Shown here: piece after piece, positions 1-64,000 of the stretch
Layout: each line of letters starts with the position of its first letter
Position numbering within the stretch: the first letter of the stretch is position 1
Assembly: GCA_000306725.1 (NCBI GenBank)
Contig: CP003083.1
Location: 62,001-126,000 of the forward strand
Origin: Methanolobus psychrophilus R15
GTDB lineage: Archaea > Halobacteriota > Methanosarcinia > Methanosarcinales > Methanosarcinaceae
Reading direction: 5' to 3'
Length of the DNA: 64,000 nucleotides
Notes under the pieces: generated by a model
What the model was told of the DNA's origin: nothing
Database searches by the model: none
The model's input: only the letters and a program-made list of their open reading frames with translations
Translations under genes and position numbers: made by a program

Positions 1-521
1 TAAAGGATGTTGTCTTCTTGTGATCCGGCAGGAAGGGTAACTGTTACAGTAAACCCGTTCAGGCTCTTCTCCCATTCATCTCCCCACAGCTGGTAATGAA
101 GTTCAGACACATCATTGTAGACCTTGACCCCGCGGTAATAATCATAGGACACGACAAAGGTGATCTGTTCAGGTGTCGGCTGTGGCAATGAGCCTACAAG
201 TTCGTAACCACCGGAAACAGGCACGACCCGGAAGTCGCACTGGCCCCCAATGCAGTATCCTGTTATGTTCTCAACAGAACCACCAGGAGGAGGATATACC
301 GTCCTGAATACTTCATAATAGATGCCGTCAAAAGAGTATGTGATGGATTCTTCCACATGTGTAATGCCATCAGCATCTACGGTTATGTTCGCAGTTGCAT
401 GGTCCAGTGTATAATCCCTTGCAGATACGCATGACGTAAGTAGCATCAGCACCACAATGATCAGAAAGGACCTGCGAATGATAGAGCTGGAATCAATTCC
501 TTTAAGCATATTATATAACAT
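1..521 (-). CDS. DUF2207 membrane protein, N-terminal part
   Basis: The gene runs off the left edge, so only about 173 N-terminal residues are visible. An AUG at 521 (or an in-frame one at 509) opens a signal-peptide-like segment with basic IIRR followed by a hydrophobic stretch ending LLTSCVSA. LTSC is compatible with a lipobox, but in archaea a plain signal peptide is equally likely. The exported part carries the pattern seen at the start of DUF2207 proteins: repeated beta strands with ITHVEESITYSFDG and a following aromatic/Arg segment (FRTVYPP). DUF2207 proteins usually continue into two or more membrane helices and a Gly-rich tail, here outside the window. Function of the family is not established. 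It is divergent from the AIM24 gene, with an AT-rich 270-bp spacer. Confidence 0.75.
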   Translation of the reverse strand, partial: MLYNMLKGIDSSSIIRRSFLIIVVLMLLTSCVSARDYTLDHATANITVDADGITHVEESITYSFDGIYYEVFRTVYPPPGGSVENITGYCIGGQCDFRVVPVSGGYELVGSLPQPTPEQITFVVSYDYYRGVKVYNDVSELHYQLWGDEWEKSLNGFTVTVTLPAGSQEDNIL

Positions 522-790
522 TTTGCACAAGTATCTACAACTCCGGAATTATATATGCAGTGAGAAGTTTTTAAACTTTTGTGCAAGTAATAAGTCTCTG
601 GAAATTCGATCTAAACTTTAGTCACATCAGTCATCCAGACAAAATCATTTCCTTATCCTATACAACAGCACTTAAGTATAGTTATCTAATACAATGTAGT
701 TATATATGATAATACAATATAATTAAATAATATATTAATAAAACAATATAATTGATATTTTAGTATTGTTTTTCATCTGGATGTGATACT
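522..790. other. AT-rich divergent intergenic region
   Basis: The spacer between the divergent DUF2207 and AIM24 genes is strongly AT-rich from about 660 to 770, with several TATA-like stretches (for example around 703 and 728). No RNA gene or convincing ORF is seen. It probably holds both promoters; a GGATGTGAT stretch at 779-787 resembles the archaeal ribosome binding site and sits just before the AIM24 reading frame. Confidence 0.5.
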
Positions 791-940
791 ATAGCAGAAA
801 CTAACTTTTATAACAATATAACCGTTCTTGACAGTGTTGACAAGGGAAACTTCAAAGCTGAGATACTCCAGTACAATTCTTTAACTGGAAGTAAGGACCC
901 AGATCTCGCAAAGAATCTATATTATGTTCATAAGTCCGGC

Positions 941-1624
941 ATGTCCCTTAAACAGGTAAAGGTCACATTGAATGATGGTGGCGTCATAGTCGAGCCCGGT
1001 GCTCTTCATTTTCATAAGGGAAACATTGTGTGTGATGCTAATATAGGAGGTCTGGGCGGCTTTGCAAAAAAGATGATAAAAAAGCAGCTTACTAATGAAG
1101 CTGCTTTTAACCCTCTCTACAGAGGAGTGGGTGAGATATTCATGGAACCAAGCTTCAGCCACTTCCTTATAGTGACTCTGAAAAATGGTTCTATCATTGT
1201 CGATAAGGGCATTTTCTACTGCTCAGAATCAACCCTGGAGGTTAGTGTTGCAAGCCAAAAGAACATAAGTGCAGGATTGTTCGGTAATGAAGGGTGGTTC
1301 CAGACAAAGATCAGTGGTACAGGCACATGTATTCTGGAAAGCCCCGTTCCAATTTCTGAAATACTGAAGTATAACCTTGATAATGAAAGACTTCAGGTTG
1401 ATGGAAATTTTGCTATTTTAAGGTCAGATTCCGTAAAATTCAGTGTTGAAAGTTCAGGTAAAGGCCTTGCAGGCAAACTAACCGCTGGAGAAGGCCTCCT
1501 GCAAACATTTGAAGGAACCGGAGCCGTGTGGCTTGCACCTACCCAACCTATTTACAAATCTATTTCTGCTGGTGGCGTTTCTTCTATGGCGGTTGCAACA
1601 TATAACAGGAACAATTCAACATAA
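941..1624 (+). CDS. AIM24 / TIGR00266-like family protein (first AUG; coding begins upstream)
   Basis: From the first AUG (941) the frame gives 227 residues rich in short beta strands and glycines (VIVEPGALHFHKGNI, GEIFMEPSF, LLQTFEGTGAVWLAPT). This is the pattern of the AIM24/TIGR00266 beta-roll family, whose cellular role in archaea is unknown. The same frame is open upstream to 764 and still reads like the family N terminus (FKAEILQYNSLTGSKDPDLA, then KNLYYVHKSGMS). There is no AUG, GUG or UUG in that stretch. An AUA at 791 lies three bases after GGATGTGAT, exactly where a start would be expected. So the protein probably begins near 791, by non-AUG initiation, or the start codon has been lost and the gene is silent or truncated. 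Family call is recognition, not a search. Confidence 0.75.
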   Translation: MSLKQVKVTLNDGGVIVEPGALHFHKGNIVCDANIGGLGGFAKKMIKKQLTNEAAFNPLYRGVGEIFMEPSFSHFLIVTLKNGSIIVDKGIFYCSESTLEVSVASQKNISAGLFGNEGWFQTKISGTGTCILESPVPISEILKYNLDNERLQVDGNFAILRSDSVKFSVESSGKGLAGKLTAGEGLLQTFEGTGAVWLAPTQPIYKSISAGGVSSMAVATYNRNNST

Positions 1625-1735
1625 TGGGGTTTTTAGACCCCATATTAATTTACTATATTCAAGCAATAGGTCAAAATCACACCACTTCAAAAACCGGTAA
1701 ACTTGATAAGGGAACATATCGTATCCATTTTGTCC

Positions 1736-2584
1736 ATGAAACACGATCACAAACAGCAGGGACCTGGATTCCAGCCCCTTCTCACTCCCCCGGAAAAAAT
1801 GCACGCTTCATCAGACTACTGCTTTGCTTTCAAAGAGCGCAAGATACTGCTCTTCTGCAATAACGGTGTTTGCAAATTGCCTTCAGTGAACGAACTCAGA
1901 GAGCTGGGCACTGAAATTATAAGAGAGCAGTACATCGGCGAGTTCGGTGATATATCATGTTTTACGGCTGAGATTGATAACAGCTTCAGGCATGATGAAG
2001 ATATCAGGTTCGAAGACCTGAGAAAACTGTATGATATACTGGGCGAACCTGTGGCGTCCCTTGCAGGCAGGGCCATCCAGTTACTTGAGTGGGACATAAA
2101 AACTGGTTTCTGTGGCCGCTGCGGTTCAAAAACATTCCGGAGTCAGCTGGAGAAAGCCAAGGAGTGTCCTGAATGTGGCTCACTTTTCTTCCCCAAGATA
2201 TCTCCTGCAATCATTGTGCTGATAGAAAAAGAAGACATGGCTCTCCTTGCGAGGTCTCCCGGTTTTCCGACTGGATTGTACGGCCTTATAGCCGGTTTTG
2301 TTGAACCGGGAGAGTCTGTTGAAGAGGCGGTTGTCAGGGAAGTGCTGGAGGAGGTAGGATTTTCTATAAAGGACATCGAATATTTCGGAAGCCAGCCCTG
2401 GCCTTATCCTGACTCCCTGATGATAGGTTTTACTGCCAGGTATGCAGGCGGTGAGATACGCATGGACACAGTGGAAATCGAAGATGCCCGCTGGTTCAAA
2501 TGTGATGAGATACCGACAGTTCCCGGCAACAACAGCATTTCTGGTCGACTCATATCCTATTTTATTGAAAAACACATGCCATAG
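1736..2584 (+). CDS. nudC: NUDIX hydrolase, NADH pyrophosphatase (NudC type)
   Basis: It is predicted to hydrolyse NADH/NAD or other nucleoside diphosphate derivatives in the cytosol. The sequence shows the NudC layout: an N-terminal variable domain (about 1-115), a four-cysteine zinc ribbon (FCGRCGSK with ECPECGS), then the Nudix box GX5EX7REUXEEXGU as GFVEPGE with REVLEEVGF. It is followed by SQPWPYPDSLMIGF, the signature that marks the NADH pyrophosphatase subgroup. Length near 280 residues fits. The frame is open upstream to a UUG at 1703. I take the AUG at 1736, but no clear ribosome binding site decides between them, and the AUG at 1799 is also possible. In bacterial NudC the same enzyme also acts on NAD-capped RNA; whether this one does is unknown. 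Confidence 0.88.
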   Translation: MKHDHKQQGPGFQPLLTPPEKMHASSDYCFAFKERKILLFCNNGVCKLPSVNELRELGTEIIREQYIGEFGDISCFTAEIDNSFRHDEDIRFEDLRKLYDILGEPVASLAGRAIQLLEWDIKTGFCGRCGSKTFRSQLEKAKECPECGSLFFPKISPAIIVLIEKEDMALLARSPGFPTGLYGLIAGFVEPGESVEEAVVREVLEEVGFSIKDIEYFGSQPWPYPDSLMIGFTARYAGGEIRMDTVEIEDARWFKCDEIPTVPGNNSISGRLISYFIEKHMP

Positions 2585-2703
2585 AAGATAAGCTGTCCAG
2601 TGGGAAAAGAATAATGTACATAAGAATGAATGTATTATATGTACTAATGCTTCAGACAGGTTTTAAGCATTTAAAAGTGAGCTGTTAATTAAGAAAATAC
2701 TCT

Positions 2704-4650
2704 ATGAAGGTGAGTGGCTTGAAGATCAGGATATTGTGGTATGGCTTGATAGGGTTGTTATTCATTATTGGATTCACACAGACGTGCGCTGCTTTAACGT
2801 ACTCCGGTGGCGGCGAGTGGGAATACTCAACCGAGATAAACATAAAAGAGATTTCCGGACAGGACCTTACTAATTATCAGGTCCCTGTTGTCCTGAACAG
2901 CTCCAATTTTGATTTCTCCAGAGCTCAGGATGCTGGTCAGGACATACGCTTCACCTCAGGTGACAGGCAACTGCAGCACTGGCTGGAGGAATGGAACTTA
3001 CAATCAAAAAAGGCGACAATATGGGTCCGGATACCTTACGTGACTTCCGGTGGAACCATCAGGATCACTATGCACTACGGAAATCCGCTTGCAACTGATA
3101 TAAGCTCCGGCGCTTCCACCTTTGAGTTCTTTGATGACTTCAGCGGCAATAATCTTGCTTTTGGTAACTGGGAACAGTTTACCACAGGCGGGGGCCAGCT
3201 CAGCGTCACTTCGGAAGCTGCCAGGCTTATAGTTCCAAACTATCATCCCGCAGATATTTCCAGGATCAAGTCCGCCAAGGATTTCCCTATCAATTCGATG
3301 TTTGTGGTAAAAAGAAAGAAGGTCACTACAGGAACCGACTCTCGTGGCCCGGTAATAGTCCAGGGATTTGTGGATTCCCGCAACGAGGACAGGAGTCACA
3401 TGCTTGTCAGCACCGAACTCGAAAGGGAGACAAAGGTCAACTGGATACTGAAGAACAGCACTGCTGATGTCAGTCGCACAACAGCTGACCTGACAGACCT
3501 TAATGTCGCCGAAGATACATGGTACACCACAGCAGTTGCATGGTACCTTGAAGATGAATTAGGAAAAGTATCATTCTTTAAGAATGGTATAAGGGACAGT
3601 AGAATGGACTTTACCACCACCGAGAGAACCAACAACCTGAACCTTATAAAAGTAAAGGCTTACCTTTCAGCAAGAACCTATCCGGATGCTTCAGATAACA
3701 CCGGATATGCAGCTTTTGATTACGCCTATGTGCGCAAATTCGTTTCAGGAGAGCCAACTGTGACCGTCGGTAGAATTACCGGAGCTGCTGCACAGGAAAG
3801 CACAAATGATACGCCGGAACCTGCTAAAATCAATGTTACTGTGCCTGGTGGCGTGATAAATGCAGTCCGCATCTTTGATGCATCAGCATATGATGCTTCC
3901 GTACTGGAAGAACTCAATGCCAGCGGCTTTAACATGATTCTCGTAAGGACAACTCCGGACAACATATGGAGCCTTGAGAGATTTGTAAAGGCAGCTCACA
4001 AAAACGGCATCCAGGTCTATGCAATGATAATCAGGGATGGAGGAAGCTCCGAGAACATGATAGATACGGCACAGCAGATTGCCGACTATAACAACAAGTC
4101 CCTTGCACGCTTTGATGGAATAAACATTGCACTCAACCCATGCAGTGAAGATCCCAATGAAGCATGCGAAGATAACCTGGCCTTGCTTGAAAGTCTGCGT
4201 GCAAGCTCCGGAAGCTTGCCGATAGCTGTTGATGTGCCTGTTTCTTACGACAGGTCTGCATTGCAGGAAGTTTCGGATGAGGTTGAATTCTTCATTCTCC
4301 TTACCTACGATGAACAGGGAGAGCATTTAAACAACACTGCAACAATCATTGACTCCATCTCAGCAAAGATGGGAGAGATTCGGGGAGCGGGAGAAAATGC
4401 CCTGATAGGTATTGCTGTTGGCGAGGAATATATGACAGACACGCAAGTACAGGGCCTTATTGAAGGATTGCAGGACTATTATTCACAGGATACGGCTTTC
4501 ATGGGTACTGCAATAGTGGTCTACGAAGACTACCGGGAATACTCCCAGATAACACCATCAACAGAAGAAAACAGGGCAATACCGGCATTCACAGTTCTGA
4601 TTGCAATCAGTATGCTGCTAGGTGCGGTATATATCCTAAAGAAAAAATAA
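2704..4650 (+). CDS. DUF2341 surface protein with TIM-barrel-like C-terminal domain
   Basis: A 648-residue exported protein. Residues 1-30 form a signal peptide (basic start, hydrophobic LIGLLFIIGF, then CAA). Residues about 65-150 match DUF2341 (YQVPVVLNSSNFDF, QDIRFT, ATIWVRIPYV, IRITMHYGNP), a domain common in cell-surface proteins and followed, as usual, by a jelly-roll/LamG-like stretch to about 355. Residues about 380-620 form a different domain: VRIFDASAYD, GFNMILVRTT, HKNGIQVYAMI, FDGINIALNP, FFILLTYDE and ALIGIAVGE look like the strands of a TIM-barrel glycoside-hydrolase-like fold. The tail IPAFTVLIAISMLLGAVYIL plus lysines is a membrane anchor resembling archaeal CTERM sorting signals. 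Substrate unknown; carbohydrate binding or hydrolysis at the cell surface is inference. Confidence 0.75.
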   Translation: MKVSGLKIRILWYGLIGLLFIIGFTQTCAALTYSGGGEWEYSTEINIKEISGQDLTNYQVPVVLNSSNFDFSRAQDAGQDIRFTSGDRQLQHWLEEWNLQSKKATIWVRIPYVTSGGTIRITMHYGNPLATDISSGASTFEFFDDFSGNNLAFGNWEQFTTGGGQLSVTSEAARLIVPNYHPADISRIKSAKDFPINSMFVVKRKKVTTGTDSRGPVIVQGFVDSRNEDRSHMLVSTELERETKVNWILKNSTADVSRTTADLTDLNVAEDTWYTTAVAWYLEDELGKVSFFKNGIRDSRMDFTTTERTNNLNLIKVKAYLSARTYPDASDNTGYAAFDYAYVRKFVSGEPTVTVGRITGAAAQESTNDTPEPAKINVTVPGGVINAVRIFDASAYDASVLEELNASGFNMILVRTTPDNIWSLERFVKAAHKNGIQVYAMIIRDGGSSENMIDTAQQIADYNNKSLARFDGINIALNPCSEDPNEACEDNLALLESLRASSGSLPIAVDVPVSYDRSALQEVSDEVEFFILLTYDEQGEHLNNTATIIDSISAKMGEIRGAGENALIGIAVGEEYMTDTQVQGLIEGLQDYYSQDTAFMGTAIVVYEDYREYSQITPSTEENRAIPAFTVLIAISMLLGAVYILKKK

Positions 4651-4660
4651 ATAATGGATG

Positions 4661-4683
4661 GATGATGTGAAACTCACATCATC
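4661..4683. terminator. Perfect hairpin between convergent genes
   Basis: GATGATGTGA (4661-4670), loop AAC, then TCACATCATC (4674-4683) form a perfect 10-bp stem. It lies in the 44-bp gap between the converging DUF2341 and acyl-CoA ligase genes and is followed by AT-rich sequence with a T tract (TATTTTGTTT). It could end transcription from both sides. Archaeal termination mostly needs only U-tracts, so the role of the stem is inferred. Confidence 0.55.
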
Positions 4684-4694
4684 TAATATTTTGT

Positions 4695-6335
4695 TTAGAC
4701 TTTTTCCTTGAGCAGCTCAATTGCCAGATCCTTTAGCTTGAACTTCTGGACTTTTCCGCTTGCGGTCAATGGAAAATCCTCCACGAAGAAAACATGCTTG
4801 GGAACCTTGTAGCGTGCTATCCTGGACAACGCATGATCCCTTACGTCCTCTTCAGTGAGACTGGCGCCGGAATCAAGGATTACAAAGGCTCCGACTATCT
4901 CGCCGTATTTCTCATCGGGTATGCCGACCACCTGGGCACTCTTTATGCCGGGCATGGTGAAAAGGAATTCCTCGATCTCCCTTGGGTAGACGTTCTCACC
5001 GCCTCTTATGATCATGTCCTTTATGCGCCCTGTGATACGATAGTAACCGTTCTCATCACATGTACCAAGGTCTCCACTGTGTAGCCAGCCCTTTTCATCG
5101 ATTGCCTTTTTTGTCTCTTCAGGCATCTTGTAATAGCCTTTCATGACATTATAACCGCGGCAGCATATTTCCCCGATAGTGTTGGGAGGGAGGGGCATAT
5201 AGGTTTCCGGATCCATCACTGCGGCTTCCACGCCAGGGAAGACTCGCCCGACTGTCTCTACACGGAGCTCTATAGGATCATCAGTTGTGGTCTGGGTAAT
5301 CCCCGGAGAGGCTTCTGTCAGGCCATATACAATAGTGATTTCGTTGCAGTTCATTTCGTTTATGACCTTTTTCATGGAATCAATAGGACAGGTAGAACCA
5401 GCCATTATTCCCGTGCGCAGAGAAGAAAGATCGAACATTTTGAACATTGGGTGAGTGTATTCGGCAATGAACATTGTGGGGACGCCATATAAAGCCGTAC
5501 ACTTTTCTTTCTGGACAGCTGCCAGCACCATCAGAGGATCATAAAGTTCGAGCATCACCAGTGTTGCCCTGTGGGTCAGGATAGCCATTACCCCTAGCAC
5601 GATCCCAAAGCAGTGGAATAGCGGAACAGGGAGGCACAGGCGGTCATCGCACGTAAACTTCTGCCTGTTTCCAATCGAAAGACCGTTGTTCAGGATATTG
5701 CTGTGTGTCAGCATAACTCCTTTGGGGAAACCAGTGGTGCCTGATGTGTACTGCATATTGATGACATCATTGCAGTCAAGCGTTGACTTGATACTTTCAA
5801 GCTTCTCGTCGGTACTGTGTTGTCCCAGCAACATCAGCTCACGGGTATTGTACATTCCACGGTGCTTTTCCTGCCCGATGAAAATAACACTTTTCAAATG
5901 CGGGAACTTCCTGCTCTTCAGGTTCCCACGGTTGTGCGTCTTTAATTCCGGAACCAGTTCATATATTATATCAATGTAGTTCACATCCCTGAAACCGTCT
6001 ATGATGGCGAGTGCTTTCAGGTCAGCCTGATTCATGACATACTCTACTTCATGGATCTTGTATGCGGTATTGACTGTAACGAGAACCGCACCGATCTTAG
6101 CGGTCGCAAACATGAAAGTCAACCAATCAGGCACATTCTTTGCCCATATGCCTACATGGTCTCTCTTTCCTATACCTATCTCCAGCAGGCCTTTGGCCAT
6201 CAAATTAACGCGTTCATCGAATTGCTTATAGGTGAACCTGAGGTTTCTGTCAGGATAAACTATAAACTCCCTGTCAGGATCTGCCCTTACCTGTTTTTCG
6301 AATACATCGCCAATGGTATCAGTTATAATCTCCAT
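4695..6335 (-). CDS. AMP-dependent acyl-CoA synthetase/ligase
   Basis: It activates a carboxylic acid with ATP and CoA to acyl-CoA through an acyl-AMP. All ANL-superfamily motifs are present: the P-loop-like [16 protein letters not shown] (about 205-220), the A5 motif YGLTEASPG, the A7/A8 hinge GDLG with [19 protein letters not shown], and the C-terminal catalytic lysine motif [10 protein letters not shown]. The 546-residue length and motif set put it among medium/long-chain acyl-CoA ligases; the exact acid cannot be read from sequence. Start: AUG at 6335, preceded by GGAGCCGGAT. It is the last gene of a three-gene minus-strand unit behind a thioesterase and an XRE-cupin regulator. A methanogen does not make fatty-acid lipids, so the substrate could be a branched-chain, aromatic or cofactor-related acid. 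Confidence 0.9.
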
Positions 6336-6356
6336 GATATCCGGCTCCTTTCAATG

Positions 6357-6776
6357 TCATTGTTTTCCTATGTTTTCCGCATTCACAAGGTGTTCTTCAA
6401 GTGATCTTCTGATATTGTCCGGAATGGGCACGGACTTCTTGTTAATGAAATCGTAATGGACGATCACTACCTGTCCTTTGGCGCACAGTTTCCCGTTCTG
6501 CCACGCGTCATGCCCGATCGTGAAGGAAGAATTGCCTATCCTGGTGATATAGGTGCGGATATCCACATCAAAGCCATAGCTTATCTCACCGACATAATCA
6601 TATTCAGACCTGGCCAGGATGAGCTTCCATTTCTCAAAGCTCAGGTCAAGGTCAGGTGTGAAAAGCCTGAAAACTGGGTTTCGTGCCTGTTCGAACCAGA
6701 TAGCAATGGAAATGTTGTTCGCATGTCTCAGTCCGTCGATGTCTCCGAATCGGGGAGTGACTATTGTATTGAACAT
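6357..6776 (-). CDS. Hotdog-fold acyl-CoA thioesterase (4HBT family)
   Basis: A 139-residue single-domain hotdog protein. Near the N terminus, FGDIDGLRHANN matches the 4HBT/YbgC active-site segment, in which an Asp followed by a His-containing helix start is typical. The remaining pattern (EYDYVGEISYGFDVDIRTYI, SSFTIGHDAWQNGKLCAKGQVVIVHYDF) is the standard beta sheet. It should hydrolyse an acyl-CoA thioester, opposing or proofreading the ligase directly downstream (21 bp away). I choose the AUG at 6776, with GATGATC just before it, over the AUG at 6782. The regulator gene ends 15 bp upstream, so the three genes are very likely co-transcribed. Confidence 0.85.
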   Translation of the reverse strand: MFNTIVTPRFGDIDGLRHANNISIAIWFEQARNPVFRLFTPDLDLSFEKWKLILARSEYDYVGEISYGFDVDIRTYITRIGNSSFTIGHDAWQNGKLCAKGQVVIVHYDFINKKSVPIPDNIRRSLEEHLVNAENIGKQ

Positions 6777-6791
6777 GATCATCTTCCGGGT

Positions 6792-7367
6792 TCAGAGAGG
6801 TGCATAAACTACTGCAAGTATCTGTGCGTCCGAACCTACGGCGTGGACATTATGAGGGACAATGGAATCATAATAGATGCTGTCTCCTGCAATGAGATTG
6901 TACTTGTCTTTTCCGTAGAGTATCTCAATTTCCCCTTTGGTCACGAAAATGAACTCTTCACCTTCGTGGGATGATAGTTTCACCTCTGCTGACTGTGGCG
7001 GATGGACATCAATAATAAAAGGCTCCATGTGGCGGTCTGCCTTATCAGAGGCAAGGGAGAAGAAGTCCAGGGTGCTGGTCTCGCATTTGTCGCAGTTGCC
7101 GGAGAAGCGTACAATATTCTTTGATTTACCCGCTTTCACAACAACCGGTGCGTTGTGGGGAGCGTCATCAAGGAAAGTGCCCAGACGGACCCCGAGTGCT
7201 CTTGCTATCTGCATCAGAGGAGTCAATGATGGAACAAGAGCTCCTTTTTCAAGCTTGTCGATAAGCTCCGCACTCGTATTGCTGGCCTGCGCCAGATCTT
7301 CCACCGACATTTCCTGCGTTTCTCTAATCTGGCGTATCTTACTGCCTATCAGGTTTTTTTCCGACAT
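6792..7367 (-). CDS. XRE-family regulator with C-terminal cupin domain
   Basis: Residues about 6-65 form an HTH_3 DNA-binding domain ([41 protein letters not shown]). Residues about 115-190 form a cupin_2 barrel ([39 protein letters not shown]), a small-molecule sensor fold. Such XRE-cupin proteins regulate the genes beside them in response to a metabolite. Here it is the first gene of a minus-strand operon with the thioesterase and the acyl-CoA ligase, so it most likely controls that operon, perhaps through an acyl-CoA or free acid. Start AUG at 7367 is preceded by GAGGAAGT. The middle (about 75-110) holds a Cys pair (CDKCE). Confidence 0.88.
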
Positions 7368-7484
7368 GGTACTTCCTCATATATTCAAATGGATAGAATG
7401 AACAAATAATATGATAACGTAATGCGAACGGCATTTTGAGTTATAACAATTACCTTATTTGACATATTATAGATAAGGTATATT

Positions 7485-7574
7485 ATGAACCTCAATGACC
7501 TAAGAAAGGATGCAGCAGTAAATAAATTATTCGTTTTGATCAACCCCGCGGAAATCAGAAAACCAGATACATAA
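7485..7574 (+). CDS. Possible 29-residue micro-ORF
   Basis: AUG at 7485, preceded by AAGGTATATT, opens a 29-codon frame ending at 7574. The peptide is compositionally protein-like (MNLNDLRKDAAVNKLFVLIN, then PAEIRKPDT) and lies upstream of, and divergent from, the XRE-cupin operon. It could be a real small protein, the start of a decayed gene, or chance. I do not recognise it. Confidence 0.28.
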   Translation: MNLNDLRKDAAVNKLFVLINPAEIRKPDT

Positions 7575-8101
7575 CAGCCTTTAAACACTATACATTTTTT
7601 ACGAGCATGTTGCCAGCAAAAATCACCACATGCAAAAATGGGAAGGCCAATTATAAGAGAAAAGAGGCTTATTGAAGCAAGAGTTTAAGACAGGTCGAAA
7701 ATACATAAGGATTAACAATTAACACCAACGGGACTTATCGAAGTAGAAATATTTTAAATCAGGTGTGGGTAATTGGGAGTGGGGGTTGGTGGTAGAAAAA
7801 GACACAGGCCTGTAGAATACTCGTTAACGATGACACTATATATCATTTGTCAATATAACTATTTTGCATATATAGTTGCAATTTAAGCGAACAGTTTTTC
7901 ATAATATTTTTTATTAGTGAATTTCCAATTCCATGGAAAAACACATTTTCTAAAAAACTATGACATTGAGAATAATTAATTTTAGGGAAGGTAATGTTAT
8001 TATTATAATATTTCATGTTGATGTGAACAACACGATAATTATAAATAATTTCCAATATTCACAGCGTTAAAACACATACTAATTATAGCAGAGGTAAAAA
8101 A
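7575..8101. other. Intergenic region without recognisable genes
   Basis: About 530 bp of AT-rich DNA with a G-rich island (GGGAGTGGGGGTTGGTGGT near 7774). No RNA gene or credible ORF is visible on either strand. The stretch just before 8102 (GAGGTAAAAAA) is the ribosome binding site of the next gene, and TATA-like sequences occur near 7850 and 8035. Confidence 0.4.
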
Positions 8102-8503
8102 ATGAAAATACGAGTAGTAAGTTCTAAAGATGAAATTAATTCCCTTGGTCCAAATGAACAAATGATACACTTTGCATTCCGACCATCAAATACGGATATC
8201 TTTACTCTTATAACCAAGTGTCCAAATGTCAAAGCTCTGCACATTCCTCCATCATATATAAGAACGGTTTCCAAATCAACTCGCATGTTCCTTGAGATGA
8301 AAGGTATCGCCCTCCTGGAAGGCGATGTATGGGGTCACAGGAAAGACATCAATGAATATTCTGAGATTTCTCAAAGCATCTATGACCACATAAAAGAATA
8401 CAGTGCAGATGGTCTATCAGATGATGAAATTGAAGCAAAGCTGAGTAATGATCTGCATATGGGTCCAGACCTAATCAGATTCATTGTTAAAAATAAAAAA
8501 TGA
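8102..8503 (+). CDS. DUF1699 family protein
   Basis: A 133-residue cytosolic protein that I recognise as the DUF1699 family, found mainly in Methanosarcinales. Telling segments are MKIRVVSSKDEINSL, IHFAFRPSNTDIFTLITKCP, IPPSYIRTVSKSTRMFLEM and LLEGDVWGHRKDINEYSEI. The C-terminal 40 residues form a helical acidic segment. No catalytic motif is visible and the family has no known function. AUG 8102 has the ribosome binding site GAGGT seven bases upstream. It stands alone between two gene-poor stretches. Confidence 0.8.
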   Translation: MKIRVVSSKDEINSLGPNEQMIHFAFRPSNTDIFTLITKCPNVKALHIPPSYIRTVSKSTRMFLEMKGIALLEGDVWGHRKDINEYSEISQSIYDHIKEYSADGLSDDEIEAKLSNDLHMGPDLIRFIVKNKK

Positions 8504-8594
8504 TAGATATTCTGGAACATCAAATTTTGGCTCTGCAAAAGTTTCCCTATTTTGGAAAGTACTTTAGAGGAGTAGAGTTAGAACTGCCGGCATA

Positions 8595-8811
8595 TTATCC
8601 CTGCAGTTCTTTTAATGTTTTCAGATCTTCCTCGATATCTTCCACAGAATAGAGAAGAGACACACCTTTGATGTCCACAAGGACAAGTATTTTCCACTTA
8701 CTATTAAGTCCTGCCAGTTAGGTGGCTTTCCCAAGGATAGTTTTTACCCTATCTGTAGAGCTCTACTGCAAGTGTCTTTTTGATAAAGCCCGGCACCTTC
8801 AGACAAAACAC
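8595..8811 (-). pseudogene. Decayed gene remnant
   Basis: The reverse strand reads like broken coding sequence. One frame gives LKVPGFIKKTLAVELYR and then a stop. A shifted frame gives VKTILGKAT, a stop, then LAGLNSKWKILVLVDIKG and VSLLYSVEDIEEDLKTLKEL, ending in a stop at 8595-8597. A consistent Lys/Glu/Leu-rich protein with one frameshift and one in-frame stop is the simplest reading. There is no start codon and no room for a full gene before the hydantoinase gene. The family is not recognised. Confidence 0.4.
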
Positions 8812-8870
8812 TTAAGAACTTATATATCCGATGAATTACAAATTATTTTGAAATACTAGCAGGTGACAAT

Positions 8871-10805
8871 ATGCACTATGGTCTTGGGATAGATGCCGGA
8901 GGAACATACACAGACGCCGTTATAATACGGGGTTCTGATGGGGCAGTGGTTGACTCAAAAAAATCCTTTACTACTTATCCTGACCTTCAGGAAGGTATCA
9001 GGAGTGTACTGGATTCTCTTGATAAGGAATATCTAAAAGATGTCAACTTTGTGTCAGTTTCAACAACCTTGTCCACAAATTCATTGCTTGAAGGTACAGG
9101 CGTGCCTGTAGGTCTCATAATAGTAGGTGAGCAGCCTGTGAAAAAGGTATTTCCCACACAGCATGTCAAATGGGTCGCAGGCGGACATGATACAAGGGGA
9201 GATGAGGAGTTCCCCCTTGATGTGGATGCTGTCAGGGAGTTTGCACTGAAGACCAAAGGCACAGTATCGGCCTATGCCGTGTCTGCCTATTTTGGTGCAC
9301 GTAACCCCAACCATGAACTGAAGGTCAAAGAGATAGTTAAGGATATCACCGGAATGCCGGTAGTATGCGGACATGAGCTTTCCCTCGAGCTTGGGGCTTA
9401 TGAGAGGGCCGTGACAGCAGTCCTGAACGCACAGCTAATCCCTATCACCCATCACTTTGTCAGTTCCGTTATGAAGGACATAAAAAGAAGGGGGATCAAT
9501 GCCAGGATGCTCATGCTCAAGTGTGACGGTTCTGTCTATAACATAGAGGACGCACTGGAAAAACCCATCGAGACCATTTTTTCCGGGCCAGCCGCCAGCC
9601 TGCTGGGAGCGTCCTACCTTTCCAAGATAGAGACCTGTGCCGTAATAGATGTGGGAGGCACCAGCACGGATGTATCCATGCTGCATAACGGAGTGCCCGA
9701 GATAAGCACATCAGGTGCAGTTGTAGGAGGATGGAAGACAAGGGTCCGGGCTATGAGAATGGAAACTTCCGCAACAGGTGGAGATAGCCACATCTGGGTA
9801 TCAGATGACAGGATCCACATAGGCCCACGGAGAGTCATTCCCCTATGTGTGGCCTCAGCACAGTATCCTGAGTTCGCGGACAGGTTAAAGAAGAGCAGGA
9901 CCCTCCCAAGGACACTTATGGACGAGAATTACCAACCAACAAAGTTCTTTGTCAGGACCGGCTACGAGGCAGCAGGTCTTGATGAACAGGAAGAGGAGTT
10001 GCTTTCTGCCATAGGCTCAGAACCAGCCTCAATAGCTGAGATAAGCGTACTGCTTAAAAAGAATCCTGCCACCAAAGTACTTGATTCTCTTATAATGAAG
10101 AGGCTGATCCAGGGAATCGGCTTCACCCCCACCGATGCGCTGCACGTGCTTGGGATATATACGCAATGGGATGTTAATGCTGCGGAGATGGGAGCATCCC
10201 ACCTTTCAAGGTACGTCCAGAAAGGAAAATACGAGTTCTGTGCACACGTAAGGGAGTTTGTGGCGAGGAACATGGCAGCTGACCTCATGTCTTTCATTCT
10301 GCCACATCATCCGGAGGATATGATAGCTGACCTTCTGAACCGTACCTATCCCGCAAAGTTCAAACTCGAAATACCAGTTGTATTGCTCGGTGGGCCCGTA
10401 AAGGCACACGCCGATGAAATTCGTTCGATGATCGAAGCAGAAGTGGTTGTCCCTGATTTTGCAGAGGTTGGGAACGCCGTTGGTGCCCTTGCAGGAAAAG
10501 GAGTTAAGAGGATAGAGATAACAATAATACCTGCATCGATCCAGAACCCTGACGAGGATTTCCTTGTATTCTCCCCGCTTGGCAGGGAGCGTTTCCAGGT
10601 GTACACTGACGCCGTGGATTTCGCGACCAGGGTAGGAAAGGAACTTGTGCTGGATTATGAGAAAAGGTGCGGAATACTTGAGCAAGACACACAGATAACA
10701 ATTTCCAGAAAGACGATATCGCCCGAGACCTGGCCACATCCCCCTCTTGAAACAAAAGTGATCGTCGTGGGTGTGGGTAATCCCATGATGGTTTTGAAGG
10801 ATTAA
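8871..10805 (+). CDS. Hydantoinase/oxoprolinase family protein
   Basis: A 644-residue member of the hydantoinase A/5-oxoprolinase (ASKHA ATPase) family. It begins with the first nucleotide-binding strand and phosphate loop (GLGIDAGGTYTDAVI), continues through the Hydant_A_N region (VSVSTTLSTNSLLEG, GTVSAYAVSAYFGARNP), and holds the second phosphate motif CAVIDVGGTSTDVSM and IETIFSGPAASLLGA around residues 230-270. Bacterial homologues open cyclic amides with ATP using a second HyuB subunit; none is present here, so the substrate is unknown. Many methanogens carry such a stand-alone copy. The AUG at 8871 follows AGGTGACAAT. It is convergent with the sensor kinase gene, 33 bp apart. Confidence 0.88.
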   Translation: MHYGLGIDAGGTYTDAVIIRGSDGAVVDSKKSFTTYPDLQEGIRSVLDSLDKEYLKDVNFVSVSTTLSTNSLLEGTGVPVGLIIVGEQPVKKVFPTQHVKWVAGGHDTRGDEEFPLDVDAVREFALKTKGTVSAYAVSAYFGARNPNHELKVKEIVKDITGMPVVCGHELSLELGAYERAVTAVLNAQLIPITHHFVSSVMKDIKRRGINARMLMLKCDGSVYNIEDALEKPIETIFSGPAASLLGASYLSKIETCAVIDVGGTSTDVSMLHNGVPEISTSGAVVGGWKTRVRAMRMETSATGGDSHIWVSDDRIHIGPRRVIPLCVASAQYPEFADRLKKSRTLPRTLMDENYQPTKFFVRTGYEAAGLDEQEEELLSAIGSEPASIAEISVLLKKNPATKVLDSLIMKRLIQGIGFTPTDALHVLGIYTQWDVNAAEMGASHLSRYVQKGKYEFCAHVREFVARNMAADLMSFILPHHPEDMIADLLNRTYPAKFKLEIPVVLLGGPVKAHADEIRSMIEAEVVVPDFAEVGNAVGALAGKGVKRIEITIIPASIQNPDEDFLVFSPLGRERFQVYTDAVDFATRVGKELVLDYEKRCGILEQDTQITISRKTISPETWPHPPLETKVIVVGVGNPMMVLKD

Positions 10806-10838
10806 GAGAAAAACGAAGTAGAAGGAATCAGGATGGAT

Positions 10839-13800
10839 TCAGAAAAGCGCGGGAAAAGTAATATGCACCTGGGTGCCCACATTCTCCTCGCTTTCTATCC
10901 ATAGTTTTCCTCCGTGATCCTCTGCAATCTTTTTGCATATGCTCAGGCCGATACCTGTGCCCCCGTACTTGCGGGACCTTGAGCCATCTATCTGGTAAAA
11001 ACTATCAAACGCCTTCATGACCTTGTTTGATGGAATACCGATTCCCGTGTCCCCAATAATTATATGGACATAGTCATTATGGTTATACCCTGACAGAGAG
11101 ATCTTTCCTCCTGATGGAGTGAACTTAAAGGCGTTATCTATCAGGTGCATGAATAACTGAGACAGGTAATCAGTGTCTCCATTAATAATGCGCAGATCAC
11201 ATGGTATATCCCTGATCATTTCTAGTTTCTTATCCCTGTTTTCAATTGATATTATCGAAGTTGCTTTTTCTATTATAGGCTCAAGACTTATGGGATTAAG
11301 CTCATAAGCAAACTGTTTTGCCTCCAGGGTACTCATAAATATCAGCGACTCTATCAGTCTTTTGAGTTGCCCCGCGCTTTGTACGACAGCATTCATCGCC
11401 CTTTCCTGTTCGCTGTTCAATGGTCCTAGGCTTCTGTCAGCTACAAGCTCACTAAATCCAAGTATCGGGATCAAAGGAGTTTTCAGTTCGTGGCTGATAT
11501 TAGCAAGGAAGTTGTTCTTTAACTCGTCAAGCGACTTGAGCTCTTCATTTGCCTTTGACAATTCTATATTGACCTCTGAGAGTTTTGATGCATAGTCCTT
11601 CATGGAATTTTCCGCATTCTTGCGTTGTATAAGCCTCCACATACCATGCATCAGAAGAGTAAGCTGCCTGACGTCCGCCTGGTCATAGTTATCGGTTTTA
11701 TTGCCAACACCTGCAACTCCGATGACCTTGTTCCCGTCAATTATGGGAACGTTCATATAACGCTCGACCAGGATGTGCCCTTGCGGATATCCCGTTTTAC
11801 GCGGATGAGGAAGCTGATAATCGTTTATGATCACAGGCTTGCGTTCCCTTATGGCCTCAACCCATAACCCGGCTTCCGAAAGCAAAAACTCGGTTTTCGT
11901 GTGATCCATATTACACTTCAGCATAGCATCTTCTGACCAGGTATGCATGATCAGGGATCTGCAATCTTCGCTAAGGAAACCAATGTAGCCTATTTTGCTA
12001 CCGGTAAGCCTTATGCCTTCCTCCAGCACAAAGTTCTCTATCTCATCCACGGAGAGTTCTGTCATCTGGTTCAACTGTTGCAGGGCTTCCAGGCGCGCTT
12101 CTTCCAGGAGCAGGGCGTCCTCAATTTTTTTTCTTTCAGTAAAGTCATTTGCAACGATTATGAACTCATCAGAGGTTTTAGCTAAATGGAAGTCAATATT
12201 TCTGACAGTACCGTCCTTACATACTACATTGGAGTTCTCACTTACGCCCACATCAGTGATACATTTCAGACGCTCACACTCATCGCACCTACTTTTTCTG
12301 TAATTCTCTTCAGGATAGGCATGCACCAACCAGTCTGGAATAGTCGGGATATCTTCTTTTGTATATCCGAAAGTCTCTGTGAATCTCCTGTTAACATACT
12401 CAATTATTCCTTCATGGCTCAGGATCGCTATAGGCATGGGTGAGTTCTCAACGGTCTTCCTGAATTTCTCTTCACTTTTCCTGGCGCCCTTTTCAGCTTC
12501 TTTTATTGAGGTTATATCGCGGGCCAGTTCCAGACGCACATCACTGCCGTCAGGCCACTTCATTATCCTGTCAGTGACGATGTAGTGTTTTCCATCGAAA
12601 TGATTATGATGTTCCCAGACACATGTCTCATTCCTGTTCTTTAATATGATAGGGTTCGTACAGAAGTCACATGGCATATCCAGTCCCTGGAACACTTTAT
12701 AGCATACATCCCCAACAGGATCTGTTCCCAGCTTTTCCTTAAGGCACCTGTTGACATACAATATCTTATAGGTGCTTGGGTCAGCGACATAGACCACCTC
12801 ATCCATGCTGTCAAAGATGGACAGCAACTGGGCTCTCTCGATGTTGAGTTCCTCCACTGCAGCTTTCCCTTGCAGCGCAGATACGAACATCTGGGCTAGG
12901 ATATTTAACAAACGAATAGATTCATTAGGCCACTCTTTCTCTTCTTGCACGGAATCAAAGCCTATGTACCCAATGATATCATCATCAAAGACCATCGGAA
13001 CAATAACAAGGGACTTTATTCCCTGGGCCTCAAGTATCTGCTTTTCATTTTCGGTGGCTTCTGGTGTCATTTTGGCTACAGCTGATATATGGACAGTTCT
13101 CTGTGCGATCAGGTTTTCCATCAGCCATGGAGCATCTGCAGTCGGCATATTCTGAAGATTCCATTTTTCAGAGTTCACCCCTTGAGCACACCATTCATGT
13201 GTGTTATGCATTAAAGATTTTTCACATGAGAACTGGAATACATAGCTACGGTCAACTCCGGCAAATTCACCGACTCTCATGAGCGCAAGGTCAATACCAG
13301 CATCAATCTCATCAGGCCTGAGAGACAGGAATTTCGTAGATATCTCACTGATAAGACTCTCAAATTCCAGCTGGTACTCAAGCTGCTTTTTATTATTTTT
13401 TAGAGACTCCAGAGCCTGCTTTTTTTCATATGTGATTCCCAGTAAACCAGAGAATACACCTAAAACATTCATGTACTCATTTTCCGGGATACATCCTTGC
13501 GGGATATTTCCGAGAAGAAGAAAACCTGAAAGTTCTCCATTGGCTATAACTGGTGAAGCAATGAAAGACTTTACCTGCATTTCAGCTATTATAGCCTTTT
13601 CTGAAGAGGCCTGCAAAGGAAGCTCATCAATATTTGGTATTATCAGGAGCCCTTTGCTGCTGAGCCGGGAAATAAGCCATGAGACCTGCATCTTTTCAAT
13701 GTATGACGTTCCTACTGATTCAATAGTACTACTTAATGGAGCAACGTTTACTGAACGCCATTCATTTACGTTCTTTATTAATTCCCCGCGGTCCTCGAAT

Positions 13801-14165
13801 TTGAAAAAAGAAGCTATATCTGCATTATACAGGGCACCCAGCATTTCAAGTGACTGCCTTATCATGCTGTCAATGTCATCAGAGGAGATGAAAATCGAAG
13901 AAATGCCAGAGAGGGCTTTTTCAGCATTATACTTTGCAGTCAGTTCTGCCCTGGCAGAATGCTGTTGCTTGACCTCATCCTGCAGCTTCCTGTTGGTGCT
14001 GATGATATGCCTGCTGTGAATTAAGAACAGTAATAATAATAGTGTTAATAAGAAAGTCCAGAACAATTGATTGCCTAGTGTCAGCAGGTGCCACAATCCT
14101 ACCACTATGAAGACCAGCAATAAAACGTAAATGATTGAATCGTTCTTTTCCAGGATGAGTTTCAT
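10839..14165 (-). CDS. Sensor histidine kinase with GAF and PAS domains
   Basis: An 1108-residue membrane-tethered kinase. Two short hydrophobic helices (about 11-28 and 32-46) are followed by two GAF-like domains (about 85-230 and 270-425), a PAS domain at about 447-555 with a cysteine pair (CDFC), a second PAS at about 565-680 with another cluster (CDECERLKC), and a third GAF (about 690-855). The HisKA domain follows, with the phosphorylated His in SHELKTPLIPILGF near residue 890. The HATPase domain ends it (GDTGIGIPSNKV, KYGGTGIGLSICKK). There is no receiver domain and no response regulator next door, so its partner must be elsewhere. The Cys-rich PAS segments could bind a metal or respond to redox state; that is inference. 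Confidence 0.9.
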   Translation of the reverse strand: MKLILEKNDSIIYVLLLVFIVVGLWHLLTLGNQLFWTFLLTLLLLLFLIHSRHIISTNRKLQDEVKQQHSARAELTAKYNAEKALSGISSIFISSDDIDSMIRQSLEMLGALYNADIASFFKFEDRGELIKNVNEWRSVNVAPLSSTIESVGTSYIEKMQVSWLISRLSSKGLLIIPNIDELPLQASSEKAIIAEMQVKSFIASPVIANGELSGFLLLGNIPQGCIPENEYMNVLGVFSGLLGITYEKKQALESLKNNKKQLEYQLEFESLISEISTKFLSLRPDEIDAGIDLALMRVGEFAGVDRSYVFQFSCEKSLMHNTHEWCAQGVNSEKWNLQNMPTADAPWLMENLIAQRTVHISAVAKMTPEATENEKQILEAQGIKSLVIVPMVFDDDIIGYIGFDSVQEEKEWPNESIRLLNILAQMFVSALQGKAAVEELNIERAQLLSIFDSMDEVVYVADPSTYKILYVNRCLKEKLGTDPVGDVCYKVFQGLDMPCDFCTNPIILKNRNETCVWEHHNHFDGKHYIVTDRIMKWPDGSDVRLELARDITSIKEAEKGARKSEEKFRKTVENSPMPIAILSHEGIIEYVNRRFTETFGYTKEDIPTIPDWLVHAYPEENYRKSRCDECERLKCITDVGVSENSNVVCKDGTVRNIDFHLAKTSDEFIIVANDFTERKKIEDALLLEEARLEALQQLNQMTELSVDEIENFVLEEGIRLTGSKIGYIGFLSEDCRSLIMHTWSEDAMLKCNMDHTKTEFLLSEAGLWVEAIRERKPVIINDYQLPHPRKTGYPQGHILVERYMNVPIIDGNKVIGVAGVGNKTDNYDQADVRQLTLLMHGMWRLIQRKNAENSMKDYASKLSEVNIELSKANEELKSLDELKNNFLANISHELKTPLIPILGFSELVADRSLGPLNSEQERAMNAVVQSAGQLKRLIESLIFMSTLEAKQFAYELNPISLEPIIEKATSIISIENRDKKLEMIRDIPCDLRIINGDTDYLSQLFMHLIDNAFKFTPSGGKISLSGYNHNDYVHIIIGDTGIGIPSNKVMKAFDSFYQIDGSRSRKYGGTGIGLSICKKIAEDHGGKLWIESEENVGTQVHITFPALF

Positions 14166-14523
14166 TTTATCGCCGTTTTTTTGATCAGATCTATCTCTTG
14201 AATCATCACAAACAGGCAGAATAGCAATTGTGTAGCGATTCTTGATTTTATATCAATCTTACATCTATAATGGTGGTATATAAACCTATATAGCAAGCCC
14301 CCTAACTGCTTTTACAGTAAAATAAGAGAACGTTGCCAGCTAATAAATTTAGTTATACAGACAGATTATTACAGGATACCAAGCACAACATTTTTATATC
14401 ATATTATGTGCCACTTTTACTGAAAGTGGAAGCACTTACAGAAAAAACACTGATATATGTTTACTGTCTCGGCTACCGTTCTTACAGAAAATGTTATAGT
14501 GTTTGGACGTACAACATAAAGAG
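14166..14523. promoter_or_regulatory. Divergent promoter region with hairpin and repeated motif
   Basis: The 358-bp spacer between the divergent kinase and sirtuin genes holds an inverted repeat CCACTTT (14411-14417) and AAAGTGG (14423-14429) flanked by GTG and CAC. It also has the direct repeat CTTACAGAAAA at about 14434 and 14481. TATA-like stretches lie near 14391 and 14452. The repeats may be operators; nothing in the sequence tells which protein would bind them. Confidence 0.35.
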
Positions 14524-15303
14524 ATGGACAAACTCATCAACCTTCTTGAAAGATCAAAACACTGTGTATTCCTGAGCGGAGCAGGCATCTCCACTTTTTC
14601 GGGTATTCCGGACTTCAGGGGAAAAGATGGGATTTACAGAAAGTTTGATGCTGATAAGATATTCGACATTGACTATTTCCGCTCTGAGCCACAATATTTC
14701 TATTCACATTCAAAGGATCTTGTGTATAATCTTGAAGAGAAGGAGCCAAGCTTCATACACCACACGCTGGCAAAAATGGAAAAGAGAAGGATAATTAAGG
14801 CCCTCATCACCCAGAACATCGACATGCTCCATCGGAAAGCCGGCTCTTGTAATGTTATTGAGATACACGGGTCAGCCATGGAGAGCACCTGCCTGTCATG
14901 CGGAAAGAAATTCCCCTATGAGGATGTGGCAAGAACAGTTCAAGAAGACATCATACCAAAGTGTGACTCATGTAACGGCATTCTCAAGCCAGACATCATT
15001 TTCTTCGGGGAGATGCTTAATGAGGAAACAATAACAAAAGCTATGCTCGAAAGCTCCATTGCGGACCTGTTCGTGGTCATAGGCTCTTCACTGCTTGTGC
15101 AGCCGGCAGCCTCACTTCCTTTCTACGCGATCAGGAACGGGGGAAAACTTGTGATAGTCAATGACATACCAACTCCGCTGGATAGGTATGCATACCTTAA
15201 ATATGATGATCTTGAGGATGTATTCAATGGTTTAGAAAAACATTTCTGTGGCAGTCATTGTCCTGAAGAAAAAGATGGGTCTATCATTAAAGATGAACGG
15301 TGA
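14524..15303 (+). CDS. Sir2-family NAD-dependent protein deacylase
   Basis: A class III protein deacetylase that removes acyl groups from lysines using NAD. The motifs are complete: GAGIS with FSGIPDFRG (NAD binding), TQNIDMLHRKAG, the catalytic His in IHGS, a four-Cys zinc module (CLSCGKKF and CDSCNG), KPDIIFFGE and GSSLLVQPAASLP. The length of about 259 residues is normal. I start at the AUG at 14524; the frame is also open to a UUG at 14503, and neither has a strong ribosome binding site. Archaeal sirtuins act on chromatin proteins such as Alba and on metabolic enzymes; the target here is unknown. It converges with the Hsp20-like gene. Confidence 0.92.
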   Translation: MDKLINLLERSKHCVFLSGAGISTFSGIPDFRGKDGIYRKFDADKIFDIDYFRSEPQYFYSHSKDLVYNLEEKEPSFIHHTLAKMEKRRIIKALITQNIDMLHRKAGSCNVIEIHGSAMESTCLSCGKKFPYEDVARTVQEDIIPKCDSCNGILKPDIIFFGEMLNEETITKAMLESSIADLFVVIGSSLLVQPAASLPFYAIRNGGKLVIVNDIPTPLDRYAYLKYDDLEDVFNGLEKHFCGSHCPEEKDGSIIKDER

Positions 15304-15320
15304 AATGGCAATGCGCCCTC

Positions 15321-15839
15321 TCACCCGTTATGAGGATACTCAAATGCGATTTCCAGTACGCCATTCCTGTAGCTGGATATGGCGGTATCAGGATCGACTC
15401 TTGCAGGCAGCCTTACAAGCCTTGAATAGCCAACGCCATCGATCATGACATTGATCTCGACCTGCATATCCGATGAATGGTATTCAATGCTATCTTCATC
15501 GGCCCCCAGATCAGCCAGCAGATACACTCTGTCACCTGTTTGCTGGACTTCAATCAAAGGATCTTGCTGCAGAATATAGAAGTCACCCTCCTTCTCCTCT
15601 TCGTCACTTGGTTTCACAGACCTTCTCCCCTCAAACCCAAAGATCGTTGGATTCTTACCAGGCTGACTGATAATGGTGAAACCCTGTACCAGAGGCCTGT
15701 CAGCGTCGTCACTTACGCTATTCTCAAGCATGCTCAGGATATGGTCTATCAGCTGGTCGATCGTCTCGATCCTTTTTTCATTGGACTTATCGTCATTTTC
15801 ATGACGTCTTTTATCGTCCATGTATTCATCTCCATTCAT
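15321..15839 (-). CDS. Hsp20/alpha-crystallin-like (GvpH-like) protein
   Basis: The C-terminal 95 residues have the small-heat-shock-protein pattern: a beta-rich domain starting LIEVQQTGDRVYLLADLG, SSDMQVEINV and ending with YRNGVLEIAFEYP, where the short G-V-L is the conserved alpha-crystallin mark. The N-terminal part is unusually acidic and charged (DDKRRHENDDKSNEKR), followed by a helix (IDQLIDHILSMLEN), as in archaeal GvpH/Hsp20-like proteins. Chaperone function is inferred from the fold. The frame is open further upstream to 15965, but that part does not look coded. I take the AUG at 15839; the AUG at 15821 has the better ribosome binding site (GGAGATGA, six bases before it). Confidence 0.72.
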   Translation of the reverse strand: MNGDEYMDDKRRHENDDKSNEKRIETIDQLIDHILSMLENSVSDDADRPLVQGFTIISQPGKNPTIFGFEGRRSVKPSDEEEKEGDFYILQQDPLIEVQQTGDRVYLLADLGADEDSIEYHSSDMQVEINVMIDGVGYSRLVRLPARVDPDTAISSYRNGVLEIAFEYPHNG

Positions 15840-16017
15840 ATTTTCGCTTTCTTCATTTATATGGCTATGCTTCAGAGGCCGACTTTGTTTTATCATATGC
15901 GAACAAGAAATATAAAAATCAAACGCACAAAAACTCAATATATCTGCCTGAAGATTTCCAATCAACTATTTATTTGTGTATTGACTTCATATGGACTACT
16001 CGTAATGAGGTAACACC

Positions 16018-17277
16018 ATGGTTTCAAAGGAACTGCCATTCACGCAAGAGAAAATAGCCGAAATAATTGCAGAAAACCCAACACCTTTCCACCTGTATGA
16101 TAAGAAGGGTATCCTTGATAATGCCAGGGATATGAGGAGATCCTTTAGCAGGGTGCATGGTTTTAAGGAATTCTTTGCAGTAAAGGCTTTACCAAACCCC
16201 TACATTATGAAAATCCTCAAAAATGTAGGGTTTGGCGCTGACTGCAGTTCAATGGCCGAGCTCCTGCTTGCAGAAAAGGCAGGCATTGTAGGCGAGGATA
16301 TCATGTTCAGTTCCAATGACACGCCGGCTGATGAGTTCATCAAGGCCAGGGAACTTGGTGCAATTATAAATCTGGACGATATCAGCCACATAGAATTCCT
16401 TGAGAAGACCGCAGGACTGCCTGAGCTTGTATGCTGCAGGTACAACCCCGGCCCCCTTAAAGAAGGAAATGCCATTATCGGCAACCCCCAGGAAGCCAAA
16501 TACGGATTCACAAGGGATCAGCTCTTCGAAGGTTACAGGATGATGAAAGATAAAGGTGTCAAGCGTTTTGGCCTGCACACGATGGTCGCATCCAATGAGC
16601 TAAACCCGGATTATTTCGTTGAGACTGCAAGAATACTCTTTGATCTGATTATAGACCTCTCCAGGGAACTTGACATACGATTTGAGTTCGTGAACCTGGG
16701 AGGAGGCATTGGTATTCCCTACAGGCCTGAACAGCAGCGCGTCTCCTATGACGCCATAACCACCGGTGTTCAGAAGGAATACGATGAGAGAATAAGAGCT
16801 AACGGCCTGCATCCACTCAGGATATACCTTGAATGCGGAAGAGTTATCACCGGTCCTTATGGATATCTGGTGACAACAGTCAGGCACCTCAAGCACATAT
16901 ACAAGGACTATGTAGGTACCGATGCCTCTATGGCAAATCTGATGCGCCCAGGCATTTATGGGGCCTATCACCACATAACCGTGCTGGGCAAGGAAAAGCA
17001 AGCACTAACGCATGTGTACGATGTCACGGGATCACTTTGTGAGAATAATGACAAGTTTGCAATTGACAGGAAACTGCCTGAAATCGAGAGAGGCGACGTT
17101 CTGGTTATTCATGACACCGGTGCTCACGGGTATGCCATGGGTTTCAATTATAATGGTAAACTCAGGTCTGCCGAAATCCTGCTCAACGAGGATGGTAGTT
17201 TTGTTCAGATAAGAAGAGCTGAAACCGTGAACGATTATTTTGCCACTCTTGATTTTGAAGGCCTGGAAAACATCTGA
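16018..17277 (+). CDS. lysA: Diaminopimelate decarboxylase (PLP enzyme, fold III)
   Basis: It decarboxylates meso-diaminopimelate to lysine, the last step of lysine synthesis. The protein has an alanine-racemase-type barrel: the PLP lysine is K56 in FFAVKALPNP, the phosphate-binding glycines are in NLGGGIGIPYRPEQ, ECGR lies near residue 280, and the C-terminal beta domain carries the active-site cysteine (GSLCENNDKFA) and HDTGAHGYAMGFNYNG. Its 419 residues fit. AUG 16018 follows GAGGTAACACC. The GSLCENND sequence differs a little from the usual GPxCESxD, so a related substrate such as another basic amino acid cannot be excluded. It is not next to other lysine genes. Confidence 0.88.
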   Translation: MVSKELPFTQEKIAEIIAENPTPFHLYDKKGILDNARDMRRSFSRVHGFKEFFAVKALPNPYIMKILKNVGFGADCSSMAELLLAEKAGIVGEDIMFSSNDTPADEFIKARELGAIINLDDISHIEFLEKTAGLPELVCCRYNPGPLKEGNAIIGNPQEAKYGFTRDQLFEGYRMMKDKGVKRFGLHTMVASNELNPDYFVETARILFDLIIDLSRELDIRFEFVNLGGGIGIPYRPEQQRVSYDAITTGVQKEYDERIRANGLHPLRIYLECGRVITGPYGYLVTTVRHLKHIYKDYVGTDASMANLMRPGIYGAYHHITVLGKEKQALTHVYDVTGSLCENNDKFAIDRKLPEIERGDVLVIHDTGAHGYAMGFNYNGKLRSAEILLNEDGSFVQIRRAETVNDYFATLDFEGLENI

Positions 17278-17477
17278 TAGCCTGATCCTTCCCATGGGCG
17301 CAGGGATTTACTCACTATATACAATAATCCCTATGTCCATAATCTAAATTCTTATTTTCATTCCGTCTATATCATTTATCCCGAATTACTTTTATAAAAT
17401 CAGAATTTTAATTTCATAACATATATATATGTAGTCATTAGCTAGTTGGATTGATAATAATCTCAAATGGTGTTTCT

Positions 17478-19067
17478 ATGACCCGGCAAAAAATAACCCT
17501 ATTAATCGTATTATCTATCTTGCTGTCTTTTTTGGCAATGCCCGCAGGAGCAGTCCAGGAAGACAAGGACAATGAAAAGATCCCCGTACTTATCAATTTC
17601 AAAGGGAAAACGAATGCAGAACTTGTAAAGGCCTATGGTGGAAATGTAAAACACGAATATACAATTGTTCCTGCCATAGCCACAGAACTTCCTCAAAAGG
17701 CAATCGATGCCCTTTCAAAGAACCCTAATATCGACTTCATCGAACTGGACGGCCAGGCACAGATCCTTGCAGATGAGGTGCCATGGGGAATCATGCGTAT
17801 TAAGGCAACAGATGCACAATTCAGTGGTTTTACAGGAACCGGTGTAAAGGTAGCTGTCTTGGACACAGGTATCGATTACAATCACCCTGACCTTAAAGCA
17901 AACTATCTTGGCGGTTATGATTTTGTCAATAAGGACAATGACCCAATGGATGACCATAGCCACGGAACCCATGTTGCAGGCATCGTTGTGGCTGCCAGCA
18001 ATGGCATTGGCGTGCTAGGGGCAGCACCCCATGCAGGACTGTATTCTGTGAAAGTTGCTGACAGTTCTGGATACTGCTCATACAGCAATATCATAGCAGG
18101 TATCAACTGGGCAGTCAATAATAATGCCGATATAATCACAATGAGCCTTGGTGGCACATCATCCTCATCAACACTCCAGAGCGCATGTGACAACGCTTAT
18201 AATAAGGGCGTAGTGCTCGTTGGTGCAGCAGGCAATTCAGGCGGCGCTGTTATCTACCCGGCAGCCTATAGCTCAGTTATAGCAGTCTCTGCTATTGATT
18301 CAACCAATACGAGAACATCGTGGTCATGCTATGGCCCTGAAGTAGAGTTCGCAGCCCCTGGAGTCAGTATCAAGTCAACGATGCCAGGAGGTCTTTATGG
18401 TTCCAAAAGCGGTACAAGCATGGCAACTCCTCATGTTACAGGAACTGTAGCCTTACTGATGAGCTCGGATGTCACAGGTACCAGTTATGATTCCAACAAG
18501 AATGGCAAGTGGGACCCGACAGAGATCCGCTCCCGGATGCAGAGTACAGCAACTGACCTCGGTGCCACTGGGAAGGATAATTATTATGGCTATGGTCTTG
18601 TGGACGCCTATGCAGCTGTCACCGGGCTTAACATTGCACCTGCAACCGATGACACACCGACTGAAGTCGACGCACCGGTCGAAGATGACACATTATCAAT
18701 AGATACCGAACCTGAAGTAGCACCAACCACTCCCACAGAGATTGCAATGTTCGTGGGCAGCCTGACTGCTACAAAAGAGTTCACTGTAAAGGGAAAGAAT
18801 ACATTTGGCTGGGCTGTGGCCACTGTTAAAGTCATCGATGCGAACGGCAAGGCAGTTCCCGGAGCGACTGTAAAGGGCAGCTGGAGTGGCCTGACAACTG
18901 TATCGGTTTCCGGAACAACGGATGCAAATGGTATAGTGAAGTTCACATCCTTACAGGTGAAGAATCCCAGAGGTACTTTCACATTCAAAGTGACCGAAGC
19001 TACATGCAGCGGATACGTATATGATGCGTTAAAAAATAGCTGTTCATCTATAAGCGTCAATTTCTGA
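17478..19067 (+). CDS. Secreted subtilisin-like serine protease (S8)
   Basis: An exported protease of about 529 residues. A signal peptide (MTRQKITLLIVLSILLSFLA, cleavage probably after PAGA) is followed by an I9-type inhibitor propeptide (about 30-100, ending NIDFIELDG). The catalytic domain follows, with Asp in AVLDTGIDYNHPD (about D128), His in HSHGTHVAGI (about H161), the oxyanion Asn in GAAGNSGG, and Ser in SGTSMATPHV (about S314). A Thr/Pro/Asp-rich linker (about 385-425) leads to a beta-sandwich domain of the carboxypeptidase-regulatory/Ig type (GKAVPGATVKGSW, TDANGIVKF) that probably binds the cell surface or substrate. I start at the AUG at 17478, after GGTGTTTCT, not at the UUG at 17451. 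It is followed by a strong hairpin terminator. Confidence 0.93.
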   Translation: MTRQKITLLIVLSILLSFLAMPAGAVQEDKDNEKIPVLINFKGKTNAELVKAYGGNVKHEYTIVPAIATELPQKAIDALSKNPNIDFIELDGQAQILADEVPWGIMRIKATDAQFSGFTGTGVKVAVLDTGIDYNHPDLKANYLGGYDFVNKDNDPMDDHSHGTHVAGIVVAASNGIGVLGAAPHAGLYSVKVADSSGYCSYSNIIAGINWAVNNNADIITMSLGGTSSSSTLQSACDNAYNKGVVLVGAAGNSGGAVIYPAAYSSVIAVSAIDSTNTRTSWSCYGPEVEFAAPGVSIKSTMPGGLYGSKSGTSMATPHVTGTVALLMSSDVTGTSYDSNKNGKWDPTEIRSRMQSTATDLGATGKDNYYGYGLVDAYAAVTGLNIAPATDDTPTEVDAPVEDDTLSIDTEPEVAPTTPTEIAMFVGSLTATKEFTVKGKNTFGWAVATVKVIDANGKAVPGATVKGSWSGLTTVSVSGTTDANGIVKFTSLQVKNPRGTFTFKVTEATCSGYVYDALKNSCSSISVNF

Positions 19068-19092
19068 GAGGAAACTACAGAAGCTTAAAGTA

Positions 19093-19123
19093 CCGTATCC
19101 TTACAGGATACGGCTGTTTTTTT
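19093..19123 (+). terminator. Intrinsic-type terminator after the subtilase gene
   Basis: CCGTATCC (19093-19100), loop TTACA, GGATACGG (19106-19113) form a perfect 8-bp stem followed after three bases by seven T residues. It lies 25 bp after the subtilase stop codon and matches a bacterial-style rho-independent terminator; the U-tract alone would suffice in archaea. Confidence 0.7.
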
Positions 19124-19208
19124 AACCCGTATTCGTGCTTGAATCATTCTGCTTGTGATCATACAACAGCCGGGCCTTTTTTAAATGCATCCGGCCTATA
19201 TATCCTGA

Positions 19209-19607
19209 ATGTCTATACAGATATATACAAGCCAGCGAACAGAACTCATCGATATAAGCACCTACGTGAAAAAGCATGTCACTGACAGTGGGATACAGGA
19301 AGGTATCTGTATCGTAAGCACAAACCATACCACCACAGCGATAATCGTAAATGAGAATGAAACAGGTCTTGTTGCGGATATTCTGTCCCTGCTTGCAAGG
19401 CTCGTCCCTGAAAAAAGCGGCTATCTGCACGACAGGATTGACAACAATGCCGATGCCCACCTCAAAGCGATGCTGCTGGGCAACAGTGAGAGTATCCCGG
19501 TGAAGGATGGGGAGATGGTGCTTGGGACCTGGCAGAGTATCTTCCTTGCGGAAATGGATGGTCCCCGGAAAAGAATTGTGGATATTACAGTGATAGGACA
19601 AAAATAA
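19209..19607 (+). CDS. YjbQ/UPF0047 family protein
   Basis: A 132-residue single-domain protein of the YjbQ/UPF0047 family. It shows the family pattern GICIVSTNHTTTAIIVNENE and, later, NADAHLKAMLLGNS and GTWQSIFLAEMDGPRKR. The conserved His residues (NHTTT, DAHLK) and Glu (NENE) form a presumed metal site. Some members have thiamin-phosphate synthase activity in vitro or complement thiE mutants; the physiological role is uncertain. AUG 19209 is the first in frame. It converges with the mini-HTH gene. Confidence 0.9.
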   Translation: MSIQIYTSQRTELIDISTYVKKHVTDSGIQEGICIVSTNHTTTAIIVNENETGLVADILSLLARLVPEKSGYLHDRIDNNADAHLKAMLLGNSESIPVKDGEMVLGTWQSIFLAEMDGPRKRIVDITVIGQK

Positions 19608-19646
19608 AATAGAAAGCAGCTCAAAAAGCAGGAGAAATAAGCCTGC

Positions 19647-19829
19647 TCATTCGGAAGGGGCATAGAAGCATCTTTTAGGCGAACATATAGTGCCTGAGTC
19701 TTTCATAAACTTCAATACCTTGCTTACCTCTTTGCTTTCTATCCCAGTCATCTCCGCAATATCTCCGGGTCTTAGTGGCTTTCCTGCATTTTTCAATGCC
19801 TCAAGGACTTTTTCTTCATTTTGGGTCAT
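19647..19829 (-). CDS. 60-residue winged-helix DNA-binding protein
   Basis: The whole protein is one helix-turn-helix unit: NEEKVLEALKNAGKPLRPGD, a recognition-helix region (ESKEVSKVLKFMKDSG) and a short beta wing (TICSPKRCFYAP) with a cysteine at each end of CSPKRC. Similar stand-alone mini winged-helix proteins are common in Methanosarcinales. It probably binds DNA, perhaps as a dimer, but its targets are unknown. Start AUG at 19829; the ribosome binding site is weak. The HIT-protein gene lies 44 bp upstream on the same strand and may be co-transcribed. Confidence 0.75.
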   Translation of the reverse strand: MTQNEEKVLEALKNAGKPLRPGDIAEMTGIESKEVSKVLKFMKDSGTICSPKRCFYAPSE

Positions 19830-19873
19830 TTCATCGCTCTTTCATTTTTCAGGAATAATTCATCATCGTAAGT

Positions 19874-20290
19874 TCATAGAACTGCTTTTTTGATCACTTC
19901 GGCCAGCTCACTGATATTACCTGTATCCGGATGCTGGTTCACAATAGTGTGCATAGAGCCACCCTCATCGTTTACTCTTCTTGGGATTATGTGCACATGG
20001 ACATGAGGAACACTCTGGCCTGCAACCTCACCGTTGTTGAGGCCGATATTTGAACCCGGAACATCCAGAGCCTTTTCTACTGCTTTTGCGATCTTGTTCA
20101 CTGATGCAAAAAGGGAAGATGCATCTTCCTCGCTCATTTGTGTGAACTGCTGGAAATGCTTTTTCGGAAGGACTATAGTGTGGCCTTCTGAAGTGGGGTA
20201 GATATCCAAAAATGCATATACTAAGTCGTCTTCATAAATCTTGTATGAAGGTATCGCACCTGAAACTATCTTACAGAACAAACAATCCAT
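19874..20290 (-). CDS. HIT family nucleotide hydrolase/transferase
   Basis: A 138-residue histidine-triad protein of the Hint/HinT-like branch. The active-site loop HVHVHIIPR near residue 98 contains the triad and its catalytic histidine. The N terminus has CLFCKIV, half of the usual zinc motif, and DDLVYAFLDIYPTSEGHTIV is the family core. Such enzymes hydrolyse AMP-lysine, AMP-N or ApnA-type bonds. GGTGAT lies four bases before the AUG at 20290, which decides this start over the GUG at 20299. Confidence 0.92.
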   Translation of the reverse strand: MDCLFCKIVSGAIPSYKIYEDDLVYAFLDIYPTSEGHTIVLPKKHFQQFTQMSEEDASSLFASVNKIAKAVEKALDVPGSNIGLNNGEVAGQSVPHVHVHIIPRRVNDEGGSMHTIVNQHPDTGNISELAEVIKKAVL

Positions 20291-20419
20291 GAATATCACC
20301 TGTATGTAGGAACTTAGAGATACGGTTATTTATTGATTCTGATTGGAAGTTCAGTAATTAAGTGTCTATTTTTATAGACATGGTCTTATACTATTTCTGC
20401 GTAACTTGTATTGATCAGT

Positions 20420-20929
20420 ATGAACAGGAAACAGGCAATAACAGCCGGGGTGTTAATAGCAGGGATCCTGTTGTTCTCAAACTTTGCCCTGGCAACCAAT
20501 GCAGAAAGTATAGATGAGCGAACATTTGCAGACTTGTCAGGTACGGATGACCTTTACAATGAACTGGAAGAACAGGTCATGCGCTACAATGAACGGGTCG
20601 ATGATGTCCCGGGGATAATTAAAAGGATAGCTGGCGACGATGTGATCCTGATCATCATTACTACAGATGATGGTGAGGAGCTTTACGTACAGGCAATAAC
20701 CAATAACGGAGAAATCCTGTACTTTGAAAGAGTGTCCTCACCGGATGAGGTCGATCCTTCGATCACAGTTACAACAGACGAAGAAACCACACGAGAGATA
20801 ATTGATTCCTCTGAACCGTTCAACGAATTCACAGATGCGCTGAACAGGGACGAGATATCAGTAGAGACCGAGAACACCTTAAAGAGGATTGCACTTGGAA
20901 CCCTCATGACTGCAAATAGGATCATATAA
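20420..20929 (+). CDS. Secreted protein of unknown function
   Basis: A 169-residue exported protein. Residues 1-28 are a signal peptide (MNRKQAITAGVLIAGILLFS, then NFALA). The mature part is acidic and opens with a segment that packs as a beta sheet (DDVILIIITTDDGEELYVQA, NGEILYFERVSSPDEV). It ends with ITVTTDEETTREIIDSSEPF, then a helical stretch ISVETENTLKRIALGTLM. The second half recalls SCP2-like lipid-carrier modules seen in small exported archaeal proteins, but this is only a resemblance. I start at the AUG at 20420. The gene stands alone. Confidence 0.6.
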   Translation: MNRKQAITAGVLIAGILLFSNFALATNAESIDERTFADLSGTDDLYNELEEQVMRYNERVDDVPGIIKRIAGDDVILIIITTDDGEELYVQAITNNGEILYFERVSSPDEVDPSITVTTDEETTREIIDSSEPFNEFTDALNRDEISVETENTLKRIALGTLMTANRII

Positions 20930-21066
20930 AATAATTATCTGGCGGTAACTCATTCAGGATGCTGCCAGAATTATCCTTTTTCAAATTCCCATACTTAATA
21001 TATGATCGAACCTAAAATCATACTTATCAGATAGCATGATCTCTGGAGGGGAGGCCTTCTGCAGGT

Positions 21067-21699
21067 ATGAGCGATAAAGGGCCTTTTTTGGCAGGCGAGG
21101 TCGGACGCCAGTTTATACATATGCTTACAGGCACTGTTTTTCTTATTGCGATCTATTTATCAGGAAGCTATGCAGCCTTATTGTTTGCAGTCCTGTTGAC
21201 TGTAACGGTGGCTGCCTCAATATTGATTAAAAAGTTCAATCTTTCTCAAAGAACATCTGGCGTGTTCCGCAGACTTGGAAGGCCAGGCATACAAACTGTA
21301 AAGCTTCAGGGAACCATATTGTTGCTTTCGGGGGTTCTTGTCACGTTGCTTCTATTCCCAAGGAACATTGTTTACGCTTCAGTAGCAGTAGTCGCATTAG
21401 GAGACTCGGTTGCAACCATCGTGGGTGTTTTGATCGGAAAACATAAGTTGCCATACTCCGAAAGTAAGACTGTGGAAGGAACGCTGAGCGGGCTGGCTGC
21501 TGCTTTTGGAGGAGCTCTCCTGTTCGTAACACCCTTTCAGGCTTTTATAGGTGCTGCCGGGGGCATGCTTATTGAAAGCACGATCAGTCTCCAGACAGTA
21601 AAGAAAGCCAGCCTGAAAGGGATGGTAAAGTTCTTTCTTAACGATAACTTTATGATCCCTGTTCTTTCAGCTTTCCTGATGTTACTTGCCAGCAGATAG
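21067..21699 (+). CDS. Diacylglycerol/polyprenol kinase family membrane protein
   Basis: A 210-residue membrane protein with about six or seven hydrophobic helices. It has the CTP-binding signature of the SEC59/DGK1/VTE5 family: VALGDSVATIVGVLIGKHKL followed by SKTVEGTLSG. It probably phosphorylates a polyprenol or isoprenoid-type lipid alcohol at the membrane using CTP, which would fit archaeal lipid or dolichol metabolism. Substrate is not shown by sequence. The AUG at 21067 is preceded by a GGAGGGGAG stretch about 17 bases away, so the spacing is long. Confidence 0.82.
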   Translation: MSDKGPFLAGEVGRQFIHMLTGTVFLIAIYLSGSYAALLFAVLLTVTVAASILIKKFNLSQRTSGVFRRLGRPGIQTVKLQGTILLLSGVLVTLLLFPRNIVYASVAVVALGDSVATIVGVLIGKHKLPYSESKTVEGTLSGLAAAFGGALLFVTPFQAFIGAAGGMLIESTISLQTVKKASLKGMVKFFLNDNFMIPVLSAFLMLLASR

Positions 21700-21758
21700 A
21701 TCTTAAATGTGTAAGAGACGAAGATGCCGGAAGTTCAGCTGTTTCATTCTCAAAGTAC

Positions 21759-21908
21759 TCATATATTGGTGCTGCCATTAAGTGCTTGGAGAGCACGGTC
21801 TCTCCTGCTATCCTGAGAGGACACTGCATCAAAATCTCCTCGCAGGGCCTTGAGTGAGTATTTCTCCACGTCTATTTCCTTACGGATACGTACACCCAGT
21901 CTCCTTAT
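21759..21908 (-). pseudogene. Coding-like remnant, no conventional start
   Basis: The minus strand has a 49-codon open frame that looks translated (RRLGVRIRKEIDVEKYSLKA, then LRGDF). After that the same frame gives DAVSSQDSRRDRALQALNG, while the next frame gives MQCPLRIAGETVLSKHLMAA followed by PIYEYFENETAEL. Two coding-like frames on one strand suggest a frameshifted, decayed gene. No AUG begins it; the AUA at 21908-21906 has GGAGG seven bases before it. Family not recognised. Confidence 0.3.
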
Positions 21909-21994
21909 ATCCTATCCTCCCTGCAGACACGATTTTCATGTACCTGCTCCGGGTACAGAATCGATAAAAAGAGTATATATGCACTCCTATAAAC

Positions 21995-24343
21995 ATGCAG
22001 AGGAAACGATTATATAATTCCGCCCAAGAGGATTACAGGGGACTTTTGCTGGAGAATGGGGATATGGGGAATATTGTTGATCTTGAAAACGGGGAAACTC
22101 TGCAAGACAAAGTGGAGGAGCAGAAAGGTGCTGTTACCGGGAGAAAGCTGTTCGGTACTTTCGAAGGGGTGTTCGTTCCAACTCTTCTGACCATCCTGGG
22201 CGTGATAATGTACCTCAGGGAAGGATGGGTCGTGGGTAATGCAGGTCTGCTGGGTGCCTGGCTGATAATACTGATAGCTTTTAGCATCACTCTTTCCACG
22301 GGCCTTTCCCTTTCCTCGGTGACCACCAATATAAGGATAGGGTCAGGAGGTGCTTTCTCTGTGATCTCCCAGTCACTCGGCCTTGAGGTCGGAGGAAGTA
22401 TAGGAATACCACTTTATCTTTCCCAGACACTTGCTGTGGCAATGTACATATTCGGCTTCCGTGCCGGATGGAGATGGATCTTTCCGGAGCATCCGGCCAT
22501 CCTCGTAGATCTTGCAATATTCTCCGTGCTTTTCATTGTGGCCTATATCAGCGCATCCCTGAGCTTCAAGATCCAGTACATAGTTCTTGTGGTCGTAGCT
22601 TCGTCATTCGTATCCATAATATGGGCCGCGTACCTGGGTTCCATGCAGGAGCCTATCACGTGGTGGGGCTCATTTGAGGGCTCCCCTGAGACAGGCTTTT
22701 CAGGGATTGGTTTCTGGGGAGTCTTTGCTGTCTTTTTCCCGGCGGCCACCGGTATAATGGCAGGGGCGAACATTTTCCCGGCGGCCACCGGTATAATGGC
22801 AGGTGCGAACATGTCAGGGGAATTAAAGAATCCCCGCCGTAGCATTCCCCTTGGAACCATTTCTGCTATTTGCGTCAGCCTTGTGGTCTACCTGTTGCTT
22901 GCCCTGTGGCTGGCAGCTTCAGCAAGTAATGACGAACTTCTGGGCAACTATACTATCATGGTGGAAAAAGCTGCCTGGGGGCAACTGGTTGTTGCAGGCC
23001 TGCTGGGAGCCACATTCTCATCGGCCCTGTCATCTTTTGTAGGTGCACCACGGATCCTCCAGTCCCTCGCGAACAGTAAGATATTGCCGGCAAGCGGATG
23101 GTTCGCAAAAAGATCAGGGTCAGGGGAGCCACGCAATGCAATAATATTCACCGGCCTGATAATCTTCCTGGCATTGATGCTGCGCAGTCTGAATGCAATT
23201 GCTCCTCTCATCACCCTGTTCTTTCTGATGACCTATGCAATGATCAATATAGTCGTGTTCATCGAACAGAACCTGCAGCTTGTAAGTTTCAGGCCCCTCT
23301 TCAGAATCCCCAAGGCGGTTTCCTTTATTGGTGCCATTGGGAGCGTATTTGTGATGTTCATCGTCAGTCCCGTGTTCAGTTTACTGGCAGTCGTAGTTGT
23401 TATATCGATACATGCATACCTGTTGAAAAAGCATCTCAAGGCACCTTTTGGAGACGTGCGCAGCGGTCTTTTTGTTGCCATCGCAGAATGGGCTGCAAAA
23501 CAAACTTATAAGATTGCTCCCTCCAGCGAAAGGACCTGGAAAGCTAACCTGCTGGTACCTGTGGAGGATCCGAATGTGCTTACAGGAGCATTCAAATTCC
23601 TCAGGGATATTGCCTACCCTAAGGGTTCGATCAAATTACTCGGCCTGTCGGGGAAAGTGGATGAGACTAAATTCTTCTCACGTCTGACAGACCTGACAGA
23701 ATCTTTCAGGGATAATGGGGTTTTCTCTTCCTGGACCATTGTCGATACTGCGGCATTCGAGAAAAATCTCATTGTGGGTATGGAAGCATTGGGCGGCTCT
23801 TTTTTCAGGCCCAGAGTACTGTTCATTAACCTGAGCAGCTTTGACGGTCAGTACGAAAAGGTAAGGAATGTCATCCGTAAGGCCGCAGAGCGCAGGATTG
23901 GTATCTTACTGCTCGCTATCCATAATGATGCTGCTTTTGGGAGAGAGGAATCCATAAACCTGTGGATAAACGATCGAAGTCCTGACTGGGACATAAGCAT
24001 GGATCTGGGAAATATGGATCTTTCCATCCTTATATCCTACAAGCTTAAAAGGAACTGGAAAGCATCTCTGAAAATGATAAGCTGCGTGCGGGATCAGCGT
24101 AATGCCCCAAAGGCTAAGGAATATCTGGAGAACCTTGCTGAGATAGCAAGAATCCCAAATGTTATTACTGAAGTGATGAGTGGCGATATGGAATCAAATC
24201 TTTCCAGGGTTTCGCAAGCCTCAATAAATATATTCAGTATGGAGCATGAAGCCGATTTTGAGTTCATTCGCCGGGCTGTGGAACAGACAGGTTCTTCATG
24301 TTTATTTGCACTTGACTCGGGAGAAGAGAATGCGTTTGCATGA
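21995..24343 (+). CDS. Cation-chloride cotransporter (SLC12-like, APC superfamily)
   Basis: A 782-residue transporter of the NKCC/KCC type. About twelve hydrophobic segments span residues 50-490, with the helix-1 motif KLFGTFEGVFVPTLLTILGV and ILGVIMYLREGWVVGNAG. A soluble C-terminal domain (about 510-780) has strand-helix repeats typical of the SLC12 tail. It would move Cl- with Na+ and/or K+, or a similar ion set. In the sixth helix, the conserved FPAATGIMAGAN motif occurs twice in tandem (residues 248-260 and 261-273) before SGELKNP, an in-frame 39-bp duplication. This adds 13 residues to a core helix and may disturb or inactivate transport. The AUG at 21995 has no clear ribosome binding site; that at 22064 (GGAGAATGGGG upstream) is an alternative. 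Confidence 0.88.
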   Translation: MQRKRLYNSAQEDYRGLLLENGDMGNIVDLENGETLQDKVEEQKGAVTGRKLFGTFEGVFVPTLLTILGVIMYLREGWVVGNAGLLGAWLIILIAFSITLSTGLSLSSVTTNIRIGSGGAFSVISQSLGLEVGGSIGIPLYLSQTLAVAMYIFGFRAGWRWIFPEHPAILVDLAIFSVLFIVAYISASLSFKIQYIVLVVVASSFVSIIWAAYLGSMQEPITWWGSFEGSPETGFSGIGFWGVFAVFFPAATGIMAGANIFPAATGIMAGANMSGELKNPRRSIPLGTISAICVSLVVYLLLALWLAASASNDELLGNYTIMVEKAAWGQLVVAGLLGATFSSALSSFVGAPRILQSLANSKILPASGWFAKRSGSGEPRNAIIFTGLIIFLALMLRSLNAIAPLITLFFLMTYAMINIVVFIEQNLQLVSFRPLFRIPKAVSFIGAIGSVFVMFIVSPVFSLLAVVVVISIHAYLLKKHLKAPFGDVRSGLFVAIAEWAAKQTYKIAPSSERTWKANLLVPVEDPNVLTGAFKFLRDIAYPKGSIKLLGLSGKVDETKFFSRLTDLTESFRDNGVFSSWTIVDTAAFEKNLIVGMEALGGSFFRPRVLFINLSSFDGQYEKVRNVIRKAAERRIGILLLAIHNDAAFGREESINLWINDRSPDWDISMDLGNMDLSILISYKLKRNWKASLKMISCVRDQRNAPKAKEYLENLAEIARIPNVITEVMSGDMESNLSRVSQASINIFSMEHEADFEFIRRAVEQTGSSCLFALDSGEENAFA
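22736..22813. repeat. 39-bp perfect-period tandem duplication
   Basis: Two abutting 39-bp copies (22736-22774 and 22775-22813) differ at only two positions (a GGG/GGT third base and the last base). Each encodes the SLC12 signature FPAATGIMAGAN. The near identity suggests a recent event or an assembly artefact. Confidence 0.9.
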
Positions 24344-24441
24344 ACAATGCAGTTAACGGCAAGGGTTCCGGTGAATTAGGATTATGATGTAAAGCAGATG
24401 TCTGACGGCGGCCCTGATTGCCGCCAGATATATCTGCCAGT

Positions 24442-24996
24442 TTATTCAAAAAAGCGGGCTCCGGATTCTTTTGCGGCTTCCATGAGGTTTTCGTCCTCTT
24501 TTACTCCGCCTGGCGCATGATGACCTGCATCTATGAACGTACCTTTGACATCCATACCTAGCATGCCCAGTGTTCTTGAGAATTCATCATAGACCCCGTT
24601 GAAAACGCCAGCTTCGGGAGCACCATGAGCTCCGACTATTACTGCTTTCTTCCCGGGAATGATACGTGATGAAAAGTCAGGGTTCAAAAGCGCGAAACAC
24701 CGATCAATGAAAAGTCTCATCTGTCCTGTAAACTGGAAGAAGTATATCGGGGAGCCAAATACAAATCCGTCTGCATTCTTCAGGGCATCATATGCCTTTG
24801 TCATGTCATCTTTTATCTTGCAGCCATCGACGGTCCTGCAATAATTGCACCCCTGACATCCCCTGAGATTCATATCATTAATGTACACTTTTTCTACTTC
24901 GGCACCTGCCTCCATAGCTCCGTCAAGCACCTGCTGTACCAACACATCTGTATTCCCGTTCTTTCTGGGACTTCCAACAAAACCAACTACTTTCAT
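24442..24996 (-). CDS. Iron-sulfur flavoprotein (Isf-like, flavodoxin fold)
   Basis: A flavodoxin-like NADPH-dependent FMN reductase family protein of 184 residues. The FMN phosphate loop is GSPRKNGNTDVL near the N terminus, and GSPIYFFQFTGQMRLFIDR is the second flavin site. Between them, CQGCNYCRTVDGC (CX2CX2CX5C) is the compact cysteine motif that holds the [4Fe-4S] cluster of Methanosarcina Isf. It likely passes electrons from ferredoxin, perhaps to oxygen or peroxide, as Isf does. I choose the AUG at 24996, with GAGGA ten bases upstream; the AUG at 25005 is too close to it. Inverted repeats upstream suggest regulation. Confidence 0.88.
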   Translation of the reverse strand: MKVVGFVGSPRKNGNTDVLVQQVLDGAMEAGAEVEKVYINDMNLRGCQGCNYCRTVDGCKIKDDMTKAYDALKNADGFVFGSPIYFFQFTGQMRLFIDRCFALLNPDFSSRIIPGKKAVIVGAHGAPEAGVFNGVYDEFSRTLGMLGMDVKGTFIDAGHHAPGGVKEDENLMEAAKESGARFFE

Positions 24997-25005
24997 TGCG
25001 ATCAT

Positions 25006-25319
25006 TTCCTCTTAGTGTTATTCTTGTTTTGCCTGTACTGCTCGTGAACAACATTGAATGCATCAAACAGTATCAAACAGTAATGGCAGTTAGATAGGTA
25101 GTAACTATACTTATAATTGTAGTTTGAAACATTGATGCATTAGTACCGGTTATACCGGTGTTTTAATATACACCGTAAATTATTAAAAGGATGAAATATT
25201 ATATGCTACTGGTATAGTTGGCTTTCTGAGATGTGTGTATTCATTGTACATCCCCTTCCCACTTTGCCCGTCAGTTTGGCCACATCTCAGAATACAGCCT
25301 CACAGTAAATGCTGCGCTA
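25006..25319. promoter_or_regulatory. Palindrome-rich upstream region of the Isf gene
   Basis: Several inverted repeats lie upstream of the iron-sulfur flavoprotein gene: AATGCATCAA (25057-25066) with TTGATGCATT (25132-25141); two ACCGGT palindromes (25145-25150, 25154-25159); and CGGTG with CACCG about ten bases further. A TATA-like run lies in between. The set looks like operators and possibly a cruciform. Confidence 0.4.
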
Positions 25320-25436
25320 TTATTCTTTCCCGTCCTTCTTCTGCAATTCACGTTCGGGTTCCCTTTTACCAAAATCAAGGATCAGGTGATTACATCGCCC
25401 GCTTTTGGCTCCGCATACTTTACAATATCTTGCCAT
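25320..25436 (-). CDS. 38-residue zinc-knuckle mini-protein
   Basis: An AUG at 25436, preceded by AGGGATTCAT, opens a 38-codon frame. The protein starts MARYCKVCGAKSGRCNHLIL with CX2C and CXH spacing that can bind zinc. It ends in a strongly charged tail (GKREPERELQKKDGKE). Such composition is unusual for a chance ORF and fits small zinc-binding proteins common in archaea. It lies alone between the Isf gene and the hybrid kinase. I cannot name a family. Confidence 0.45.
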   Translation of the reverse strand: MARYCKVCGAKSGRCNHLILDFGKREPERELQKKDGKE

Positions 25437-25586
25437 ATGAATCCCTATATATGAATGGAGTACAAATATGTTTGTTGTAACGATAGCACTGCGACCTTTG
25501 AATGTCCAGCTGTGTTTGAGCATCAGGCATTAATAAAATTAACCGAACGATGCCGATTGTATTCAGACATGATAGTATATCTGTTC

Positions 25587-28500
25587 TTAAGCTTTACTTT
25601 CCATATCCTGTTCTATCAGTGCAATCTCCTCCCTCATTTCCTGCAGTAATATCCAAACACTTCCTTCATCGAGTTCCACTGCTTCTTCCAATCTTGCTGC
25701 CATTTCGGCCAGGATAGTGCAGCCCATATTAAGAGCACTGCCCTTCATCTTATGGGCGCGCTTCTTTACATCCTGCATGTCTTTCTGCGAATGTGCCGTC
25801 GTTATATCTTCAAGGCTTTGGGCAAAAGTGGTCATTGCTATTAAAGTCAGCGTATTGAACAATTCCAGATTACCATCAATGTTAGCCAGCAACTGTTCCC
25901 TGTTAAAACGTTCAGCACTGCTGCTCCCGATGTCAGCGGACCTGGAAGTGCATTCAAATTCAGGCAACCATCTTTGTAGAACACCCCGGATGGTTTCAGC
26001 TATAACAGGCTTGGTGATATAGTCATCCATGCCTGAATCAAGGCAACGCTCCCTTTCACCTTTCACCGTGCCTGCAGTCAGGGCAATGATAGGTATGTGA
26101 CTGCCATTTCTGCAAGTTTCAACTTCGATTTCCCGGATTGCACTGGCCGCCTCATACCCGCTTCTTCCGGGCATCTGGATATCCATAAATACGAGATCTG
26201 GCTTAGTATCCTTAAATGCCCGGACCGCTTCGTTGCCGTCCACGGCTTTAATTATCTCTGCATCCGGCAAACATATCGACAGAATAGCAGATGCAAGTGT
26301 CATATTTACCTCGTTATCCTCAGCGACCATAATTGTGTACCTGCGATGAAGTACATACGGCTCGCCCTGTTTGGCAGAATCCCCCGCGTAGGCAAGGTCA
26401 CCTTTCGGAGAATTTGCATGTGCAATTGTTTCGAAAAGTTGCGACACTTTGACAGGCTTGACAAAGATGGAACGGATACCCAGCTCTTTGTAACCTTCAC
26501 AGATAGATGAACTGTCCGAGGAGTTATGCAGAATAATGAAGGCTTGCCCGCTGGTAGTGAAACCGGGCATCTCATGCATGATGCGTACAAATTCGAGACC
26601 ATCCATAGAAGGCATATTGTGATCAACGACAACAAGATCATAATCGGTATGTTTGCCGACCATACCCAACGCTTCTGCGCCATCAACTGCAACGTCAGCC
26701 ATGATGCCTCTGGAAACCAGCATATTCTGCAAGATAGAGCGGCTGGAAGCATTATCATCCACGACCAGAACCTTATGGATATGTGAAAGGTCGTAGTTTA
26801 CAATTGTATCATCCTTTTCTGTCGGGAACATAGCAGTGAAATGGAAAATGCTCCCTTCCCCACATTCACTTCCAAGATCAATCCGGGAACCCATTTTCTC
26901 AAGCAGCATATTGGAGATGGTCAGCCCAAGCCCGGTCCCACCATATTTTCGGGTAATGGAACCGTCCGCCTGTGAGAATGAACTGAATATCCGGGACTGT
27001 TTCTCCTTTGCAATACCTATCCCCGTATCCCTCACCGAAAATGTGAACTCCATATTGTTAGTGTCCGGGACCGGAGAGGCTTCAACCTTCAGCTCGACCT
27101 CTCCTTCTTCAGTAAATTTCACAGCATTCCCCAAAAGGTTCACAAGCACCTGTTTCAGTCGTAACCTATCGGCAACAATATAGCGAGGCAAATCTGCAGG
27201 TATGTTCAGCAGCAGTTCGAGCCCTTTCTCATGCGCCCTGTATTTCACGATATCCGCTATCTGCTCACATAGTTCGATCAGATCGGTCTTCTCAGGATCG
27301 AGCTCCAGTTTGCCGGCCTCTATCTTGGACAGGTCCAGCACATCGTTTATCAGGTCAAGCAGTGAGATCGCTGATGAGTAGACGGCCTGCATATATTGCA
27401 TTTGCGATTCTGTAAGGTCTGTCTGCATAAGCAGGTCCGAGAATCCGATCACCCCGTTAAGAGGCGTGCGCATCTCATGGCTCATCATAGTAAGGAACTG
27501 GCTCTTGGCACTGTTGGCCATCTCCGCATGAGCAGCCATAGAATTGGCATGCTCCGTAGTCTCTTTGAGGAGGCGGTTCTTTTCAAGCAGCTCATCCTCC
27601 GTATTCTTCCTCTCAGTGATATTGTTAAGAATGACCATTTGGCCTCTTGTATTCCCATGCTTATCGTGGAGTGGCAAAAATGTCACATGGAGCCAAAAGA
27701 CACAGCCTTCAATTTTACTTTGGATCTCAATGATGCTTTTTTCGGTTGCATAAGCTCCTTTACTCAGAAGTTCACACCACGGATCCGCTAGTTCCGAGAC
27801 ATGTTTCCCTATGTCATTGGCATTCATTTGCATATATTCCGTGGCCGAGTGATTAATGTCCACTATTCTTCGTTCTTTATCCAGAACGATGACACTGTCA
27901 GGGATGTTCTCAAAGAGCAAGCTGCGGGCCAGAGGAGCCAGATTGAACAACTTGTAGCGTGTCAATCCTACAAAAACGACAAGACTGCTCAATGTCATGG
28001 CGAAAGGGCCAGGATCGACACCCCAAGGACTCATTCCTGCCAGGAAAAGCAGCAAAGTCATAAATGGGATCATGGACCCCACCATTACGATGATGACCTG
28101 TTTGCGGAAGGCTGGTGCAGTTCCCAGTAGCATGCTGAAAAGCAGACTGAGTCCAAGAATAATGCAAAGGATGCTATAGGACTGCTGTACCCAGTACCAG
28201 ATTCCAGGCTCATAGGTAAGTACCGGAAAAAGACCTTTGTTCGTCACATAAAAACCTTTATGGAATATATCATGAAACTCAGTTGTGAAAACCAGAAGAA
28301 TTGTTGTCAAGGGAATAATAAGGAAAACAGCTGTCAAATATGCTGACATCCAATGCTTCTTACCTGTGTAATTCATGGCAAAGAACAGAAAAAAGAAAGG
28401 TATCATAGAAATACCAATATATTCGATCTTGTAAAATATCAAAACCGTGTGCACTGTAGTTGAGGATATCTCTAACGCATAAAAGAGTGAGTAAATAGCA

Positions 28501-28628
28501 GTAAAGAACAAAAGCAAACTAAAGCAGGTTGCACCTGGCGTCTTTTTAAGTTTTCTGACGTGAAAGGCCATTATACAAAGAATAAACACTGAGGCAATCA
28601 AAGGAATTGTGTAAATATTGAAATACAT
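25587..28628 (-). CDS. 7TM hybrid sensor histidine kinase with two receivers and HPt
   Basis: A complete phosphorelay in one 1013-residue chain. Residues 1-215 form about seven membrane helices of the HisKA_7TM sensor type ([24 protein letters not shown] at the exit). A PAS domain follows (about 225-345). HisKA carries the phosphorylated His in [14 protein letters not shown] near residue 385. HATPase ends with [14 protein letters not shown] (about 563). Receiver 1 (about 615-735) has VLVVDDNAS and Asp in DHNMPSMDG. Receiver 2 (about 763-885) has MVAEDNEVN and [10 protein letters not shown]. The HPt domain has [12 protein letters not shown] (about 957). No DNA-binding output domain is present, so another regulator must take the signal. 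I start at the AUG at 28628 (AGGTGG upstream); a GUG lies at 28634. Hybrid layout suggests bacterial descent. Confidence 0.93.
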
Positions 28629-28634
28629 GTCCAC

Positions 28635-29060
28635 CTATTTTTATGGTGCACTTCCCTGCAACCTATTTAGCCGTAAATGCTACAAATGATAATTTTCTGC
28701 CTTTTAGCATATTAGATAATGTTGTAGTATTATCTACTTTTAGACGCCTTAAGTATATATAATTGCTTAAATATAAGCCTTGAAAACAAGCCCCTCATCA
28801 TCACACTTTAAAGAAGATACAAAAAGGCACGTGCATCCCTCTGCAAAAAGGTGGTTGGTATTTGAGATTTTGCCAAAGACATGTTTTGGGTTGCATGTCA
28901 CCGCGCCATGTTGAAGAGATTAGTAAGGTATTATTTAAATTTATTTAAATGATTCTGTTTCTGGACCCAGTAACAACGAAGATATCTAATTAGCTCCCAA
29001 CTCCCCCATTCTATAGTGTTCAACGCAACTTACTACACGTATTAATGTTTATCTTATCTT
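28635..29060. other. Intergenic region left of the insertion elements
   Basis: About 425 bp with AT-rich promoter-like stretches (TATATA near 28755, TTTAAATTTATTTAAA near 28934) between the hybrid kinase and the IS630 relic. The part after about 28990 (CTCCCAACTCCCCCATTCTA) may be the left end of the IS630 element. No gene is recognised. The last stretch before 29061 has no strong ribosome binding site. Confidence 0.35.
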
Positions 29061-30008
29061 ATGGCGGGGAAAGAACAAATTCTGATTGACCGAAAGGTAA
29101 TTCTCGACGAGATTAACGATTTGATCACACACGAGAACAATTCAAGAGTGTTGAAAAGGCTCTATTTTGTTAAATTTAGATATTTAGGGGATTCTGTAGA
29201 AGAAGCTGCTACTAAAGTAGGAGTGACTAAGAAAACAGGATATTGCTGGCAAGAAAGTTGGAATAAAGGCGGCTATGCCGCCTTAATGCCAAATTTTGGC
29301 GGAGGTAGGAAATCCAAACTTACTGATGAACAAAAAAAGGAATTAAGAGCTTTGTTGGAAAATAAGGATTACTGGACTACAAGAGAAGTCTGGAAGTTAA
29401 TAAAGGAAAAATATGGCGTAGAATATTCAGAGAAACAAGTAGGAGTTATACTTCACAGTTTTAACATGTATCACTCAAAGCCATATCCCCTTGACTACAG
29501 AAGACCTAAAAACGCTGAAGAGATCTTAAAAAAAACTAACCGAAGCAATTCCAAAAAATATTGGTCAAGATGAGCAGTATATCATAGGTTTTCTGGATGA
29601 ATCTTCACCACAAACAAAAGCAAACACGCAAAGATTATGGTCATTTAAAAAACCGTTGATAATAAAAAATACGGATTACGTTAAAGCAAATGCATTTGCG
29701 TTTTATTCGATCAACGGGAACAGTATCATTGATTTTATGAAAAGCTCAAAAACAGAAGATGTGTGTGAATTCCTGGAAAAAATTGTAGAGCAAAACCCAG
29801 GGAAAAGAATAATTCTTGTTCTCGATAATGCAAGATCGCATCATGCAAAGAAAACGATAAGTAAAGCGAGAGATTTAAAAATAACACTTGTGTTCCTACC
29901 ACCTTATTCACCTGATCTAAATCCAGTAGAATTTGTCTGGAAAACAATCAAAAGAGAAGTGTCAGTCAAATTTGTCAGATCAAAAGAACATTTGAGGGAT
30001 AATTAGAC
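28991..30008 (+). mobile_element. IS630-family insertion sequence, damaged
   Basis: The element carries an IS630/Tc1-mariner transposase split by a frameshift and cut short at its right end. The right terminal inverted repeat is not found; a second insertion sequence abuts it at 30009. The left end is only approximate (after TAATTAG, 28987-28993). Confidence 0.6.
29061..30006 (+). pseudogene. IS630 transposase, frameshifted and truncated
   Basis: The first frame (29061-29573) encodes an N-terminal HTH segment (DSVEEAATKVGVTKKTGYCW) and a second winged-helix segment (YWTTREVWKLIKEKYGVEYS). After LKK at a run of eight A residues (29528-29535), the sequence continues one frame later with LTEAIPKNIGQDEQYIIGFL, then DESSP, LVLDNARSHHAKK and LPPYSPDLNPVEFVWKTIKR. 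Together these give the D, D and E of the catalytic triad. With seven A residues the frame would be restored. It stops at 30004-30006 right after RSKEHLRDN, shortening the usual tail. It is either a mutated relic or made by slippage at the A run. The first part starts at the AUG at 29061. Confidence 0.85.
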
Positions 30009-30018
30009 ATATCATCTT

Positions 30019-31128
30019 TCAATAAAACCTTCCAAATGAATTTCTCTTCGTAAGCCCATTTTGTACTTCTGTAAGTACAAGCAACTGATACGATACAAAA
30101 CTCAGTAGAGAGTAGAGTTTCCTACTCTCTGCTCTAACTCTTCTTATATCGAACTTGACCACATCCTTAATGTGTCCATGTTTTGGTTCACATTCTCCTC
30201 TTTTCTTGTACAGGCTATTGAATGATCCGTCTTTCATATTTTGATTCCGTAAGTACATTCCAACCTGTTCAGCCCTCTTATTTTCATATAGGAGTTTTAG
30301 TTTAGCTTCAATACTTGCATGTACATCCCCGCCTATTTTCCACATTTTGTTCACCCAGTGATCAATTCGGTCAATTTCACCCTCGTTGCTGATCACAGCA
30401 TTTTTAGGATAGGCAATAACTGGCCTTGCATGCAGATGATACCAGATATCTGCATGATTCGTAAATGCTTTGTAACCAGTGTCAGCTGAATAATAATCAA
30501 GATCAGCATTCATTTTTTTCAATGCTTCAATGTGTTTGATAAGTTCAGGGGAATCTCCTGCCTTGCCATTTGTATGTGTCATGAAAACAGGGTAAGTCCC
30601 TACCATCGTGATATGGGCTTTGTCCATCTTGCATTTGTAATGTGAATTGTAATCAGCATATTTATCGTATCTTGATGCTTCAAGCGGAGTTGAATCGATC
30701 TTAGCTTCTTTTATTTGAGCAAGTTTAAGGATCCTTTCACCAACTAACATCATTATTTCGTTTATTCCATCTTCACCCAATCGATATTTTACAAAGTGAT
30801 GTAAGGTCTTTTGCGAAGGGAGCTTTATAAAACCTTTTTCATCGTAAAAAGAGAGCAATATAGCCTCTTCTTCTGTTAAAGAAGAAACAGTCTTTTCATA
30901 AGATAATTTCCTGAAACACATTACAATGAAGAGTTTTATCATCGATGAGATATTATACTTAAAATGCCAACTTTTGTTGGCATACAAAGTACGCTCTACG
31001 TGCTTTGAAATATCTTCTATGCAGAGAAAGTGCAGGAATTGGCAAATTGAGTCGCTTTCTCTGTTCAGATAATTCTCGATAGAGTCCTCAAAGAGGACTC
31101 CTTTATACTCTATAGACTTTTTAGCCAT
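30019..31128 (-). CDS. DDE transposase of the IS5/IS1182 type
   Basis: A 369-residue transposase that looks intact. The catalytic Asp residues are in EAKIDSTPLEASRYDK and YYSADTGYKAF, and the Glu is in KRGECEPKHGHIKD, the typical R...EP..G.IK box of this superfamily. The N-terminal half is a DUF772-like helical domain (YNISSMIKLFIVMCFRKLSY). AUG at 31128 is two bases after the 3' arm of a strong hairpin (31131-31169), so translation is probably throttled. Exact IS family cannot be decided without a database. Base composition is AT-rich relative to neighbours, as expected for a mobile element. Confidence 0.85.
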   Translation of the reverse strand: MAKKSIEYKGVLFEDSIENYLNRESDSICQFLHFLCIEDISKHVERTLYANKSWHFKYNISSMIKLFIVMCFRKLSYEKTVSSLTEEEAILLSFYDEKGFIKLPSQKTLHHFVKYRLGEDGINEIMMLVGERILKLAQIKEAKIDSTPLEASRYDKYADYNSHYKCKMDKAHITMVGTYPVFMTHTNGKAGDSPELIKHIEALKKMNADLDYYSADTGYKAFTNHADIWYHLHARPVIAYPKNAVISNEGEIDRIDHWVNKMWKIGGDVHASIEAKLKLLYENKRAEQVGMYLRNQNMKDGSFNSLYKKRGECEPKHGHIKDVVKFDIRRVRAESRKLYSLLSFVSYQLLVLTEVQNGLTKRNSFGRFY

Positions 31129-31130
31129 GA

Positions 31131-31169
31131 GGCGGGCCAGATTTATGCTATTTATAGCTACCGCCCGCC
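31131..31169 (-). promoter_or_regulatory. RBS-occluding hairpin of the transposase mRNA
   Basis: On the transposase mRNA, GGCGGGC (31169-31163) can pair with GCCCGCC (31137-31131) in a seven-pair all-G:C stem with a 25-base loop. The 3' arm ends two bases before the AUG, so the start region would be buried. Only a transcript starting inside the element, in the loop, would escape. A second perfect hairpin (GAGTCCTC, AAA, GAGGACTC; 31082-31100) lies in the first codons of the gene. Confidence 0.6.
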
Positions 31170-31378
31170 CCCCAAAAAAAAAGGTTCTGAGGTTAGCGAA
31201 AAAAAAGGATAAGCTTTTATGCCGAAGTTCTAATTAGACGGCCTCACAACAGAAGCTCCATAAGAACATCCATACTGGAAATGGTTCAATCACTCTGATC
31301 ATGAATGTGTCATTAATTCAACATGTATTCTCTTAAGTACAAATTTTAATTAAAAGAGAATAATAACGGATGATACAT

Positions 31379-32107
31379 CTATAAACCCATGTCAAGCAGC
31401 AATTTAGCAATAATGCCCACCAGCACCGCGGCAGTAAAGCTCAGCAAAGTTCCTATCAATATATACTCACTCACTTTCCGGTCGGTGGTGAACCTGAATA
31501 TGGACTTTGCAGTGACAAGCAGACCTATTGCCTGATACTGATCAAGCAGGACAAAGGTCAGGAGCAGGAAACGTTCAAGGCGACCTATCCACAGACCGGC
31601 GTTCAACAGGCCCATGCCTTCGGCCCCGTCCTTATCACGATGCCAGGGTTCGGTGAATTTGCCGATGATAATTCCGCAGGGCCATATAACTATCACATAG
31701 GCTACAAGCAGTAGCCAGATTTCTGCTCCGGCGAACGGCAACAGAGGAATGGCTTTCAGGACAAATGCAGGCCCTGTTATTGCAACCCAGAGCGCAAGGA
31801 TAGTGAGCACATGGGCCATCTGGTCCAAGGCGAACCACTTGAGGTCGTCCTTCCGGGTCGATTTGAAACCATCGATCAATATGTGGGAAATCGTGTAGGC
31901 CGTGAACAGCCAGATATGGGTGAAGGCTCCCGAAAGAATATACGCAAGCAGACCCGCTAGCACTCCATGCATGTAAAGCCAACGGGAACGCCATTTATTC
32001 TCAAAGCGGTCATTCACCATAGATCTTGTCTGGAACACAAAATCGGCAAGCAGGTGTGCAAGAATAAGTTTTGCCAGCAGGGGTATGTTCAGGTAGTGCG
32101 CTTCCAT
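31379..32107 (-). CDS. DUF3307 membrane protein
   Basis: A 242-residue integral membrane protein. The N-terminal 130 residues match DUF3307: AKLILAHLLADFVFQTRSMV, WLYMHGVLAGLLAYIL, AYTISHILIDGFKSTR, FALDQMAHVLTILAL, with conserved His and Asp residues inside the membrane helices (HLLADF, HILID, DQMAH). Four or five more helices follow. Such His/Asp sites suggest a metal-dependent or proton-linked activity, but no function is known. The SatD-type gene lies 10 bp upstream in the same direction; the two families are often neighbours in bacteria and archaea. Confidence 0.85.
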   Translation of the reverse strand: MEAHYLNIPLLAKLILAHLLADFVFQTRSMVNDRFENKWRSRWLYMHGVLAGLLAYILSGAFTHIWLFTAYTISHILIDGFKSTRKDDLKWFALDQMAHVLTILALWVAITGPAFVLKAIPLLPFAGAEIWLLLVAYVIVIWPCGIIIGKFTEPWHRDKDGAEGMGLLNAGLWIGRLERFLLLTFVLLDQYQAIGLLVTAKSIFRFTTDRKVSEYILIGTLLSFTAAVLVGIIAKLLLDMGL

Positions 32108-32117
32108 TGCCTATCAC

Positions 32118-32810
32118 TTATAGCCGATCACTTTTTAGAAATATACCCGGGTATTTAAATAAGCTTTCATAGTTGTCAATGAACTTTTTCAGAGCATCAA
32201 AACCTGCAGCTTTCAGGCTCTGAGAAACTGTGGACTGGGATTTTCCGTGCTGCAAAGCTATCTCTTCCTGAGTTAAGCCTGAAAGCTTTTCCATTATCAA
32301 TTCTTTCTGGATATCCGTCCACCTGCCGGCTATGAGATCAAAAAAAGCGCACTGGGTTTCCAACATTGAATTAATCACCGGATCAGGAGTAGTAATCAGC
32401 AGGCTCTGGTCTTTTTGTTTCATGCTGTCAAGCATTTTCCCTGAAAGCCTGAAAGCGACCCCATCAGCCTCACCCACGTTACCGGAAGCCGGAATATAGT
32501 CGATCGTTCCGATACCGATGGATACCCTTGCAGGAGAGCCCTTTTCCTTATTGTAGGGGCTTAGCATCAGGGACAGTAATATAGATGCGTGCAGGGCGCG
32601 CTCCGGTAGGGCAATCACTACCTGAAAACTGTCCCCACGGAATATCTCAAAGGGCAGAAGAACAGCATCCTTGAGTTTCAACTTTTTTTCTATGGACCTG
32701 AAGGAATCACGCAAACTGTAGAGCACTGACTGCCTGTCCGTGTACTCAAGTTCTGAGGATCTTACAAGATCTCCTGTTATGACTGCACATAGGATTTTTT
32801 TGCCGCTCAT
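32118..32810 (-). CDS. SatD family protein with C-terminal HTH
   Basis: The N-terminal part (CAVITGDLVRSSEL, LLPFEIFRGDSFQVVI, RVSIGIGTIDY, GVAFRLSGKML) is the SatD pattern and looks related to nucleotide-cyclase-type folds. The C-terminal 60 residues form a sigma-70 region-4-like HTH (LSGLTQEEIALQHGKSQSTV). It may sense a nucleotide and control transcription, most likely of itself and the DUF3307 gene 10 bp downstream. That role is inference. I start at the AUG at 32810; a GUG lies three codons upstream (32819). In streptococci satD belongs to an operon linked to membrane secretion stress. Confidence 0.82.
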   Translation of the reverse strand: MSGKKILCAVITGDLVRSSELEYTDRQSVLYSLRDSFRSIEKKLKLKDAVLLPFEIFRGDSFQVVIALPERALHASILLSLMLSPYNKEKGSPARVSIGIGTIDYIPASGNVGEADGVAFRLSGKMLDSMKQKDQSLLITTPDPVINSMLETQCAFFDLIAGRWTDIQKELIMEKLSGLTQEEIALQHGKSQSTVSQSLKAAGFDALKKFIDNYESLFKYPGIFLKSDRL

Positions 32811-32895
32811 CGTCTGCACTTTTATTAGTTTAAGAGCTTATATTAACTGATTATCGACTAAATCAATAATATTATCCTATTATAATTTATGGAAC

Positions 32896-33672
32896 TTATA
32901 CTTTACTGTCTATAAGTTTATCATCGAGTGAATTACAAACTGGGATTTGTGCACAGAAATGAATACTCCCGTCCTCATAGGTAAATAAAACAGGAAATAC
33001 CCTGACACCAGATTCAATGGCCCTGTGGAACACCTGTGAAAATGTCGGATCGATCCTTTCATTAGCTGTGAAACACTCAGCCTCAGGTCTGAAAATAAGA
33101 ATGAGCATTGCTGCGTCATAGCCTTCGGCCTTTGCTTTTATTAGTTCTTCAACGTGGCGCCTCCCGCGCGTAGTAGGTGAATCCGGGAAAGAAGCTATTC
33201 GGTCTTGTACCAGTGTGCAGCCCTTGACCTCCACCCATATGTCCTTCCCGTCCTTCCGGAGAAGATAATCAAGCCTGCTGTCACCGTATTTCTGTTCAGG
33301 GAGGATGCTGTCACAAGTGCTTAGAAAGTCCACAATCCCGTTCTCGATAACCCACCGGGATATCTCTCCGTGAAAAGAGGAGTTGATGAGTATCCAGTCA
33401 TCCGAGACCTTGCCTGCTATCATATCCCATCCGGTCTTTCTCTTCAGGCTGTCCGCTTTTCTTAAAAGGACCCTGTTCCCCGGAAAGAGTATATCCGTGA
33501 GCCTTCCAGGGTCGTGTACATGAACCTGCACATGCTCTTTGATTCCATTGTTCTCTATCTCAACAATGGCAAGGAACCTGTTCGGCCTTGCTATGAGCAT
33601 GCCTTCGGCATCGGTACGAACACGAAGCACTTCGATCAGGTTTTTGTGGGAGGGAATTGTTTTACCTGTCAT
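32896..33672 (-). CDS. sfsA: SfsA family DNA/RNA-binding nuclease-like protein
   Basis: A 258-residue SfsA protein. The N-terminal OB-type domain has RPNRFLAIVEIEN, HVHDPGRLTDILFPGNRVLLRKA, and the C-terminal domain is a PD-(D/E)XK-type fold with DSRLDYLLRKDGKDIWVEVKGCTL and FPDSPTTRGRRHVEEL, where D, E and K line up as a nuclease site. The family is named for sugar fermentation stimulation in E. coli; its true activity is unsettled, but sequence suggests nucleic-acid binding and cutting. The AUG at 33672 has AAGGAAGTG upstream; the GUG at 33678 is less likely. It is 24 bp after the unknown membrane-anchored gene and likely co-transcribed with it. Confidence 0.92.
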   Translation of the reverse strand: MTGKTIPSHKNLIEVLRVRTDAEGMLIARPNRFLAIVEIENNGIKEHVQVHVHDPGRLTDILFPGNRVLLRKADSLKRKTGWDMIAGKVSDDWILINSSFHGEISRWVIENGIVDFLSTCDSILPEQKYGDSRLDYLLRKDGKDIWVEVKGCTLVQDRIASFPDSPTTRGRRHVEELIKAKAEGYDAAMLILIFRPEAECFTANERIDPTFSQVFHRAIESGVRVFPVLFTYEDGSIHFCAQIPVCNSLDDKLIDSKV

Positions 33673-33696
33673 GAACACTTCCTTAGATCACAAAAC

Positions 33697-34305
33697 TCAT
33701 ATGTCGGTCCTGATCTGGGAGTCGAGAGCTTGAGCCACAGAGCGGGCCACCTCATCAGCAAGGTGATTATGATAGGACCGGTAAGTGAAAAGTCCTTTTG
33801 TCTCATCATGGAAGCAAATGTTTCCCTGCACAAGCAACTGGTAACCATCTGTGCCATTTGATGAAAAGACCACTGTTCTTCTTTCATCCAAGCCTTCAAC
33901 GTCAAGATACTGTGTCTTGCCAGATGAAGAATACCCAAATATTACATCGATATCTGAACTGGAGTATACCGGAGTATACAAAATCCTTGTATCAAGGACG
34001 TTAACGAACGCGAACTGTGAGCCGTAATCGTCTTTGAGTTCATCTGTGAATGTCACTGAATAACCGAGATTTTCAAAGGCTTTGACCAGTTCTTTTTCCA
34101 TCCTTACCTCCATACCCTCTTCCGGAGGAAGATAAAGGATAATATCACCAGATGAAATGCTGGTAGCATTACCACTTGAATAGGCGCTAATGGCAGAATC
34201 AGAGCTATTCTCATTTTTGTATGCCCCGATATCCAGAAATGTAACGGTGAACGCAATTAATAAAATCAGCGAAAATAGTATCAGCGTTTTTCTATCATGA
34301 TCCAA
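33697..34305 (-). CDS. Membrane-anchored protein of unknown function
   Basis: A 202-residue protein with an N-terminal hydrophobic anchor (KTLILFSLILLIAFTVTFLD) and an extracytoplasmic Ser/Asn-rich linker. A mixed alpha/beta domain follows: GDIILYLPPEEGMEVRMEKEL, NLGYSVTFTDELK, FVNVLDTRILYTPVYSSSDI and YQLLVQGNICFHDETK. Two segments resemble alternating strand-helix units, but I see no catalytic motif. The gene precedes sfsA on the same strand by 24 bp. I do not recognise the family. Confidence 0.65.
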   Translation of the reverse strand: MDHDRKTLILFSLILLIAFTVTFLDIGAYKNENSSDSAISAYSSGNATSISSGDIILYLPPEEGMEVRMEKELVKAFENLGYSVTFTDELKDDYGSQFAFVNVLDTRILYTPVYSSSDIDVIFGYSSSGKTQYLDVEGLDERRTVVFSSNGTDGYQLLVQGNICFHDETKGLFTYRSYHNHLADEVARSVAQALDSQIRTDI

Positions 34306-34434
34306 GGTGCAAGCTCCGGATAACTAATAAGTTGGCTTACCTGATATAAGTATTATTGTTCTTACAATGTTTCTTACAGTATTTTGATTATCCCTGTCAA
34401 AATCTATTTAAAGTAGATAGGACAACATTTGAGA

Positions 34435-35547
34435 ATGAACGATCGATCACTACCTGCAACATTACCTGAAACTGCCGGATCAAATAAAAGGATAGATATC
34501 CCCGGTTGGGACGAGGGATTCGAAGCAGCGGTTTCCATTTACAAAGGTCCTTATGTTGCCGGAAGGATCACATCAAGGCACAAGACTCTTTGTGATGTTC
34601 TTATTGCAGGAGCTGCAGTGATAAGTGCAGGCATCTCCGGGGCACTTATTAAGGCTGGTAAGCAGCCGGTGGTAGGGGACTTTGTTGTCCTGCTGGAGCA
34701 GCCGGAAATGAGTTCACATACAGTTGTCAACATCCTGCCAAGAAGGACCTGTCTTTCAAGGGGAGCTGCAGGCGACGGCGGTGAAGAGCAGATAATTGCT
34801 GCAAATATTGATACCATCTTCATTGTGACAGCAGTGGGAAAAGATCTTAACGTACGAAGGCTCGAACGTTACCTGACAGTTGTCTATTCATCCGGAGCAA
34901 AACCTGTGATAATACTGAACAAGACAGATCTTACTGAAGAACCGGGTCAGGCTATCGAAACCATAAGGGCTGTTGCCGGTAAGGTCCCGGTCATTGCCGT
35001 CAGCGCTCTTTCAAAAAATGGTATTGAAGAGCTTGAGCCATATATTAGTCCTGACGAGACCGTGGCTCTGATAGGTTCGTCTGGTGTAGGCAAATCCACT
35101 CTTATTAATGCTCTTTTTGACAGGTCTGTCCAGAAGACCATGGATGTCCGGGGAGATGACGACAAAGGACGGCACACGACCACAGTAAGGCAGATGTTCC
35201 TTCTTCCAAACGGTGGGATCGTCATTGATAATCCCGGCATCAGGGAGATACAGCTGGGAGAGAGCTATGAAGGGCTTGAAAAAGCGTTCTCTGACATCAC
35301 AGAGATAGCGCCGAAATGTCATTTCAAGGACTGCACACATAACCTGGAGCCGGGATGCGCTGTTCAGCAGGCAGTAAAGGACGGGACCATTACCAGAGAA
35401 AGACTTGAAAATTATCGTAAACTGAATGCGGAGATGACATTCCAGTCCAAGAAGAATGAAATCGGACTCAAACGGCTTGAAAAGGAAAAATACAAAGGAA
35501 TGCAGGTCAGCCCCAAGAAACTCAGGGAATACAAGGAAAGACGCTAG
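34435..35547 (+). CDS. rsgA: Ribosome small-subunit GTPase RsgA (YjeQ)
   Basis: A circularly permuted GTPase that helps mature the small ribosomal subunit in bacteria. The order of motifs shows the permutation: G4 NKTDL (about 161) comes before G1 [12 protein letters not shown] (about 218) and G3 DNPGIRE (about 264). A zinc-finger segment follows, [14 protein letters not shown], and a basic helical tail ([10 protein letters not shown]). The N-terminal OB fold (about 40-105) precedes the GTPase domain. It is 370 residues, in range for RsgA. AUG 34435 is preferred over the UUG at 34429. The presence in an archaeon is noteworthy, since RsgA is mainly bacterial. Confidence 0.92.
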
Positions 35548-35993
35548 CTAAATATGATGGCTAATCCACAATAGATCATTTCAAATCACATAGTCCAATC
35601 TGGTTTTAACAAATGATCAATTAGGAGTAACGCTTTTTAAACAATTAGACTATTATTCTTCCCATAATATTGAGGATTTCTACAGCCAACAGTTTAGATG
35701 AAAATAGAATAGTGGGCATCGTGCTAGGAACGATGCCCGAGGGTAGTTCCACCGAAACGAACAAAATATTAAAGGGATTAGTTCAATATAAATTTATTCT
35801 ATATTATTTATGAGTATATCGTAAAATCAGAGAAAATATATAGATACACATATTTATACATTCCACATAATCAGGACAACAGAATTGCATCCATGACCCC
35901 AGATGATGAGAAGAGATTTGCATATCCAACTTATAAAACTACCATTAAATATGGCATCACTATCATAGAAATAGAAGGAAAAAGTGAGTATTA
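35548..35993. other. Intergenic region with a strong inverted repeat
   Basis: About 445 bp between rsgA and tRNA-Ser. The inverted repeat GGGCATCG (35714-35721) and CGATGCCC (35731-35738) forms an 8-bp stem, flanked by GTGG (35712-35715) and CCAC (35749-35752). The same place also reads as a short ORF (frame with IVGIVLGTMPEGSSTETNKI) that starts only with UUG. It may be a small RNA, a regulatory site or a gene scrap. The remainder is AT-rich. Confidence 0.4.
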
Positions 35994-36079
35994 CGCTGAG
36001 GAGGAGGTTCGAACTCCCGCAGCGCGTGAGCACTACCGGTTTTCAAGACCGGCGCCGTGGACCACTTGGCTACCTCAGC
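35994..36079 (-). tRNA. tRNA-Ser (anticodon TGA)
   Basis: An 86-base class II tRNA. The acceptor arms GCTGAGG and CCTCAGC (36079-36073 with 36001-35995) pair fully with discriminator G. The anticodon stem CCGGT/ACCGG holds loop CTTGAAA, giving anticodon TGA. The T arm is GGGAG-TTCGAAC-CTCCT. A long variable arm (about 35 percent of the molecule between anticodon and T stems is extended, AGTGCTCACGCGCTGC) is typical of serine tRNA. CCA is not encoded. An archaeal box A lies upstream. Confidence 0.95.
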
Positions 36080-36110
36080 ATGTTGAATGGTTCCTAAATA
36101 GCAGATTCAG

Positions 36111-36116
36111 ATATAA
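36111..36116 (-). promoter_or_regulatory. Box A (TATA) of tRNA-Ser
   Basis: TTATAT on the minus strand (ATATAA as written) ends 31 bases before the tRNA 5' end, the spacing expected if transcription starts a few bases before the tRNA. Confidence 0.6.
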
Positions 36117-36177
36117 GGCTTTTGATACAAAACGTTGTGGGTTGGTTATTGGGTAAAGAATGAAGGGAGAGGGAGGG

Positions 36178-36936
36178 TTATTCCTCGCTCTCGGTAGCTT
36201 CTGCTTCTGAGCTTTCCTCGGCAGGCACTTCTACTATGTCCTCTGCGTCCATCTCTGGAGGCACGTAGGGGTGTTTCTCTACGTACTCGAGGTTGGGGAT
36301 GCCGAGCCTGTCGATAAGTTCGTTGGCTATGTTAACCTTAGTTACGAGCCATCTTTGGTTGAAGCTGAGCTCGATAGGGGTGACGATACGGATAAGATTG
36401 TCGGTGATCTCGGCCTCGATGTCGTTAAAGCCGGTGTAGAGAGCGATAAGACCTTTTACCTTTGTAAGGGGGTCCTCGATTTTCTCTTCGATAGTATAAT
36501 CGTACTCGACTTCCTTGCCGGCAAGGGCGTGGTTGAAGTCTACACGGACCCTGCGGCCGATGATCTGAGCAATGACACCGCGCTTGCCGTTAACTTCAAC
36601 GGGCATGCCGGGGTATGGGTTCTTGCCTTTGAACTGATCCGCAAGCTTGGTCACAGACAGGGTTTCCACAAGAGCCGGGTTGTGCCTGCCGAAAGCCTTC
36701 TCCGGGGGTACGGTCAGTGTGCCGGTGTATCCGGGTTCCTTACCGACGAAATCCTCATCAAGTCCCCTGATGGTCTGGCCTGAGCCGACAACGATAATGT
36801 CCCCGCCGTAAACGCCGCGAGGGTTAAAGATACCATTATCCTTTGCAAGCTGCTCATCGGTTGTGTCAAAAACCATGCCTTCGCTGAACTTTCCTGTATA
36901 CTTAAGTTTTATGAAATCGCCTTTCTCAATTGCCAA
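36178..36936 (-). CDS. FKBP-type peptidyl-prolyl isomerase (long archaeal type)
   Basis: A cytosolic prolyl isomerase and chaperone of the FKBP26/SlyD-like type. IEKGDFIKLKYTGKFSEGMV and FDTTDEQ begin the FKBP domain, GQTIRGLDEDFVGKEPGYTG is its active-site flap, and an IF (insert-in-flap) chaperone domain follows with VEVNGKRGVIAQIIGRRVRV and VDFNHALAGKEVEYDYTI. A C-terminal extension of about 100 residues is typical of the long archaeal form and ends in a very acidic tail. No AUG is available: the UUG at 36936 (TTGGCAATTGAG) has TGATC a few bases upstream, fitting the 16S tail, so UUG is the likely start. A UUG at 36945 is also possible. Confidence 0.9.
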   Translation of the reverse strand: MAIEKGDFIKLKYTGKFSEGMVFDTTDEQLAKDNGIFNPRGVYGGDIIVVGSGQTIRGLDEDFVGKEPGYTGTLTVPPEKAFGRHNPALVETLSVTKLADQFKGKNPYPGMPVEVNGKRGVIAQIIGRRVRVDFNHALAGKEVEYDYTIEEKIEDPLTKVKGLIALYTGFNDIEAEITDNLIRIVTPIELSFNQRWLVTKVNIANELIDRLGIPNLEYVEKHPYVPPEMDAEDIVEVPAEESSEAEATESEE

Positions 36937-37032
36937 ATTGATCAACTCAGTTAATTGGTTAATACTCTATGAATAGAATTACTTGCACGCTATACTCATA
37001 TTTCTTTAAGAACCTTTTGGCAGTCAGCGCGT

Positions 37033-37773
37033 TCAAAAAGTGCTTCCTGAAACAATTTCCAGTATAGAGTCCCTGCAGCTGCCCTCAACAAGTATCACGG
37101 AATGCGGGGATGTCATCAGCCCGGCAAACTCCGGACAAAAGCCTGAGAGCGGCACCTTATCATCAGCCCACCACATCCGTCTGTAATGGCTCAGGTACCC
37201 GAAGCCGTTCCTGAACTTGTAGAACTCCCTCACCTTTCCCACACCTGCAAGCCCTTCGGACTCCAGGGGCAGCACCACGATATCATTCAGTCTCATGCCC
37301 ATCGAAAAATTGAAAATGTCCTCAGACCATACATCAAGAACTGACTCGTCAAGCCCGGACAGCTTTGCAATGATCATCTCCTTGATCTGCTCACGCCTCT
37401 CAAAGTTATCGAATTTGTGCATCGTCTCGTCAAAATGCTTCAACTCCTCATTGAAGTTCTTCAGTTTCCTGTTGAGGCCCTGCATCTTCCGGACCACTTC
37501 AGGACGCTCCGAAGAGAAGTCAAGACCTTTTGTGGCCTCAGCAAATTCCTTCCTGAACTTGTCGTCAAATTCCCTGTACTGCTCTCCCAGATAGAAGTGT
37601 TTCTTGTGGTCAACAGGTGTGTCCCTCAGCTCCATGAACTCCTGGCCAAACTGCTCCAGAAGATGCAGGCTCAGGTCAAGGGAAAGCACTCCCTTCTCGA
37701 AACAGTCCTTCTCCTGCTGCCCGCCGTATCCCGCGCGCACTATCCATACATTTGCCCTGTGTTCGTAAACCAT
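37033..37773 (-). CDS. Mrr-N/EVE-like domain protein with coiled-coil insertion
   Basis: A 246-residue protein I do not match to a named family. Its two ends look like one split beta domain: VWIVRAGYGGQQEKDCFEKG at the N terminus and MGMRLNDIVVLPLESEG, GVGKVREFYKFRNG, SHYRRMWW, VPLSGF at the C terminus. That arrangement (WxVRAG, then GD-type turn, then a strand with RxxxW) recalls the N-terminal PUA/EVE-like domain of Mrr-type restriction enzymes. Between them lies a long charged helical region (about 55-150, RKLKNFNEELKHFDETMHKF) likely to form a coiled coil. A nucleic-acid or modified-base-binding role is a guess. Start AUG at 37773; a GUG lies four codons upstream. Confidence 0.65.
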   Translation of the reverse strand: MVYEHRANVWIVRAGYGGQQEKDCFEKGVLSLDLSLHLLEQFGQEFMELRDTPVDHKKHFYLGEQYREFDDKFRKEFAEATKGLDFSSERPEVVRKMQGLNRKLKNFNEELKHFDETMHKFDNFERREQIKEMIIAKLSGLDESVLDVWSEDIFNFSMGMRLNDIVVLPLESEGLAGVGKVREFYKFRNGFGYLSHYRRMWWADDKVPLSGFCPEFAGLMTSPHSVILVEGSCRDSILEIVSGSTF

Positions 37774-38069
37774 ATTGTCTCTCACATAAGTGTGAATTAT
37801 TCTAGTTAATAGTCACTCGCAGTTACTTAAATAGATAATACTCAGGTGTTAGAGAAACCTGCATTCCGGTTCAGACCAGTGTTCTACAGGATTATATGTG
37901 TTCATATCTGTTTTTCTACTGAGCATCCTGCAGAGCCAATAGTTAGTTATATCTAATTGAATGTGGTTTGTGATAAGCATAATCCATGAGAGGTTGCAGG
38001 CACCCGGCTTGCACAAAATATAAAAATGATACATTTCTGTGAACTCTCAGTGAAAACAGCGGACATACC

Positions 38070-39260
38070 ATGATGCCTGATGATTCGTATGACATAATAG
38101 TTGTTGGCGCCGGTCCTGCAGGTTCCACGGCAGCCATGTACGCAGCCAAAAGAGGCATTTCTGTTCTCCTTGTAGACAAGAAGAAAGACATCGGTACACC
38201 CCTCCAATGCGGAGGCTTCCTGCCCCACTACGAGACCCTGCATGAACTGGTTCCCAATGCCGAACTGCCCTCCACTCTCGAGGAAATACCCTCCGGCTGC
38301 ATCCATGCTACCACCTCCTACCAGCGTTTCATAGCTCCTGACGGTTACTCAAAGGGATTCCACGTTAATGCAGACGCAATCGACAGAAGACGCTTTGACA
38401 AGCACCTCGCAAGACAGGCCGCAAAAGCCGGTGCGCATCTGCTTGTCGGGACCAACGTCACGGAAGTAAGAGGCACAGAACTTATGATGGACGGAGCCTT
38501 CGGGGAATTCATAGTCAAAGGCAAGGTCATCATCGGAGCCGACGGGCCGAACTCCATCGTTGCTAAAGCCAATAACATGCTAAGGGGCGCCGACCCTATG
38601 GGCACTGGAACAGCATTCGAATATGAGATCAGCGGCGCAGATGCAGACAGGGAAGCCGTAGAAATGTACTTCGGGAAGGAATATGTGCCCGGAGGTTATG
38701 CATGGATAATTTCCCAGGGGGATGACACGGCCAATATAGGCGTCGGCATTCGCGAAGCAATGTTTGGCCAGGGAATGTGCGCAAGGGACTACCTCGACAA
38801 GTTCATGCATGAGCACCCCCTTGCAAGCAGAAAGCTTGAAGGCGCGTCCATATTATCCGTTGTTGCCGGCCTTGTACCAGTTGGCGGTGCGCCGAAGATA
38901 ACAGCCACTAACGACACAGTCATAGCAGGAGACGCCGCAGGACACCTCATCGCAACCAACGGGGGCGGCATTTCCACAGCAATGGTTGGCGGCAAGCTCG
39001 CAGGTGAAACGGCCGCTGATCACCTGGAAGGCAGGTGCAGCCTCATAGAATACGACAGGCGCTGGAGGGAGCAGATGGGAATGGAAATAAAGACTGCAGT
39101 CTATGCACGCAGGCTCATGGATAAGCTCATGCTCTCGGATAAGCTCATGAGCGCCGCTATCAGGGTAATTTCACCAGAACATATGAAAGCTATCCAGTGC
39201 GGACAACTTCCCGACCCTGTAAAGAAAAGCCTGTTAAAACTTAATATAGGTCTTGACTGA
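38070..39260 (+). CDS. Geranylgeranyl reductase family flavoprotein
   Basis: A 396-residue FAD-dependent reductase that most likely saturates the isoprenoid chains of archaeal membrane lipids (digeranylgeranylglycerophospholipid reductase-type). The Rossmann dinucleotide motif GAGPAGSTAAMYAAKRG is at the N terminus and the family's cysteine motif PLQCGGFLP follows. The second FAD motif is VIIGADGPNS (about 150) and the third is DTVIAGDAAGHLIATNGGGI (about 285). The flavin is FAD, used with ferredoxin or another electron donor. Other members act on related isoprenoids, so the substrate is not certain. AUG 38070 is followed by another AUG. It reads toward the gamma-GCT and radical SAM genes, 2 bp away. 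Confidence 0.9.
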   Translation: MMPDDSYDIIVVGAGPAGSTAAMYAAKRGISVLLVDKKKDIGTPLQCGGFLPHYETLHELVPNAELPSTLEEIPSGCIHATTSYQRFIAPDGYSKGFHVNADAIDRRRFDKHLARQAAKAGAHLLVGTNVTEVRGTELMMDGAFGEFIVKGKVIIGADGPNSIVAKANNMLRGADPMGTGTAFEYEISGADADREAVEMYFGKEYVPGGYAWIISQGDDTANIGVGIREAMFGQGMCARDYLDKFMHEHPLASRKLEGASILSVVAGLVPVGGAPKITATNDTVIAGDAAGHLIATNGGGISTAMVGGKLAGETAADHLEGRCSLIEYDRRWREQMGMEIKTAVYARRLMDKLMLSDKLMSAAIRVISPEHMKAIQCGQLPDPVKKSLLKLNIGLD

Positions 39261-39262
39261 AT

Positions 39263-39622
39263 ATGTATATATTTGTATATGGTTCACTGAAAAAAGGGTT
39301 CTCAAAACATGATCTTATAGGAGGCTCGCAGTTCATCTGCAAGACCCGCACCAGGGAAAACTTTGCCATGGTTGACCTGCATCACTTTCCCGGTGTCATC
39401 AAAGGGCAGAGTGTATCCCCGATATATGGGGAAGTATATGATATCGGCGACAGTTTGCTTGATATACTGGATCAATACGAAGGGGACTGGTACTGCAGGG
39501 AACAAGTGAAACTTGAAGCAGGGTTCACAGCCTGGATGTATTTCCTCAGAGATATCCCTGATAGTGGAAAGAAGTACGGGATAGTTATTGAAGGCCTCTG
39601 GAATGAGAAGTCTGGAGAATGA
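39263..39622 (+). CDS. Gamma-glutamylcyclotransferase-like (AIG2) protein
   Basis: A 119-residue protein of the AIG2/GGCT fold. It begins with the family's YGSLKKGFSKHDLIGG, the loop that binds the gamma-glutamyl group, and has a catalytic-type Glu in LLDILDQYEGDWYCREQV. GAVYDI-like GEVYDIGD is the conserved strand. It could release 5-oxoproline from gamma-glutamyl compounds, though methanogens mostly lack glutathione, so another gamma-glutamyl substrate (for example in cofactor F420 or methanofuran side chains) is imaginable. It starts 2 bp after the reductase gene and overlaps the radical SAM gene by 4 bp (ATGA), so translation is probably coupled. Confidence 0.85.
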   Translation: MYIFVYGSLKKGFSKHDLIGGSQFICKTRTRENFAMVDLHHFPGVIKGQSVSPIYGEVYDIGDSLLDILDQYEGDWYCREQVKLEAGFTAWMYFLRDIPDSGKKYGIVIEGLWNEKSGE

Positions 39623-40260
39623 GTATGTCGGAGAATAACAAGTTGAATAACAGTAAAAGAGAGAAACGGTTCACCGGAGGGACCATTGGTTATGAAGCTC
39701 ACGGGAATCTCTATTTAAATATAACCAACAGATGTACTGCAAAGTGCAGCTTCTGTCTCCGGGATATGTGCGACGGAGTCTACGGTTATAGTCTTTGGCT
39801 GTCAGCAGAGCCTACTTACGATGAAATCATAGATGAGCTTGAGCATACAGACCTTACAAAATATAAGGAGATAGTTTTCACTGGCTTTGGAGAGCCGACA
39901 TGCAGGCTTGACACACTTCTTGAGGTAACCAGATGGCTTTGTGAAAAAGGCAAACGTGTGCGCCTGGACACCAACGGTCATGCTAAACTCATGTATCCTG
40001 GCAGGGATGTCGTCGCAGAGCTTAAAGAAGCAGGCATGGAATCCATCTCTATCAGCCTCAATGCCGAATCCGCAAAGAAATATAACCAGCTTTGCAGCCC
40101 TGAATTCAGTAATGCATACGCCTCTCTGCTGGAATTTACAAAAGAATCTGTAAAAGCAGGCATGAGGATCCAGATGACAGTTGTGGGTATGCCTGGGATC
40201 GATATAGAGGAATGTGAAAAGATAGCAACAGGTCTTGGAGCTACTTTTCGTGTAAGATAA
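39619..40260 (+). CDS. TatD-linked radical SAM protein
   Basis: A 213-residue radical SAM enzyme. The [4Fe-4S]/SAM motif is CTAKCSFC at about residues 35-42, a CX3CX2C cluster. VFTGFGEPT is the SAM-binding GGE-like motif, and RLDTNGHAKL and SISISLNAESAKKY continue the partial barrel. The short length and these segments fit the TatD-associated radical SAM family. Its reaction is unknown. Here it is last in an apparent three-gene plus-strand unit, overlapping the gamma-GCT gene. I keep the AUG at 39619; the AUG at 39625 has GGAGA at better spacing. It stops 2 bp before the converging engB. Confidence 0.88.
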   Translation: MSMSENNKLNNSKREKRFTGGTIGYEAHGNLYLNITNRCTAKCSFCLRDMCDGVYGYSLWLSAEPTYDEIIDELEHTDLTKYKEIVFTGFGEPTCRLDTLLEVTRWLCEKGKRVRLDTNGHAKLMYPGRDVVAELKEAGMESISISLNAESAKKYNQLCSPEFSNAYASLLEFTKESVKAGMRIQMTVVGMPGIDIEECEKIATGLGATFRVR

Positions 40261-40262
40261 GA

Positions 40263-40889
40263 TCAGAAGTATTTATACAGATCATCCCTTTTCTCTGCAT
40301 GCAGGCGCTGCCTGATAATTGAATTGAGGGGTTTTATATTACCCTGTTTTGCGCTTATAGGTGCAATAACATCTATCCATTGCCTCCATGGAGGCAGCAT
40401 TCCAAGCTTGTTCACTATATCATCAAGAACATTGTTCTGCTCTTCTTCCTTCACCTTGTCCATCTTATTGACAGCTACAACAGTGTCGATATCAAGCTCC
40501 TTCAGGAAGTCATACATCTCAATATCTATCGGAACCTCGTTCCTTGACTCCCAGCGATCCACAACCTCCACAAAAACTGGGCCATCCACGACCATTACCG
40601 CCATCCGGATGCGCCCGGCTCCATTTTCGATGTAGCGCACTATCTGGTCCTTAACAATGTCCTGCTTGCGCTCTTTAATGCCGCTCATGAACCCGAAACC
40701 AGGCATATCTGTCAGGAGAAGATCTGAAAAACGTATCTGTGTAGGCTTCAGCGTAACGCCGGGGCGTTTGCCCACTTTTACTCTCTGCCCCGTGACCTCC
40801 CTGATGAGAGAGGATTTACCTACATTGGACCTGCCGACAAATATGATCTCAAAATTAACTCCTTCAGTAAGATCTTCACTCTTAGCCAT
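40263..40889 (-). CDS. engB: GTP-binding protein EngB
   Basis: A 208-residue P-loop GTPase of the EngB/YihA family, which in bacteria joins in large-subunit ribosome assembly and division. Motifs: G1 GRSNVGKSSLI (about 18-27), G2 Thr in RPGVTLKP, G3 DMPGFG, G4 NKMDKV, and a C-terminal SAKQGN as G5. Length is normal. Archaeal copies are common in Methanosarcinales. The AUG at 40889 begins MAKSEDLTEGVNFEI. The DHH phosphoesterase gene ends 12 bp upstream, so the two are likely one transcript. Confidence 0.92.
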   Translation of the reverse strand: MAKSEDLTEGVNFEIIFVGRSNVGKSSLIREVTGQRVKVGKRPGVTLKPTQIRFSDLLLTDMPGFGFMSGIKERKQDIVKDQIVRYIENGAGRIRMAVMVVDGPVFVEVVDRWESRNEVPIDIEMYDFLKELDIDTVVAVNKMDKVKEEEQNNVLDDIVNKLGMLPPWRQWIDVIAPISAKQGNIKPLNSIIRQRLHAEKRDDLYKYF

Positions 40890-40901
40890 TATAACTCACA
40901 C

Positions 40902-41915
40902 TTAAACCTTATGTATTTCCTTTCCTATAGCAGCATCCATATCCTGCAGGAATTGCACTAAAGAGGCTGCCGGAACCCTTGCTCCTGCAGCTGCAGCGTG
41001 TCCTCCGCCTGTGCCTCCGTGCTTGATCGCGATGATCTTTAGCAACCTGTTCAGGTCGATATTCACCCTTGACCTTAGGCTCATATCATATACATCTTTA
41101 TGGTTGCGATACTCAGCAGCGACACCTACCCCACGCATTCCATACGATGCTGCGTAAATGGCAGACTTGGACATATAGCCTTTCGGATCGATGACATATG
41201 CCAGGTTCTGAAGAGAGGTGACCTCCTTCTTGACCCTCAGGCGCAGAGCTTCTTCAAATTGTGCACCTTCCCTTGCTATCCCAAGCACATCCGGGATCTC
41301 TGTGGGGATTATGTCGTGCGAAAGGGGAAAAAGCACTTTGCGTTTGAAATCATAATTGCGGCCCATGTGAATAAGAGCCTGTATGAGCGTGCCTGCCTGG
41401 AAGAAAAGGCTTCTTTTATCCCAGTCCTGCAGCCACTCCCTGATAGATGGAGTATTGTCGTAATAGTCGCCTATGGCACCATATATAGCCACTCTGCGCA
41501 TGTCACTGCTCAGCTGGTCCTCCAGCACCTTATATGTCAGTTCTGAGGAGCACATGTTGAGGTCGTTATGCATCCAATCGACATCCCAGCACTTATCAGG
41601 CAGAGGATGATGGTCGATGTATGTGATGCTGGCACTTCGGGCAAGCTCCTCAAGACGGTTATACAGCTCCGTGCATGACCTGACATCAACGGCAATGTCG
41701 CAGATTATGATATTCCTGTATCCATCCGCCATCTTCAGCTCATCGAGTATACCCACCGGAGAAGTAAAATACACATCTGCCTCAGGGTAGGCACTCTTGG
41801 CAATGGCACCGGAACAGACACCGTCAGAATCCCCGTGAGTCAAAATAAGGGACCTGCTCATACCGGAAGATATGCGTTTTATCCCGCCTGCAGTTTTTGT
41901 TTTCGATCTGTTCAT
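40902..41915 (-). CDS. DHH/DHHA1 family phosphoesterase (RecJ-like)
   Basis: A 337-residue phosphoesterase. Metal-binding motifs of the DHH family are THGDSDGVCSGA (motif I), IICDIAVD (II) and IDHHPLPD (III). The C-terminal DHHA1 motif is GGTGGGHAAAAGARVP. This is the layout of archaeal RecJ-like/GAN-type nucleases and of nanoRNases; the target may be single-stranded DNA or short oligonucleotides. The AUG at 41915 lacks a clear ribosome binding site, and the AUG at 41861, closer to motif I, is an alternative. It is 12 bp upstream of engB. Confidence 0.87.
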   Translation of the reverse strand: MNRSKTKTAGGIKRISSGMSRSLILTHGDSDGVCSGAIAKSAYPEADVYFTSPVGILDELKMADGYRNIIICDIAVDVRSCTELYNRLEELARSASITYIDHHPLPDKCWDVDWMHNDLNMCSSELTYKVLEDQLSSDMRRVAIYGAIGDYYDNTPSIREWLQDWDKRSLFFQAGTLIQALIHMGRNYDFKRKVLFPLSHDIIPTEIPDVLGIAREGAQFEEALRLRVKKEVTSLQNLAYVIDPKGYMSKSAIYAASYGMRGVGVAAEYRNHKDVYDMSLRSRVNIDLNRLLKIIAIKHGGTGGGHAAAAGARVPAASLVQFLQDMDAAIGKEIHKV

Positions 41916-41945
41916 TTATAGTAAGGAAAAGCGTTATTATGTATT

Positions 41946-43217
41946 TTACTTTTGCCTTAAGTTCGATATGAACTTCTTGACAGCATCCATAAGATCATAG
42001 AATATCTGGAACATCCCATGATCCTCTTCCACAATTTCCGGCTGCTCCGCACTCATATTATCATAGAAGGAGTAGTCCTGAGGAATGTTATCATAATAAC
42101 TGTCCTGTTCATATCCACCCTGCCCATATTCATCTGCCACATATAGCATATATCGCCTTGAGTAAGCAATGTCCTTATAATCCCGGGGATCAGTAAAACT
42201 AGCTTTTGCCGAAGGGATCACAATACTTCCGGCCGTATCCACTCGCAGTAAGTATGTAAGAGTGATATTCTCTGACGGGTGCAGGATCTTACTGCTGCTT
42301 ATAGAGCCTCCCACAAGAACAGCCTCCATGGGAATTTCATCAGAGACTGACACATAGGCAGCCCTGTCGCCTTCGTTAACAGCACTTACCTGTATCTCAA
42401 TAATATCATTCACCTGCACACTTTCAGCAGAATGGGATTTGGTAAGATTGATGTAAGGACCATGCACAATGAGCTGTGTATCGTTAAGCGTTTTCCTGTA
42501 AATACGCTCATCCATACTAACCAGCACCTGCGTGCCCGTGAAATTATAAGTACCGGGCCTGAGTGCCGTAAGGGAGTATTTATAGGATTTCTGTCCGCCT
42601 GCAGCAAGGGTAGAGTTCCAGTCCATATCGATATCGGGATCAAATACCAGGCCATCCGGGATTTCCTGGACAAGTTGTATAGCTGTCGGAACAACCCTGA
42701 GGTTTCTGATCTTTACCTCAAAATGAGCCCTCTCATCTATATAGATCTCAGTTGCCCGATTCTCCTCAACCTTAATTGTCGCATCTATCTTCTCGATCAC
42801 AATATCCCGGGCATCCGTCACGTTTGCAAGAAAGACACTGATATTTGTATAGGGCACCGGGATATTATTACCTGTAACAACACTCAATGCAGTGACATTA
42901 AGGCGGTCTCCAAAGATATAATTATCAGGTATATTTGAATTGTTCACGGCAAAAATAGACTGCCATGATTCTGAACGGTTGCTCACTACCGTCAACATCA
43001 CATAATCATTATCTATGTCAAATGCCTTGGATGGGGAAAAATCAGCAGCCTTGATCAGATAACCGCTGGCATTGACTTCCTGTCCCCAATAAATGGTATA
43101 GTTCCCTGCTTCAAGCCACTCGACACCTTCATCATCGGTAAACGATTCTGCACTTGCAAGGCTGCATAGGCACACAAGGAGGGCCAGCGCCCCCAATCTC
43201 AAAGTTACCTGTTTCAT
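41946..43217 (-). CDS. Secreted repeat protein paired with a PGF-CTERM protein
   Basis: A 423-residue exported protein. A signal peptide (MKQVTLRLGALALLVCLCSL, then ASA) precedes an N-terminal segment (VEWLEAGNYTIYWGQEVNAS, YLIKAADF) that matches the start of the neighbouring 535-residue protein. The two are thus paralogues in their first domain. Beta-sandwich repeats follow, of the COG1361/DUF11 sort (VNDIIEIQVSAVNEGDRAAY, DEIPMEAVLVGGS). N-glycosylation-type Asn sites are common. The tail is Tyr/Gln/Asp-rich (YGQGGYEQDSYYDN) and ends in a basic amphipathic helix rather than a clear membrane anchor. The gene follows the 535-residue gene by 4 bp. Function unknown. Confidence 0.72.
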   Translation of the reverse strand: MKQVTLRLGALALLVCLCSLASAESFTDDEGVEWLEAGNYTIYWGQEVNASGYLIKAADFSPSKAFDIDNDYVMLTVVSNRSESWQSIFAVNNSNIPDNYIFGDRLNVTALSVVTGNNIPVPYTNISVFLANVTDARDIVIEKIDATIKVEENRATEIYIDERAHFEVKIRNLRVVPTAIQLVQEIPDGLVFDPDIDMDWNSTLAAGGQKSYKYSLTALRPGTYNFTGTQVLVSMDERIYRKTLNDTQLIVHGPYINLTKSHSAESVQVNDIIEIQVSAVNEGDRAAYVSVSDEIPMEAVLVGGSISSSKILHPSENITLTYLLRVDTAGSIVIPSAKASFTDPRDYKDIAYSRRYMLYVADEYGQGGYEQDSYYDNIPQDYSFYDNMSAEQPEIVEEDHGMFQIFYDLMDAVKKFISNLRQK

Positions 43218-43221
43218 AGTT

Positions 43222-44829
43222 CTATTCTTGTTCCCTGCGCTTGATCATGACAAAGACACAGATAAGAATGAATATCATCAGGGACCCTTCAAAACCAGGC
43301 TGCACCCTGGTATCATCAGGACTGGTTACTGTGCTGTCTGTGGAAGAAGAGGAACTGCCCGATGTGCTGCCGGAAGTACTACTCTGTGGTTTATCTGAAA
43401 GGGACGCAGAACCCTGCTCTTCAGGGTCTACAACTGACAGTACGGGCATGTTGGATATCCTTTCACCTTTAAAGCCTTCCATGTCAATGAACGTAGCAGT
43501 CGTTGCAGGCATCTTTACCTCTCCTGCCTCCTTTGTTCTGATCACATACGAGTATGTGGCTGATTTGCCTCCTTTCATAACTTCCTTGAACTCCAGGTTA
43601 CCGCTTACAAAAGACACGGTGGAAGGCAGGCTTTCAGAAGTTGTTACACTGGCATCCTTGTTTCCCTGGTTATGTACAGTTACAGTTACAGTAGCTTCTT
43701 TTCCCGGGCTTACGGAAGAAGGACTCACGGCTTTGGTAAGTACTATATTAGGTCCAGACACTTTGACCTTGGGTGCTTCTGACTTGAATGTGTGCACCTT
43801 ACCGTCGGGTCCTGTGAATGTAGCAGTCGTCGCAGGAATTGTTATCTCGCCGGTCTTTGTGGGCTTCAGTGTGTATTTAAAAAGATCGGCCTTTGTCTCA
43901 CCCGGGGTAAAACTGACAGTTGTCTCCTGATTGGTACTATCCTGTAATTCGAAATGCTCGCTGAGTGAATCGGTAACCTTTGCGGAACTGACACTATAGA
44001 TACCTTTGTTGTATACGCTCACTGAAACGTAAACAGCCTTATCCATGTAGATTTCCTTGGCAATGGTCTTGGTGATGATAAGTTCGACAACAGGCTCTAT
44101 GGTCAGGGTCTTTACTTTGTCATGGGAGTGTATCTGGTTGTTGATGTCCTTGGATTTAGTTGTGACCTTAAAATCGATCTTTGTCTGGTCCCAGTACTCG
44201 GAAGCCTTGAATTTAACAACTATAGGCTCAAGTACCTCATCCTCTTCCACATCAGTAAAACTGTACTTCAGTTTTCCGGAAGTTTGTTCCATTCCACATG
44301 GATCTATCTCTACATCCATATTGTAGGCTTTGGCATCTCCTTCGTTCTTGATATTTATTGTTGCCGTAATAATGGAGGAACCAGTATACCTCGGATCATA
44401 AGTATCCTTATCAGTGCTTATATCGATTTTCATCTTTGGATAAGCTCTCTTATATACTTTGACTGCAGCTTTTGGATCTTTCATATTACCTGTCCATGAA
44501 TCAATGTTGAGGGTCACGGAATCAACAATTACTTTGATGTCATTGCCACTATCTGTATCACGGTAAGTCAGAGTTTCTCCAACACGCAGGGGGGAAATTG
44601 CTTTTATCTGATTGTTCCTGGAAATGCTAATGCTGACAAAACCTTCTGCATTAAAGTCCTCAGCTTTGATGACATAGCTTTCCATTGTTAATGTACCTCC
44701 CCAGTTGAGGGTAGCGGTCTTATCCGCACTGTCCTTCCATTCAATATCATCTACAGTATAGGCTAATGCAGGCAGGCAGAGAAAGTACATTGATAAGAGT
44801 AAACAAATAAGGGGTTTTTTAAGCATCAT
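43222..44829 (-). CDS. Secreted COG1361-type protein with PGF-CTERM-like anchor
   Basis: A 535-residue surface protein. A signal peptide (KPLICLLLSMYFLCLPALA) is followed by a domain shared with its downstream neighbour (WGGTLTMESYVIKAEDF). It has at least two COG1361/DUF11 beta-sandwich repeats (ELIITKTIAKEIYMDKAVYV, NIVLTKAVSPSSVSPGKEAT), each built around a VTVHNQGN-type strand. A Ser/Thr-rich linker (about 480-505) leads to PGFEGSLMIFILICVFVM plus basic residues, which is the PGF-CTERM pattern processed by archaeosortase. It therefore probably ends up lipid-linked in the cell surface. AUG at 44829. The group behind the KaiC-like ATPase suggests a joint role. Confidence 0.82.
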   Translation of the reverse strand: MMLKKPLICLLLSMYFLCLPALAYTVDDIEWKDSADKTATLNWGGTLTMESYVIKAEDFNAEGFVSISISRNNQIKAISPLRVGETLTYRDTDSGNDIKVIVDSVTLNIDSWTGNMKDPKAAVKVYKRAYPKMKIDISTDKDTYDPRYTGSSIITATINIKNEGDAKAYNMDVEIDPCGMEQTSGKLKYSFTDVEEDEVLEPIVVKFKASEYWDQTKIDFKVTTKSKDINNQIHSHDKVKTLTIEPVVELIITKTIAKEIYMDKAVYVSVSVYNKGIYSVSSAKVTDSLSEHFELQDSTNQETTVSFTPGETKADLFKYTLKPTKTGEITIPATTATFTGPDGKVHTFKSEAPKVKVSGPNIVLTKAVSPSSVSPGKEATVTVTVHNQGNKDASVTTSESLPSTVSFVSGNLEFKEVMKGGKSATYSYVIRTKEAGEVKMPATTATFIDMEGFKGERISNMPVLSVVDPEEQGSASLSDKPQSSTSGSTSGSSSSSTDSTVTSPDDTRVQPGFEGSLMIFILICVFVMIKRREQE

Positions 44830-44882
44830 TCAACCTCATACATGTTAGTAGTAGCAGTGATATAGATATTAATTTTATGGAA

Positions 44883-45383
44883 TCAGTCTTTTGGTGTCAG
44901 TGTTTTAAATCCCTTGATTTGGGAAGGTCGGTCAATTGCCTTTGTCCTGGAAGTGGAACTTGGAAGGTCGGTCATGGCAGGCTGCTGTATGAGTCCAGCG
45001 GTATTCGCATCTGCGGTTCGCTGGCTTTTGTACCCCGCTTCGATTGTTTGTTTTACAATAACCTCTGAAAGTTCAGGAAAAATATTTGTCCTCTCAGATT
45101 GTTTTTCTGAGCTCCTTTTTGACATATCGGACTTAAGGTCTCTTTCCTTGGCCTTGGTCCCATATTCTTTGCCGTCCCTATAGTTCTGCATGACAAGCTT
45201 TCCAAGGCCGGATTCTCTTGCCAGGTCCTCAAGCATTGAGTATTGCTCACTAACCCAGCCAAGTTCGGAATGCTTGTGGTACCCTACTTCAAAACCAAGC
45301 TTATACGCACTCTTAATAAGTTCATCGATCTCAGATCTGGTGAGTTGCGTTTGTTCCTCTTTTTTTTTGAAAAATCTTACCAT
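44883..45383 (-). CDS. Charged cytosolic protein next to a KaiC-like ATPase
   Basis: A 166-residue soluble protein I do not recognise. The N terminus is basic (MVRFFKKKEEQTQ). A helical core follows: SEIDELIKSAYKLGFEVGYH, KHSELGWVSEQYSMLEDLAR, LGKLVMQNYRDGKEYGTKAK. The C-terminal half is Ser/Thr/Lys-rich and probably unstructured. There is no signal peptide or membrane helix. It starts 12 bp after the KaiC-like ATPase gene on the same strand, and the two surface-protein genes follow after 53 bp. That makes it a likely partner or regulator of the ATPase. Confidence 0.65.
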   Translation of the reverse strand: MVRFFKKKEEQTQLTRSEIDELIKSAYKLGFEVGYHKHSELGWVSEQYSMLEDLARESGLGKLVMQNYRDGKEYGTKAKERDLKSDMSKRSSEKQSERTNIFPELSEVIVKQTIEAGYKSQRTADANTAGLIQQPAMTDLPSSTSRTKAIDRPSQIKGFKTLTPKD

Positions 45384-45395
45384 AGTCCCACATCC

Positions 45396-46139
45396 TCACT
45401 CAAGAAGTTCTTGCACAGCCATGCCCCTTTCAGTGAAACCCACACCTCTCAGGTTACAGTCATGCTTGGTTCCCCTCATCTTGATTATCTGAATAGCGCG
45501 CGTCATGGTCTTATCGTACAGGAAATTATGCAGGAATATGACCCCGTGGGAAGCAAACTGTTCTGTGGAGTAGACTGTCGGATCTGTCATCTCGGATATC
45601 AGTATCGTGGTACATCCTAATTTCTTGAGGTTGCGGATGAACCTGCTCATCTCTTTTTCCTGAAGAGAGGGGTCCTTTGAAGTGAAACGGATCGCTGACA
45701 CAGAATCAATCACCAGTCGCTTTACGCCATACTCAGCAACATAGGATGCGATTTCCTTATACACTGTAGCCGGGGAAGGAGCACCATGATCGGCAGGAGA
45801 ATTGACCATATCGTGTTCGTGGATGCCGCGCTCATGCAGGTCATCGATAAAACCATAGTCCATTCTTGGACCAAGGTCCGCAAACAATAGTTTTTGCATC
45901 TTGATCAAAGTCACTACGTTCATACTGTAGTTTGACATGTCATCTATTATATTCTGCGGACTCTCTACCAGACTCACATAAAGACCGACTTCTCCAAGTG
46001 CAGCTCCCTGTGCAAGATATTGAACACAGAAAGTGGTTTTACCACTTCCGGGGGGCCCGCTGAGAAGGTAAACGCGTTCCGAGAGTAATCCTCCTTGCAG
46101 GATTTCGTCAAGACCATCTATTCCAGTTTTAATTCTCAT
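45396..46139 (-). CDS. KaiC/RAD55-like RecA-superfamily ATPase
   Basis: A 247-residue single-domain ATPase. The Walker A is GPPGSGKTTF at about residues 28-37 and the Walker B is KRLVIDSVSAIRF at about 145. The N-terminal MRIKTGIDGLDEILQGGLLS and the end VRGTKHD-like KMRGTKHDCNLRGVGFTERG are typical of archaeal KaiC-domain proteins, as is ArlH, the archaellum ATPase partner. Such proteins bind ATP and switch state to control partners rather than process DNA. It heads a four-gene unit with a charged partner and two secreted proteins. AUG 46139. The role is inferred only from context. Confidence 0.88.
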   Translation of the reverse strand: MRIKTGIDGLDEILQGGLLSERVYLLSGPPGSGKTTFCVQYLAQGAALGEVGLYVSLVESPQNIIDDMSNYSMNVVTLIKMQKLLFADLGPRMDYGFIDDLHERGIHEHDMVNSPADHGAPSPATVYKEIASYVAEYGVKRLVIDSVSAIRFTSKDPSLQEKEMSRFIRNLKKLGCTTILISEMTDPTVYSTEQFASHGVIFLHNFLYDKTMTRAIQIIKMRGTKHDCNLRGVGFTERGMAVQELLE

Positions 46140-46305
46140 AAGGTGCCCTCAGCAAATATATCTAAGTTTATTATATTTACGACGTGCATATATATTACTG
46201 TTATTATTCAGCACATAGTATACATGACAATATTATACATAATAGTAGTCTAATAGTGTACTGGAATGCGACATATTGAAATTACTTGAAAAACATCATT
46301 TATCT
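46140..46305. promoter_or_regulatory. Divergent promoter region of ATPase and Nif3-like gene
   Basis: A 166-bp AT-rich spacer separates the divergent genes and holds TATA-like runs on both strands (near 46167, 46188 and 46234). No operator-like palindrome stands out. Confidence 0.4.
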
Positions 46306-47046
46306 ATGAACCTTTCAGACGTAGTTGCCGTCCTAAAACAACTGGCTCCTCCGGAGCTGGCAGAGGATTTCGATATCGGTAGAATAGGATTGACCCTGGA
46401 TCTTGAGAATGATATTCAGAAAATCGCTGTCGCCCTAGACCCTACAAAGTATGTGCTGAAAAGGGCTGCAGAGATAGATGCAGACATGCTTGTGACCCAT
46501 CACACCCTTATCTTTCATCCGCTGAACTTTATAAGGAAACCTCTTGCGGACATCCTCAAAATAGCTATGGATAATAATATTTCATTATACTCGATGCACA
46601 CTAACTTTGACAAAGCAAAGAATGGAATCAATGATGCACTTGCAAGGAGGATTGGTCTCTCTAACATAATTGATACGACTATCGGAAGGATAGGAACTAT
46701 AAGTCCGTGCCCTGCAGAAACCTTTGTGAACCACGTTGCTAAAAGTCTGAACACTCATGTCCAGTTCACTGGTCAGAGAGAGGAAATCAGCAAGGTGATG
46801 GTCTTTGGAGGTAGCGGCTTTAAGGACGAATATCTTTCAGTCGCAAAAGAGCACGGGGTCGATGCCTACGTTTCCGCTGAACTGAGGCATGACGTCATAC
46901 GCTCATGGGAAGACATGCTGCTTATTGACGCAACGCATTATGCAACAGAGAATCCTGGGATGCAGGACCTGTGTCCCCAACTGAAGGAAAGGCTCAGGCT
47001 GGATGTAGAGTTCATTGATCACAACCCCTTCATAGAAGTGCTTTGA
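46306..47046 (+). CDS. Nif3-like dinuclear metal-centre protein
   Basis: A 246-residue member of the NIF3/YbgI family. It forms toroid hexamers with a two-metal site; here the conserved residues appear in ADMLVTHHTLIFHP (His-His pair), MHTNFDKAKNG, the Asp/Glu near ISKVMVFGGSGFKDEYLSVA, and DATHYATENPG, whose His and Glu complete the site. Its activity is unknown, though some members are annotated GTP cyclohydrolase I type 2. I start at the AUG at 46306, with the frame open to a UUG at 46276. The mini-protein gene follows after 6 bp, a tight pairing. Confidence 0.87.
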   Translation: MNLSDVVAVLKQLAPPELAEDFDIGRIGLTLDLENDIQKIAVALDPTKYVLKRAAEIDADMLVTHHTLIFHPLNFIRKPLADILKIAMDNNISLYSMHTNFDKAKNGINDALARRIGLSNIIDTTIGRIGTISPCPAETFVNHVAKSLNTHVQFTGQREEISKVMVFGGSGFKDEYLSVAKEHGVDAYVSAELRHDVIRSWEDMLLIDATHYATENPGMQDLCPQLKERLRLDVEFIDHNPFIEVL

Positions 47047-47052
47047 GGATTC

Positions 47053-47199
47053 ATGTCAGACAAAAAAGTTCACATTGACGAGGATGAGCTGGAGGAAATG
47101 CTGCAAGACCAATCAAAGCTCAAAGAAAAGCCAAAACACAGGGGATACGGGGATTATGAGAGAAGGGGCATTTACAGAGGGCCTACAGTAAAAAAGTGA
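47053..47199 (+). CDS. 48-residue charged mini-protein
   Basis: AUG 47053 with GAGGA six bases before it opens 48 codons. The protein is MSDKKVHIDEDELEEMLQDQ at the start, very acidic, then a basic Gly/Tyr/Arg end (KHRGYGDYERRGIYRGP). Six bases separate it from the Nif3-like gene, so it is probably co-translated. The regular charged composition argues for a real small protein. I do not recognise a family; the acidic helix and basic tail suggest binding to nucleic acid or to a partner. Confidence 0.6.
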   Translation: MSDKKVHIDEDELEEMLQDQSKLKEKPKHRGYGDYERRGIYRGPTVKK

Positions 47200-47216
47200 T
47201 GTGGTAAAGAGGCAGA

Positions 47217-47765
47217 TCAGGATGAACCTGGCCCTTCCTGCCTGTTATCAATGACCTTTTTCCCGCGCTCTGCGGGGATTATTTTCAGCTCTCCGCCATT
47301 AAACTCATTTTTAAGGGGGTCGATCGATGCGATCCTGTCCAGTGTCACGGCAACGGCAGCAACCTCTGAATGAGGCTGGTTGCCTACCGCAACGTTCCAG
47401 TCCGCCATTTCATATATCTCGAAGGGAACCTTCTCAGCCCCCACAACAACCATGAGGTCTTCACACTGCCTAATATCATCCACGACATCAGGCAGGTTCA
47501 CACCATACATGGATAGATGGCAGACCTTACCGCCCTCTTCTTTCCATTTCCTGATCTCCGCCTTCCAGTTCACATCGTTCTTAACATAGAAATTGCCCCC
47601 CCATCTTTTTGCAACATCGAGTATGTTGTCTGCAAGCTTGCGGTCATCTGATGCCAGCAGCATACCCTCAGCACCAAAAGCCCTTGCAGTAAGGCCTACG
47701 TGAGTGGTTATTCTTTTATCCCTCACCGGGCGGTGGCCAAGTCTTAAGATAACGATCCTTTTCAT
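47217..47765 (-). CDS. trm56: tRNA (cytidine-56)-2'-O-methyltransferase
   Basis: This archaea-specific SPOUT enzyme methylates the ribose of C56 in the T-loop. The chain begins MKRIVILRLGHRPVRDKRIT, and GLTARAFGAEGMLL, SMYGVNLPDV and the SPOUT cofactor segment (LMVVVGAEKVPFEIYEMADW, NVAVGNQPHSEVAAVAV) follow. Homologous enzymes form the knot around these glycines to bind S-adenosylmethionine. The AUG at 47765 has AAAGGTG five bases ahead; I reject the earlier start, which would overlap the AMP phosphorylase gene. With this start the two genes are 13 bp apart and probably one transcript. The product is about 182 residues. Confidence 0.93.
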   Translation of the reverse strand: MKRIVILRLGHRPVRDKRITTHVGLTARAFGAEGMLLASDDRKLADNILDVAKRWGGNFYVKNDVNWKAEIRKWKEEGGKVCHLSMYGVNLPDVVDDIRQCEDLMVVVGAEKVPFEIYEMADWNVAVGNQPHSEVAAVAVTLDRIASIDPLKNEFNGGELKIIPAERGKKVIDNRQEGPGSS

Positions 47766-47778
47766 CATGCACCTTTGC

Positions 47779-49299
47779 TCAGAGTCCCTTGATCTCATCC
47801 ACTCTTTCAATGAGCATACCCTCAACGAATATGGGCGGGAACTCTCTTGCATATTTTACTGCATCTGCAAGCTTCTCTTTCTTGTCGGCATAGACTGTGA
47901 GAACCGGCTGACCTTTCTCCACGGACTCACCGCGCTTTTTGTGTATCAGGACACCTGACCCCTTGTCATTGGGAGCTCCTGCAGAACGTGCCAGATGAAC
48001 GATCCTCTTGTTGTAGAATTCGATGATGTATCCATTGGAAGGTGCCAGGATCTCTGCAGTGTACTGGCCCACAGCTATGTCCTTATGGGTGATGTCAGGA
48101 TTTCCGCCCTGTATTGCGATTATCTCTTTCATTTTTGCCAGAGCTTTGCCATTTCTAAGGGTTTCAAGGGCAAGTTCCCTACCCTGACCGCGAGGTGCGG
48201 CTCCGCCCATCTCAAGCAGCATGCCAGCAAGAATGACACTCTTCTCAATAAAGCTGTTAGGGCCTTCCATAGTCTCAAGGACCTTCAGGGCTTCCCTTAC
48301 CTCAAGTGCAGGACCCACGGTCCTTCCAATTGGCGAGGCTCCATAGGTCAGGGCGCAATCCACATCCATGCCCAGGCGCTCTCCCAGGCTTATGAGGTCC
48401 CTTGCGAGTTTACGTCCGGCCTTCACATCAAGTATCTTCGTTCCGGGACCTATGGGTATGTCCATGACTACCTTCTGAGCTCCGACAGCACCTTTCTTAG
48501 CCATGATGGATGCAAGCAGCTGGCAATGGGGATCAACAGAAAGCGGGTATTCTATCTTAATGAGCTTGTCATCAGCAGGTGCAATGTTGGTTCCGCCACC
48601 CCATACAATGACCCCTCCGACCTTCTCGGTCATTTCCTTGATCTGTGCAGCCGTAAAGTCCACTGGCGCAAGTATCTCCATGAGATCAGCGGTACCTCCC
48701 GCCCCGGTTATGGCACGTGAGCTGGTCTTTGGGATGAGCAGGCCGTTAGCTGCAACTATCGGGACTATGAGAAGGGTTATCTTATTTCCCGGAACCCCGC
48801 CTATGGAGTGCTTGTCCATTATGGGGGAACTTGCGAACTTTATCTGCTCACCGGTTTCGATCATAGCTCTTGTCAGCCACTCGGTCTCATCCTCCGACAG
48901 GTCTCTTATATAAGTAGATGTAATGAACGCGGCGAGCTCAACATCGCTAAGGTTCTCTTCCACTATGTCCCTGACAAGCAGATTTACCTCATCCCGGTCC
49001 AGTTTCTTGCCATCCATTACCTTCCTGACAATATGTGCCGACTTGGGTTTCTCCGCAGGCTCAACTTCAACAGCCTCTGTCCACTGCTTGCCGAGCTGCT
49101 CCTGCACCTCATGATACACACCTATCATTCCCGGAGCTATCATGTCCTCGGTAAAATCCACGATCGCAGTTAAAGTGACATGATTGCGCACCCTGACCCT
49201 GTCACCTTCATAGACACCAAGTTCCTTGGCATCCATTGAATTCATCACAACTTTGTATTTACCGACCTTGATATCAATGGGTTGTACTTTTAACTGCAT
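47779..49299 (-). CDS. deoA: AMP phosphorylase
   Basis: AMP phosphorylase splits AMP and other NMPs with phosphate into base and ribose-1,5-bisphosphate, which then feeds the archaeal type III RuBisCO pathway. The thymidine-phosphorylase fold is seen in MDKHSIGGVPGNKITLLIVP, TSSRAITGAGGTADLMEILA and GGTNIAPADDKLIKIEYPLS. A unique N-terminal domain (about 1-80, GVYEGDRVRVRNHVTLTAIV) marks the archaeal enzyme, and length (506) fits. AUG 49299 is preceded by GGTGTGATC, a near-perfect ribosome binding site. The partner enzymes (ribose-1,5-bisphosphate isomerase, RuBisCO) are not in the window. Confidence 0.93.
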   Translation of the reverse strand: MQLKVQPIDIKVGKYKVVMNSMDAKELGVYEGDRVRVRNHVTLTAIVDFTEDMIAPGMIGVYHEVQEQLGKQWTEAVEVEPAEKPKSAHIVRKVMDGKKLDRDEVNLLVRDIVEENLSDVELAAFITSTYIRDLSEDETEWLTRAMIETGEQIKFASSPIMDKHSIGGVPGNKITLLIVPIVAANGLLIPKTSSRAITGAGGTADLMEILAPVDFTAAQIKEMTEKVGGVIVWGGGTNIAPADDKLIKIEYPLSVDPHCQLLASIMAKKGAVGAQKVVMDIPIGPGTKILDVKAGRKLARDLISLGERLGMDVDCALTYGASPIGRTVGPALEVREALKVLETMEGPNSFIEKSVILAGMLLEMGGAAPRGQGRELALETLRNGKALAKMKEIIAIQGGNPDITHKDIAVGQYTAEILAPSNGYIIEFYNKRIVHLARSAGAPNDKGSGVLIHKKRGESVEKGQPVLTVYADKKEKLADAVKYAREFPPIFVEGMLIERVDEIKGL

Positions 49300-49511
49300 G
49301 ATCACACCTTTTAGATATGTCAACTGCACTAATAGATAAATAACTAAGGGTAAAATGTTTATGGCAATTTACCTGGCTAGTGGCACTTATTTGTAGCTGG
49401 CTACCTGGCTGCCGCTTGATGCTGAGTGACATAAGCCAGCGTGCGCCTGCACACATCCCGATATCCTTTCTAACCACTGCTCTTAAAACCAATTAGTAAC
49501 GATACAATTCC

Positions 49512-49976
49512 ATGAATTATTTCATGCAGACGGCCATAGATGAAGGCAGGCACGGGATGGATCATAATCACGGAGGACCATTCGGTGCGGTAATAGTGAA
49601 GGACGGGAATATCATCTCCAAAGCTCATAACGATGTGCTCAGGACCAATGACCCTACGGCTCACGCGGAAATACTGGCTATCAGGCAGGCCTGCGAAGTC
49701 CTTGGCAGTTTTGACCTGTCCGGGTGTGAGATATACGCCACCTCGGAACCATGTCCCATGTGTCTTGCCGCTATTTTCTGGGCCCGCATCAAGACTGTTT
49801 ATTTCGGCTCCGATAAGGAGGAAGTAGCGAAAATAGGATTCGATGACAGCCTTTTCTATGAGCTGCTAAAGGGAAATGGTGACGGGTCGCAACTCAACCT
49901 GGTCAATGTTGAGAGAGATAAATGCATGGAACTGCTTGAACGCTGGGAGAGGAAACCTGACAAGCAGATGTATTAA
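49512..49976 (+). CDS. Guanine deaminase-like (GuaD) cytidine-deaminase-fold enzyme
   Basis: A 154-residue zinc deaminase. The metal site is HAEILAIRQACE with PCPMCLAAIFWAR. GGPFGAVIVKDGNIISKAHN is the family's N-terminal signature and LRTNDPTAHAE is typical of GuaD. The C-terminal Tyr-ending tail (KPDKQMY) fits the domain-swapped end of guanine deaminase. It probably turns guanine into xanthine; tRNA adenosine deamination or another substrate is less likely. It is next to AMP phosphorylase but on the other strand, both pointing to base salvage. AUG 49512 is the first in frame. Confidence 0.85.
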   Translation: MNYFMQTAIDEGRHGMDHNHGGPFGAVIVKDGNIISKAHNDVLRTNDPTAHAEILAIRQACEVLGSFDLSGCEIYATSEPCPMCLAAIFWARIKTVYFGSDKEEVAKIGFDDSLFYELLKGNGDGSQLNLVNVERDKCMELLERWERKPDKQMY

Positions 49977-50137
49977 ATATAGAGAAAATGGAACAGAGCA
50001 ACTCTGGACATGTCACTGCCAAATTTATGCTATTATGGATACATAGATTTTTATATAACCCTACCGATGATTCATCGGAAGGCAGATTATTCAAAATGAA
50101 GAAAAATACTTCAAACTAAAGGTTGTTTACACTCTCA

Positions 50138-51019
50138 ATGATAATAGGCGTGCTTGGACCCAGGGGTTCCTATACGGAAAAGGCAGCTCAACAGTGGCTT
50201 GCTGAGAAACGCAGTAATGAGTGCAGAATTAAATGCAATGATGGGTATGAGGGTGACTTAGCTCTTGAATATTGCGAGGACATAGAGGATGTTTTCTCAT
50301 TCCTTCGTGCCTGTTCTTTAGATATAGGCCTTGTGCCTGTGGAGAATTCCATAGAAGGGTCTGTCGGGATCACTCTTGATATGCTCCTTGAGCACGATGT
50401 TGTCATCATAGGAGAGACTGTTGTTGCAATCGAACATTGCCTCCTGTCAAAAGGCAGGAAGGAAAAGATTAAGATAATTCTCTCGCATCCTCAGGCTCTT
50501 GCACAATGCAGGCATTTCATTAAAGAGAACTTCAAAGGAGTTGAACTGCGGACCACGGGAAGTACATCCCACGCCGCAAGGCTCGCCACGGAGTTCGAAG
50601 AAATGGCAGCCATCGCATCCCGCGAATCTGCTCAGACGTATGGCCTGAATGTCCTGTTATCCAATATTCAGGACAGGGAACACAATCACACCCGTTTTCT
50701 TACTATAGTGCGCTCAGACTCTTCCTCAATCTATTCCAACCACATTGGAAATGCATACAAGACATCTATAATACTCTACCTGGACCGCGACAGGCCAGGA
50801 GCCCTTTATGAGATACTTGGGGAGTTTTCTCTTCGAAATATAAATCTCACCCGGATAGAGTCAAGACCTTCTAAAAACAAGCTTGGTGACTACCTATTCT
50901 ATGTAGACCTGGAAGGTAGCACAAGCGATGATAATATAAAAGAAGCAATATATAATATAGAGTCAAAAGTAGGTATGCTCAAGATGCTTGGCTCATATCC
51001 GGCATCTAACCCGGTATGA
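50138..51019 (+). CDS. pheA: Prephenate dehydratase
   Basis: It makes phenylpyruvate from prephenate in phenylalanine synthesis. The N-terminal catalytic domain (about 1-185) shows IIGVLGPRGSYTEKAAQQWL, DIGLVPVENSIEGSVG, HPQALAQCRHF and the active-site TGSTSHAARLATEFE, with SNIQDREHNHTRFLTI near its end. The C-terminal ACT domain (about 205-285) has DRPGALYEILGEFSLRNINL, TRIESRPSKNK and GDYLFYVDLEG, the phenylalanine-binding region. So feedback control by phenylalanine is likely. The AUG at 50138 is preferred over the UUG at 50123. Confidence 0.93.
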   Translation: MIIGVLGPRGSYTEKAAQQWLAEKRSNECRIKCNDGYEGDLALEYCEDIEDVFSFLRACSLDIGLVPVENSIEGSVGITLDMLLEHDVVIIGETVVAIEHCLLSKGRKEKIKIILSHPQALAQCRHFIKENFKGVELRTTGSTSHAARLATEFEEMAAIASRESAQTYGLNVLLSNIQDREHNHTRFLTIVRSDSSSIYSNHIGNAYKTSIILYLDRDRPGALYEILGEFSLRNINLTRIESRPSKNKLGDYLFYVDLEGSTSDDNIKEAIYNIESKVGMLKMLGSYPASNPV

Positions 51020-51061
51020 ACTTCGTGGAACAGCAGATAATAATTAAAAGCGGTGCTTAAA

Positions 51062-51946
51062 ATGGACATCAGGAAATTTGTGCAAACCCAGGAAGCTGCC
51101 CTGAAGAAGTACCGCAGGACCTATAAACTGCTTGATTTCCTCACCATCCTTACATTATTTTACACACTAATGGTGGTCCTTAGTATCGACCAGGCATTGC
51201 CGATCATCCGCAGTTTTGAGGTACGTGCGGGAACAGCTTACAACGTGGCCGGCCTCAGCATTGCTTTTGAAACAGTGGTGCTTCTGACAATATCCGTACT
51301 CGTTTCTCTGGTGCTGACTTTCATTCTGCACAGAAAAGATAAGAAGATCAGCACTATTGAACTGGTTGAAGAAAAATATCCCGGCCTACGGGAAAGGCTC
51401 CGCACTGCCTATGACAACATAAGCCTTGACAACATTATAGCCAATGACCTGAAGCAGACAGTGTCTTCAACTGTTGAAAGCGTAAGGTCATCTATATTTC
51501 TCCGGAAAAAGAGGGTGAACTTTGGTTTAATTGTGTTAATAGCTTCTGTTCTGCTGCTGACTTTTGTGACTTTGAACGATATACATGCAGACATGACCCC
51601 GGAAGACTGGAAAGGCTTGGTAGACAATCTCCCCTTCGTTCCGGACAGCTCAAATGGGGATGACCTCTTCGAGATAGATGACGACCCTCAGGAAAGTGCG
51701 GGTACAGAGAACCTTACAGGGCCTTCTGCAGTCATCGTGGTGGAGGGGACGGAAGTGGACCTTAGCTTACCTCCGGGATCCGGAGTTGGCTTCAGTCCGG
51801 GTAATGATACTGAACAGGATACGGACTTTGTGCCATCCTCAAGTTACGAGATCGATGCTATATCCTCGGATACGTACTACGAAAGTTTCCCGGCGGGCTA
51901 TGAAAGTGTGATCAAGTCTTACTTTGAGAAGATGGCAGAAGAATAA
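51062..51946 (+). CDS. Membrane protein at the head of the MoxR operon
   Basis: A 294-residue protein. Two membrane helices near the N terminus (LLDFLTILTLFYTLMVVL, VVLLTISVLVSLVLTFIL) bracket an extracellular loop, then a cytosolic coiled region follows (TIELVEEKYPGLRERLRTAY), with a third helix near residue 170 (FGLIVLIASVLLLTFVTL). A Ser/Asp/Gly-rich exported domain ends in a helix (YESVIKSYFEKMAEE). Similar proteins head MoxR-VWA operons in haloarchaea and methanogens (DUF7502-like). Here it lies 73 bp before moxR in the same direction. Function unknown. The AUG at 51062 has GGTG upstream. Confidence 0.7.
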   Translation: MDIRKFVQTQEAALKKYRRTYKLLDFLTILTLFYTLMVVLSIDQALPIIRSFEVRAGTAYNVAGLSIAFETVVLLTISVLVSLVLTFILHRKDKKISTIELVEEKYPGLRERLRTAYDNISLDNIIANDLKQTVSSTVESVRSSIFLRKKRVNFGLIVLIASVLLLTFVTLNDIHADMTPEDWKGLVDNLPFVPDSSNGDDLFEIDDDPQESAGTENLTGPSAVIVVEGTEVDLSLPPGSGVGFSPGNDTEQDTDFVPSSSYEIDAISSDTYYESFPAGYESVIKSYFEKMAEE

Positions 51947-52019
51947 CAGTGTTGACTGCCGGATTACTAAATTTATATTTACCAATACATCCAAAGGACG
52001 AGAACAAAGGAGAAAACTA

Positions 52020-52991
52020 ATGGCTAGCGACATTAACTCAAGGGATCTGACACAAACATACAGGGTTGCCGGAGATATGTTTGGCACCCTTTTCAGGGAA
52101 ATCGGAAAGGTGGTTGTCGGTCAGAACGATACCGTAGAGCAGATAATTATTGCGATACTGTGCAACGGGCACGCCCTGGTGGAGAGTAACCCGGGACTGG
52201 GCAAGACCCTCACCATATCTACGATCTCAAAGTCAATGGACCTCAATTTCAGCAGGATACAGTGTACCCCTGACCTCATGCCGGCTGATATCACAGGAAC
52301 TCATTTCATCGAAGAAACCGGTGGCTCAAAACACTTCAAGTTCGAGCCCGGACCGCTGTTTGCCAACATAGTGCTTGCTGATGAGATAAACCGTGCATCG
52401 CCAAAAACACAGTCCGCACTCCTTGAGGCCATGCAGGAAAAACAGATAACTGTCGGTAATGACACTTTCCTGCTGGAGCAGCCGTTCTTCATCCTTGCCA
52501 CACAGAACCCTATAGAAATGGAAGGCACATTTCCGCTTCCGGAGGCTCAGCTTGACAGGTTCCTCCTCAAGATACTGGTGGATTATCCAAGCTACGAGGA
52601 CGAGATAGAGATAGTGAATCGCTATACACGCTCCATAATGCCTACTGTTGGAAAGGTTGTTAACAAGAACACGCTCCTTGACCTGCAGAGACTCACAAGG
52701 GACGTGCCTATCGCTGACGACATCAAGAGCCGTGTGATCAAGATAGTGATGACCACACGTATCAGGAGCGAGTTCATAGAGTACGGTGCTTCCCCGAGGG
52801 CTTCCATCGGCCTTATCCTTGCAGCAAAGGCACGGGCACTGATCAAGGGAAGGAACTACGTCAGCAATGAGGACATTGAGGCCATGGCGTATCCGGTCCT
52901 GAGGCATAGGATAATACTGAGCTTTGAATCCGAAAGGAAAGGGATCACAACAGACCAGGTTATCAGGAACATCCTCGAAAAGATCAAATGA
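52020..52991 (+). CDS. MoxR-type AAA+ ATPase
   Basis: A 323-residue cytosolic AAA+ chaperone ATPase. Walker A is ESNPGLGKTLT at about 55-65, Walker B is VLADEINRASPKTQSALLEA (about 118), sensor 1 is FFILATQNPIEMEGTFPLPE, and the MoxR marker AQLDRFLLKI follows. The C-terminal lid domain is present. MoxR proteins remodel or activate complexes of von Willebrand factor A (VWA) proteins, three of which follow. The AUG at 52020 has AAAGGAG eight bases before it. The longer open frame upstream (from 51924) overlaps the previous gene and is not used. Confidence 0.95.
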   Translation: MASDINSRDLTQTYRVAGDMFGTLFREIGKVVVGQNDTVEQIIIAILCNGHALVESNPGLGKTLTISTISKSMDLNFSRIQCTPDLMPADITGTHFIEETGGSKHFKFEPGPLFANIVLADEINRASPKTQSALLEAMQEKQITVGNDTFLLEQPFFILATQNPIEMEGTFPLPEAQLDRFLLKILVDYPSYEDEIEIVNRYTRSIMPTVGKVVNKNTLLDLQRLTRDVPIADDIKSRVIKIVMTTRIRSEFIEYGASPRASIGLILAAKARALIKGRNYVSNEDIEAMAYPVLRHRIILSFESERKGITTDQVIRNILEKIK

Positions 52992-53032
52992 TCTTCCACT
53001 CCTGAATAAACACCCAAATCCAATATCCGGCA

Positions 53033-53914
53033 ATGAGCGACAAGAAACATACTATCGACGTTGACTTTTTCAGGCAGCTTGACCGCTTTACCTTCATGGT
53101 GAAGAAAAGGATGTCGAGCACATACGCTGGAAACAGGCGTTCCCTCCACAGCGGCAAAGGGCTTGATACGGTCGGCTACAGGGAGTACAACCGGGGAGAC
53201 GAGCTTAAATCCGTGGACTGGAAGGCCTATGCGCGGTCCGAGAAACTCTACGTGCGCCAGTTCGAAGAGGAAAAATCCCTCACCACCCATATCCTGCTCG
53301 ATGCCAGCAAAAGTATGGACTACGGGAGCGGCGAGATATCCAAGTTCGAATATGCAACGATGCTGGCAGCCGGTTTTGCATACCTTGTTACAAGGGACAA
53401 CGATAAATTTGCTATCTCGACATTTTCCCAGGATGTAGATATCACAAAACCGCGCCGGGGAAAAAGATACCTGTTGCAGATGATCGATAGGCTGGAGAAC
53501 GTGCATCTTGAAGGCAGGACAGCCATTGACCAGGTCACGTCCCAGTATGTCAAAGCTATCAGTTCAAGGTCCCTGATAATTATAATTTCGGATTTCCTTG
53601 ATGATCCCGCATCTATCGAGTCAGCCATTTATCGATTTGCTGACCATGACCTCATACTTATACAGGTCCTTGACAGGACAGAGAACATGCTTACCCTACA
53701 CGGTCACAGCAAACTGGTCGATGTCGAGACCGGAGTAAAACTGGATACTTACGTCAGCGAAGACTTCAAGAATGAATACCAGAAAAAGCTGACAGAGCAT
53801 ATTTCCAGGATCACTGCTGTGTGTGACAGGGTTGGTGCTGAGTTCTATACCGTTACTACTGACGTACCTGTTTTTGATGCCTTTCTCAACACCATCAGCA
53901 GGAGGATGTGGTAA
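53033..53914 (+). CDS. DUF58 (VWA-like) protein
   Basis: A 293-residue DUF58 protein, the usual second gene of MoxR operons. The mark of the family is GKGLDTVGYREYNRGDELKS with VDWKAYAR, followed by a VWA-like domain whose metal site is the DxSxS in LLDASKSMDYG (about 88). Other metal-site residues are near VHLEGRTAIDQ and IIIISDFLDD. It has no membrane segment and is cytosolic. It starts 41 bp after moxR and ends with TAA overlapping the AUG of the next gene (TAATG), so the following protein is probably made by coupled translation. Confidence 0.93.
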   Translation: MSDKKHTIDVDFFRQLDRFTFMVKKRMSSTYAGNRRSLHSGKGLDTVGYREYNRGDELKSVDWKAYARSEKLYVRQFEEEKSLTTHILLDASKSMDYGSGEISKFEYATMLAAGFAYLVTRDNDKFAISTFSQDVDITKPRRGKRYLLQMIDRLENVHLEGRTAIDQVTSQYVKAISSRSLIIIISDFLDDPASIESAIYRFADHDLILIQVLDRTENMLTLHGHSKLVDVETGVKLDTYVSEDFKNEYQKKLTEHISRITAVCDRVGAEFYTVTTDVPVFDAFLNTISRRMW

Positions 53915-55785
53915 TGCCTTTCGAATCACCCCTTGCGCTGGCAGCTCTTGCAAGCGTGATACCGCTTATATTGTTGTACCTTTTACGCCCGAAACCGCTC
54001 CAGGTGCTTGTGCCATCCCTGATGTTCCTTATGAATATCCGGGAGGAAAAAAAGCGGTTCTACACTTCGATAACAAAACTGATAAAAGATCCGCTGTTCC
54101 TGATACAGTTGCTTGTGCTGATATTACTGGCACTCGCTGCAGCAGCACCTTTCATCGAGACTCAGCAGCCTCTCAGCGGAGAGCATACTGTCATAATCAT
54201 CGACTCATCCGCAAGCATGCAGACCGATGGCCGGTTCAGTGATGCGATCTCAAAGGCCAGTGACTATGTAAGCAACACGAACACTATAATCCTCGCAGAG
54301 AACGTACCCGTGACTGTGCTTTCATCTGCGGGATCCTCGGCTGCCTATGAGACTCTGGATTCCCTGCAGCCAAAGGCAGTGGTCGCAGATATCTCATCGG
54401 CCGTTTCCGCGGGGATGAGGACGCTCTCACAGGAAGGCGGAAGGATAGTTGTCATCTCTGATTTCGCTCACTGGGACGGGGATGACCCTGTGAACGCCAA
54501 GAACCTTGCCGAATCCTACGGATTACAGGTTGAATATGTCCTTGTGGGCAGCAGCACCGGCAATGTTGGCATTATCCAGGGAGAGATCTCGGCAGTGGAA
54601 GGAAGTTACACCTACACCGGTGTCTTGAAAAACTACAACAACGGCAGACAGAGTGTGAACCTGAACATCGTCAATGAAGGCGGAAGTGCACAGCAGGTAA
54701 GCCTCAGCGTACCTGCCCGCTCCACCCAGCAATTCAAGGTGACAAACCTGAAGACAGGCATAACTGAAGTAAGAATAGCCGCTTCTGACAGTCTCATGGT
54801 CGACAACGTGGCCTACATCTCAGTACCTCCTGCCTCTTCCAAGCAAATGCTTGTAGTGTCAGATACCGATAAGCTCCCATCTCATACTGCTCTCTCGCTC
54901 ATGCCCAGTGTCCAGACCAACCTGCTACAGGGCGTACCTGCGGACCTTTCGAAGTATAGTGTCGTTGTCATTGCCAATAAGCAGCGAGCTCTTGCATCCA
55001 ATGAGGTATCCACTCTTAACAGCTTCATCAGGGGAGGCGGGGAAGTCGTTTTCATAGCAAGTGAAGCCCTGTCCGCGAACAAAGCAGGAACGGACCTGCA
55101 GAGCCTGCTGCCTGTAAGCACAGGCAATGTTGCGAGTGCTGAAAGGGGTGTGACTCTCAGGGTGTTGCAGGAAACAAGACTTAGCGAGGATATTAAGTTC
55201 AATGAGGTCGCAGTTTACGAGTACCTCAATGCAACCGCACGAAGGGATGCAACAACCCTTGTGGCTACCACTACAGGTACTCCTATGCTTGTATACAGTA
55301 CTCTGGGAGAGGGCACAGTGGTCTATCTGGGACTGAACGATGCCCTGGGCGAGGATGCCTGGAACAATTTCCACAACCTGCCTGAGTATCCGGTGTTCTT
55401 GTTCCAGCTGGCAGGCTGGCTTGGAGGCACCGGGAGCATCTCGGATTATAACCTGAAGACAGGCTCAGTATCCGCACTTGCCAGGGAACAGGAGATACAG
55501 ACGCCAAGCGGTGTGCAGACCACAAACCGGGTGCACTATAATGAAGCGGGTGTCTATACAGCTGCAGGAAAGAGGGTCGCTGTCAATCTATATAACGACA
55601 GGGAAGCCGACACAACCCTTACCGGGCAGGATGTCATAGACCGCTCAAAGGCAAAGGATTCTCCCGGCATCGTACGAGCCAGCAGCTACACAGCAAAGAA
55701 CTATCTGGATACATACATGATAATCATAGTTTTCCTACTGGTTATGCTTGAATTGATGATAATCAGAAAACGGGGTGAGCTGTAA
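53914..55785 (+). CDS. BatA-like membrane VWA protein
   Basis: A 623-residue membrane protein of the BatA/Aerotolerance-regulator type. Two helices at the N terminus (ALASVIPLILLYLLRP, FLIQLLVLILLALAAAAPF) and one at the C terminus (TYMIIIVFLLVMLELMIIR) place the bulk outside. The VWA domain (about 85-270) has its metal site in IIDSSASM. A beta-sandwich domain (about 220-300) and a glutamine-amidotransferase-like domain (about 345-470, NSFIRGGGEVVFIASEAL) follow. MoxR may act on it together with DUF58. The start AUG at 53914 overlaps the preceding stop, and the end overlaps the next gene in the same way. Confidence 0.9.
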   Translation: MPFESPLALAALASVIPLILLYLLRPKPLQVLVPSLMFLMNIREEKKRFYTSITKLIKDPLFLIQLLVLILLALAAAAPFIETQQPLSGEHTVIIIDSSASMQTDGRFSDAISKASDYVSNTNTIILAENVPVTVLSSAGSSAAYETLDSLQPKAVVADISSAVSAGMRTLSQEGGRIVVISDFAHWDGDDPVNAKNLAESYGLQVEYVLVGSSTGNVGIIQGEISAVEGSYTYTGVLKNYNNGRQSVNLNIVNEGGSAQQVSLSVPARSTQQFKVTNLKTGITEVRIAASDSLMVDNVAYISVPPASSKQMLVVSDTDKLPSHTALSLMPSVQTNLLQGVPADLSKYSVVVIANKQRALASNEVSTLNSFIRGGGEVVFIASEALSANKAGTDLQSLLPVSTGNVASAERGVTLRVLQETRLSEDIKFNEVAVYEYLNATARRDATTLVATTTGTPMLVYSTLGEGTVVYLGLNDALGEDAWNNFHNLPEYPVFLFQLAGWLGGTGSISDYNLKTGSVSALAREQEIQTPSGVQTTNRVHYNEAGVYTAAGKRVAVNLYNDREADTTLTGQDVIDRSKAKDSPGIVRASSYTAKNYLDTYMIIIVFLLVMLELMIIRKRGEL

Positions 55786-58232
55786 TGGTAAGCTTTGAGC
55801 ATCCGGAAATGTTCTGGCTTATTCTGCCTGTCCTCATAGGCGGGATGTACCTTCTCAGGAAAGCCACAAAGAAAGGCCTCATTATTTCCAGGATCATAGT
55901 TGTGGCACTGCTTATCATCGCACTGGCGTCTCCATATACACTCAGCCCCAGAGTGACTGTGGATGACAATCCCAACATTGTCCTGATCTCCGATGAAACG
56001 GAAAGCATGAACATCTTTGACAAACAGGCTGCAACCAATCTGTATGAATCACTGGCAGCGAAGACACCCACGACACTTGTCAGGCTCACCGGGGATAAGA
56101 CCTCCCTTGGTGATGCGATAATGCAATATTCGACAGGAGATAACCAAGTAGTAATGGTCACGGACGGGAACAGTAACAGCGGAGCTGACCTTGAAGAAGC
56201 TCTGAAGTTTGCACAGGACATCGGGACCACGGTATACTATGTCCAGCCTGATCTTACGTCCAACGATATAAGCGCCCAGATAACCGGTGACAAGACAGTT
56301 ATCGTGAACAACGTGAACCAGTTCGATATGATCATCTCCCAGGCTGGCACCGGGGAGATCAGCTACCGCTACGAGTTGTACCTCAACGATCAGCTTGCAA
56401 GGAGCGCAAATGTCGTGCAGGAAGGCAGGGAGAAGACCATAACGCTCCACGACATCAAGTTCTCAAAACTCGGGAAGCACACCATGAAACTGGTGATCAT
56501 ACCTTCCGGCGGCGACAGCGACAATATCAATAATGATTTCTATAAATCCGTATACGCTATCCCTAAGCCTAAAATAACTGCCATCGGTCTTGAGACAGGT
56601 TCCCCCCTTGCTTATTCACTGCAAAACCTCTATGCGGTCTCAACAGCAACGGACCTGTCCAATATAGACGACAAGAAGGCGATAGTGATTGACAACACAC
56701 ATGCCAATTCCTTCTCACAGAGCGATGTGACAAAACTCAAAGCTTTCCTTAATGACGGACATGGGATCGTAGTAGTCGGCGGGGACCGCTCGTATAACTA
56801 CGGCAACTACCTTGACTCTCCGATCGAGGAGATACTTCCGGTAGTCTCCAGGCCCACTGACTGGACCGGAGGACGGAATGTGGTAGTGTTGCTTGACGTT
56901 TCTTTCAGTACGGCTGCACATGGCACGCAGGGAGATGTTCTTGGAAATGCCATCCACATACTTGAGAACGAGAATCTGCGCGATGCCTATATGGGAGTCA
57001 TCGCCTTTGGTACCGAAGGTTATGATGTTTCGGACGGGCTTGTTTACCTTGGAACAGCCTCAAATCTGGACCTGCTAAGGACAAGGATAGCAACTCTTAC
57101 TCCTGCATCAACAAGCCAGACATCGCTCAATGAAGGCCTTCTAGTTGCACAGGACTGGCTTGATAACGAGGCAGGTGAACTTGATATCATAATAATATCC
57201 GACGGAGGCATAGAGCAGTCATACGACAGCAGTCTTGCTATCGCGAAGGAGATAAAGGGAGAAGGAGTGAACCTTTACTATATCCATATCAGGTCAAGCG
57301 CACCTTCACAATATAATGAGAATCAGGTAGCTTTTGCCCAGCTTCTCATGCAGGAGGTCGATGGGGTCTATTTCAAACTGGAACAGGGCGAAAGGGCTAA
57401 CATAGTCTTCAATGAACTGCCAGAGCCATCAGAAGAGAACGAAACGGCATTTGGTACCTTCCCCCTCATAGAGCTCAATACGCAGCATTTCATAACACGC
57501 AATGTTGAAGTGGAGGGTGAAATAACCGGATATAATGATGTCACACCCAAGGCTGGAGCCGACAGGCTGGTTATCACAGCTACAGGTAAACCCGTACTCA
57601 CTACATGGAGATATGGTCTGGGGAGGGTTGCAGCCATCACAACTGATAATGGGGAGCGGGGCGGGAACAGGTGGGGAACTGCACTATATTCCGGTAACAA
57701 TTCAAAAATGGTCTCCTCAACTGTGAACTGGGCCATAGGCAACCCCCGCGAGGAAACGGGTGCAGTTGTGGAAGCACCCGATACATGGTATGGAACACCT
57801 GCCGATGTGGTGCTTACAATGTATGACACCGGCATCCCTATCCTGAAGCTCAACGGCAACAATGTTGATCTTTCCCTTACAGGGAACAATGTATATGAAG
57901 CGAGCGTCAGTCCCGACACCATCGGAGTGCATGACCTTTCAGGTTATCCGCTGGCAGTCAACTATGCGCTGGAATATCGCGACGTAGGGCTCAATGAGGA
58001 CCTGCCTTCCCTCATCAGGGCCTATGGGGGCAACACATATACAGAAGATGAGGCGCGTGCCAGTCTCCTTACAGAAGCCCAGCAAAAATCCCAGAAACTG
58101 GTGCGCGATATCGTCAGCCATAAGATGTATTTCCTGCTTGCCGCCCTTATCATCTTCCTCGGGGAAGTGATTGTCAGGAGGATCAGGGAAATACGGGAAA
58201 TGAAGAAGATGCAGAGCGAGACGCAGGCATGA
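55785..58232 (+). CDS. Large membrane protein with two VWA domains
   Basis: An 815-residue membrane protein. Two N-terminal helices (FWLILPVLIGGMYLL, IISRIIVVALLIIALA) precede a first VWA domain with a variant metal motif DETES (about 70) and VVMVTDG. A GATase-like Rossmann segment (about 300-350, AFLNDGHGIVVVGGDRSYNY) leads to a second, complete VWA domain with DVSFS (about 370) and IIIISDGG. A beta-sandwich domain and a C-terminal helix (MYFLLAALIIFLGEVIV) with a charged cytosolic tail follow. This is the last gene of the MoxR operon, starting at the overlapping TAATG. Bacterial operons usually have two simple BatA/BatB proteins; here one carries two VWA domains. Confidence 0.88.
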   Translation: MVSFEHPEMFWLILPVLIGGMYLLRKATKKGLIISRIIVVALLIIALASPYTLSPRVTVDDNPNIVLISDETESMNIFDKQAATNLYESLAAKTPTTLVRLTGDKTSLGDAIMQYSTGDNQVVMVTDGNSNSGADLEEALKFAQDIGTTVYYVQPDLTSNDISAQITGDKTVIVNNVNQFDMIISQAGTGEISYRYELYLNDQLARSANVVQEGREKTITLHDIKFSKLGKHTMKLVIIPSGGDSDNINNDFYKSVYAIPKPKITAIGLETGSPLAYSLQNLYAVSTATDLSNIDDKKAIVIDNTHANSFSQSDVTKLKAFLNDGHGIVVVGGDRSYNYGNYLDSPIEEILPVVSRPTDWTGGRNVVVLLDVSFSTAAHGTQGDVLGNAIHILENENLRDAYMGVIAFGTEGYDVSDGLVYLGTASNLDLLRTRIATLTPASTSQTSLNEGLLVAQDWLDNEAGELDIIIISDGGIEQSYDSSLAIAKEIKGEGVNLYYIHIRSSAPSQYNENQVAFAQLLMQEVDGVYFKLEQGERANIVFNELPEPSEENETAFGTFPLIELNTQHFITRNVEVEGEITGYNDVTPKAGADRLVITATGKPVLTTWRYGLGRVAAITTDNGERGGNRWGTALYSGNNSKMVSSTVNWAIGNPREETGAVVEAPDTWYGTPADVVLTMYDTGIPILKLNGNNVDLSLTGNNVYEASVSPDTIGVHDLSGYPLAVNYALEYRDVGLNEDLPSLIRAYGGNTYTEDEARASLLTEAQQKSQKLVRDIVSHKMYFLLAALIIFLGEVIVRRIREIREMKKMQSETQA

Positions 58233-58268
58233 TGTTTTCCCTTTGCATGCTGCTTTTGCAGATATATC

Positions 58269-59522
58269 CTAGACTGCGTTGTCCAGTTGCATGTGCTTAT
58301 TTTGCAGGGCAAGCAGGACTCTTTTTTTTGCGCTCAGCTTTTTCATCTGGTCAAGTCTGTCGAACTCGCCCAACTGATCTTCAGCGGAATCATGCTCCAG
58401 CAGTACTGAAGCATCCCCTATTAGCTTTTTATAGAGCAGGTCCAGGCCTTTGCCCGTAATTCCTTTGCAATATTCGTTCAGGATACCTTTCTGGGCCAGC
58501 TGGTTGCAGTGATGAGCAAAATCATGCTCGCTCAGTTCAAGATACTCCAGCACATTTATGTTGGTCTCATAGCCCAGATAGAATGTAAACAGAATCCTGA
58601 TCTGGATGTCCTCTCTTTTGTTCAGGATACCATAGAGTGCCAGGACAATGGAACTATCATGAGACGCAAAGGAAATAGCTGCCCTGTCAAAGGTATGCAT
58701 AAGCATGCCCAGACCGGTACCTGTGATTTTCTTCAGTTCTGTTTTACTAATTTGTCTTATGTCCAGGTATTTCCACAAGTCTTCTGTTGCAATTGACCCG
58801 CTCAGGGAAGAGTTCCCATGTTTCCATAACACCTTGTTCTCCACGGGAGTTGATGAATGCTCATCCACGAAAGCCCCGTTACCTGATAACTCATCGAACT
58901 GACTATCCATATCAGAACTATTTCTTTTTCTATCGCTGCCCTTTATCTTTTCAACTGCATCTCTGCCTAAAGAGGTAAGTAAAGCATAATCATCTACCAT
59001 GTCCTTCATTTTCAGGTCGCTAAAGGTTTTTTGGAGTAAGGCGCTGTCTCCGTCAAAAAGTGGCAGTATGACATCCGCCTTGTTTATCCCTGCAGCGAAG
59101 AGAAATAACAGCCGCAGCTCCTCCGCCATGAGGTTGCCAACCACTGGATCGGACTCTGAACCCAAAAGGCTTATTAAAAAATATTTAAAAGCAGATACAT
59201 CCTCTTTTTTGCCTGCAAGCACTAAAGAGAAAAGAATATTTCCATTGCCTATTGTCGCTTTTTGTTTATAGTCGATCATAAGGAAATAGCCATGTTTTGT
59301 GGAACTCTTGATCCTGCTTGCAACTAACAGTGACAGTGGCCTGTCTATGAATTCAATTTGCTTAAGAGGAATCAGGCTCACTTTAGGGGAAGTATGAATT
59401 TCCAGATTTTCATCCGTTAAGCGGGCTTTACACTCGCTCCACTTTGAAGAATCGACATGGTATATTGCGGAAATCCGGGGAATGCCAGATATCCCGTAAA
59501 AGTCCATTTCACAATAAAACAT
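58269..59522 (-). CDS. CheF-like (DUF439) protein with HTH-like C terminus
   Basis: A 417-residue cytosolic protein. The first 125 residues resemble the CheF/DUF439 domain of archaeal taxis proteins, a PH-like fold: KWSECKARLTDENLEIHTS, KVSLIPLKQIEFIDRPL, GYFLMIDYKQKATIGNGNIL, VSAFKYFLISLLG. CheF links CheY to the archaellum switch. The remainder contains three helical segments like winged-helix modules (LLFLFAAGINKADVILPLF, LKKITGTGLGMLMHTFDRA, RILFTFYLGYETNINVLEYL). No che or arl genes are in the window. Start AUG 59522 with GGAAGGTATA before it. The function is inferred, and a plain DNA-binding regulator is possible. Confidence 0.6.
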   Translation of the reverse strand: MFYCEMDFYGISGIPRISAIYHVDSSKWSECKARLTDENLEIHTSPKVSLIPLKQIEFIDRPLSLLVASRIKSSTKHGYFLMIDYKQKATIGNGNILFSLVLAGKKEDVSAFKYFLISLLGSESDPVVGNLMAEELRLLFLFAAGINKADVILPLFDGDSALLQKTFSDLKMKDMVDDYALLTSLGRDAVEKIKGSDRKRNSSDMDSQFDELSGNGAFVDEHSSTPVENKVLWKHGNSSLSGSIATEDLWKYLDIRQISKTELKKITGTGLGMLMHTFDRAAISFASHDSSIVLALYGILNKREDIQIRILFTFYLGYETNINVLEYLELSEHDFAHHCNQLAQKGILNEYCKGITGKGLDLLYKKLIGDASVLLEHDSAEDQLGEFDRLDQMKKLSAKKRVLLALQNKHMQLDNAV

Positions 59523-61375
<1,853 letters not shown>

Positions 61376-61376
61376 T

Positions 61377-62849
61377 ATGAAGAACGAATCATTGGGAATT
61401 GTTGAGACGCAGTATTTTCACCTTCCTGAAGACCTGCAACTTGAAAGCGGAAAGAAATTGTCTTCGGTGACGCTGGCCTATGAAACCTACGGAAGCCTGA
61501 ACTCCGACAGGAGTAATGCTATATTGGTATGCCATGCCCTCAGCGGAGATGCACATGCAGCCGGCTGGCATGCCGGGGACACAAAACCCGGATGGTGGGA
61601 TACGATGATAGGCCCGGGCAAAGCGCTTGATACGGACAGGTATTTTGTGATATGCTCCAATGTCCTGGGAGGGTGTAAAGGCTCCACAGGGCCATCAAGT
61701 ATCAACCCGGCCACGGGCAAGCCCTACAGTATCGATTTTCCGGTGATAACGATAGGCGACATGGTGAAGGCGCAAAAAGCGCTCACAGACCACTTTTGCA
61801 TCAAAAGGCTCTTTGCTGCCATCGGAGGCTCCATGGGCGGTGTACAGGTGCTGCAGTGGACGGTATCATACCCGGACTCCGTGAGCAAGGCGATAGCAAT
61901 AGCAACAACCTCACGTTCATCCCCCCAGCAGATAGCCTTCAACGAGGTAGGCAGGATAGCTATAGTCTCAGATCCAAAATGGAGTGAAGGCAATTATTAT
62001 TCCCAGAGCCCGCCGGTCCACGGTCTTGCACTGGCCAGGATGATTGGCCACATCACCTACCTCAGTGATGATTCGATGCAGCATAAGTTCGGAAGGAGGC
62101 TTCAGGGCAAGAACAAATATGATTTTGACCTGGCTTTCGATTTCGAGGTGGAGAGCTATCTCCATCATCAGGGCCAGTCCTTCACGAAGCGGTTCGATGC
62201 CAACACCTACCTGTACATAACAAAGGCACTTGACTATTTCGACCTTACCAAGAACGGCTCTCTCAGGGAAGGGTTAAAGGGTGTCCAGGCCAAATTCCTT
62301 ATAATAGGAGTCAGTTCGGACTGGCTGTACCCGCCTTACCAGTCCAGGGAGATTGTAACCGCGCTGAGCGCCAATGACAAGGAAGCCATTTACAGGGAGA
62401 TCGAATCCAACTACGGGCATGATGCGTTCCTTCTGGAGACCGGGCAGTTGAATTACCTTCTGACCAATTTCCTGTCTCACGTGACAGTTGCAGACATCAT
62501 GAAAAAGGATATTGTCTCTATCAGGGAAGGGATAAGCATTGAAGAGACCGCCCGGGTGATGTGCAGGGAAGAGATAACCCACCTGCCAGTGGTTTCCCAG
62601 CATGGCGAGCTTGCCGGGATAATCACCTCCTGGGACATATCCAAAGCTGTTGCCCTGAAATATACTTCCCCCGAACACATTATGACAAGGGAAGTCATAA
62701 CCGCAAGTCCTGAAGAGACAATCGAGAGCGCAGCAAAGAAAATGCAAAAGATGAATATCTCTGCTTTGCCGGTGGTTGACGGGGACAGGAAGATACTGGG
62801 CATAATCGGCAGTGATGAGATCAACAGACTCATCGGCGGTTACATCTGA
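61377..62849 (+). CDS. metX: Homoserine O-acetyltransferase with C-terminal CBS pair
   Basis: It acetylates homoserine to O-acetylhomoserine, the substrate of the upstream enzyme. The alpha/beta-hydrolase domain (about 1-360) has the nucleophile Ser in [13 protein letters not shown] (about S151), the Asp near [15 protein letters not shown], and the His in YGHDAFLLE. Two CBS domains (about 368-428 and 429-488; [40 protein letters not shown]) follow. CBS pairs bind adenosyl compounds such as S-adenosylmethionine or nucleotides, so feedback by the end product is likely. This MetX-CBS fusion is typical of methanogens. It is the second gene of the operon and a T-rich tract ends the transcript. Confidence 0.95.
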
Positions 62850-62852
62850 ATC

Positions 62853-62875
62853 TATTTTTTCTTTCTTTTTTATAT
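62853..62875 (+). terminator. U-tract terminator after metX
   Basis: Within four bases of the metX stop codon lies a T-rich run (TATTTTTTCTTTCTTTTTTA, 62853-62872) with no clear stem. Archaeal polymerases stop at such U-tracts without a hairpin. Confidence 0.6.
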
Positions 62876-62924
62876 AAGAAACGGTACTTCTGGTTTTTGA
62901 ACTCTGATGCAGTACTTGGAACTA

Positions 62925-62957
62925 TTTATATAGGCTGCTGATTTAATACAGTACTGT
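62925..62957 (+). promoter_or_regulatory. TATA box and palindromic operator of the HTH gene
   Basis: The box A-like TTTATATA (62925-62932) lies about 45 bp before the AUG. A perfect palindrome, ACAGTACTGT (62948-62957), lies between it and the gene. Related GTACTT half-sites occur at 62884 and 62912. A repressor at the palindrome would block initiation; the HTH protein itself is the obvious candidate. Confidence 0.5.
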
Positions 62958-62976
62958 TGTAAAACAGAGGTATTAT

Positions 62977-63348
62977 ATGATCGACTTTGCCTGTAAGGAG
63001 TTTAAGATAGAAGCTGTCATCAAATGCGGGTTGAACCTGACAAAAGCTGACCTTGGGGTTCTGAGACATTTCCTCCAGTTCGGCCAGGACTGGCTCAACA
63101 CCGAGCACATTGCAGAGGATCTCGGGTTGAACCTTTCAACGGTCCAGAGAAGTGTAAAGAAACTATATGAACGTAACATCCTCATCCGCTCCCAGAACAA
63201 TATGGACGGTGGCGGGTACTTCTTTGTCTACAAGATACGTAGCAAGAAGGAGATAAGGGAGCTCATAATGCAGGTTGTCAACAGCTGGGTGAACAGGGTC
63301 GATACTGAACTGCAGGCTTGGGCTGAAGAAAAGCACGAAAAGAAGTGA
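62977..63348 (+). CDS. TrmB-like winged-helix regulator
   Basis: A 123-residue DNA-binding protein. The HTH is LTKADLGVLRHFLQFGQDWL with AEDLGLNLSTVQRSVKKLYE, and a beta wing carrying charged and Gly-rich residues follows (SQNNMDGGGYFFVYKIRS). A helical tail (ELIMQVVNSWVNRVDTELQA) likely dimerises it. A single Cys lies near each end of the first segment (ACKEF, IKCGL). The combination is found in Methanosarcinales TrmB/ArsR-type regulators. The polyferredoxin gene begins 78 bp downstream in the same direction, so this could be its regulator. AUG 62977 follows GAGGTATTAT. Confidence 0.8.
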   Translation: MIDFACKEFKIEAVIKCGLNLTKADLGVLRHFLQFGQDWLNTEHIAEDLGLNLSTVQRSVKKLYERNILIRSQNNMDGGGYFFVYKIRSKKEIRELIMQVVNSWVNRVDTELQAWAEEKHEKK

Positions 63349-63426
63349 TCATGTGGTACAGATACACCGAATGAAACTCTCATACTCAAAACATCCTATT
63401 CAAAAGCTTAAATCAAGAGTGTAATC

Positions 63427-64000
63427 ATGCTTAAAATAACTCCATACCTGGGCATTTTTGTCCTTATAGTATCCATCGCAGGACTCTGGTTCCCATTGCT
63501 TGGCTATTTCCTGTTGCTGGTCTTTGCCACACTTATGATCACCAGTATCTTCAGAGGAAGGTGGTTCTGCGGGAATCTCTGCCCCAGGGGAAGTTTCAAT
63601 GACTTCTGGGTCAGCAAGATATCCAGAAGCAGGAAGATACCAAAATCTCTCCGGAGCTTCTGGGTCAGGGTTCCCATCCTTGCGCTTATGATGGGATTCA
63701 TGGGCTACAGGCTCATATCAACACAGGGAATTGTAAACCAGGTCGGAATGGTCTTTGTTGTCATGTGTCTGATAACCACTAGCATAGCACTCATTGCAGG
63801 TGTCAGTTTCAGTCCGCGCACATGGTGCACCTTCTGTCCCATGGGAACCATGCAGAACATCATCGGCGGTTACAAGTACAGGCTTCATGTCGATGACTCA
63901 AAATGCATTGACTGCAACAAGTGCGACAAGAAGTGCCCCATGCAGCTTGAGGTGCATACCAACGACCATAAACCGGATTGCATAAAATGTGGGCGATGTG
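63427..64000 (+). CDS. Membrane 4Fe-4S polyferredoxin (NapH/CcoG-like), N-terminal part
   Basis: The gene runs off the right edge; about 191 residues are visible. It begins MLKITPYLGIFVLIVSIAGL, with about four membrane helices. The CxxxCP motif of the NapH/NosR/CcoG type occurs twice: RWFCGNLCPRGSF and TWCTFCPMGTM. The soluble part starts a ferredoxin cluster, SKCIDCNKCDKKCPMQLEVH, and continues with CIKCGRC at the window end. It should carry electrons across or along the membrane. The start AUG at 63427 follows GTGTAATC. Substrate or partner is unknown; the upstream HTH gene may control it. Confidence 0.85.
   Translation, partial: MLKITPYLGIFVLIVSIAGLWFPLLGYFLLLVFATLMITSIFRGRWFCGNLCPRGSFNDFWVSKISRSRKIPKSLRSFWVRVPILALMMGFMGYRLISTQGIVNQVGMVFVVMCLITTSIALIAGVSFSPRTWCTFCPMGTMQNIIGGYKYRLHVDDSKCIDCNKCDKKCPMQLEVHTNDHKPDCIKCGRC

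Follow-up and report, generated by a model that had tools for sequence, protein, structure and literature searches.

A 39-bp in-frame tandem duplication in the TM6 coding region of a cation-chloride cotransporter gene from Methanolobus psychrophilus R15

A prokaryotic cation-chloride cotransporter (CCC) gene in the genome sequence of Methanolobus psychrophilus R15 carries a tandem duplication of 39 bp, which adds 13 residues (FPAATGIMAGANI) in frame to transmembrane helix 6 (TM6). The array lies at 22734–22812 of the window, the whole 64-kb stretch of DNA that was analysed. We favour, with moderate confidence, the reading that the duplication is real, arose by a slippage-type event and leaves transport impaired or abolished, the gene being in other respects an ordinary prokaryotic CCC gene. 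Whether or not this reading is right, only one mutation in one genome is involved, and it amounts to a curious allele and not to a new system or a new kind of transporter.

The array was detected by Tandem Repeats Finder with a period of 39, 2.0 copies, a match of 97% and a score of 151, compared with a score of 49 for the runner-up array within the window. At an offset of 39, the segments 22734–22773 and 22773–22812 were identical at 39 of 40 bases, and the sole mismatch was G at 22765 against T at 22804. Copy 1 occupies 22734–22772 and copy 2 occupies 22773–22811, both on the forward strand, with the match running one base further, to 22812. The homology at the junction beyond the 39-bp unit was only 1 bp, the shared T at 22773. 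In the 3.07-Mb genome, a 31-base probe taken from the repeat unit had exactly two occurrences, each in this array, and the search found the unit nowhere else in the genome. The array is thus present in the given sequence far beyond chance. The result was in agreement with the original prediction of a nearly identical 39-bp tandem duplication that keeps the frame, as the reading frame at 21995–24343 comprises 782 codons with no stop inside. The span proposed there (22736–22813) follows the codons, and its ends were placed one to two bases too far right.

The gene (21995–24343, forward strand) was assigned from its reading frame, Pfam and phmmer to the SLC12/CCC-like proteins of the MaCCC type, with a product of 782 aa; translation may in fact begin at an in-frame ATG further downstream (MGNIVDLENG). 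The product matched the Pfam families AA_permease, CCC_C_1st_pro and CCC_C_2nd_pro. The AA_permease-type domain (PF00324) had an E value of 7e-47, and both prokaryotic CCC C-terminal halves were present (PF21555, E = 1.6e-45; PF21554, E = 4.9e-54), as in MaCCC. Furthermore, the transmembrane part matched the human KCC, NKCC and NCC proteins in phmmer, and the C-terminal domain aligned over residues 498–782 with 3G40 (E = 6e-100), the C-terminal domain structure of MaCCC from Methanosarcina acetivorans (Warmuth et al. 2009, as cited in PMC4301019). The model of the window protein superposed on 3G40 with a TM-score of 0.95, an rmsd of 1.6 and 52% identity. These Pfam and phmmer matches bore out the SLC12-type assignment made earlier. 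Judged by its sequence, the gene is a clear member of the family and a genuine prokaryotic CCC by descent, and coupled cation/chloride transport is its predicted activity.

The genome containing the window is assembled as one contig of 3,072,769 bases (99.97% complete), and the cotransporter gene is single-copy in it. Its named relatives place the genome within or beside Methanolobus. At position 26,651 lies a PAS/HisKA/receiver kinase gene, consistent with Mpsy_0031 in the literature on R15 (PMC5378194), but the HSP20 positions observed did not agree with Mpsy_0075, the Hsp20 gene in that paper. Two weaker matches in the same genome (L002 and L003) were considered as second copies and rejected as different transporters, of the APC type with USP-like C-terminal halves. 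They belong to the same superfamily, with 26–29% identity in the transmembrane part, and were not counted as further copies because both lack FFPAATGIMAGAN.

The coding region of TM6, comprising TM6a, an unwound break and TM6b, was placed at 22712–22813 on the forward strand from the AlphaFold models, the alignments of relatives and the literature on TM6 of NKCC1, and it is 13 residues longer than usual. The repeated peptide is FPAATGIMAGAN followed by I or M, at residues 248–260 and 261–273. In an alignment of 67 sequences, the spacing from FW to SG[E/D]L was 25 residues in all 67 relatives, compared with 38 residues here. The relatives possess a single PAATG-type break within this fixed spacing, whereas the window protein has two PAATG motifs in TM6; the regularity was observed in the present analysis and is not a published criterion. 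Compared with MaCCC, the window protein likewise has 13 extra residues in TM6. This comparison was made with one-copy Methanosarcinaceae relatives, all without the insert, because the membrane part is absent from 3G40.

TM6 of human NKCC1 has its break here, with Pro496 and Thr499 coordinating K+ and Gly500 acting as the hinge (PMC7035313). By alignment, these three positions are predicted to fall in the doubled PAATG. Human NKCC1/SLC12A2 (PMC7035313; PDB 7smp, 9c0g and 6pzt) shares the fold, the domain order and the TM6 motif with the window protein. However, it has no TM6 insertion, the structure-based identity is about 22%, and the archaeal protein need not carry the same ions. The original prediction had placed the duplication in helix 6, in the ion-binding region and the most conserved segment of the family. 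The placement and the ion-binding role were supported by the NKCC1 literature and the alignments. As to conservation, FFPAATGIMAGAN and TGIMAGANMSGEL ranked in the top 1% of 13-residue windows of the 67-sequence alignment, with TM1 about as conserved as FFPAATGIMAGAN.

The distribution of the second copy was studied among relatives. A first comparison set of 60 related genomes yielded full-length orthologues in the genus and family with 65–97% identity, the closest one-copy orthologues having 95–97%. One copy, reading FAVFFPAATGIMAGANMSGEL, was found in all 14 orthologues from the genus and family. In addition, a wider scan of archaea and bacteria gave one copy, with small substitutions, at 80 of 80 loci. 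The two sets overlap by a few loci (L033 and L005, judged by length, are one contig), so that about 90 relatives were covered overall. Among these, the duplication is private to this genome, which answers the question of orthologues raised in the original prediction. One other genome of the genus was observed to hold two full-length cotransporter genes side by side (L013 and L030, G015:C8:4428-9672).

The same privacy would be expected of a sequencing or assembly error, by which a single copy in the strain would have become two in the deposited contig. Only one assembly contains the two-copy form, the search for a second genome of the species found none, and an insertion inside a segment of such high conservation is by itself a reason for suspicion. 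On the other hand, the copies differ. The codon at the mismatch is GGG in copy 1 and GGT or GGA in all listed relatives (GGT in the two closest), so that copy 1 carries a derived synonymous substitution, the G at 22765, while copy 2 retains the ancestral T at 22804. If the assembly had duplicated one sequence, two identical copies would be expected, and the derived base therefore makes such a duplicate less likely, although as an argument it is weak. Moreover, common read lengths exceed the 39 bp of the repeat. Near-perfect tandem duplications of period 30 or more were also surveyed in the window plus about 0.39 Mb of sampled stretches (about 0.45 Mb in total), and one other was found, in an IS transposase, indicating that the assembly is not littered with them. 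We consider an error, which had been suggested earlier as one explanation, rather unlikely.

The other duplication in the survey measured 201 bp and was located in a transposase-like gene (L114:4243-4626; G000:C1:134243-134626), the frame of which was divided into two parts; it appears to be a broken insertion sequence. Also seen was a 15/30/45-bp repeat array, imperfect and of the low-complexity-linker type (L120:6682-6979; G000:C1:566682-566979).

In the explanation that we prefer, the 39-bp stretch would have been duplicated head to tail through a replication or repair error of the slippage or microhomology type, in the lineage of this strain and after its split from the nearest sequenced relative, with the frame kept. 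The duplication is accordingly taken to be probably present in the organism as well as in the assembly. A hairpin in the duplicated stretch was examined as the cause, and its single-strand fold was no stronger than in shuffles. The full-length protein could still be made, and its TM6 would contain two ion-binding breaks (PAATG) and 13 additional residues, or about 3.6 helix turns. Transport would probably be impaired or abolished, given the lengthening of a segment that is otherwise of fixed length. The points in favour of this explanation were the 1-bp junction homology, the absence of the unit from the rest of the genome, the privacy of the second copy, the derived base in copy 1, the fixed spacing, the doubled K+ site motif, the disturbance in the AlphaFold model and the gene remnants in other genomes of the genus described below. 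A literature search for in-frame duplications within helices of SLC12 proteins, and for duplicated helices in T4 lysozyme, returned no match in the library consulted.

Structure prediction for the two-copy protein and for a one-copy relative, along the lines proposed in the original prediction, localised the disturbance to the insert and did not distinguish a working from a dead protein. The AlphaFold model of the window protein kept the fold (mean pLDDT 85.3, pTM 0.77), with TM6a shortened to residues 240–247, residues 250–260 below a pLDDT of 50, and a helix at 262–272 passing through the second copy. For a one-copy relative with 97% identity, the model (mean pLDDT 84.7) had TM6a at 220–231, a break, and TM6b at 235–238. 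NKCC1 and NCC were the best PDB matches of both models. The top query-normalised TM-scores to NKCC1 were 0.74–0.75 for the two-copy model compared with 0.79–0.81 for the one-copy model, a gap that comes partly from the longer query. Against NKCC1 and NCC, the two-copy model reached up to 0.75 when normalised by the query and 0.76–0.81 when normalised by the target, for transmembrane-only entries.

Alternatively, the insertion might be tolerated, with one copy forming the normal TM6 break and the other pushed out, and the transporter working, perhaps with altered kinetics. Copy 1 could be displaced outward, or copy 2 could lie just ahead of SGELKNP, where TM6b ends on the cytoplasmic side, as a loop or a helix extension. 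Since both copies consist of the same residues, either can supply the native site. AlphaFold left the remaining fold intact, with nearly the same mean pLDDT and the same top PDB matches as for the one-copy relative, the gene has no stops, and it has been under purifying selection. The sole difference between the copies is also synonymous. Against this, the segment is identical in length in all relatives, archaeal and bacterial, and the NKCC1 TM-scores are slightly lower, partly through length. Moreover, the looped-out copy in the model has very low confidence and follows the placement of the alignment gap, which is arbitrary between identical copies. We hold a tolerated insertion only tentatively, as the stronger of the two main rivals to impairment. 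The altered function raised in the original prediction received no positive support.

The evidence from selection bears on both readings. Compared with the two nearest relatives (97% and 95% identity), the branch leading to the window had 10 nonsynonymous and 27 synonymous changes. The branch-wide dN/dS was about 0.12, similar to that of the sister branch, and relaxed selection was not seen on the window's branch (Fisher p = 1 against the sister). If the whole branch had been neutral, about 85 nonsynonymous changes would be expected; since 10 were observed, any unconstrained phase could span no more than about the final tenth of the branch. As purifying selection is averaged over the branch, a protein-breaking event, if there was one, was recent. 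A pseudogene was rejected on the same counts and on the open frame, although a very recent loss is compatible with them.

Between the copies, about 0.9 synonymous differences would be expected if the event were as old as the split, and one was observed. Both the low branch-wide dN/dS and this synonymous difference, which fits a longer constrained life better, were counted against impairment. A crude likelihood ratio of about 6–7 in favour of an older duplication that functions, as opposed to a recent one that is dead, depends on just one substitution and on a molecular clock. It was given limited weight against the fixed segment length in all relatives.

Two further possibilities were considered. 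Tandem repeats of about 39 bp can delete precisely, which restores a one-copy gene. The repeat might thus act as a reversible switch, lost and regained by slippage, with the transporter toggled on and off in the population. The two-copy form was found in no other genome, there was no sign of regain, and the array has probably persisted, given the one-base divergence between its copies. The data are accounted for by a simple mutant allele, and a switch appears extremely unlikely. It is also very unlikely, if somewhat less so, that the protein is a working cotransporter with two tandem TM6 ion-binding breaks, either or both of which are used, and with gating or ion stoichiometry unlike that of known CCCs. 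If so, TM6 would be less constrained in length than the family alignment suggests.

For the impairment that we favour, the dispensability of the gene in the genus is relevant. The cotransporter gene was full-length in 12 of 27 genomes of the genus, its own included. Two further Methanolobus genomes (G006 and G024) retained, between the same conserved neighbours, only decayed C-terminal remnants with stops, at about 4917–5687 of L133 and at 3216–3422 of L134, respectively. Remnants at the same locus in two genomes indicate that the genus tolerates loss of the gene. A loss-of-function allele is therefore plausible here, and the strain would tolerate an impaired transporter because the gene is dispensable. 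If the protein does not work, the allele would capture an early stage of gene loss, the gene having already become a relic in other species of the genus. If it is made and works, it would be a natural test of insertion tolerance at the ion site in the discontinuous helix of a LeuT fold. In G024, the upstream membrane-protein gene, a homologue of the gene at 21067–21699 of the window, was also reduced to a fragment.
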